NCBI GenBank assembly: GCA_029247135.1
Contig: JAQWLS010000067.1
Location: 1 to 37,040 of the forward strand
Length of the DNA stretch: 37,040 bases
Direction: 5' to 3'
Origin: Dehalococcoidia bacterium
Lineage (GTDB): Bacteria > Chloroflexota > Dehalococcoidia > UBA2979
Shown here: positions 1 to 37,040 of the stretch, piece after piece
Layout of the letters: the number at the start of each line of letters is the position of its first letter
Numbering within the stretch: position 1 is the stretch's first letter
The notes under the pieces: model-generated
The model's input: the letters and a program-made list of their open reading frames with translations, nothing else
What the model was told of the DNA's origin: nothing
Databases searched by the model: none
Made by a program: the position numbers and the translations under genes

Positions 1-3000
1 GCCAAATTGGTTATTCAAATCTTTGCAAGTTATCGAGTGCAGCATTTGGTTTGTATGAGCCAACGACTTTATTGAGACAAGATAGGCGAACAAACCCATC
101 TGTTTCTATCTCAACATTAATCAATCATACCGACGGTGTCATTTTATTGACGGGATGCCAACAAGGTTTGCTTAATCAAAAATTAATCAATGGTGAGACT
201 AAAGCTGCTGAGGGAATTTTACGATACTGGGTAGATTCTTTTGGATTTAATAATGTTTTTATTGAAATTCAAGATAACTTTGTATTAGGTGATTCGAATC
301 GCGCCAGACGTTTACTCAAATTATCTAACGACACTGGAATTCCTTCAGTTGCCACTGGAAATGTTCATTATCACGTTCCAAGTAGATATCGTTTACAGGA
401 TATTTTGGTTGCTATCAATCATAAGATCCGTATTGATGAGGCTGAATCGGTACGTCGACCAAATGCAGAGTTTTATTTAAGAGCTCCTAGTGAGCAAGTT
501 ATTCGTTTTTCACAATATGGGAAACATTTAACCGATAATTCGGTGTTGATTTCGGAGCGCTGCCAATTTGATTTAACTGAAGATCTTGAATACGAATTAC
601 CAACTCCAACATCGCCGAGTGAATTATCAGCACATGAATATTTATCTGAAATGTGTTTTCAAAAACTTGAAGATCGATATCGAGAGACTGAATTTTTCGC
701 GACCGCATATGAACGTTTAACTGAAGAATTGCGCTTAATTGATAAACATCAGTTATCAGGTTTTTTCCTCATATATGCAGATATTTTCGAGCTCGCAAAA
801 TCTGTGGCAAATGAAATTCAAGATTCTGATAATAAATATTCGAATCGACTTCCGATTGGTCGCGGGCGGGGATCATCTGTTGCCTCTGTGGTGTGTTATT
901 TAATTGGTTTATCTCATATTGATCCTGTACAGAACAATTTATTTTTAGGACGTTTTTTAAATGAAGAATTATATTCTTTGCCTGATATCGATCTTGATTT
1001 TCCTCGTGATATTAGAGCAGCACTCATAGAACGGATATATAGCTATTGGGGAATCGAGTATGCGGCTTTGGTGGCGACATTTTCTCGATATAAATTGCGA
1101 AGCGCTATTCGCGATGTGGGGTATGCACTTGGGTTACCTAAAAATTTACTTAGACGTCTAATAAAGCAATCAACTTTAGTTTCAAATATTGATGAGTTGG
1201 GTGAATTTATTGAGTCATCAGTTGAAGTGTCACAAAAAGATACGATTTCAAGCTGGCAACTATTATTGGATTTAGTAGAACAAATAGTTGGTTTTCCTAG
1301 ACATATGTCTCAGCATCCTGGTGGAATGGTTATTTCATCTAAACCGCTAACGAATTATGTTGCGTGTCAACCCACTGCCTGGCCTGATCGTTATATATGT
1401 CAATGGGACAAAGATTCTATCGATGATGCCCGAATGATTAAGATTGATTTACTTGGCTTAGGAATGCTTTCGGTAGTAGAAGAAACTGTGGATTTGATAA
1501 TCCAACATAAGGATCCGGATATGGATTTATCTAGGATTAATTTCGAGGATAGTGCAGTTTATGATTCTATATGTGCCGGGGATACTATTGGAATATTTCA
1601 GATTGAATCCCGTGCACAGATCGCTATGCTCCCTCGTACGAAGCCTAGAAATTTAAACGATTTGGCTATACAGGTGTCAATCGTCCGACCTGGACCGATA
1701 GTGGGCGGTGCTGTTAATCCCTATATACAAAGGCGCGAAAAGAAATTACTGTCTTCAAATTACGAACCTCCGTATGCACATCCAGATTTACGCCCTGTTT
1801 TAGCTGAAACATTAGGTGTTGTGATTTTTCAAGAACAAGTTATACAAGTGGCTCAAGCCTTAGCTGATTTTACAGCTGGTGAAGCAGATAATTTCCGTCG
1901 TACCTTAGGAAAAAAATCTGGACTAGTTGAGATTAATGCTTACCGCGAAAAATTTTTGAATGCCGCTTTAAAAAAAGGCGTTACATCACAATCTGCAATT
2001 GAGATATTTAATAACTTATTAGGATTTGCTCAGTTTGGATTTCCTAAAAGTCATGGAACTGCTTTCGCTTTATTGGCTTATCAAACAGCATGGCTTAAGC
2101 AATATTATCCAGCTGAATTCATTTGTGCACTATTTAATAATCAACCTATGGGATTTTATCCGCCGCATGTTTTAACAAATGATGCCAAACGCCACGGCAT
2201 GGTGATAAACCGTCCAGATATTAATTTCAGCAGTATTAGATGTACAGTGAGCTCTAAGACTACTGATAACTCTAATACTATCGATATTGGAATTGGTTAT
2301 GTACGAGGAATTGGTACGACTCTTGCAAGCCAAATAATTACTGAGCGTGAACGAGCTGGTCCATATAAAACACTATTTCAATTTATTCAACGTACGGCAT
2401 TACCAGTAGAAATTGTACTTAATCTGATTCAAGTAGGCGCATTTGATTCTTTTGGATTAAATCGGCGTCAATTAATTTGGCATATGGGATTATTTCAAGG
2501 GAAAGCTCTGGCAACCTATATTGATTCAAGTGGAATATCAAATCATCAATTGCAATTGTCATTTCAAGAACCAATTGCTGATGTGAATTTTGAGGACTTT
2601 AATCGATTTGAAAAAATGGTAGCGGACTATAGATTATTGAATCTTTCCCCAGATAGCCATCCAATGGAATTTTTTCGAAGTATGCAACCAAATCAATTTA
2701 TATCTAGCCGTGATCTGGCCTTGGAATCATCAACGATCTCAGTGGAGGTGATCGGTTTATTGGTATGTCGCCAGAGACCATCCACTGCAAATGGGATTGT
2801 ATTTTTATTACTTGAGGATGAATTTGGTGTGATTAATGCCTTGCTCCGACCAGCAATAGTTGATAAATACAATCTTATTATTAATACGGCTGTATTTCTT
2901 AGGATAAAAGGCACGGTGGAGAGTAATACTAGTCATGCCCGCACAATTATTGTTGACGAAATAGAACCTATGCGATTTGATATGACTGATACGAACGCAG

Positions 3001-3032
3001 CATTGAGCTTGCGAACAAAATCATGGAATTAG
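1..3032 (+). CDS. dnaE2: Error-prone DNA polymerase III alpha subunit, DnaE2/ImuC type (5' end outside window)
   Basis: Frame stays open to base 3 upstream of the listed TTG at 51 (...QIGYSNLCKLSSAAFGLYEPTTLL), so the PHP domain start is off-window. Contains PDIDLDFPRDIR, SQHPGGMVISSKPL, QWDKDSIDDARMIKIDLLGLGMLS, FNNQPMGFYPPHVLTNDAKRHG and a C-terminal OB-like VEVIGLLVCRQRPSTANGIVFLLLEDEFG, the DnaE2-type signature. Confidence 0.9.
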   Translation, partial: QIGYSNLCKLSSAAFGLYEPTTLLRQDRRTNPSVSISTLINHTDGVILLTGCQQGLLNQKLINGETKAAEGILRYWVDSFGFNNVFIEIQDNFVLGDSNRARRLLKLSNDTGIPSVATGNVHYHVPSRYRLQDILVAINHKIRIDEAESVRRPNAEFYLRAPSEQVIRFSQYGKHLTDNSVLISERCQFDLTEDLEYELPTPTSPSELSAHEYLSEMCFQKLEDRYRETEFFATAYERLTEELRLIDKHQLSGFFLIYADIFELAKSVANEIQDSDNKYSNRLPIGRGRGSSVASVVCYLIGLSHIDPVQNNLFLGRFLNEELYSLPDIDLDFPRDIRAALIERIYSYWGIEYAALVATFSRYKLRSAIRDVGYALGLPKNLLRRLIKQSTLVSNIDELGEFIESSVEVSQKDTISSWQLLLDLVEQIVGFPRHMSQHPGGMVISSKPLTNYVACQPTAWPDRYICQWDKDSIDDARMIKIDLLGLGMLSVVEETVDLIIQHKDPDMDLSRINFEDSAVYDSICAGDTIGIFQIESRAQIAMLPRTKPRNLNDLAIQVSIVRPGPIVGGAVNPYIQRREKKLLSSNYEPPYAHPDLRPVLAETLGVVIFQEQVIQVAQALADFTAGEADNFRRTLGKKSGLVEINAYREKFLNAALKKGVTSQSAIEIFNNLLGFAQFGFPKSHGTAFALLAYQTAWLKQYYPAEFICALFNNQPMGFYPPHVLTNDAKRHGMVINRPDINFSSIRCTVSSKTTDNSNTIDIGIGYVRGIGTTLASQIITERERAGPYKTLFQFIQRTALPVEIVLNLIQVGAFDSFGLNRRQLIWHMGLFQGKALATYIDSSGISNHQLQLSFQEPIADVNFEDFNRFEKMVADYRLLNLSPDSHPMEFFRSMQPNQFISSRDLALESSTISVEVIGLLVCRQRPSTANGIVFLLLEDEFGVINALLRPAIVDKYNLIINTAVFLRIKGTVESNTSHARTIIVDEIEPMRFDMTDTNAALSLRTKSWN

Positions 3033-3048
3033 TAAGCTCTGCTAGTGC

Positions 3049-4332
3049 TCACATTCGTTTTTTTGGCGGTCCGGCAAATAAGAAAAACAGCGAACCTACT
3101 ATCGGGAACATTGCGATGAACGTAAAGCCGGTTTCGTATGAACCCGCTATATCAAATAGCCAGCCTGCAATCATCGGCCCACTAAAGGATCCAGCCATAA
3201 TGAGCACGGATGACCAGCCCATAATCATTCCAAAATGTTTTCGACCGAAATATTCAGCTCGCATTGTTTGCATGAGCGGCCCCCTGATGCCCCAAGCAAC
3301 ACCATTCATGACTGCGAAAAGAATCATCATCGGGTATGAGGAATATTGGGCAAGAATTAGTAGCGCCGCACCATGCATCAGCATTGCTGTCGTGGTTAAT
3401 TTTCTTTTTCCTATTTGCTCTCCTAAATACCCAGCGATAGCTTGTCCCGGTATTTGACACGCCATCATACCTGCCGCAATACCCGCGGCCTGTACTTCAG
3501 AGAACCCTCTTCCTTCCACGAGATGCAAGGGAAGGTGGAGCATTAAAGTCGATACAACCATGACTGCAAATGCATGTCCCAACCCAATCATCCAGAATGA
3601 AGATGTTTTCATTGCATCTTGCCATGTATAAGTTGGTTCATAACGTGTCTTACTGTTTCCCGCTGGCTGACTCTCATTAACTGATGGACTCTTAGTTTCT
3701 AACCCGTCAATAGTCAGACCAAAGTCTTCTGGTCTTCGATACATCACAGATGTAAGTGGAAAAGCCAATATGAGGATGAGTACACCTGACCCGAATGAAA
3801 ATTCTCGCCAGCCGATCTCGGTAATCATGACTAAGATCACGGATCCTCCGAGAAGACCTCCGATAGAGAAACCTAGCTGTGCCATAGCTAAAGCTTTGGC
3901 TCGTTTTTGATCGAACCAACTTACGACAGCCACAGTTACTGACATGAAGCCTCCAAGACTGGATCCGATAGCAATTACTGTGAAAATCACGTAAAAATGC
4001 CAGAGTTCCGTCATTAGACTGAATGCAATAAACCCTAAGCCAAATGCAACTAAACCCCATCTTAGAATGGCACGTGGTCCATATTTATCGATCAGCCAGC
4101 CTTGGGCAGGACCTAGTAAGCCACTTTCAAATCTTGCGAGCGAAAATCCTCCAGAGAGTGCTGTCCGACTCCAACCGAGGTCCCGAGTGATAGCCAAGGC
4201 ATATGCTCCGAGAGCATGATGCATGAGTGATGCTCCGAGGAGTTGAATGATTAGCCCGGCACCTACTATGTACCAACCGTAATAAATTTTGTTTTGTGAC
4301 TCCTGCGGCTTTGGCGCGCTAAATAACTTCAC
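3049..4332 (-). CDS. MFS transporter
   Basis: 427 aa, about 12 hydrophobic segments, MFS-like architecture (YYGWYIVGAGLIIQLLG..., DKYGPRAILRWG loop). Confidence 0.85.
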   Translation of the reverse strand: MKLFSAPKPQESQNKIYYGWYIVGAGLIIQLLGASLMHHALGAYALAITRDLGWSRTALSGGFSLARFESGLLGPAQGWLIDKYGPRAILRWGLVAFGLGFIAFSLMTELWHFYVIFTVIAIGSSLGGFMSVTVAVVSWFDQKRAKALAMAQLGFSIGGLLGGSVILVMITEIGWREFSFGSGVLILILAFPLTSVMYRRPEDFGLTIDGLETKSPSVNESQPAGNSKTRYEPTYTWQDAMKTSSFWMIGLGHAFAVMVVSTLMLHLPLHLVEGRGFSEVQAAGIAAGMMACQIPGQAIAGYLGEQIGKRKLTTTAMLMHGAALLILAQYSSYPMMILFAVMNGVAWGIRGPLMQTMRAEYFGRKHFGMIMGWSSVLIMAGSFSGPMIAGWLFDIAGSYETGFTFIAMFPIVGSLFFLFAGPPKKRM

Positions 4333-4355
4333 AAAACAGCCTTAACTATTACTCT

Positions 4356-6929
4356 TTATTTACGGGCATATTCTCGACACTTTATCGCTCTACTTAAATT
4401 GTCATTTGCTTCTAAAAGCATTCGCCTGAGTAGTTGATTTTCTGGCGGAGTTATCGTGAGTAGATTGTTAGATTTTTCTAGTAAATCGTAATCAACTAGA
4501 TATCCAGGAAATAGTGAACCAAAATATGACTGTGCAAAATGATTTTCTTCCGTCTCGAAAACATGGGTAACTTCATTAAAGAATCTGTCTACGTAGGGTG
4601 TGAGAAGATCTACTTGCCTCCACCATAGAAAGCCAGACATAGCGGCAGCTGTCTGATGCAAAGAGCCATAACCAGAGTCTGCGGTAAATTTGTTCCATGC
4701 CTGTTCTTTGATTTCCTGATCAGGCACCGAAGTATTTGCTCGAAGAGCGGCTCGTTCTCCTCGGTCGGTCGGGTCGTTAGCAAGTTCTTGAGCTACCAGT
4801 GATTGCGTATTTTCAATGCCGGCTGCGATGGCACTTGTAATTACCCCCCAGCGCATATCTTGGTCCGGAGTAAATTCGTTAATAGACACTTTTCCGTTGA
4901 TAATGTCTAAGCTGTGCGCGATGTCATCGTTCGCCACAGCAAAACCAAACATGGCTCGTCCCCACAAGATTCTTTCATCAGAATTGTTCGCCACGGCCAG
5001 TTGTGAGCTAGCTAATGTAAATAATTTACGGGCTTCAGAGAGTTTGACCTCTTCCGGAACATATCGTGATACCGCTGCACTAAGCTGCTCAATAATGACT
5101 TGAATGAGCTCTAGATCGCTTTCGATTTTTACTTTTTCGGCTGCAATGTTTATGTAATCAAGTGAACTTAACTCCTGATTTCTAACCATTTCCCATAGTG
5201 ACTGCCAGATCTGCATCCTGAGCAGCGGGTCAGTGATTTTTTCCAGATGTTGCTTAACAAAGTCTAGTGATTTCGGATCCAAGGTTACTTGTAAATAGCC
5301 ATGATCCCCGAAATTCGGAAAAAGGAAATCAGCGGTGTTGTTTGAAATATTGATTTGATTTGACTGATTTGCAATTCTGATTTCATGTGTTGTGCTGATG
5401 AATGATGAGTCGATTAAATTTCCAGCTATGAGTTCAAGCGTGTGACTTCGAATTGTGGGAAAACCCTCTGGAGCTGATTGCGAGATGAGTATAAAACTTT
5501 CATTAGCTGGATCTTCAGTTCGATTAATCTGAATACTATTATGTTGCGCCGTTTCCAACCAAGAATCTGCCCAGCCCTTTAGATCTTGTTCGACACCTTC
5601 ACCAAGACTTTCAAGCCAGTCATCGAGGGTAGTATTGGAGAAAGCGTGTTTGGCCATATAACGTTGCATACCGGACTTGAAGGCCGGCATTCCTATTGTT
5701 TTAACCAGCTGCTTGATGACAGCTGCGCCTTTTCCGTATGTAATGCCATCGAAGTTTAGAAAAGTCTGATCCGTATCGCTAACCTCACCCGCAACGGGAT
5801 GGGTAGTGACCAGTTGATCCTGTCGATATGCCCAGGCTTTCATACGAGAATTGAAGGATTGCCAAGCATCGGTAAATCGTGTGTTCTCGGTGAGCGCTAA
5901 GAAACTCATATAAGATGCGAATGATTCATTAAGCCATAGATCATTCCACCATTTCATGGTCACTAGGTCGCCGAACCACATATGTGCCATTTCATGAAGA
6001 ATGACCTCGGCTCTCGTTAATCGCTGGTTATATGTGGGCGGATCTCTAAATACGAGGCGTTCCGAGTGAGTGATTGCCCCAACGTTTTCCATGGCTCCGT
6101 GATTAAATTCCGGAACAAATATTTGATCGTATTTTCCAAAAGGGTATGCAAAGTCAAAGAAGTTTTCGAAATACTCGAAGCCTTGGCAGGTGATTTCGAA
6201 TAACTCGTTTTCGTCAACATGAGGCGCGAGAGATTTTCTCGCATAGAATCCCAATGGTATTGTCTCTGAGTTCAATTTGCTTGAGCTGTAGGAACTTTCA
6301 AATTTCTGATATGGGCCTCCTACCAGAGCAAATAAATAGGTGGAGAATAGCTTTGTTCGTTCAAAATTATGTCTAGTGCGATCTCCTTCGACGTCATTTA
6401 CCGAGGTTGTTTTACTATTACCAATCAAAGTCCAGTCAGATGGACATTCAACGGAAAGTAGGTAACTTGCCTTGATGTTTGGTTGATCGAAGCAAGGGAA
6501 TAATCGGTGGGCAGAGTAGGGCTCAAAGTTCGAATAAACGTATTCCTGATTGTCTTCCGGATCGATAAACTGGTGAAAACCATCACCCGTATGATCATAT
6601 TCATTAATATACTTCAGTCGTATTGAATTTTTGCCTTCGACTAGGCCATCCTGCGGTTCGATCAGCAGTCGATGTCCATTCCACTTAGGGACAGTGACTA
6701 TGGCATCATTGAGTTCGAGTGATGTGATTTCAAATCCTGTGAAGTCTAAAAAAATCCCAGACAGGTTTTGTACTATGAATGTCGTCTCTAACGTTCCCGA
6801 ATAGGTCTTACTTGCATTTCCTGGGAGGTTTAAATCCAAACGATATTCAACATTTGATATATTCTCGCTTCGTGCGATTGCGTCTGATTCAGACAAGACA
6901 TCTTTTACGGAATTAGAACTGTCTATCAT
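4356..6929 (-). CDS. pepN: M1 family zinc aminopeptidase (aminopeptidase N)
   Basis: HGAMENVGAITH (GAMEN exopeptidase motif) and HEMAHMWFGDLVTMKWWNDLWLNESFASY (HExxH-X18-E); 857 aa with ERAP1-like C-terminal helical region. Confidence 0.93.
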   Translation of the reverse strand: MIDSSNSVKDVLSESDAIARSENISNVEYRLDLNLPGNASKTYSGTLETTFIVQNLSGIFLDFTGFEITSLELNDAIVTVPKWNGHRLLIEPQDGLVEGKNSIRLKYINEYDHTGDGFHQFIDPEDNQEYVYSNFEPYSAHRLFPCFDQPNIKASYLLSVECPSDWTLIGNSKTTSVNDVEGDRTRHNFERTKLFSTYLFALVGGPYQKFESSYSSSKLNSETIPLGFYARKSLAPHVDENELFEITCQGFEYFENFFDFAYPFGKYDQIFVPEFNHGAMENVGAITHSERLVFRDPPTYNQRLTRAEVILHEMAHMWFGDLVTMKWWNDLWLNESFASYMSFLALTENTRFTDAWQSFNSRMKAWAYRQDQLVTTHPVAGEVSDTDQTFLNFDGITYGKGAAVIKQLVKTIGMPAFKSGMQRYMAKHAFSNTTLDDWLESLGEGVEQDLKGWADSWLETAQHNSIQINRTEDPANESFILISQSAPEGFPTIRSHTLELIAGNLIDSSFISTTHEIRIANQSNQINISNNTADFLFPNFGDHGYLQVTLDPKSLDFVKQHLEKITDPLLRMQIWQSLWEMVRNQELSSLDYINIAAEKVKIESDLELIQVIIEQLSAAVSRYVPEEVKLSEARKLFTLASSQLAVANNSDERILWGRAMFGFAVANDDIAHSLDIINGKVSINEFTPDQDMRWGVITSAIAAGIENTQSLVAQELANDPTDRGERAALRANTSVPDQEIKEQAWNKFTADSGYGSLHQTAAAMSGFLWWRQVDLLTPYVDRFFNEVTHVFETEENHFAQSYFGSLFPGYLVDYDLLEKSNNLLTITPPENQLLRRMLLEANDNLSRAIKCREYARK

Positions 6930-7071
6930 TGAATTCTCCTCGGCGACTCAATTTGGGCACTGACATGAGCGTAGCGATATAGGCGGTTACGCGCTTTTGT
7001 GACAGATTAGTCGGTGTCAAGATACTCTGACTGATATATTAACGACGTGTAAAAATGGGAGATTAGTAGCA

Positions 7072-7503
7072 ATGACGACAGCTCAGGAACTTCGCAATAA
7101 GTTGGCCGAGGCGCGTGAACTTCTTCGGGCAGTTATCCGAGATAACTCTGACTATTGGGAGATGGGAGAGTCCGATAATTGGGGCCCACGTCGAATCGCG
7201 GAACATGTAATTGATAATGAAAACTACTTTGCCAACGCGGTGGCATCTGCTATGGACGCTCGTGCTGTTGAACCAACTCTGATTAATGCGGTTACCGCTG
7301 AGCTCGCGCTTGAAATCTTTGCTCAAGTCGAAGAAGATACAAATCGTGTGTACGGATACATTGAAGATGGTGATATCAAGAAACCTGCACAAATCCTTTT
7401 AGGCCAGGGATTTGAACCGACTATTGGTGGTGCAGTTGACTTTGCAATTTGGCACCTTCGTGATCACGTGAAACAGATAGAAACTTTGCCTAGAGTTGGC
7501 TAG
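7072..7503 (+). CDS. DinB-like four-helix protein
   Basis: 143 aa; helical N-terminus with WGPRRIAEHVIDNENYF and WHLRDHVKQIE; His pattern resembles the DinB/YfiT superfamily. Confidence 0.6.
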   Translation: MTTAQELRNKLAEARELLRAVIRDNSDYWEMGESDNWGPRRIAEHVIDNENYFANAVASAMDARAVEPTLINAVTAELALEIFAQVEEDTNRVYGYIEDGDIKKPAQILLGQGFEPTIGGAVDFAIWHLRDHVKQIETLPRVG

Positions 7504-7512
7504 CTTTTATCG

Positions 7513-8733
7513 TTACCAAGTATGTTCAGCCTCGTACGGTGTATACCGTGCTCGGAGCGTACGATCCCACTCTGCTAATGCTTCAGGTTTTTGTACATCG
7601 ACAAGTCCCGCTCTTTCAGCATCAGTCGCGGTGTAATAACCGAATACTAACGTCGCCAAAGTGTCTGGGGTCAAAGTAAGATCTTCTGTGCCCGCTTGAA
7701 TCGGTACAACCTCTGCCTGAGATTCGTCGGTCCGTAGCTTCCACGAACCACTGTTCCATGGGCAAAAATCATCGATTAACTTAAAGCTAATTTCACCCTG
7801 AACGTCGTACTTACGCTGCGCTAACGCATCGTTTACAGTCACTAACCTCGACATAATGCCATCTCGGCGAGATGCATTCAGCATTCTTGGTTCAACTAAC
7901 ATGTTTGCTAGCGGATCATTCGAAGGCGCATTATTCCATCGGATGTTTTGAATATTATCTATTCCGGATAACAATTTCCATAATGCTTGGTAGGCTGCTG
8001 GCGTAATGGCAAAGAAATCTGAGACATCGGCGTACTGCGTTACCCCGTTATCGGCATGTGACCCGATTCCAGAACCTGGCCCCGACGTATAAATGACGTA
8101 GCCTAGCGGCTCTCCGTATTCCTCATATGTAAAGATTGATCTCTGTCGCTCAGGCGTCGTGGGCTCTAACGGTCCTTGATCCCACATTGCCTTACCTCGG
8201 TGTACCAGTCCGTTACGATCCTCACGAAATCTTCGATAGACGTCGACAAGTAGTCCGAATTCCTCTTCAAGGTTTACTTCACGGATATTACCAGTGATTT
8301 CCATCGGATGATGGAAGTTAATGAATCGCGGTTCGATTACGTAGGAATGCCGATCATTTATAGTTCCGTAGCCGTATCGCTGATAGACCGCCATCCATGC
8401 AGGATGAAGAGCAGCAATCGCTTGTTCACCCTGTTCATGCATCTGTTCAAAATGTCTTTTCTTTACGCTACGGAGATAACCTTTACGGCGGTGGGATGGA
8501 TCGGTAGATACCATAGTTACCCCGGCGATCGGAACCGCGGGCCCATTGAATCGTATCTGCAGAGGCCATGCTCCGTACGTTGTTACTAGTTTTTCATCAA
8601 CGAAAGCGCACATGGTCCAATCGGGGTTCATTCCTGCCAAACTGTCATTGGTCATACCTAGAGCACGTGACGCCTGCCGATAAAACTCCGGAAGTTCTTC
8701 CTCGGTGGCCGGACGAAATTCAACATTAGTCAT
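7513..8733 (-). CDS. GNAT family N-acetyltransferase, Eis-like
   Basis: MTNVEFRPATEEELPEFYRQ..., VPIAGVTMVSTDPSHRRKGYLRSVKKRHFEQMHEQGE (acetyl-CoA binding motif A), SCP2-like C-terminal half. Start moved to 8733 because AAAGGAG lies just upstream. Confidence 0.85.
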   Translation of the reverse strand: MTNVEFRPATEEELPEFYRQASRALGMTNDSLAGMNPDWTMCAFVDEKLVTTYGAWPLQIRFNGPAVPIAGVTMVSTDPSHRRKGYLRSVKKRHFEQMHEQGEQAIAALHPAWMAVYQRYGYGTINDRHSYVIEPRFINFHHPMEITGNIREVNLEEEFGLLVDVYRRFREDRNGLVHRGKAMWDQGPLEPTTPERQRSIFTYEEYGEPLGYVIYTSGPGSGIGSHADNGVTQYADVSDFFAITPAAYQALWKLLSGIDNIQNIRWNNAPSNDPLANMLVEPRMLNASRRDGIMSRLVTVNDALAQRKYDVQGEISFKLIDDFCPWNSGSWKLRTDESQAEVVPIQAGTEDLTLTPDTLATLVFGYYTATDAERAGLVDVQKPEALAEWDRTLRARYTPYEAEHTW

Positions 8734-8743
8734 AAAATCTCCT

Positions 8744-9157
8744 TTAAGACGCTTCAAAGTGTAGGAGCGGAGTTCCATTTACGTCGTGCCAGTTAGCGGA
8801 CACACGCATTCCCACTCTAATTTCTTCATTACTTATTCCTTTAATGATAGAGGTCACGCGCGGACCTTCATCCAGTTCTACAACGGTTAGGTTATATGGC
8901 ACATCTTCTTGAAAAGCTGGATGAAACAAGCGGTGCATAATAACAAATGAATGAACTGACCCGTTACCAGTTGCGGGTGCCCAACTGAGGTCTGTACTTA
9001 GGCACTCTGTACAAACTTCACGTAATGGCCATAGGTAAGCTTGACATAGGTTGCAACGTTGTAAAAGGAGTACCGCGTCGGCCGCGGCATCAAAAAATGG
9101 TTGTGAAGACTCGTCAACGATAGGTGCTGGCCGAGGGATTTGATCTTGATTATTCAT
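8744..9157 (-). CDS. Zn-ribbon/OB-fold (DUF35) protein
   Basis: CNLCQAYLWPLREVCTECLS (CxxC...CxxC rubredoxin-like ribbon) followed by OB-fold; directly downstream of a thiolase-like gene, the usual DUF35 partner. Confidence 0.85.
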   Translation of the reverse strand: MNNQDQIPRPAPIVDESSQPFFDAAADAVLLLQRCNLCQAYLWPLREVCTECLSTDLSWAPATGNGSVHSFVIMHRLFHPAFQEDVPYNLTVVELDEGPRVTSIIKGISNEEIRVGMRVSANWHDVNGTPLLHFEAS

Positions 9158-9161
9158 GAAA

Positions 9162-10364
9162 TTAATTCCTCGTCCCTGCATCAGCATTTGGGCTGAGTAT
9201 TAATGTGGAATGCCAATCAAGTATTCCACCCTGCGTGGAAACCAGGACATGGTCGCGTTTTTGTACCTGTCGTTCGCCACCTTGGCCACGGGTCTGTATG
9301 ACTGCTTCTGATACAGGAGTCATTCCCCACATATAGTAACCAGATAGTTGACCACCTCCAGTGTTTGTCGGATGAGAACCACCGGGACCTAATTTCCCAT
9401 CTTCAACGAAAGCACCGCCTTCACCTTTTTCACAAAATCCGTAGTCTTCCAGTGTTACAAGAGTTGTGTAGGTATAACAATCATAAAGTTCACGAATGTC
9501 GATGTCGTTTGGCCCGACACCTGCCATTGAATAAGCAGTATCTCGCGCAATACGCGCGCCAGTATTTACTTCATTTTCGTAACCTGCTTGCCGAGGATTT
9601 CCCGGATGGCCTTGGCCCATGCCAGCGATATAAACGGGTGGTTGTTGTAGATCTCGAGCTCGGTCAGACGCCGTCACAATCACTGCCACCGCGCCATTAG
9701 AGACCAGCGTGCAATCAAGTAAATGAAATGGCTCGACAATCCACCTCGAGCCGTGATAATCATCAAGCGTCATTGGTTTTTGTTGCATTGCTGCTGGATT
9801 CATAGTTGCCCACGCACGAGTTGAGACTGCGACCGCACCCAATTGGTCCTGGGTGGTGCCGTAGAGGCCCATATGCCTCCTAGCGGCCAAAGCGTACGAA
9901 GTGTTAGCACCCGAGAAGAAACCATAAGACGCGGGTAGGCTGGCCATTCCCGTCGATCGGTTACTGATGCCACCGTAAGCTGCACCAGCTGACGTACCTG
10001 GCTTAAGTGGGTCGTCAGCAAAAACGCACACCACATGGGACGCCATTCCTGCTTGAATCGCTAATGATGCAAACTGCACCATTTGTCCGGCTGTGGACCC
10101 AGCTGCATTCATGTGGTTAAGCAATTTTAGATCTCTGAATCCTAGTGATGTTTGTAAGGGGGTTGAAATAGAATTGGTAACACCCGCATTAATGAACAGA
10201 CCATCGATATCTTCCTTTTTAAGTCCTGCATCGTCGAGAGCTCGTTTCACCGCGATACCGGCTAGCCCGGTCGCCGAGTACGAGTATTCCCGTGTCATTT
10301 CAGTCATGCCTAAGCCGACAATGGCTGCTCCACCGCTAGGATTAAAGGCTGCGCTATATTGCAT
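9162..10364 (-). CDS. Thiolase-like protein (SCP-x/Ltp2-like lipid-transfer protein family)
   Basis: GGAAIVGLGMTEMTRE..., MNAAGSTAGQMVQFASLAIQAG, IRELYDCYTYTTLVTLEDYGF, GGSHPTNTGGGQLSGYY; 400 aa, overall thiolase-fold signature. Confidence 0.85.
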   Translation of the reverse strand: MQYSAAFNPSGGAAIVGLGMTEMTREYSYSATGLAGIAVKRALDDAGLKKEDIDGLFINAGVTNSISTPLQTSLGFRDLKLLNHMNAAGSTAGQMVQFASLAIQAGMASHVVCVFADDPLKPGTSAGAAYGGISNRSTGMASLPASYGFFSGANTSYALAARRHMGLYGTTQDQLGAVAVSTRAWATMNPAAMQQKPMTLDDYHGSRWIVEPFHLLDCTLVSNGAVAVIVTASDRARDLQQPPVYIAGMGQGHPGNPRQAGYENEVNTGARIARDTAYSMAGVGPNDIDIRELYDCYTYTTLVTLEDYGFCEKGEGGAFVEDGKLGPGGSHPTNTGGGQLSGYYMWGMTPVSEAVIQTRGQGGERQVQKRDHVLVSTQGGILDWHSTLILSPNADAGTRN

Positions 10365-10456
10365 ATTCCCGTCCTTAAACTACGATCTCTCTTGAGTCCT
10401 TGCTACTGCTGATTAGTGCATTCTATCTGGTCATTCACGAAAAATCTTAGAAAGAT

Positions 10457-10462
10457 TATAAT
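10457..10462 (+). promoter_or_regulatory. Candidate -10 box (TATAAT) for moeA, with TTCACG 17 bp upstream
   Basis: TTCACG-N17-TATAAT; the ATG begins 7 nt after the -10 box, suggesting a leaderless transcript. Confidence 0.5.
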
Positions 10463-10468
10463 TGTGCT

Positions 10469-11842
10469 ATGGCCGATCAAAATAATCTAAATTTCGATGA
10501 GCAGACCTACTCTTCAACAAAGACAGGGGACCGTTCAATTCTACCCGTCGACATGATTTCGGTGGAAGAAGCACGAACTCAAATCTTAAATTCTGTTTCA
10601 CTTCTTCCAGCAGAGATGACTAAGCTTTCAGATGCTCTTGGACTCACACTGGCCGAGGATTTGTATTCGACCTTTGATATACCACCGTTACCTAACACTG
10701 GGATGGACGGCTATGCGGTTCGGTCAGAAGACACCGAAGGGGCGACCTATGATAAACCGATCCAGTTAAAGGTTATCGGATACTTAGCAGCAGGCTTCGT
10801 GTATGAGGGATTAGTGGGAAAAGGCGAGGCAGTACGCATTATGACCGGTGCACCCATACCAAAAGGTGCTAATTCAATAGTACCTTTTGAGGAGACGGAT
10901 GAGTACGATTGGGCTACGCGTGACACGACTCGATCAGATGGTGAATGGGAAACTAATCCGAAGACTGAAGTTCGAATTGATGTTCACTCGCAGACCGGGG
11001 CTAATATTCGGAAGGCGGGCGAAGATATTACAGCTAACTCTTTGGCTCTGAGACAAGGTGCACTTATGGGGCCTGCCGAGATCGGCGTTGCTGCGTCTTT
11101 GGGGTTGGCTGAAATATGTTGTTATCGCCGCCCAAAGGTGGCCATATTGTCGACTGGAGACGAACTTCTACCACCAGGCCAAGCTTTATCACCTGGCAAA
11201 ATTTATGATGCAAATTCATTTTCACTCGCTGCGCAGGTAATTTCATTTGGTGGAATTCCTCGTGTACTGGATATATCAGCTGATACGATCGAGGACTTGA
11301 CTAAGAACATTCAAGATGGCGTAAGTGATGCTGATCTGTTAATCACCAGTGCCGGTGTGTCAAGAGGTGATTTTGATGTGGTTAAAACTGTTTTGGCAAA
11401 TCAAGGTGAGATAGGGTTTTGGACAGTACGAATGAAACCCGGTAAACCACTGGCGTTTGGAACATTACGGGATGAAAGTGGCAGGGAAGTTCCGCATCTT
11501 GGTTTACCAGGAAATCCTGTATCAGCAATGATGACATTTGAGTTATTCGGTCGACCAGCACTTTTTAAAATGCTTGGTCGGTTACATAATAATCCTGAGG
11601 CATGGATGCGCCGTACGATTATGGCTACAGCACACGATAGGTTAAAGAATACCGATGGACGACGCTTCTACGCGCGTTGTAAAATTGAGTTGACTGAGAA
11701 CGGTTATGTTGCTCGGTTAACAGGTGCACAAGGATCAGGGGTGCTCACATCAATGATGCTTGCGGACGGCTATGCTATTTGCCCAGAGGATACCAGAGCA
11801 ATCGAAGTGGGTGAATTGGTTGAAGTTATGCTGGTCGATTGA
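10469..11842 (+). CDS. moeA: Molybdopterin molybdenumtransferase MoeA
   Basis: PPLPNTGMDGYAVRSED, VRIMTGAPIPKGANSIVPFEET, ILSTGDELLPPGQALSPGKIYDANS, ITSAGVSRGDFDVVK, GKPLAFGTL, LGLPGNPVSAMMTFELF. Confidence 0.95.
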   Translation: MADQNNLNFDEQTYSSTKTGDRSILPVDMISVEEARTQILNSVSLLPAEMTKLSDALGLTLAEDLYSTFDIPPLPNTGMDGYAVRSEDTEGATYDKPIQLKVIGYLAAGFVYEGLVGKGEAVRIMTGAPIPKGANSIVPFEETDEYDWATRDTTRSDGEWETNPKTEVRIDVHSQTGANIRKAGEDITANSLALRQGALMGPAEIGVAASLGLAEICCYRRPKVAILSTGDELLPPGQALSPGKIYDANSFSLAAQVISFGGIPRVLDISADTIEDLTKNIQDGVSDADLLITSAGVSRGDFDVVKTVLANQGEIGFWTVRMKPGKPLAFGTLRDESGREVPHLGLPGNPVSAMMTFELFGRPALFKMLGRLHNNPEAWMRRTIMATAHDRLKNTDGRRFYARCKIELTENGYVARLTGAQGSGVLTSMMLADGYAICPEDTRAIEVGELVEVMLVD

Positions 11843-11872
11843 TTTGAAAATTTATTCCCAGGAGTCCAATTT

Positions 11873-12370
11873 ATTTTTCCGATAATTTCTATAACTGGGC
11901 CACGAGGTGAACTAAATGACATGCTTGCTACTGGCCTATCCCGAACACTTCGTGAGAATGGAGACCGGGTCGCAATTTTGACTAAAAATGAGCTAGCAAC
12001 CACTTTGTCCATCAACTTATCAACTGGTACCAGAGCTGTTATGCGCTATATAGATGATGCAGCCACAATCGAAAAATTAGTACTAGAAATTGACCCATCG
12101 GTACGTTGTATTCTTTGTGTGGGCTGGAATCAAACTGATACGAATTCAGTGCTCATTGGTACTACTAAATTTGCCTGTTCTAATTTGATGAACGATCTGA
12201 CCATCGATTCTGTCGATTCAGATTCGTATGAAAAATTAGCACTATGGTTAGAGTCCGCGCTCGCGGATGTTTTGCAGACGTTCTGTTTAGACGAACTACC
12301 TTCCGAAGCGATAGTCAAACGCATTTGGCGGTTTGCATCAAGACTGTTCGCAACTAAAGCAGTCCGGTAA
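11873..12370 (+). CDS. Possible MobB-like protein with degenerate P-loop (tentative; start uncertain)
   Basis: ORF track starts at ATG 11921, but the same frame is open upstream to the moeA TGA and encodes FIFPIISITGPRGELNDMLATGLSRTLRENGDRVAILTKN, resembling a MobB P-loop/beta1-alpha1 unit. AGGAG at 11860-11864 lies 8 nt before an in-frame ATT at 11873. Confidence 0.35.
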   Translation: MFPIISITGPRGELNDMLATGLSRTLRENGDRVAILTKNELATTLSINLSTGTRAVMRYIDDAATIEKLVLEIDPSVRCILCVGWNQTDTNSVLIGTTKFACSNLMNDLTIDSVDSDSYEKLALWLESALADVLQTFCLDELPSEAIVKRIWRFASRLFATKAVR

Positions 12371-13985
12371 CACTTCCATCTGGTTGTAAGTCAATATCGA
12401 ATGCGTTCGGATCGCTTGGTAAGCCTGGTAGAGTCATGATATCTCCAGCTAGACAGATTATTTGTTGTGCTCCCGCCGCAATTCTAAATTCTTGAACCGG
12501 AAATATATGACCCGTCGGTGCTCCTCGCAGCTTCTGGTCAGCTGATATTGATAAATGAGTTTTTGCGACACAGATTGGAAAATTCCAACCATTTGCTTCA
12601 AATCGCCTCGCGGTTGTACGAGTAAGTGGCGCCCAACTTAAGCTTTCGGCTTGATAGAGTTTTTTGGCCAAGCTAGTTACTTTGTCTATAATAGAGTCCT
12701 CATCCTCATATAGCAGTTCAACCGTTGCTGATTGTTCACTGAGCACTTGGCATAGCTCGTTTGCCAAGTCCATCATGCCATGTCCGCCCTCGGCAAAGCC
12801 TTTTGCTTGCACAGCATTTGTTGCTCCAGCAGCCTTCGCAACTTCTTGTATTATGTTTATCTCTTCTTCTGAGTCTTCGGGGAATCTGTTGATAGCGACC
12901 ACGACAGGTAAGCCATAACGCCTAACGATGGAAATCGCGTGTTTTAGATTGCTGGATCCGGCTTCAACAGCAGATGGATTCGGCGCGGCTAGTTCCTTTT
13001 GAGCTATCCCACCATGCCATTTTAAACCTCGAACAGTGGCGACAAGGACGGCAGCGCTCGGTTTTTCTCCGCCTTGCCTGACCTTAATATCCATGAATTT
13101 TTCAAATCCAAGATCCGCACCGAATCCGGCTTCAGTCACGACAATGTCCGAGGTCTGGAGTGCAAGTCTATCAGCGACGATAGAGGAACAACCGTGTGCG
13201 ATATTCCCGAACGGTCCGGCATGGCATATTACGGGGTTTCCCTCATTTGTCTGAACGATATTAGGTTTCAGAGCGTCTTTTAGCAGAACCATGATTGAAC
13301 CGACAGCCCGCACGTCCGCTGCACTGACTGGTTTTTGATCCTGAGTCCACCCGACGACGACAGAGCTTAGACGAGCTCTTAAATCACTGTAGTCTTGTGC
13401 TAATGCGATGATAGCCATAATTTCAGAGGCGGCAGATATGTCGTATCCGGTCTGACGAACTGGTCCATCTGCCGACTTTCCCATTCCGATGGCAATGTTG
13501 CGTAGAGCCCGATCTTCGGCATCAGTTACACGCCGCCATGTAATCCCATCAGGATTAAAATGTTCAATCTCATGGTTTTTCACACTATTTTCGGTCATCG
13601 CGGCTAGGAAATTATGCGCTGACTGGATCGCATGAAAATCACCGGTGAAGTGTAGATTTATATCTGTGGCCGGCTCTGCCGTTGCAAGGCCACCGCCGGT
13701 GCCCCCACCTTTTCTACCAAAAAGCGGGCCGAGGGATGGTTGTCGAATGACAGCTGTGGCGTTTTTACCGACAAGATTCAAGCCATCTGTTAACCCGAGT
13801 GTTGTTGTAGTTTTCCCTTCGCCTGCAGGTGTTGGAGTTATTGCCGTGACTACGACCAGCTTGCCCTTCATTGGTTTCTCTCGATTAAATAAGTCGAGCG
13901 GGACTTTGGCCTTGTCACGGCCATAAGGTTCTATATCGTTCCAGTTGAGCCCAAGTTTTTCAACTATTTCTTGAATTGGACGCAT
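12354..13985 (-). CDS. fhs: Formate--tetrahydrofolate ligase
   Basis: TPTPAGEGKTTTTLGLTDGLN (P-loop), RQPSLGPLFGRKGGGTGGG, VVTEAGFGADLGFEKFMDIKVR. Start set at MRPIQEIVEK (13985) with AGGAG upstream. Confidence 0.95.
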   Translation of the reverse strand: MRPIQEIVEKLGLNWNDIEPYGRDKAKVPLDLFNREKPMKGKLVVVTAITPTPAGEGKTTTTLGLTDGLNLVGKNATAVIRQPSLGPLFGRKGGGTGGGLATAEPATDINLHFTGDFHAIQSAHNFLAAMTENSVKNHEIEHFNPDGITWRRVTDAEDRALRNIAIGMGKSADGPVRQTGYDISAASEIMAIIALAQDYSDLRARLSSVVVGWTQDQKPVSAADVRAVGSIMVLLKDALKPNIVQTNEGNPVICHAGPFGNIAHGCSSIVADRLALQTSDIVVTEAGFGADLGFEKFMDIKVRQGGEKPSAAVLVATVRGLKWHGGIAQKELAAPNPSAVEAGSSNLKHAISIVRRYGLPVVVAINRFPEDSEEEINIIQEVAKAAGATNAVQAKGFAEGGHGMMDLANELCQVLSEQSATVELLYEDEDSIIDKVTSLAKKLYQAESLSWAPLTRTTARRFEANGWNFPICVAKTHLSISADQKLRGAPTGHIFPVQEFRIAAGAQQIICLAGDIMTLPGLPSDPNAFDIDLQPDGSVTGLL

Positions 13986-14144
13986 TTGTGGCGGATCTCC
14001 TGATTTGCTGCTGGGGGAGAGTATCGCATGAGAAATGTGTGGTGTCATCTCTTGGAAACTCATGCACGAGTTGTGTTTACAGGAGAAGTTAAGTAGCGTA
14101 AAGGGCTGCAAACTGATGAAGTGATACTCGTAACGAGGTTAGAA

Positions 14145-14786
14145 ATGTCCAATGTAGTTAGTCTTAATCCACGGTCAATTTTAGGTAGAAAGGTAAGTCG
14201 TCTTCGCAACGAAGGAATTTTACCTGTAAATCTATACGGTAGAGGAATAGAGTCTGCATCGCTCCAGCTTGAATACGTTGATGGACGAGACTTACTGAAC
14301 CTGCATGGACGAAATAACTTATTTGAAGTACAAATTTCGGGAGAAACCGAAGTGCGACCCGTTGTAGTTCGTGATGTTTCAATTCACCCAGTGACACGAA
14401 AAATTTTACATATTGACTTTTTTCAAGTGGACCTTCAGCGAACAATCCAAGCAGATGTACCTTTGAATTTCGTGGGAACCTCGCAGGGTGTCTCGATGTA
14501 TGGCGGTGTTTTGGTACAGGCAATTGATAGAATAATGATTGAGGCACTACCGGCTGATATGCCGGAGTCTATCGAAGTAGATATTTCTGCCCTTGAGGAG
14601 CTCGACTCACAATTATTTGTGAGAGATTTAACGATTTCAGACTTGGTAACGGTACTTATATCTGAGGACACTTTGATATCAGCGGTGCAACGACCACGGG
14701 TCGCTGCCGAAGAATCATTTGAGGTCGCTGAAGGTGAAGAATCAGAATCTGAGGACGATTCAGAATCTACCGAGTCTGAAGGATAA
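14145..14786 (+). CDS. rplY: 50S ribosomal protein L25/general stress protein Ctc
   Basis: GRKVSRLRNEGILPVNLYGRGIES, RPVVVRDVSIHPVTRKILHIDFFQVDLQ, VPLNFVGTSQGVSMYGGVLVQAIDRIMIEALPADMPESIEVDIS; Glu/Ser-rich C-terminal tail. Confidence 0.93.
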   Translation: MSNVVSLNPRSILGRKVSRLRNEGILPVNLYGRGIESASLQLEYVDGRDLLNLHGRNNLFEVQISGETEVRPVVVRDVSIHPVTRKILHIDFFQVDLQRTIQADVPLNFVGTSQGVSMYGGVLVQAIDRIMIEALPADMPESIEVDISALEELDSQLFVRDLTISDLVTVLISEDTLISAVQRPRVAAEESFEVAEGEESESEDDSESTESEG

Positions 14787-14876
14787 AGCCGTTCCACCGT
14801 GTTTGATGCTTAGTTGACTTATGACTTAGTAGCACTCAGTATTTAGATCGAAGCGCCCAGCGCTCTAGGAATCGCT

Positions 14877-16163
14877 ATGTCTCAATACCTATTAAAATGG
14901 TTTTATCTTGGACTTAACCTCAAGCGATGGGTAAGTTTGTTTGCACTTGCCGCCATCATTGCAGGATTAGGATTTGCCTATCTTTTGCGAACAGCGTATT
15001 TGGCGATCGCCTTTCCAGATGAGATTTACTGGCTTACGCTTCAATTCATCCCACGTTGGATTCGAGGTTTATTATTCCTTACTGTGGCAGTGGCGCTCGC
15101 AGTGATTTCTGGCTGGAAGCTGCGAAGTTGGATTATTCATGCGGCGATTCCAGAATTTAGTACTCAAGGTGACATGGTCGGCCTAGCCTACAAGAACATT
15201 CGACTGGCCAATGGACCGAAGATAGTAGTGCTAGGCGGGGGCACAGGGCTTGCAAATTTGTTGCGTAGCCTGAAGCAATTTTCATCTAATATTTCAGCGA
15301 TTGTTACCGTAGCGGATGATGGAGGCTCTTCCGGCAGACTGCGTGAAGATTTAGGAGTAATTCCACCGGGTGATATCAGAAATTGTATTGCAGCATTGGC
15401 TGAGGACGAATCATTAGTAACGCAATTATTCCAGTATCGGTTTGATGAAATTGAAGGGAATTCTATATCCGGCCATTCATTTGGCAACTTATTCTTGACG
15501 GCGATGACTGCTGTTAGTGGCAACATGGAAGCAGCGATTGATGAGACCTGCAAGGTACTTCAGGTACGTGGGCGAATTATTCCGGCATCGCTTCAAGATG
15601 TTAAATTGATCGGTACGTTTGATAACGGCCTTGAGGTGTTCGGGGAATCAAAAATTCCCCAGCAAGGATACCCACCGAAAAAGGTTAGATTGTCATTGGA
15701 TGATGTTGAGGCTCATCCACAGGCACTCAAGGCTATATCGGAGGCAGATCTCATTCTCATTGGGCCTGGTAGCTTGTACACATCGATTCTCCCAAATTTA
15801 TTAGTGTCGGGAATGGTGGAGGCACTGCAACGTGCGTCCGTGCCGCGAATATATATATCTAATGTTGCCACCCAATACGGTGAAACTAATGGATATTCCG
15901 CTGATCGACATTATGCTGTCCTTTGCGAGCATGTTGGAGCGACGGATATTGCAACAGTGGTTCTCGCTAACGACAATATTGTAGAAGAATCATTTCCACC
16001 AGAATGGAAATCGCAACCTGTGCTCGCTGATACCGAGAGTAGTTATGGCGATGCACAATTAGTCCTAGGAGACGTGGTTGATGTAACTAAGCGCTATCGC
16101 CACGATGGGGATAAGTTAGTGTCCGCGATTCTGTCAACATTTGGGAGTTTTGACCGCAGCTAA
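14877..16163 (+). CDS. Gluconeogenesis factor GlmR/YvcK (CofD-like family) with N-terminal membrane segments
   Basis: VVLGGGTGLANLLRSLKQFSSNISAIVTVADDGGSSGRLREDLGVIPPGDIRNCIAAL, GNLFLTAMTAVSGNMEAAI, IGPGSLYTSILPNLLV. Confidence 0.9.
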   Translation: MSQYLLKWFYLGLNLKRWVSLFALAAIIAGLGFAYLLRTAYLAIAFPDEIYWLTLQFIPRWIRGLLFLTVAVALAVISGWKLRSWIIHAAIPEFSTQGDMVGLAYKNIRLANGPKIVVLGGGTGLANLLRSLKQFSSNISAIVTVADDGGSSGRLREDLGVIPPGDIRNCIAALAEDESLVTQLFQYRFDEIEGNSISGHSFGNLFLTAMTAVSGNMEAAIDETCKVLQVRGRIIPASLQDVKLIGTFDNGLEVFGESKIPQQGYPPKKVRLSLDDVEAHPQALKAISEADLILIGPGSLYTSILPNLLVSGMVEALQRASVPRIYISNVATQYGETNGYSADRHYAVLCEHVGATDIATVVLANDNIVEESFPPEWKSQPVLADTESSYGDAQLVLGDVVDVTKRYRHDGDKLVSAILSTFGSFDRS

Positions 16164-16187
16164 TTTGAATGACTTGTTTGGAGTCTG

Positions 16188-17144
16188 TTATCCAAGAACA
16201 CTTCCCATAAACTCAGGATTTCCGTTTAAAAAGTCAGTAATTGACATTATTTTCCGACCTTCTTTCTGAATCAGACTGAGTTCAAGCGCACCCCTACCAC
16301 ACTGAATGGCGACCTTGTTATTAGGCAATTGGATTACCAAGCCAGGAGTGGACGTAGAAGAAACATCTGGCCGGGACAGGCTTTCATGAATGCGAAATCG
16401 CTGTCCCAGATATTCTGTGTATGCGATGGGCCAAGGGATGTAAGCTCGGACAGACTTTGCTATTTGTTCACTGGATTCACTCCATTTAATTTTTGCATCT
16501 GTCGCCAATATTTTTCTTGCATATGTCACATCATCCGGATTTTGTGGAATCGGATCTATTTCGTTGGCTAACCAATGTTCTAAGTTATTCAAAAGAAGAT
16601 CTCGCGCTAGTGAAGACAATGAGAGACTTAAGCTGTCAGTCGTGTCACTCTCAGAAATCTGGAGAGTGTTGTAGACAAAAACTGGGCCAGAATCAAGCTT
16701 TTGCACGACCTGCATTAATGAAACTCCTGTCTCGGAATCTCCACTTAACAAAGCTGCGCTGATGGGCGATGCGCCTCTATGTCTGGGCAGCAGTGACGCG
16801 TGCAGATTTATTATCCGATTGCCATAGTATTCACACAATAGTTTTGGTAGCACGTGGCCAGATGCGATAACGACGACAGCATCAATGTTTAGAGAAATTA
16901 ATGTGGTGAGGAAGTCCTCGTCTACTTTGGATGGCTGTAAGATATTCGGAACTTTATGTTCAAGTGCAGCTGTTTTGACGGCAGTAAAGCTTAAAGAACT
17001 TTTTCTTCCAGTCCGTCGATCTGGTTGCGTGACAACGAGATCGAGGCTGACTGCTGAGGATTCAATGAGTCCGAGGAGTGTCGGGACTGCGAATTCGGGA
17101 GTTCCGAAAAAAGCCACTTTAGTTGGAGCAAAAATCTCACTCAC
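16188..17144 (-). CDS. fmt: Methionyl-tRNA formyltransferase
   Basis: KVAFFGTPEFAVPTL, VVTQPDRRTGR, IINLHASLLPRHRGASPISAALLSGDSETGVSLMQ. Confidence 0.95.
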   Translation of the reverse strand: MSEIFAPTKVAFFGTPEFAVPTLLGLIESSAVSLDLVVTQPDRRTGRKSSLSFTAVKTAALEHKVPNILQPSKVDEDFLTTLISLNIDAVVVIASGHVLPKLLCEYYGNRIINLHASLLPRHRGASPISAALLSGDSETGVSLMQVVQKLDSGPVFVYNTLQISESDTTDSLSLSLSSLARDLLLNNLEHWLANEIDPIPQNPDDVTYARKILATDAKIKWSESSEQIAKSVRAYIPWPIAYTEYLGQRFRIHESLSRPDVSSTSTPGLVIQLPNNKVAIQCGRGALELSLIQKEGRKIMSITDFLNGNPEFMGSVLG

Positions 17145-17188
17145 GAGACGGAAAGCCTTTCATCTGAGCTATGTCTGGCGAAGATTAC

Positions 17189-17413
17189 TCAACCGGCCAC
17201 AACACTCCATGCTGAAACCGCTAAAAATAATACTATCGTGACGATTGTCAGGCGGTGAAGTGATCTTGCTACACCACGTCTAGTTCTGAAAGAATAATCC
17301 TGACCACCAAGTGCCGCACCAAAACCCGTGCCTCTGACCTGCATGAGCACCAAAACTATTAGAGTGATCGCTATGATGATTTGCGCGATTGCGAGAAAAT
17401 CTTTAAGTTCCAT
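17189..17413 (-). CDS. secG: Preprotein translocase subunit SecG
   Basis: 74 aa, two TM helices, VLMQVRGTGFGAALGG motif. Confidence 0.88.
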   Translation of the reverse strand: MELKDFLAIAQIIIAITLIVLVLMQVRGTGFGAALGGQDYSFRTRRGVARSLHRLTIVTIVLFLAVSAWSVVAG

Positions 17414-17478
17414 CTCTATATCCTAAGTGTTTGGCCAGCCATCGGGAAGAACCTGTGAGGGACTCTCAAATAGTCGAA

Positions 17479-18951
17479 CTAACCATTGATTAGATTTAGT
17501 AGCAGTTCTCGTACAATGTTGGCGTCAGCGGTACCTTTTGTGGATCGCATTGTCTGACCAAGTAGGAATCCGATGGCAGACTCTTTCCCGCCTCGATAAT
17601 CGGCAATTGCTTTGGGGTTATCCTCAAGAACTTCCCTTATTGCTATCTCTAGGGTTGCAGTGTCATTATTCTGTGTCAGCCCGAGTGATTCTACTAAATC
17701 TTCAGGATCATGCCCGTCAGCGAACATCTCTGATAAGACGTCTCTACCTGCGTTGTTAGTGATTTCTTTTGATTCAACAAGCTTGACTAATCTTGCGATT
17801 TGCTGAGGCGTCACTTTTGTGTCGAAGAGTTCGGCATCAACGCCCAACTCATTTATGTGTTTTGCAACCTCGCCAATGAACCATTTAGCAATTTGCTTGG
17901 GGTCAACGGTTTCATCAGCTCGGACCGCTTCTTCGTATGCATCTGACCGAGCTTTTGAGTCAGTTAAGGTAATGGCCTCAGTTGAAGTCAACTGATACTG
18001 GGCTGTAAAACGGCTTAACCTCGAATTGGGTAATTCAGGCATAAGACCACGTATTTCATCAATAAATGTGCCGGTTAGCGATAGGGGCGGAAGGTCTGGT
18101 TCAGGAAAATATCGATAGTCTGAAGCACCTTCTTTTGAGCGTTGCGAGATGGTTTTACCAGTACTGTCGATAAATCCTCTAGTTTCCTGTACGATTCGCT
18201 CTCCGTTCTTAATTTGTGCAATTTGCCTTAAAATTTCGTAGTCAATCGCTTTTTGCACTGACCGAAATGAATTCATGTTCTTTATTTCGACCTTGGTGCC
18301 TAGTTCGGAAGCACCCTTCGGGCGAACCGAGATATTAGCGTCACATCGCAGTTGACCTTTTTCCATATTGGCATCAGAAATGTCCAAATATCTTGCTATT
18401 TGGCGAAGTCGTTTAAGGAAGTTTGCTGCCTCTCCAGCTGACTGTATATCAGGTTTTGTGACAAGTTCCATTAGGGGGGAACCTGCTCGATTCAGGTCCA
18501 ACAGACTGTAGGACCCTTCCGAATCAGAACGATGTATCAGTCGAGCAGTATCTTCCTCGAGATGAATTCTCTCAAGTTGAACATTTCGTTCTCCACCGCT
18601 ATCGGTTTGGATTGTGAGAGTGCCTTCTTCACAAAATGGTTGGTCAAATTGCGATATTTGATAGCCCTTCATTAAGTCAGGGTACGGATAGTTTTTACGA
18701 TCAAATTTTGCCTCTGATGGAATATTACAGTTCAGTGCTAAGCCAGCCATGATCGTGTAAAGAACCGCTTGGCGGTTTATGACTGGTAGTGATCCTGGCA
18801 TTCCCATGCACACTACACACACATGCGAATTAGGTTCGGTATCGAAATATGCTCGTTCACAACCACAAAACATTTTTGACTGTGTTTTAAGTTGAATGTG
18901 CACTTCGAGGCCGATTACTGGTTCGAAGTCAGTGTCTATCTCAGAGCTCAA
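17479..18951 (-). CDS. gatB: Asp-tRNA(Asn)/Glu-tRNA(Gln) amidotransferase subunit B
   Basis: EPVIGLEVHIQLKTQSKMFCGC, VCMGMPGSLPVINRQAV, FDRKNYPYPDLMKGYQISQFDQP, DLNRAGSPLMELVT. TTG start with GAGG upstream. Confidence 0.97.
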   Translation of the reverse strand: MSSEIDTDFEPVIGLEVHIQLKTQSKMFCGCERAYFDTEPNSHVCVVCMGMPGSLPVINRQAVLYTIMAGLALNCNIPSEAKFDRKNYPYPDLMKGYQISQFDQPFCEEGTLTIQTDSGGERNVQLERIHLEEDTARLIHRSDSEGSYSLLDLNRAGSPLMELVTKPDIQSAGEAANFLKRLRQIARYLDISDANMEKGQLRCDANISVRPKGASELGTKVEIKNMNSFRSVQKAIDYEILRQIAQIKNGERIVQETRGFIDSTGKTISQRSKEGASDYRYFPEPDLPPLSLTGTFIDEIRGLMPELPNSRLSRFTAQYQLTSTEAITLTDSKARSDAYEEAVRADETVDPKQIAKWFIGEVAKHINELGVDAELFDTKVTPQQIARLVKLVESKEITNNAGRDVLSEMFADGHDPEDLVESLGLTQNNDTATLEIAIREVLEDNPKAIADYRGGKESAIGFLLGQTMRSTKGTADANIVRELLLNLING

Positions 18952-19053
18952 TATTTTTCCTCACCAAATCAGGCGTTAAGTTCGGGCAGATACTATTCTA
19001 GACTAGCTAAGAGTTTAGTGTTTAGGGCTTTTAATGCCAGCTCATAGGTTTGT

Positions 19054-19581
19054 ATGACTCAGATACCTACGCCGTTAACTATCCGTTCATCAAAATATGA
19101 TGGCTCTTTCCACTATGAATACTCGGGAGACTTGATTGAGAGCATTAGGCACAACGAGTTGGGCCATATATGGAAATGCCGTATCAAACAGGATTCAATG
19201 ATTCAGTCGTATCGGGGAACACTTGAGGCGCGAGCGAGCATTACTGCGTATTTTTTTGAACGACAATGGTTCAATATACTGGTCCCTGAAATGCCGATAG
19301 GGCGACGTCAAATGACTGCATATGCCAACGTGTCCACACCAGCTTACGTACGACACCAATTGGGCGGTGATGCTTATGTGTTGGATTGGATAGACCTTGA
19401 TCTTGATCTGATTCAGCTTGAAACGGGCGATGTGTTGATAGATGATGAGGATGAATTTTTAGAGCATCAGTTATCGATGCGGTATCCGCAATGGCTAATA
19501 GATGCTTCTCAATCTGGCCTTGATAAACTTTTGGCGTTTAATTTCGCCACTCATGAATTTCTCTCAGTTGATGCTGACTGA
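19054..19581 (+). CDS. DUF402-domain protein
   Basis: FERQWFNILVP... followed by YVLDWIDLDLDLIQLETGDVLIDDEDEFLEH, typical DUF402 region. Confidence 0.7.
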   Translation: MTQIPTPLTIRSSKYDGSFHYEYSGDLIESIRHNELGHIWKCRIKQDSMIQSYRGTLEARASITAYFFERQWFNILVPEMPIGRRQMTAYANVSTPAYVRHQLGGDAYVLDWIDLDLDLIQLETGDVLIDDEDEFLEHQLSMRYPQWLIDASQSGLDKLLAFNFATHEFLSVDAD

Positions 19582-19633
19582 TAGTTCACCAATGAACTAG
19601 ACTTCTCTCGATAAGATTTGTGAGGAGAGAGAT

Positions 19634-20578
19634 ATGGGTTTGCAAGATAGAACGCCGACGACGGTTGAGGAATACGCGTCATACAAGACGAGATTTAATA
19701 ACTGGGGTAGGTGGGGTAACGATGATCAACTTGGCACGTTGAACCACATTACTGATGACCAAGTGAAATATGCGGCGACGCTCATTAGCGAGGGCCTGAG
19801 TGTTTCGTGTGCTAACCCTATTGCAACCGAACAAGTCGTAAGCAATAAACAACGAAACCCTCGTCCAGCAGATCATCGAATGATGGTTGGCGCAGACAGC
19901 TCAGGTGACTATATTGGTGTTGCTTTTCATGGCTATGTGAATACTCACATAGATGCCTTGTGTCACATTTTTACGGGCGACAGTTCAACAGGTGGTCGAC
20001 TGTATAACGACCGCGATCCTAGTCTAGTTACGGAGGGCGGGGCCTTAACAAACTCGGTTGACTACTGGAAGAATGGAATCGTGACTAGGGGCGTGTTGTA
20101 CGATATTCCTGCGATGCGATCGCAGGAATATGTATCACCGGATGAGCCGATCGAAGGATGGCATTTAGAGGATTGGGCTGAATCAGTAGGTATTCAACCC
20201 AGACCGGGTGATGCAGTATTAGTTAGATCAGGCTGCGATGCATTCTGGAAGGCTAACGAGAATTTTGAATTCTCACACCCTCCTGCAACTCCGGGAAATG
20301 GTCCATCGGTGATTGAGTATCTTTATGACAACGATGCATCGTTGCTTGGCTGGGATTTACAGGAGGCAGGATACAAGTATTTTGATTATCCGGCCCGGAT
20401 ACCCATACACGAGATTGTCATTCCATATATGGGCCTACCGCTATTAGATAACGCAAATTTTGACGAATTATCCTCGACGTGTAAAGAAACAGGGAGATAT
20501 GAATTCATGCTAGTGATTTCGCCACTTGTAATTCGCGGAGGTACGGGGTCGCCAGTAAATCCGATCGCACTTTTTTAA
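19634..20578 (+). CDS. Cyclase family protein (kynurenine formamidase-like metal hydrolase)
   Basis: RWGNDDQLGTLNHIT, FHGYVNTHIDALCHIF (variant of the HxGTHxDxPxH motif), GDAVLVRSGCD. Confidence 0.85.
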   Translation: MGLQDRTPTTVEEYASYKTRFNNWGRWGNDDQLGTLNHITDDQVKYAATLISEGLSVSCANPIATEQVVSNKQRNPRPADHRMMVGADSSGDYIGVAFHGYVNTHIDALCHIFTGDSSTGGRLYNDRDPSLVTEGGALTNSVDYWKNGIVTRGVLYDIPAMRSQEYVSPDEPIEGWHLEDWAESVGIQPRPGDAVLVRSGCDAFWKANENFEFSHPPATPGNGPSVIEYLYDNDASLLGWDLQEAGYKYFDYPARIPIHEIVIPYMGLPLLDNANFDELSSTCKETGRYEFMLVISPLVIRGGTGSPVNPIALF

Positions 20579-20581
20579 AAT

Positions 20582-21862
20582 ATGGTAACCAGCAATAATG
20601 CGATGGATATTCTTGGCAAGCCGTTAGATGGAATTAAAGTACTGGCAATGGAGCAGGCTGTTGCGTTACCGATGGCGACATTCCATCTGGCCGCGTTAGG
20701 TGCTGAGATAATCCGAGTTGAGAGTCCAGACCGTGCACGCGCGAACTATCTTGAACACGATCTTTTACGAGATAAGCAACGCCTAGGATTGAATTTGAAT
20801 AAGCCGGGAGCGGCTGATTTATTTAGGCAACTTGCTCAGGAGGTCGATATTGTTGCTCATAACTTCACGCCTCGGGTAATGCGCAAATTTGAGATTGATT
20901 ATGAATCAATACGACGGGTAAGGCCTGAAACAATCTATTTATCAATTACTGGATTTGGAACAACTGGCGGGTGGAGTGACAGGCCTCTTTTTGGTCCAGG
21001 AGCAGAGGCGATTGCTGGCAATTATCAATTGATTGGTGAAGCAGAGGACTGGCCTGGCCGCCCCGGCACAATAGTGTATGCCGATGACAATTGTGGAGCT
21101 CATGCACTAGTCGCGGTGCTCGCTGCTCTTGAGCGACGAGACGATTCAGGGGTTGGATCACACCTCGACGTATCTCTTTATGAAACCTCAGTGTCGATGC
21201 TGGGCCCAGTTATTGCTGAGAGAGCTATTGGTGGAAATTTTCCTATCCGATCTGGCAATTCTGATAGTCGGTACGCAATTCATGGTGTATTCCCGCTATC
21301 CGGACTCGATCGTTGGATTGCACTCGCTGTAAATAAGGAACAGATTCCTGATTTACTCAATACTCTTGGATTGGCTATTAATTCAAATTATTCTGACGAA
21401 GCTATTAGTGAGGTAACCCAAGAAATGCTTGGAGACGATTTGGTAGCTCGATTGCAATCCGCCAATATAGATTCGCATTTGGTATCTGATGTTGCAGATC
21501 ATTTTATTGATCCTAAATTACAGACCCGAAACTACTTTACCTCGATGCTGTGGGATGGAAATCGGCATCCTACAAAGAGTACAATTTGGGGTGGCGGAAT
21601 GACCCTAGAGCCCATTCCGGCTCGAGATGTAGGCGCGGATAATCATACAATTTTAAACAATCTTCTCAAATTAACAACTGCAGAAATTCAGCAACTTGAG
21701 AAGACTGAGATTATTGGATCGGGCATTCCAGCGATTGAAAGAGAACCTATGCATGCAGCTGAGCAGCAGATCAGAATTGATAGAAGAGAACTCACCCGAA
21801 TCGAAAACAGGCCATCGATAAGGGGACCTGCTCAATCTAGTAAAGTAGGCACCGATGGTTAG
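20582..21862 (+). CDS. CaiB/BaiF family (class III) CoA-transferase
   Basis: GIKVLAMEQAVALPMATFHLAALGAEIIRVESP, DIVAHNFTPRVMRKFEIDYESIRRVRPETIYLSITGFG, GSHLDVSLYET (catalytic Asp context). Confidence 0.92.
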   Translation: MVTSNNAMDILGKPLDGIKVLAMEQAVALPMATFHLAALGAEIIRVESPDRARANYLEHDLLRDKQRLGLNLNKPGAADLFRQLAQEVDIVAHNFTPRVMRKFEIDYESIRRVRPETIYLSITGFGTTGGWSDRPLFGPGAEAIAGNYQLIGEAEDWPGRPGTIVYADDNCGAHALVAVLAALERRDDSGVGSHLDVSLYETSVSMLGPVIAERAIGGNFPIRSGNSDSRYAIHGVFPLSGLDRWIALAVNKEQIPDLLNTLGLAINSNYSDEAISEVTQEMLGDDLVARLQSANIDSHLVSDVADHFIDPKLQTRNYFTSMLWDGNRHPTKSTIWGGGMTLEPIPARDVGADNHTILNNLLKLTTAEIQQLEKTEIIGSGIPAIEREPMHAAEQQIRIDRRELTRIENRPSIRGPAQSSKVGTDG

Positions 21863-22889
21863 GAAAATACTGGAAATTGGCTCGGGCGTAGCGGTCGGTT
21901 ATGCCACTCAGGTATTGACGAGTGTTGGTTGGGAGGTCACCAAAGTAATTCCCAGTGGGTATGACTTTTTGACTGAAATGCAATCTCGTTGGGGTGGTGG
22001 TACTGGAGGAGCGTCCCTGTTTCTCGATAAAAATAAGCGAATTGTTGATTCGGATGAGTTTGATATATTATCCCACGCATTGGATTTCGACGTTGTAATC
22101 GGAGATTTTTCAAAGCAGAATATAGATCAGTTTGCGCTGCCAACGAATGTATTTAGTTCACTAGATGTTGGCTGTTCTCTTATCTCATTAACTTCTTTTG
22201 GTTTGGATCAATTGCTCTCAAATCAGCCTCATGCAGATTTAATTCTTCAAGCTGCAAGCTCATTGCTCTATCTGACAGGAGAACATCATCAAGCACCCCA
22301 ACAGTTACCTCCTTACACGGCACAGATGAGCGGAGGCTTAGCGGCCTCAAGCGCGGCGATTGCGGCAGTACGAGCCTATCGCCTTGATAAACAAGTGCGT
22401 CGAATTGATTTATCTATTGTCGAGGCTCTAGCCATTCATAGTTTTACTCAGTCGGCTTCCTATGTGCATCGAGGTGAGATTGCGAGACGTGAACCCGAGA
22501 TCAAAGAAGGACTTCGGATAGTTCCGACACTCGATGGATACGTTTATTGTGCCCCTGGGGCAACTGCAAGTATGAGGATGGATGGAATTGCAGATTTAAT
22601 TAATGAACCCCGACTGAAGAATGAGAAATTTCAAACTGCGGTGGGGCGCAAGAATAACTATGAAGAATTTATAAATCTGTTTGTACCACCATTTAAGGAG
22701 CGAACTGCTAGGGAATGGTTTTTGCGGGCGGAAGAATTGCACCTTACTTTTTCATTAATTCGCACAATTGATGAGTTATTTTTTTGTGAACAACTGGACG
22801 AACGAGATGTCTGGACAGAAATTAAAACGTCGACTGGCGATAACGTAAGGATTCCAGGCAGACCTTTTTTTGCCGAACCAGCCTTCTGA
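21855..22889 (+). CDS. Divergent, short CaiB/BaiF-family CoA-transferase
   Basis: 344 aa, overlaps the previous CoA-transferase by 8 nt. LILQAASSLLYLTGEHHQAPQQLPPYTAQMSGGLAASSAAIAAVRAYRL...RRIDLSIVEAL matches the CaiB fold order and keeps the Asp position. Confidence 0.75.
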   Translation: MVRKILEIGSGVAVGYATQVLTSVGWEVTKVIPSGYDFLTEMQSRWGGGTGGASLFLDKNKRIVDSDEFDILSHALDFDVVIGDFSKQNIDQFALPTNVFSSLDVGCSLISLTSFGLDQLLSNQPHADLILQAASSLLYLTGEHHQAPQQLPPYTAQMSGGLAASSAAIAAVRAYRLDKQVRRIDLSIVEALAIHSFTQSASYVHRGEIARREPEIKEGLRIVPTLDGYVYCAPGATASMRMDGIADLINEPRLKNEKFQTAVGRKNNYEEFINLFVPPFKERTAREWFLRAEELHLTFSLIRTIDELFFCEQLDERDVWTEIKTSTGDNVRIPGRPFFAEPAF

Positions 22890-22982
22890 CAGGGTCATGA
22901 TTTCTGAATTTAGCATCGGTAGAGCATTTCAATCTGTATTACTGATAGGATTTAACAGCGTCACTGTACCTGAGGGAGATTT

Positions 22983-23807
22983 ATGAACTCACAACTACAT
23001 TTCGACAAGATTTTAGCGTTCTTGGATGGCCCGGATTCACCTGATATTGCAAATCCCATTCATTCCACGGCTGGCGCTGCAAACTATGGTTTTAAAGGCG
23101 CCCTCGTTGGGGGCGCGACCGTATTTGGGTGGGCGGCACCTCTGATTTTAGAAACGTTGGGTACTGACTGGTTACAGAATGGCTGGGCCTCGATATCGTT
23201 CCGTCGACCTACATACCCAGGAGAGGAACTAGTGATTTCACTCGACGCAACTGGGCCGCAAGAGTTTTTGTTGAAGATCAGCGGGACGGATGGAAATGAC
23301 AGACTGAAGGGCGAGATCGGAATCGGCAGGGCTCCGTGGTTGGGTGAAATTGTTGATACCGAAAGATCAAAGGCCGTAGTGAGTCAGACGGAATTGCCGA
23401 TTTTGACTCTCTCTGTAGCACCTATCGGCCAAACTCTCTCGCCACTTGGAGATTCGTTATCGGTGCCAGATGCGATCTCTTACGGGGCTGATAAACAAAG
23501 AAGTAAAGATGACCTCTTTGTTGGAGAGAAACCAATTGCACATCCCGGCTGGATATGTGCGAGACCTATAAGATTTTTGCATCACTCCTATAACTACTCA
23601 CCAGCTATACATGCCAAGAGTCGGATTCAATTTTTTGGAGAAATTCAGGCAGGTGATAGTATCGTTACCACAGGAACTTTTGTAGAGGCTTATGAACGAA
23701 AAGGTCATACGTACGGTGTCGTAGACTGTTCAACATTTAATTCACTCGGTGTCGAAGTCATTCGGCAGCGCCACACCACTATTTTTGCAGTTGGAGAACG
23801 CGAGTGA
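22983..23807 (+). CDS. MaoC-like hot-dog dehydratase (mesaconyl-C4-CoA hydratase/HTD2-like)
   Basis: KGALVGGATVFGWAAPLIL, HPGWICARPIRFLHHSYNYSPAIHAKSRIQFFGEIQAGDSIVTTGTFVEAYERKGHTYGVVDC; double hot-dog length. Confidence 0.7.
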   Translation: MNSQLHFDKILAFLDGPDSPDIANPIHSTAGAANYGFKGALVGGATVFGWAAPLILETLGTDWLQNGWASISFRRPTYPGEELVISLDATGPQEFLLKISGTDGNDRLKGEIGIGRAPWLGEIVDTERSKAVVSQTELPILTLSVAPIGQTLSPLGDSLSVPDAISYGADKQRSKDDLFVGEKPIAHPGWICARPIRFLHHSYNYSPAIHAKSRIQFFGEIQAGDSIVTTGTFVEAYERKGHTYGVVDCSTFNSLGVEVIRQRHTTIFAVGERE

Positions 23808-26260
23808 ATATGGCGCAAGGTCCATTGCGTGAAATTACGGTGACGGACCTATCTAATTCTGTATCAGGTGCTTGGTGTTCTCGACTACTTGCTGATTATG
23901 GTGCTGACACGACCATGATCGAAGAATTGAGTGGCCATTTAGTACGAAGTTTTAATCCGCGAACTGAGGATGGCACGGGAGTTCTTGAAGGATGGTTTCT
24001 TGCCAATAAGAGATCGATGTTGTGCGAACCAACTGATGAGCATTCTCGAGCGCAGGTTCTGAATCGCGTCGTGAAGTCTGATATCGTAATTCTTCCTGAA
24101 CGAAATTCAAGATTTGAGGAGATGTTGTCAGGGTTACCGTTTTCAAGTCAGGTGCGAGTCGGTATTAGTCCTCATGGTTCGGCAGGAGAGTTATCTGGCA
24201 CACCCGGTAATGATCTAACGAACGCTGCTCGGTCTGGCTGGGCCTCAATTAATGGCACGTTGGGCCAAGCGCCCTTGAAGCCAAGCGGGTGGCAGACAAG
24301 TTACTGTGCTGGGACATTTGCAGCACTGGGCGCAATTAGTTCACTTCGGAAGAGAGTGCTAACTGGGAAGGGAGTATTGCTCGATATTTCAGAATTAGAT
24401 ACCGCTGTATCTGCTCTTTCTCCCGGTTTTTTGCAGAGTCAGTATAGTGGTGATCCAGTTCGTCAAAGCCCGGCCAATGATTTGTCGGGTGGACCAGTTC
24501 GGATAGCAGATGGTTACTTCGCCTTAACTCTCTCCAGGGCACATTTTTGGCGAGATGCAATGAATTTACTAGGCTTAACAGATCTAGCAGAGGATCCCCA
24601 GTGGCAGAGCCAATTGAATCGCCGTGAACGTAAAACTGAGTATATGGAACGAGTGATTGGTGCAATGTCTTTGTGGCGAAAAGAAGAGTTGTTTGATGAG
24701 TTAGCTTTGCGTCGAGTTGTTGCTGGCCCGGTGCTTAATATGCAAGAATTAACTGAGAATAAGCATCTGCAGGGACGAAATTTTTGGCAGCAAGTTGGCG
24801 ATGAGGAGACTGGTAAAATATTTCCAGGTCCCGCTGCAAAAATGTCTATTACTCCTATAACTACTCGAAAATTAGCGCCAACAATTGGAGAAAATACCAA
24901 GGAATTGACTTCAGACGTCGCCGATTCATATCAATTTACGGAATCGAAGCACGACACTTTGCCTGATCAAGGCAATTTACCACGGTCCAAAGGTCCACTC
25001 GCTGGGCTCACAGGAATTGTTTTAACGCAGGCATGGGCCGGCACGTATTGCACGATGCTGCTTGCAATGCTTGGAGCTGATGTTATTCAGGTTGAGGTAC
25101 GCCGCCGGCCTGATGGCTGGCGTGGAGGCTATGACGGGAAAATTCCAATAATGCTTCGCGATAGAGAGACCGCCGTGCACCCTTGGAATTGTGGACCACT
25201 TTACAATTCAGTCAATCTTGGTAAACGGTGTGTAACGCTCGACCTGTCTCAACCTGAGGGACTAACAGCCTTTCGAAAACTTGTTAGTGAAGCTGACTTT
25301 GTGGCTGAAAATTTTTCTCCCAGAGTTATGAATAATTTTGGTGTTGGTTACGAATCGTTGAAGGAGATCCGAGCAGATGTGATTTTATGTTCTCTTTCTG
25401 CGTACGGCCACACAGGTCCTTGGGCGAATGTGCCGGGCATCGGCGGCACCATCGAACCCAGTTCTGGCATGTCAAGCCTTTTGGGATATGACGATGGGGT
25501 ACCTTTAAATTCTGGTCAGATGTATCCCGATGCGGTAGCCGGACTTAATGCTGCGACCGCGATCGCGGCTGCTCTCTACCACAGAGAACTCACGGGAGAT
25601 GGCCAATTTATTGATCTGTCGATGATGGAAGCTAACCTGACGTTCGTTGGTGAGGCGCTCTCTGAAACTCTTTGGACAGGAGCTATACCTGGTCCCCTAG
25701 GTAATAAACATCGAACTTGGGCTCCCCATGATATTTATCAGGGGCAAAACAAGGATGATACAACAAAGACCTTCATTGCTATTGGATGTGAAACAGATTC
25801 TCAGTGGAAGAGGCTTAGCAAGCTCATATTGGCACAGACTCAGAATATTGATTTATCGAAGTTTGACACACTGGACGGTCGGAAGATGCATGAGCTAGAA
25901 CTTGATATGGTTGTGGCAGACTTCTGTCGAACATCTGACATCGACACGCTCACCAGAAATCTTCAACAAAACGGAATCCCGTCATCACCCGTGCGTAATA
26001 CTTTCGACGTGAGCTTCGATAGCGATCTCATTTCACGTGGCCTATTGCAGGATATTGATCACCCTGAGGCTGGCCATGCGTATCAAGCAACTCTGCCGAT
26101 TCAATTTGATGGATGCAAGGTGACTGATATAGGTGCATCACCCTGTCATGGTGAGCACAGTTGGGAGATACTAAGAGACTTTACGGATATGGATGAAGAG
26201 ACATTTGAGCGACTCGTTGGGATAGGAATCACAGGGGAAGGACCACCCCCTGGTACGTGA
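23804..26260 (+). CDS. Tandem two-domain CaiB/BaiF CoA-transferase
   Basis: 818 aa with two CaiB-like halves; domain 2 from GLTGIVLTQAWAGTYCTMLLAMLGADVIQVE. Asp contexts GVLLDISELD (half 1) and GQFIDLSMMEA (half 2). GTG start overlaps the upstream stop by 4 nt. Confidence 0.9.
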   Translation: MNMAQGPLREITVTDLSNSVSGAWCSRLLADYGADTTMIEELSGHLVRSFNPRTEDGTGVLEGWFLANKRSMLCEPTDEHSRAQVLNRVVKSDIVILPERNSRFEEMLSGLPFSSQVRVGISPHGSAGELSGTPGNDLTNAARSGWASINGTLGQAPLKPSGWQTSYCAGTFAALGAISSLRKRVLTGKGVLLDISELDTAVSALSPGFLQSQYSGDPVRQSPANDLSGGPVRIADGYFALTLSRAHFWRDAMNLLGLTDLAEDPQWQSQLNRRERKTEYMERVIGAMSLWRKEELFDELALRRVVAGPVLNMQELTENKHLQGRNFWQQVGDEETGKIFPGPAAKMSITPITTRKLAPTIGENTKELTSDVADSYQFTESKHDTLPDQGNLPRSKGPLAGLTGIVLTQAWAGTYCTMLLAMLGADVIQVEVRRRPDGWRGGYDGKIPIMLRDRETAVHPWNCGPLYNSVNLGKRCVTLDLSQPEGLTAFRKLVSEADFVAENFSPRVMNNFGVGYESLKEIRADVILCSLSAYGHTGPWANVPGIGGTIEPSSGMSSLLGYDDGVPLNSGQMYPDAVAGLNAATAIAAALYHRELTGDGQFIDLSMMEANLTFVGEALSETLWTGAIPGPLGNKHRTWAPHDIYQGQNKDDTTKTFIAIGCETDSQWKRLSKLILAQTQNIDLSKFDTLDGRKMHELELDMVVADFCRTSDIDTLTRNLQQNGIPSSPVRNTFDVSFDSDLISRGLLQDIDHPEAGHAYQATLPIQFDGCKVTDIGASPCHGEHSWEILRDFTDMDEETFERLVGIGITGEGPPPGT

Positions 26261-26280
26261 GAAATAGGGAAGGATTCGGT

Positions 26281-27120
26281 ATGTCAAAATTTGATAATGT
26301 ACAGTACGAGGTTGAGGGATCTATAGCCATCATTACGTTGGATCGAGTGCGATACCGCAATGCATTAAGTGACTTTTTGATGTCAGATCTTGATGCTGCG
26401 TTCAAGGAGGCGGTGAAGGATCGAGATGTCCGAGTAATTACTTTGTTTGGTGCTGGCGATCACTTTTCCGGTGGACATGATTTAGGCTCTCCTCAACGAG
26501 AGGAGGCCGAAGAACTTAATCCCACTGAGGAAGGTATTCGTGGTACATATCGACGATCTTGGGATTTTGATGTGGAACGCGGTCTTCGGTGGCGAAGTTT
26601 AGAGAAACCTCTCGTTGCAGCTGTTCAGGGGTATTGTATATTCGCTGCATGGGCAGTGGCATCTTGTGCCGACGTCATCTTTGCATCTGATGACGCACTC
26701 TTTCTTCCGTCGAATTTTCAATATTTTTCGGTACCGTGGGATATCCATCATCGTAAGGCGAAGGAAATCTTATTTGAGAGTAGGTTCGTTGATGCTGAGG
26801 AGGCCAAGACCGCTGGCCTGGTGAACCGGATATATCCATTAGAAGACCTAAGAACTGAAACTCTTGCGTACGCACAACGAGTGAGTGAGAATGACCCGTT
26901 TAAGCTTCGTATGATGAAAATGGCTGTGAATCAGGCACTTGATATTCAAGGGTTCACTGCGCATATACAAGGGTCATACGCACACTACAGTTTGTCCGCT
27001 AACGCTGAAAAAGATCCCGGATATGCACTGAGTAAACCAGAGGTAAAACGACGACCCAATGTGCAGCGCGCCTTGGATCATTACTTGGAAGAACAAGCCC
27101 GCAAGGATACGGACGATTGA
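26281..27120 (+). CDS. Enoyl-CoA hydratase/isomerase (crotonase) family protein
   Basis: IAIITLDRVRYRNALSDFLMSDL, GDHFSGGHDLGS, KPLVAAVQGYCIFAAWAVASCADVIFASDDALF. Start reset to ATG 26281. Confidence 0.92.
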   Translation: MSKFDNVQYEVEGSIAIITLDRVRYRNALSDFLMSDLDAAFKEAVKDRDVRVITLFGAGDHFSGGHDLGSPQREEAEELNPTEEGIRGTYRRSWDFDVERGLRWRSLEKPLVAAVQGYCIFAAWAVASCADVIFASDDALFLPSNFQYFSVPWDIHHRKAKEILFESRFVDAEEAKTAGLVNRIYPLEDLRTETLAYAQRVSENDPFKLRMMKMAVNQALDIQGFTAHIQGSYAHYSLSANAEKDPGYALSKPEVKRRPNVQRALDHYLEEQARKDTDD

Positions 27121-27157
27121 AGCGCATGCACGGCAAGCCGAAAAAACGGGAGCATAT

Positions 27158-28141
27158 GTGATTAGGTTCAGCAAATTTGTTCTGGTAAGTAGTCTCTGCT
27201 TAATTTTGGCTTGTAACGATGGTGGAGTAACTGACCGCGAGTTAGATTTCTCGTCTGAACCTGTAGCTCGGGGCTGGGAAGATGTTGGGATCGTTCCACG
27301 ACGAGCAAGTTCTCCTCCGGGACTTGGGCAATCACGGGTAAGTTTTGCATTTACCAGTGAGATTGATGGAGCCTCTGCGTTCCGACACGATCTACAAGGA
27401 ATTGTTGAATTGTTTCAGCTGACCGGTGCAGGGGAGCCGGGCACTACCGGGACTCAAGCCGCGGTGGCTAGCTTAGAACGCGTGTCTATCGGCCGTAATG
27501 AGAAAGTTCATATACATGCCGACGGAAGTAGTCACATTCATAAAGATCCGGCCGTTTCCGTCTACGCAGCGCTAATGGATTTTCCGACTGGTGGTTCGTG
27601 GGGTGCAAGGTTCATCTTGAATAACGGTACAGAAGATATCAAGCCCTTTCTTCTTACTTTTTTAGTGCAGGATAAAAAACTAATTTCGTCTTCCGGCTCT
27701 ATAATTCCTGAATCTCGGCAAGAAATCGTGAGCGATTCAATTCCGATTGCGACACTTTCGTCAGCAAACCCACCCAATCCAGAGATGCACAGCATTACCA
27801 TTGCCGACGCACTGTCTCGTTCGCAACCATTGGTGATTTCATTTATCACGCCGGCATTTTGTCAATCGAAGCTTTGTGGTCCGGTTCTGGAGGAAGCGGT
27901 TAATCCGAATTTTTTACGCTATCGTGAGTCGGTAACCTTCATTCATATCGAACCCTATGATATCGCTAGTCTACAGTCGGGTTCTGGCTTTCAACTTGTA
28001 GATATTATGACTGAATGGAATTTAAAAACTGAACCTTGGGTATTCGTAATTGGCACTGACGGTAAGGTGATTGTGGGTCTTGAAGGAATTACGAATGAGG
28101 CAGAACTGGCACGTTATATAGATAGGGCGTTAGCGAATTAG
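27158..28141 (+). CDS. Lipoprotein with thioredoxin-like C-terminal domain
   Basis: GTG start at 27158 (GGGAG upstream); signal FVLVSSLCLILAC lipobox; C-terminal PLVISFITPAFCQSKLCGPVLEE...FIHIEPYD...TEPWVFVIGTDGKVIVGLEG. Confidence 0.75.
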   Translation: MIRFSKFVLVSSLCLILACNDGGVTDRELDFSSEPVARGWEDVGIVPRRASSPPGLGQSRVSFAFTSEIDGASAFRHDLQGIVELFQLTGAGEPGTTGTQAAVASLERVSIGRNEKVHIHADGSSHIHKDPAVSVYAALMDFPTGGSWGARFILNNGTEDIKPFLLTFLVQDKKLISSSGSIIPESRQEIVSDSIPIATLSSANPPNPEMHSITIADALSRSQPLVISFITPAFCQSKLCGPVLEEAVNPNFLRYRESVTFIHIEPYDIASLQSGSGFQLVDIMTEWNLKTEPWVFVIGTDGKVIVGLEGITNEAELARYIDRALAN

Positions 28142-29622
28142 GCGGCCGACAACTTTGCCGCTGAGGCACCAGCTATCCGACCAAATACCGAGCCGGCCAT
28201 CAACCCGGTTCCGCCAGCATAATTATGATAAAAAAGACCTCCGAGTAGTTCGCCCGCTGCGTAAAGACCCGGGATAGGAATATCTTCAGTATCCAATACT
28301 TGTCCAGTATTGGCGATTGATCGGAGTCCACCAAATGTGAATGTGATCCCGCAAGTCACCGCGAAGCCAACATATGGTGGTTCATTTAGGGGAAGTGCCC
28401 AATTAGATTTAGGAGGAGATATGCCTTGTGTTGCTACATTATCGCGTACGGCGGGATCGTAGTCTCCACCTTGGCACGCTGCATTGAACTCATCGATAGT
28501 AAGTTTTAGTTGATATGGATTAATGCCAAGATCGGTGGCTAGTTCCTCTATTGAATTAGCCTCGGCCTTGGACACTTCCTTTATTCGATATTCGTCTCGT
28601 AATCGATGAACTGTTTGTTGGTCGAATAGTTGGAAGGCGGTGCCGTAGGGTTGCTTGAGGATTTCACGTCCGTATTTTGCGTAGGTGTAATTTCGCATAT
28701 CGGCACCCTCATCGACAAAGCGTTCGCCGTTGGTATTTACGATCACACCAAGTGGATATGAGTGCTTCTGGTAGAGGTCTCCGATTCGTCGATTGCCAGT
28801 TGGTGGGGCGTTTAAATCCCAAGCGACCGCGTGTGCAGACGACCAATGTCCGTGGGGTTGTGCACCTATATCCAGTGCGGAACGAATTACCTCACCCGTG
28901 TTATGCCGCGACCCTCGAACCTTAGCAAATTCCCAACCTGCTCCCAGATAGCGAGTGCGCATTTCAACATTAGCTTGAAAGCCACCAGCCGCTAGAACCA
29001 CCGATTCACAATCCATCACTTTGAAACCATCTTGGTTTTTTATCTCGATGCCTGAAATAGCTCCGGTAGAGTGGGTAAGTAACTTCGTCATTTTCGACCC
29101 ATACTCGACGTTAATCCCGAGTCGTTCCGTGGCACGGAATAGCGAATCAGAGAGTCCTTCACCTCCGCCAACAGCCTCAGTTATCATTCCACCCCAAAAC
29201 TTCAGGATGCCGTTTACTTCGTACGCTTGTCGGCCATACATGAGTACCCATCGAACCGAGGCATAATTCCGCATCCATTTCACTGTGTCGAAGGCGTTGT
29301 CTACAAGTGTCACGACCATCTGTTCATCGGCGAGCCCCTCGCTTACGCGTAACAGATCGTCAGACATGCTCTTCCGCGGATAGGTACCCACGTCAATCTT
29401 CTTAATTTCTTCTGCAGATAGATCTGGTATCAGCTGTTGGATGTCGGAGAGGTCGTCATATGGGTATCGGAATCCACCTCCTGTAAAGAACGTGTTGCCG
29501 CCTCTTTCTTCATAAGAGGCTTTCTCGATAACCGTCACGTCTGCACCTTGTTCATGCGCTGAGATTGCTGCACATAAGGCAGCATTGCCTGCGCCAATCA
29601 CAATTACTCGATTTTGAGTCAT
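28138..29622 (-). CDS. FAD-dependent oxidoreductase, tricarballylate dehydrogenase (TcuA)/fumarate reductase flavoprotein-like
   Basis: RVIVIGAGNAALCAAISAHEQGADVTVIEKA (Rossmann), ERGGNTFFTGGGFR, TFGGLRSIANTGQVL, IPGLYAAGELLGGLFYHNYAGGTGLMAGSVFGRIAG. Confidence 0.9.
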   Translation of the reverse strand: MTQNRVIVIGAGNAALCAAISAHEQGADVTVIEKASYEERGGNTFFTGGGFRYPYDDLSDIQQLIPDLSAEEIKKIDVGTYPRKSMSDDLLRVSEGLADEQMVVTLVDNAFDTVKWMRNYASVRWVLMYGRQAYEVNGILKFWGGMITEAVGGGEGLSDSLFRATERLGINVEYGSKMTKLLTHSTGAISGIEIKNQDGFKVMDCESVVLAAGGFQANVEMRTRYLGAGWEFAKVRGSRHNTGEVIRSALDIGAQPHGHWSSAHAVAWDLNAPPTGNRRIGDLYQKHSYPLGVIVNTNGERFVDEGADMRNYTYAKYGREILKQPYGTAFQLFDQQTVHRLRDEYRIKEVSKAEANSIEELATDLGINPYQLKLTIDEFNAACQGGDYDPAVRDNVATQGISPPKSNWALPLNEPPYVGFAVTCGITFTFGGLRSIANTGQVLDTEDIPIPGLYAAGELLGGLFYHNYAGGTGLMAGSVFGRIAGASAAKLSAA

Positions 29623-29635
29623 CGTTTAGACCTCG

Positions 29636-32113
29636 CTAGCCATCACTAATGATTGAGTTTGTCGTCACTAATTTTTCACGTAAAGAACTAATGTCATCGG
29701 CGGTGTAGCCAAGTTCACTTAATATTGCGTCGCTATCACCACCGAATGTAGGTCCTGATCGAGCAGGAACTTGTGATCGTCGTTTGAATCGCCAAGAAGG
29801 CCTAGCTGTAAGATGATCTCCCGCGACGTCATGATGCACTGAAATAAACATGTCACGCGAGATTAAGTGAGGATCTTTACTAATTTGTAATGGCGTAAGT
29901 ACAGGCGACGCGTCAACACCTGCATTTTGGAGGGTGAGGGCAGTGGTCGTGGCATCTTGTGTTTTTGCCCAATCAGTGATTATTTGATTGATCTCGTTTT
30001 CATGAACTTTTCTTCCGCTTGTACTGATATAGTCCGGGTTTTGTAAGCCAGCAATCTGTGTAGCCTCAACGAACGCTTGCCATTCCTCATTTGTTCTGCA
30101 TGAGAGAGCCAACCACATGTCATTTACATAAGATGCGGGCTGTCGATCTGGTCCAAGAACAGGTCTCATATCATCGCTGGGACGACATTCAAATATACCG
30201 TGCGGTGCAAAGGTAGAATGCTCAGCACCGGACCGAATGGAAAGAGGGGATCCTAACTGTTCGGCTACAATAAACTCGCCAATTAATCCTGTAATTCCGT
30301 CCCGTTGTGGAATTAGGCAATAGCTTCCCTTACCAGTTGTCGCTCGGTTCACGAGCGCCGTAGCCACCGCAGCTCCGCACGTCGCACCTGCGATTGGATC
30401 TCCATACGATATACCGGACTTATGAGGCGGTCCGTCTTTATAGCCTTGCAAAGCGACTAATCCGCCCATTTGCTCAATAGTGGGACCAAACCCGACACGT
30501 TCGGCATCAGAGCCTTTATGACCGAATCCAGGCATTGATACGTAGATGATGTTGGGATTGAGTTCCTTTAAATTTTCGTAACTTAAGCCATTCCTATCTG
30601 CGACGCCGGACGACCAGTTCTCTATGAATATGTCTGCTGTTTTAATTAATTTTTTAAGCGCGTCCATACCCTCTGACTGCTTGATGTCCAGAATAAGACT
30701 GCGTTTCCCCCGGTTATATTCGTTAAAGTAAGTCGAAAGATCAATTTCTGGTGACGTTGTCGTGCCGACCATGGTACGAATCGGATCTGGAAACGAAGGA
30801 CCTTCGACCTTGATTACATCGGCACCCATATCGGCGAGGAAGCGCCCCCCGTATGGACCTGCCCAGACTTGCGTCATATCGATTGCACGGAGTCCATCAA
30901 AGGGAAGTGCTGGGATACCACTTGAACTGTTAGGGTGTGAACTTACCGGAATATCTACTGAGAGCTCTTCGAGTACCTCAGACGTGTGCTGACCTATGAG
31001 CGGAGCTGCGGCAGGCTCTCCACGATTAGTATTTCCAAACTGAATAGGGCCAGACGGCACCAGATACTCACCAAAAATTGGATGATCTACAGATTGCCAA
31101 AATCCAATCTCTTCATAGTGAGGCCATGTGAGTAATTCTGCAGGAGTTGGGATGACTGAGAACGGAGCCCTGTAATTCGAAGCGATTTTAAATATATCTT
31201 TGGCGGTATGTTGAATGGTAAACGCGGGGATAAGGTGACTGAGAAGCTCGTTGGCCTCGATTGCCCATCCACCGTTGGCGAATATCGGATCGGCTTTAAG
31301 ATCTTCATGCCCCATCGCATCTAATACTGAATTTGTCTGCCGTGGCATTGATGCCACACCTATCCAACCATCAGCTGCCTCATGAATGCCCCACATCGCA
31401 CGGGCAGAATTTCCGGTTCGGACACCTTCGCCACCAAACCACAGGGCGACGGGACCTGCTCCTTCAAGAGTGGCGGCTTGCACTTCTTGCACAGACATGT
31501 CGAGAATATCTCCTTGTCCGGTCATTTTCGCTGCATAGAGAGCAGTAATGAGGCCACCAAAGGCCTGCAGACCGGCCTGATAATACGCCTGATGTCCGGC
31601 AGTCAGAAGCGGTGGTTTATCGGGATCGCCAGCCATATAGAGTTGCCCACCGGCCGCAGCTGCAGTAAGTGCACTTGCGGTCCAGTGCCGTTTTGGTCCC
31701 GTCTGGCCGTATGCGGTTATATGGCAGACAACGAGCGAGTCTTTTTCAGTTAATAAGCCTTCAAGATCTAGGTTGTGTTCGGTAAGCCAGTCGGGGACGT
31801 AGCCATCGATGACTGCATCTGACGCGAGGATGAGCTTTCGTAAAGATTCGACGCCGGAGGGGTCACTGAAATCGATTTCCATCGAACGTTTACCGGTGCC
31901 GAGGTAACCGAAAAGCACACTGGAATTTGGATTGTTAGCGTCATCAGTCCAGGGAGGGAGGTGCCGAATTGCATGACCTTCTTTAGGCTCGATTGTGATT
32001 ACATCGGCGCCATATATCGCAGACAGGCGGCCAGCGAATGCAGACGCAACGTCTGTACCCAGCTCGACTATTTTTAATCCCTTGAGTGGATGATCAGAAT
32101 TCGTGTTCGTCAT
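29636..32113 (-). CDS. Tandem two-domain CaiB/BaiF CoA-transferase
   Basis: LKIVELGTDVASAFAGRLSAIYGADVITIEP (half 1) and LRAIDMTQVWAGPYGGRFLADMGADVIKVEGP (half 2). Start at MTNTNSD (32113) with GGGAGAG upstream. Confidence 0.92.
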   Translation of the reverse strand: MTNTNSDHPLKGLKIVELGTDVASAFAGRLSAIYGADVITIEPKEGHAIRHLPPWTDDANNPNSSVLFGYLGTGKRSMEIDFSDPSGVESLRKLILASDAVIDGYVPDWLTEHNLDLEGLLTEKDSLVVCHITAYGQTGPKRHWTASALTAAAAGGQLYMAGDPDKPPLLTAGHQAYYQAGLQAFGGLITALYAAKMTGQGDILDMSVQEVQAATLEGAGPVALWFGGEGVRTGNSARAMWGIHEAADGWIGVASMPRQTNSVLDAMGHEDLKADPIFANGGWAIEANELLSHLIPAFTIQHTAKDIFKIASNYRAPFSVIPTPAELLTWPHYEEIGFWQSVDHPIFGEYLVPSGPIQFGNTNRGEPAAAPLIGQHTSEVLEELSVDIPVSSHPNSSSGIPALPFDGLRAIDMTQVWAGPYGGRFLADMGADVIKVEGPSFPDPIRTMVGTTTSPEIDLSTYFNEYNRGKRSLILDIKQSEGMDALKKLIKTADIFIENWSSGVADRNGLSYENLKELNPNIIYVSMPGFGHKGSDAERVGFGPTIEQMGGLVALQGYKDGPPHKSGISYGDPIAGATCGAAVATALVNRATTGKGSYCLIPQRDGITGLIGEFIVAEQLGSPLSIRSGAEHSTFAPHGIFECRPSDDMRPVLGPDRQPASYVNDMWLALSCRTNEEWQAFVEATQIAGLQNPDYISTSGRKVHENEINQIITDWAKTQDATTTALTLQNAGVDASPVLTPLQISKDPHLISRDMFISVHHDVAGDHLTARPSWRFKRRSQVPARSGPTFGGDSDAILSELGYTADDISSLREKLVTTNSIISDG

Positions 32114-32214
32114 ATCATCTCTCCCACGGTCAAGCTGCACGTTCAGCCAAAAGAACAGCTAATCGAAGTGTTTGACGTATTCTAATAGAACGATTACAAA
32201 AACACCAAAGGCTC

Positions 32215-32694
32215 TTAGTAACCTGTGTCGATTTGACTGGAATTGTCGAAATATACCTGGAGGCTCGGTAAATATCGGAAGAATAGGTCAGCCTTAAATC
32301 CGTCCTCAAGATCATTTCGATGAATCGGTTCGTCGTACTTAAGATCAAGGGTGTTGAGAGTCCAGTCGAGACTTGCTGTTCCGTTCTTTCTAATATCCTT
32401 GAGCATGTCTTTCCATTGGGCCGGCTCGAGTTCGATGATAAAGTCGCAGTCACGCATCTCATCTTCATCGATTTCCTGTATCTCATGAATGTTCAGAACA
32501 TCAAAATTAGCCTGTACGATTGAATTCCCTGACTTGAAGGCGACTACCGCATTTAATCTGCCAAACTTCTGGTATTGAGTATCTTCTCGCGTAATCGTAG
32601 CGACAGCCTCAAACCAAGCTACCGATGGGAACTTGGTCTTCTTTGTCGTTGCCTTTTTAGCAGTTGCCTTTTTAGCGGTTGTTTTCGTTGCCAT
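32215..32694 (-). CDS. SCP2-like (sterol carrier-type) protein with Lys/Ala/Thr-rich N-terminal tail
   Basis: MATKTTAKKATAKKATTKKTK tail, then FPSVAWFEAVATI...CDFIIELEPAQWKDMLKDIRKNGTASLDWTLNTLDL, resembling SCP2-type order. GGGAG 7 nt upstream of ATG. Confidence 0.6.
   Translation of the reverse strand: MATKTTAKKATAKKATTKKTKFPSVAWFEAVATITREDTQYQKFGRLNAVVAFKSGNSIVQANFDVLNIHEIQEIDEDEMRDCDFIIELEPAQWKDMLKDIRKNGTASLDWTLNTLDLKYDEPIHRNDLEDGFKADLFFRYLPSLQVYFDNSSQIDTGY
32648..32677 (-). repeat. Tandem 15-bp repeat (2 near-perfect copies) encoding the Lys/Ala tail
   Basis: gttgcctttttagca | gttgcctttttagcg on the plus strand (one mismatch). Confidence 0.8.
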
Positions 32695-32745
32695 TTTTGT
32701 CTCCCTATGTTCTAATTTTCTCTGTAGCTTCGGCGCGTTATTTTA

Positions 32746-33042
32746 TTAAAAGTCGATCGGGTCCCCTGGGTCTTCCGCAGCACTAAACGGAGTGAGACGA
32801 TTTAGATGTCTCATGGGTTCGGCTTCGGGTGTACGAGCCATGTGGTCTTCAACCATTCGCTTATACGCCGGATCGATTGTGCGTATTTTATCGAGTTCGC
32901 TTTGTGGTGTTGCAAACGTGCTCAGGCGGCGCTTTAAATCGCCACCACAGTCTTTACAGGTGCTGGGCTCGTCATGTCCTCGTCGAATAAGTACTTCGGA
33001 GACACTTTCGCAACCAGTGCAATCATAGTTATAGAGAGGCAT
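32746..33042 (-). CDS. FmdB-type zinc-ribbon protein
   Basis: MPLYNYDCTGCESVSEVLIRRGHDEPSTCKDCGGDLKRRLS (CxxC...CxxC, FmdB-type N-terminus). Confidence 0.82.
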   Translation of the reverse strand: MPLYNYDCTGCESVSEVLIRRGHDEPSTCKDCGGDLKRRLSTFATPQSELDKIRTIDPAYKRMVEDHMARTPEAEPMRHLNRLTPFSAAEDPGDPIDF

Positions 33043-33060
33043 AATACTAATTTCTGTAGA

Positions 33061-34233
33061 TTATTTCTTACCACTATTTTTTTGCATAATTGCGGCTACT
33101 TGCGCACGCATTTCATCTGGGGTTGCATGTCCAGTCATTGGCACACCCATGAGAATCCCAGCCCACGCGCCAGATTTGATCTGGGCTTCACGTCCGAGGT
33201 TGGCTTGACTGCACTTACTAATGTAAGTTTCTAAGAAATGTTGCTGTAGTTCCAAAACAATTTTCATGCCCTCATCCATATTCTCAACACCATCTCCAAA
33301 GATGATCGCTAGGGCTTCCCACAGCACAGGATCATTGAAGTCAGAAAGCTGCGCGAACTCTGCGACTGTCAATCCAGCATTGAATGTTGTAATTAATTCG
33401 GGCTTCTTTGAAATTGCGAATCTAATATGGTCACATGCATACGCGGACTTCCGCATTATATCTGGAAGAATCCTGAACGCTAATTCACGATCAGCTTCGG
33501 TCGGACCATAGACGGACAAATATCGCACGATAGCTTGCATAAGCGAGCCGCGAAGAATCCACATGAATAAAACGGTATTCGACCAACTTCCATAGGATTC
33601 GAGGCACGCGCGGTTCATGCGGCCAGGACTTTCAAGCATCATTCCAGCACCATTAAGCAGTGCTCGCTTGCGATAGCCTTCTTCAATTCTGGCTGAATCA
33701 TAAACCGCGGTCGAGAGGTAATATTTAACCTCGTGATAGCCAGGGCTCAGGTTTTGCAACCAGGCTGAAACAACCTCAGATTCCACGGAACCCCAGTTAG
33801 AAAGCTCTGTCGCAACCTGGGCAATTGCAACTTCAACATCATCCGAGAGGCCTCGTCCTGTCTCCCAAGGGATATCAGTCGCAGTAGACCATCGTCGGGA
33901 AATACCTTCTTCATACAGGTATGGCGACGAATCAGCCCATTGTTCATATTTATCTTGGATGTAGTAGCCACCGATATTTCCAGCGCTAATCACAGGGACT
34001 GCTCCTCGGGGGAGCCGGTTCCTGTGCGGTATGTGCTCAGGGATATCACCGTATATTCCAATGTTCAGCGCCGCAAGCGTAAGACCGCCGCCATATCGCT
34101 CAGGGAGAGCCTTAGTGCCCCACTGGAATGTATTTCCCATCCAGCTGAGATCAGGCAAATCAGGAAGAGGATTTCCCTCATAATCAACTTTATCAGCCGG
34201 CTTAGCAGCTTTTGCTTTTTTTGCTTGTGCCAT
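33061..34233 (-). CDS. Ferritin-like protein paralogue lacking the diiron ligands
   Basis: Shares YEEGISRRWSTATDIPW and YDSARIEEGYRKRALLNG with the upstream ferritin-like gene (YEEAVQRQWSSATDIPW, MDEARHADVFRKRALANG). Start set to MAQAKKAK (34233). Confidence 0.75.
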   Translation of the reverse strand: MAQAKKAKAAKPADKVDYEGNPLPDLPDLSWMGNTFQWGTKALPERYGGGLTLAALNIGIYGDIPEHIPHRNRLPRGAVPVISAGNIGGYYIQDKYEQWADSSPYLYEEGISRRWSTATDIPWETGRGLSDDVEVAIAQVATELSNWGSVESEVVSAWLQNLSPGYHEVKYYLSTAVYDSARIEEGYRKRALLNGAGMMLESPGRMNRACLESYGSWSNTVLFMWILRGSLMQAIVRYLSVYGPTEADRELAFRILPDIMRKSAYACDHIRFAISKKPELITTFNAGLTVAEFAQLSDFNDPVLWEALAIIFGDGVENMDEGMKIVLELQQHFLETYISKCSQANLGREAQIKSGAWAGILMGVPMTGHATPDEMRAQVAAIMQKNSGKK

Positions 34234-34259
34234 GGGGCACCCCCAATTGAGATCAAATA

Positions 34260-34303
34260 AGAGCCTAGTATGTAAACACAAGGGTGCTCACGTACTAGGC
34301 TCT
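34260..34303. repeat. Inverted repeat between the two ferritin-like genes
   Basis: AGAGCCTAGTA(TGT)...(ACG)TACTAGGCTCT: perfect 11-bp arms extendable to 14 bp with one mismatch/wobble, 16-nt inner loop; 12 nt past the stop of the upstream (minus-strand) ferritin-like gene. Confidence 0.85.
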
Positions 34304-34315
34304 GATATTTTGGAT

Positions 34316-35443
34316 TTAGGCCGAGATGTATTCAGTTAAACCTGCAGCAGCTCGTCCGTTTGTGAAACGGTCACCGAACCCGGCTACTTTGATTCGCTGG
34401 ATGTACTCCTTAACCTGTCGTTGTCGGACGGCACCAGCAATCTGCTCACCTTCTCGGAGAGATGCCTCATCAGTGCCGCCACCAAGAAGAGTCATAATTG
34501 CAGCATTAGAAGGTGTCCCTCGCACTGCTGGGTTCTGACCACCTGTGCCAGCGACCAAACCAAGTTCAATCTCATCAAGGTACGAGTGAATCTCTTCTGT
34601 TCTCTCCGGATCGGTCTGAGAGACATACTGTAGGTGCATCACACCAAATGCTACGTGTCGTGATTCATCTGATGCAGCGAGACGATAAATCGCCTTTTCA
34701 GCATTGTTATAAGCCATTCGCTCACCCATTCGGAAAATAGACAGTACTAGACCTTCTCCTGAGATATGCAGACGTGCTGACATTTCAGTGAAGTCACGCG
34801 CTGAGTCGATCGATGCTCCGGCCAAAGCAGCACTGGAATTCTGTTGCAACAGGCCTCCACCGTTAGCTAGGGCTCGCTTTCTAAATACATCAGCATGTCT
34901 TGCTTCGTCCATAATTTGAGAAATCAGGAACATTCGAGGTTCGTAGTAATCAGGAGAGGTCTCACTGATCCAGCGACCCGGGACGTCACCGGCAACGAAC
35001 TCAACTTCAGTTAAAAAAGTCGCAAGTTGGCATTCAGCCTGCTCGATTTCATCAGGTAGTTCTTCAAGTTCATTCCAAGGTATATCAGTCGCGGATGACC
35101 ACTGTCGTTGCACAGCTTCTTCGTAGAGCTGGGCACCATTCTTTAGCCAGACGTCAGCCTTAGTACGAATTCCGTACTTACCAATTCTTGCGGCGCTTGG
35201 GCGGGTTAACGCACCACGCGGCCTACCGGTTACGTTGTTGGTCCACTCAGGCACTTCAGCAAATGGTCCGGAGTCAACATCTTGTAGAAGTAACCCACCA
35301 CCGTTTGATGGTGCATCTAGTTCATCACCAAACGTTTCTCGCTGTTGTAGCCAGTCGAGTTTGTATCCGTTGTTCTTCCCATAGTCGAGCAATTGCTCAA
35401 ATGTGTTTGGGGCTGCGGTGTTCGCTTTGGACTTTGTGGCCAT
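34316..35443 (-). CDS. Ferritin-like diiron protein (putative diiron oxygenase)
   Basis: Two intact motifs: E-X30-DEARH (TEVEFVAGD...QIMDEARH) and E-X28-DESRH (SGEGLVLS...AASDESRH). Start at MATKSK (35443) with GGGAGG upstream. Confidence 0.82.
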   Translation of the reverse strand: MATKSKANTAAPNTFEQLLDYGKNNGYKLDWLQQRETFGDELDAPSNGGGLLLQDVDSGPFAEVPEWTNNVTGRPRGALTRPSAARIGKYGIRTKADVWLKNGAQLYEEAVQRQWSSATDIPWNELEELPDEIEQAECQLATFLTEVEFVAGDVPGRWISETSPDYYEPRMFLISQIMDEARHADVFRKRALANGGGLLQQNSSAALAGASIDSARDFTEMSARLHISGEGLVLSIFRMGERMAYNNAEKAIYRLAASDESRHVAFGVMHLQYVSQTDPERTEEIHSYLDEIELGLVAGTGGQNPAVRGTPSNAAIMTLLGGGTDEASLREGEQIAGAVRQRQVKEYIQRIKVAGFGDRFTNGRAAAGLTEYISA

Positions 35444-35553
35444 ACTTGGACCTCCCTTGTTTGCAACTTCCGTTACGTCTTTCGTATACCTGAAACTTAA
35501 TATAGGGGGTTTTCTAAAAATTTGAAACACTTTTACGTCTTTTTTGTGACTTA

Positions 35554-35584
35554 ATTATAGATTTGATCAATTAACGAATATCAA
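35554..35584 (-). promoter_or_regulatory. Weak candidate promoter for the diiron cluster
   Basis: Minus strand TTGATA-N19-TATAAT; spacer longer than optimal. Confidence 0.3.
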
Positions 35585-36022
35585 TTTCGCTTGATAGTAG
35601 GATTAAATTGACCGTTTTTATCATTTGGACAACAAGATTAAATACTGTGATTAAGCTTTCTTGCGGCTTTAGTGGTTCGCGCTCAGCATGGTAGTCACCA
35701 GGTCTCATGATACATGCGCAGCGGCAATTCGATTCTGAGAATGCAATATGTTCGCCAATGAACGATTGCATGATCAGGTGACAGTTCCTCACATCAGAGT
35801 TAACTGACGTCATTGCTAAGCTGATCGGTGTCTCAAAGTCGTACGGCCAGGGGAGATAAAACTCGTTTCTCGTGGGTAGCGATTTAATTGCACGGAACTG
35901 TATATCGATAGACTAGTTTCTCGAGATTATGATTTTAATATCCCGTGGATGGATGGATTTAATCGCACCGTCATGTGCAACGGGCTTATTCCCAAACGCC
36001 TATGTCTGATGGGAAGATGTGC

Positions 36023-36110
36023 TGGTGCCGGGAGTGGGACTCGAACCCACACAAGGAAATTCCTCGGCAGATTTTAAGTCTGCTGCGTCTGCCAATTCCG
36101 CCATCCCGGC
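36023..36110 (-). tRNA. tRNA-Leu (anticodon UAA), CCA encoded
   Basis: GCCGGGATGGCGGAATTGGCAGACGC...ACTTAAAATCT...GGTTCGAGTCCCACTCCCGGCACCA; long variable arm; acceptor GCCGGGA/TCCCGGC. Confidence 0.95.
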
Positions 36111-36141
36111 ACGTCCTCGGTTGTAGTCGAGGGAATTGCTT

Positions 36142-36215
36142 TGGAGGCGCCGACCGGAATCGAACCGGTGATAAAGGTTTTGCAAACCTCTGCCTTACCA
36201 CTTGGCCACGGCGCC
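36142..36215 (-). tRNA. tRNA-Cys (anticodon GCA), CCA encoded
   Basis: GGCGCCGTGGCCAAGTGGTAAGGCAGAGGTTTGCAAAACCTTTATCACCGGTTCGATTCCGGTCGGCGCCTCCA. Confidence 0.95.
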
Positions 36216-36287
36216 CTTAAGCACTACGAAGTCTATCAAAAGAATCGTCTAACAAGAAACTGACGTGCTCGAATAGATCAGGCGATA

Positions 36288-36373
36288 TGGTGCCCGGGAT
36301 GAGATTCGAACTCATACACCCAAAGGGCACTGCCCCCTCAAGACAGCGCGTCTGCCAATTCCGCCACCCGGGC
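36288..36373 (-). tRNA. tRNA-Leu (anticodon GAG), CCA encoded
   Basis: GCCCGGGTGGCGGAATTGGCAGACGCGCTGTCTTGAGGGGGCAG...GAGTTCGAATCTCATCCCGGGCACCA; stem CTGTC/GGCAG, loop TTGAGGG. Confidence 0.94.
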
Positions 36374-36390
36374 ATGGATTTCGGAGGTTT

Positions 36391-36466
36391 TGGCAGGGGA
36401 GACAGGGATCGAACCCGCGACCTACGGTGTTGGAGACCGTCGCTCTACCAACTGAGCTACTCCCCT
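36391..36466 (-). tRNA. tRNA-Trp (anticodon CCA), 3' CCA encoded
   Basis: AGGGGAGTAGCTCAGTTGGTAGAGCGACGGTCTCCAACACCGTAGGTCGCGGGTTCGATCCCTGTCTCCCCTGCCA; discriminator G73. Confidence 0.95.
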
Positions 36467-36557
36467 ACGACCAATCGAAATCATCGATGTGACCTAGTCG
36501 ACTCTAGGGGGCAAACCCCACGAGGGCAAGTATGTGTGATCAGTATATCGCTTTGCC

Positions 36558-37040
36558 TTAACTGTCGATCACGGTTTTCATCAGTATGGTGGAATCACCG
36601 CATAAGCCGTCAACGCCTAATTGCAGAGCGAGTGCTACATCAGACTCTTCTCGGATTGTCCACGTGTACAGTTTCAGAAAGTCTGGGATTTGTTTAAGTT
36701 CATCAGATGAACTGTCAGCGAGGAGAGGAAGGTGGCCTGAAATTGCGTCGAGACTTAGCTTATCTGCGACATGGACCGCAGCAGGTATTCCAGTTTGACG
36801 TGAGTAATATGAGGTCAGGCTAGTCTGCGTAAAATTTAGAGCAATATGTGCGTCTGGTAATTCCTGTCTGATTTCAGCTGCTACCAACGGTAAGAATGTC
36901 CAAATTTGAAGTCTATTTGTAACTGGGCCATCAGCTAATGCAGTAATGACGGCATCGATCCCATCACCAGTCTTCAATTGCAGCAACACGTGCTCGCCGG
37001 GCTGGAGAGCCATTGTCTCGGATCGGAGACGGCCGGTAAG
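36558..37040 (-). CDS. Glycerophosphodiester phosphodiesterase family protein, C-terminal part (5' end outside window)
   Basis: LYTWTIREESDVALALQLGVDGLCGDSTILM matches the GDPD C-terminal W-T...GVDG..TD pattern; the frame stays open to the window edge (LTGRLRSETMALQPGEHVLLQLK). Confidence 0.7.
   Translation of the reverse strand, partial: LTGRLRSETMALQPGEHVLLQLKTGDGIDAVITALADGPVTNRLQIWTFLPLVAAEIRQELPDAHIALNFTQTSLTSYYSRQTGIPAAVHVADKLSLDAISGHLPLLADSSSDELKQIPDFLKLYTWTIREESDVALALQLGVDGLCGDSTILMKTVIDS

Follow-up and report, generated by a model that had tools for sequence, protein, structure and literature searches.

A ligand-less paralogue as the probable structural subunit of a heteromeric R2/R2lox-type diiron oxygenase in Dehalococcoidia

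Beta, a 390-aa protein encoded at 33061-34233 on the minus strand (ATG at 34233, stop at 33061), carries none of the six metal ligands that are present in alpha, the paralogue encoded just upstream. We consider beta to be the ligand-less structural subunit of a heteromeric diiron oxygenase of the R2/R2lox (ferritin-like) type, with a probability of about 0.8. The assignment of beta is based on alignment, structural model, tree, ligand columns and dN/dS. Both genes lie in the window, the whole stretch of 37,040 nucleotides of a Dehalococcoidia genome that was analysed. Alpha (375 aa; 34316-35443, minus strand) is a diiron-type subunit with an R2/R2lox/MMOH fold. Each of the two is present in one copy in the window's genome, the assembly of which is 72% complete. 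Upstream of alpha, four tRNA genes (Trp, Leu-GAG, Cys and Leu-TAA) are clustered at 36023-36466 on the minus strand.

Beta retains the fold of alpha and lacks its metal site

Beta had been described in a sequence-only reading as a paralogue of the upstream ORF. This relationship extends over the full length of the proteins (28% identity over 360 aa, E 7e-39), and the profile-profile alignment of beta with alpha by hhalign had a probability of 100 over 342 columns. The pairings given by that reading for the first three motifs, LTEVEFVAGD/LSNWGSVESE, MDEARHADVFRKRAL/YDSARIEEGYRKRAL and SGEGL/LRGSL, were reproduced, and alpha and beta share the conserved flanks RxWSxATDIPW and RKRALxNG, as it had stated. 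The register of the fourth motif was wrong: SDESRHVAF pairs with PDIMRKSAY and not with ACDHIRFAI. BLAST, MAFFT and hhalign alike aligned LAASDESRHVAFGVMHLQY with RILPDIMRKSAYACDHIRFA. In the corrected register, D259-E-S-R-H263 of alpha equals D258-I-M-R-K262 of beta, and the losses at this motif are E260 to I259 and H263 to K262. ACDHIRFAI aligns about nine residues downstream of motif 4; its His269 corresponds to H270 of alpha, outside the six ligands. The conclusion of ligand loss stands despite the error, since all six ligand positions are occupied by non-ligand residues in beta (G148, S180, I183, G229, I259 and K262; segment 33448-33792, minus strand, with columns mapped on alpha in the hhalign register).

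That the fold is kept, as had also been claimed, is supported by the AlphaFold model of beta (pLDDT 86.8). Its best PDB matches were R2 and R2lox (best E 8e-4, TM about 0.4-0.5 by query length). Beta matched no family in Pfam and NCBIfam, and the PDB sequence search with it gave nothing usable. Individual betas gave scattered weak hits in Pfam, which were regarded as chance.

Alpha as a candidate diiron protein

The ligand set of alpha comprises E148, E180-x-x-H183, E230 and E260-x-x-H263 (codon starts 35002, 34906, 34897, 34756, 34666 and 34657, minus strand), and 47 of 47 alphas carry all six residues. In profile alignments, the two ExxH motifs of alpha coincide with their counterparts in R2lox and in a VlmB homologue. 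The R2lox model of NCBIfam matched every member of the alpha alignment weakly. The match of alpha to NF006200 (E 3.5e-8) reached 33 bits against a curated cut-off of 194 bits and is thus far below the family threshold. At the PDB profile level, R2lox was matched with E about 1e-4. Foldseek matches of the alpha model, a single-chain model of mediocre quality (pLDDT 76), included R2, R2lox, MMOH (1fzi) and phenol hydroxylase (2inp). By profile and fold, R2lox and class I RNR R2 are the nearest to alpha. In the Pfam search of the window proteins, no family was found for alpha at E<=0.01, and Ribonuc_red_sm, with E 0.27, was far below its cut-off. Judged from the conserved residues, alpha is predicted to bind a dimetal centre through these six positions.

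Ligand loss across the homologues

Homologues were searched in 60 relatives, 294 genomes of the class and 400 genomes of the phylum, and 60 stretches were fetched. Family members were detected in 82 of the 294 sampled Dehalococcoidia genomes, some of which carry several pairs, and also elsewhere in the phylum Chloroflexota. Ligands were scored in 91 classified homologues (47 alphas and 44 betas). None of the beta orthologues keeps all the ligands: 13 betas retain none, 13 retain one and 18 retain two, nearly always histidines. Of the carboxylates, E230 and E260 are absent from all 44 betas and E148 and E180 are each present in 1/44; H183 is kept in 24/44 and H263 in 23/44. In the window's genus and most of its family, the betas have zero ligands left. 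The pattern is not attributable to chance, because 47/47 alphas agree at all six positions and each of the four carboxylates persists in just 0-1 of 44 betas. As read from this pattern, without formal reconstruction, the simplest order of loss would be carboxylates first and histidines later.

The residue replacing E260 in betas is K in 15, R in 14, L in 7, I in 5, A in 2 and T in 1. Next to the ligand positions, D179 and D258 are acidic in 100% of betas, R261 is invariant and R182 is conserved at 90% or more. With these four residues retained, the helical scaffold is maintained while the first shell has been lost. Alternative ligands at the site were also considered. All 15 betas from the window's family share E143, E151, E153 and H167. 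Even so, the window's subfamily is unlikely to have a private metal site, as these positions are acidic, His or Cys in only 57-77% over all betas. No beta-specific set of Glu, Asp, His or Cys near the site, and no alternative Glu/His set at it, was found conserved in all betas.

A single-sequence scan of genome contigs matched the nearest relative only. On plasmids no beta was found, and alpha matched only distant ferritin-like proteins at 20-30% identity; in two plasmid regions with such matches, no paralogue was annotated alongside. A divergent tandem pair followed by P3 (a small protein described below) is present in another family of the class (L112:6132-9064), one member with six ligands and the other with two histidines only; it may have branched early from the same duplication. 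In Chloroflexota outside the class, relatives with all six ligands are encoded by single genes (L106:7917-9155, L108:6629-7840 and L107:7533-8294) and are a possible homomeric outgroup.

An old duplication inherited as a pair

In the tree, made by a quick method whose program flags long branches, the alphas and the betas are each set apart by a single supported branch (SH-aLRT 97 and 99). The alpha/beta split is an old duplication, with beta as one side of it. In about ten family codes, 35 of the 44 betas adjoin an alpha on the same strand; this count consists of 33 pairs together with L080, just over the distance limit, and L059, where alpha is cut by the contig end. For the nine non-adjacent betas, seven genomes were checked (all but G033 and G191), and an alpha was present elsewhere in each of them (G010, G024, G050, G059, G106, G156 and G197). 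At the 33 adjacent pairs, alpha and beta distances were correlated with r = 0.94 (0 of 5000 permutations), and with r = 0.80 for 443 far comparisons; such mirrored distances arise partly because adjacent genes are co-inherited, whether or not their proteins touch. Beta diverges faster than alpha, with a median distance ratio of 1.6. At one further locus (L074:6976-9923, G015), two alphas stand near-tandem with no recognised beta between them, and beta fragments are seen at contig ends of the same genome. Long ORFs resembling alpha-beta fusions (L092 and L083) run across the alpha ORF in a different reading frame and were not taken as fusions.

Values of dN/dS (NG86) were obtained against the nearest relative, farther comparisons being saturated at synonymous sites. 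The values for alpha, beta, the zinc ribbon and P3 were 0.024, 0.056-0.07, 0.09 and 0.02, respectively. Purifying selection on beta argues that it is not decaying. The earlier proposal of a selected loss of the metal site thus holds in substance, given this selection and the absence of ligands from every close orthologue. Its framing of beta as a pseudo-diiron paralogue is replaced by that of an old, co-inherited partner subunit, beta not being a recent pseudo-enzyme.

The cassette and its neighbours

The minus-strand order is alpha, beta, zinc ribbon, P3, double CoA-transferase and TcuA-like flavoprotein. In the window's subfamily the cassette is made of four genes: alpha, beta, an FmdB-type zinc ribbon and P3. 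The zinc ribbon protein (98 aa; 32746-33042, minus strand) contains CxxC...CxxC, matched TIGR02605 and PF09723 above cut-off, and ends in a conserved C-terminal tail (YKRMVED...TPEAEPMRHL...DPGDPIDF). In the window's subfamily, as in G416 and G430 outside the class, its gene separates beta from P3, and the long tail is conserved from the window's genus as far as these two.

P3 is a small conserved protein (159 aa; 32215-32694, minus strand) with a Lys/Ala-rich N-terminus followed by a globular part. Many cassettes have an orthologue of it downstream of beta or of the zinc ribbon. P3 comes immediately after beta in several other lineages, and in others none was found. At several loci where alpha lies elsewhere, P3 stays with beta. 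The Lys/Ala-rich N-terminal extension is present in the window's genus and missing from most orthologues. An SCP2 identity for P3 was rejected, the matches being non-significant (best SCP2 E 0.11; PDB 2cx7 E 0.74), as was that of an MmoB/DmpM-type coupling protein, for which there was no profile match. Pfam and NCBIfam hold no family covering alpha, beta or P3. From gene position and by analogy, one might guess that the zinc ribbon serves electron transfer and P3 regulation or substrate delivery.

Downstream of the cassette lie a double family III (CaiB/BaiF) CoA-transferase (825 aa; 29636-32113, minus strand; PF02515 E 1.9e-155) and a TcuA-like FAD-dependent dehydrogenase (494 aa; 28138-29622, minus strand; NF006130 E 2.1e-160, above cut-off). 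Several other genera of the family have a similar double CoA-transferase after P3, and the TcuA-like gene adjoins the cassette also in L055 and L056. These two are possible pathway neighbours. As functional evidence the CaiB adjacency is weakened by the 64 matches to PF02515 in the window's genome of 1.6 Mb. The cassette has no fixed reductase gene, and none was recognised among the window genes named downstream; a cognate NADH reductase may be encoded elsewhere. The region 20582-32113 holds two double and two single family III CoA-transferases within 12 kb, plus an enoyl-CoA hydratase, and a putative cyclase lies just upstream of this group.

Comparison with known diiron systems

In multicomponent monooxygenases (BMM), a diiron alpha with E...ExxH...E...ExxH is accompanied by a ligand-less paralogous beta. 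The model of the alpha described here resembles MMOH and phenol hydroxylase. However, it comprises 375 aa, whereas the matched MMOH and phenol hydroxylase chains have about 500; BMM hydroxylase profiles in Pfam matched neither alpha nor beta, and in the cassette no regulatory-protein family was matched and no reductase recognised. R2lox is not known to form a heteromer with a ligand-less paralogue.

The closest arrangement is that of PaaA/PaaC in PaaABCE, a diiron subunit with a structural paralogue of the same fold (PMC4498308). PaaA and PaaC share their fold at 17% identity; PaaA is catalytic, PaaC is structural, and PaaA alone is insoluble (PMC4498308). The likeness includes further small subunits and a setting in CoA metabolism (PMC4498308). 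In contrast to PaaABCE, a zinc ribbon and P3 follow beta here, and no counterpart of PaaB or PaaE was recognised. PF05138 (PaaA/PaaC) matched neither alpha nor beta, nor any other protein of the window's genome. The system thus probably works like an alpha/beta diiron oxygenase without being a member of any named family tested. Ligand-less partner subunits are of a known kind; the alpha/beta family described here appears undescribed.

Discussion

If beta is a structural subunit, alpha would bind the dimetal centre via E148, E180, H183, E230, E260 and H263 and activate O2. Beta, with the same fold, would pack against alpha and contribute structure, stability and a docking surface, not chemistry. 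The zinc ribbon and P3 would complete the system, perhaps in electron transfer, regulation or substrate delivery. The physical association of alpha with beta, the binding of iron, the activity as an oxygenase and the kind of substrate (acyl-CoA or hydrophobic) are inferred from the genes and models.

Beta could instead be an independent pseudo-enzyme, acting in ligand binding or regulation and linked to alpha only genetically. The nine of 44 betas not beside an alpha, most of which are beside P3, and the faster divergence of beta (ratio 1.6) are in line with such a role; its association with alpha in 35 of 44 cases over about ten family codes, on the same strand, the mirrored divergence (r = 0.94) and the presence of a non-adjacent alpha in seven of the nine remaining genomes make it unlikely. 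Less likely again is a beta that is active without a canonical dimetal site, by a displaced metal site or in the metal-free manner of class Ie R2 proteins, in which Glu ligands are replaced. E143, E151, E153, H167, D268 and H269 are conserved in close betas, some of them near the lost site, and class Ie R2 chains were among the Foldseek matches, though by fold only. But E143, E151 and H167 fall to 57-77% over all betas, H269, D179 and D258 are common to alpha and hence belong to the scaffold, and the replacement of E260 varies, unlike a fixed signature.

Alpha and beta could also form a heterodimeric RNR small subunit of the yeast kind, in which Rnr4 is without iron ligands. Yeast R2 is a heterodimer of R2 with an R2 paralogue, Rnr2/Rnr4 (PMC4245953), and R2 and R2lox dominate the fold matches obtained here. 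The yeast protein, however, is a eukaryotic RNR subunit; here Ribonuc_red_sm reached only E 0.27, no R2 family match is significant, the neighbours are catabolic with no R1 gene beside the cassette, and some genomes, e.g. G059, carry several paralogous pairs. An RNR role is therefore very improbable. Decay of a duplicate into a pseudogene would fit the loss of ligands taken alone, but is hardly credible for an ORF that is intact in close relatives, has a dN/dS of 0.056-0.07 and belongs to an old clade. The reading of beta as a structural subunit of an alpha/beta oxygenase is preferred.

A wider proposal is put forward tentatively, as somewhat less than an even chance. The cassette may represent an undescribed family of heteromeric diiron oxygenases with its own alpha/beta duplication in the R2/R2lox branch, independent of BMM and of PaaA/PaaC. 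The zinc ribbon and a new small subunit would replace the ferredoxin/reductase and coupling proteins, and the family may have multiplied in Dehalococcoidia for the catabolism of recalcitrant compounds. Published work on SAR202 has centred on flavin monooxygenases and CaiB/BaiF CoA-transferases (PMC5395668); a search of the available literature library for diiron proteins in SAR202 or Dehalococcoidia found no relevant paper. If the cassette encodes an oxygenase, an iron-based route would be added to the oxidative enzymes of this group of bacteria, with no implication that the window's genome belongs to SAR202. The graded loss of the metal site, with the carboxylates gone from nearly all betas and the histidines from some lineages, makes the family useful for understanding how heteromeric oxygenases originate.
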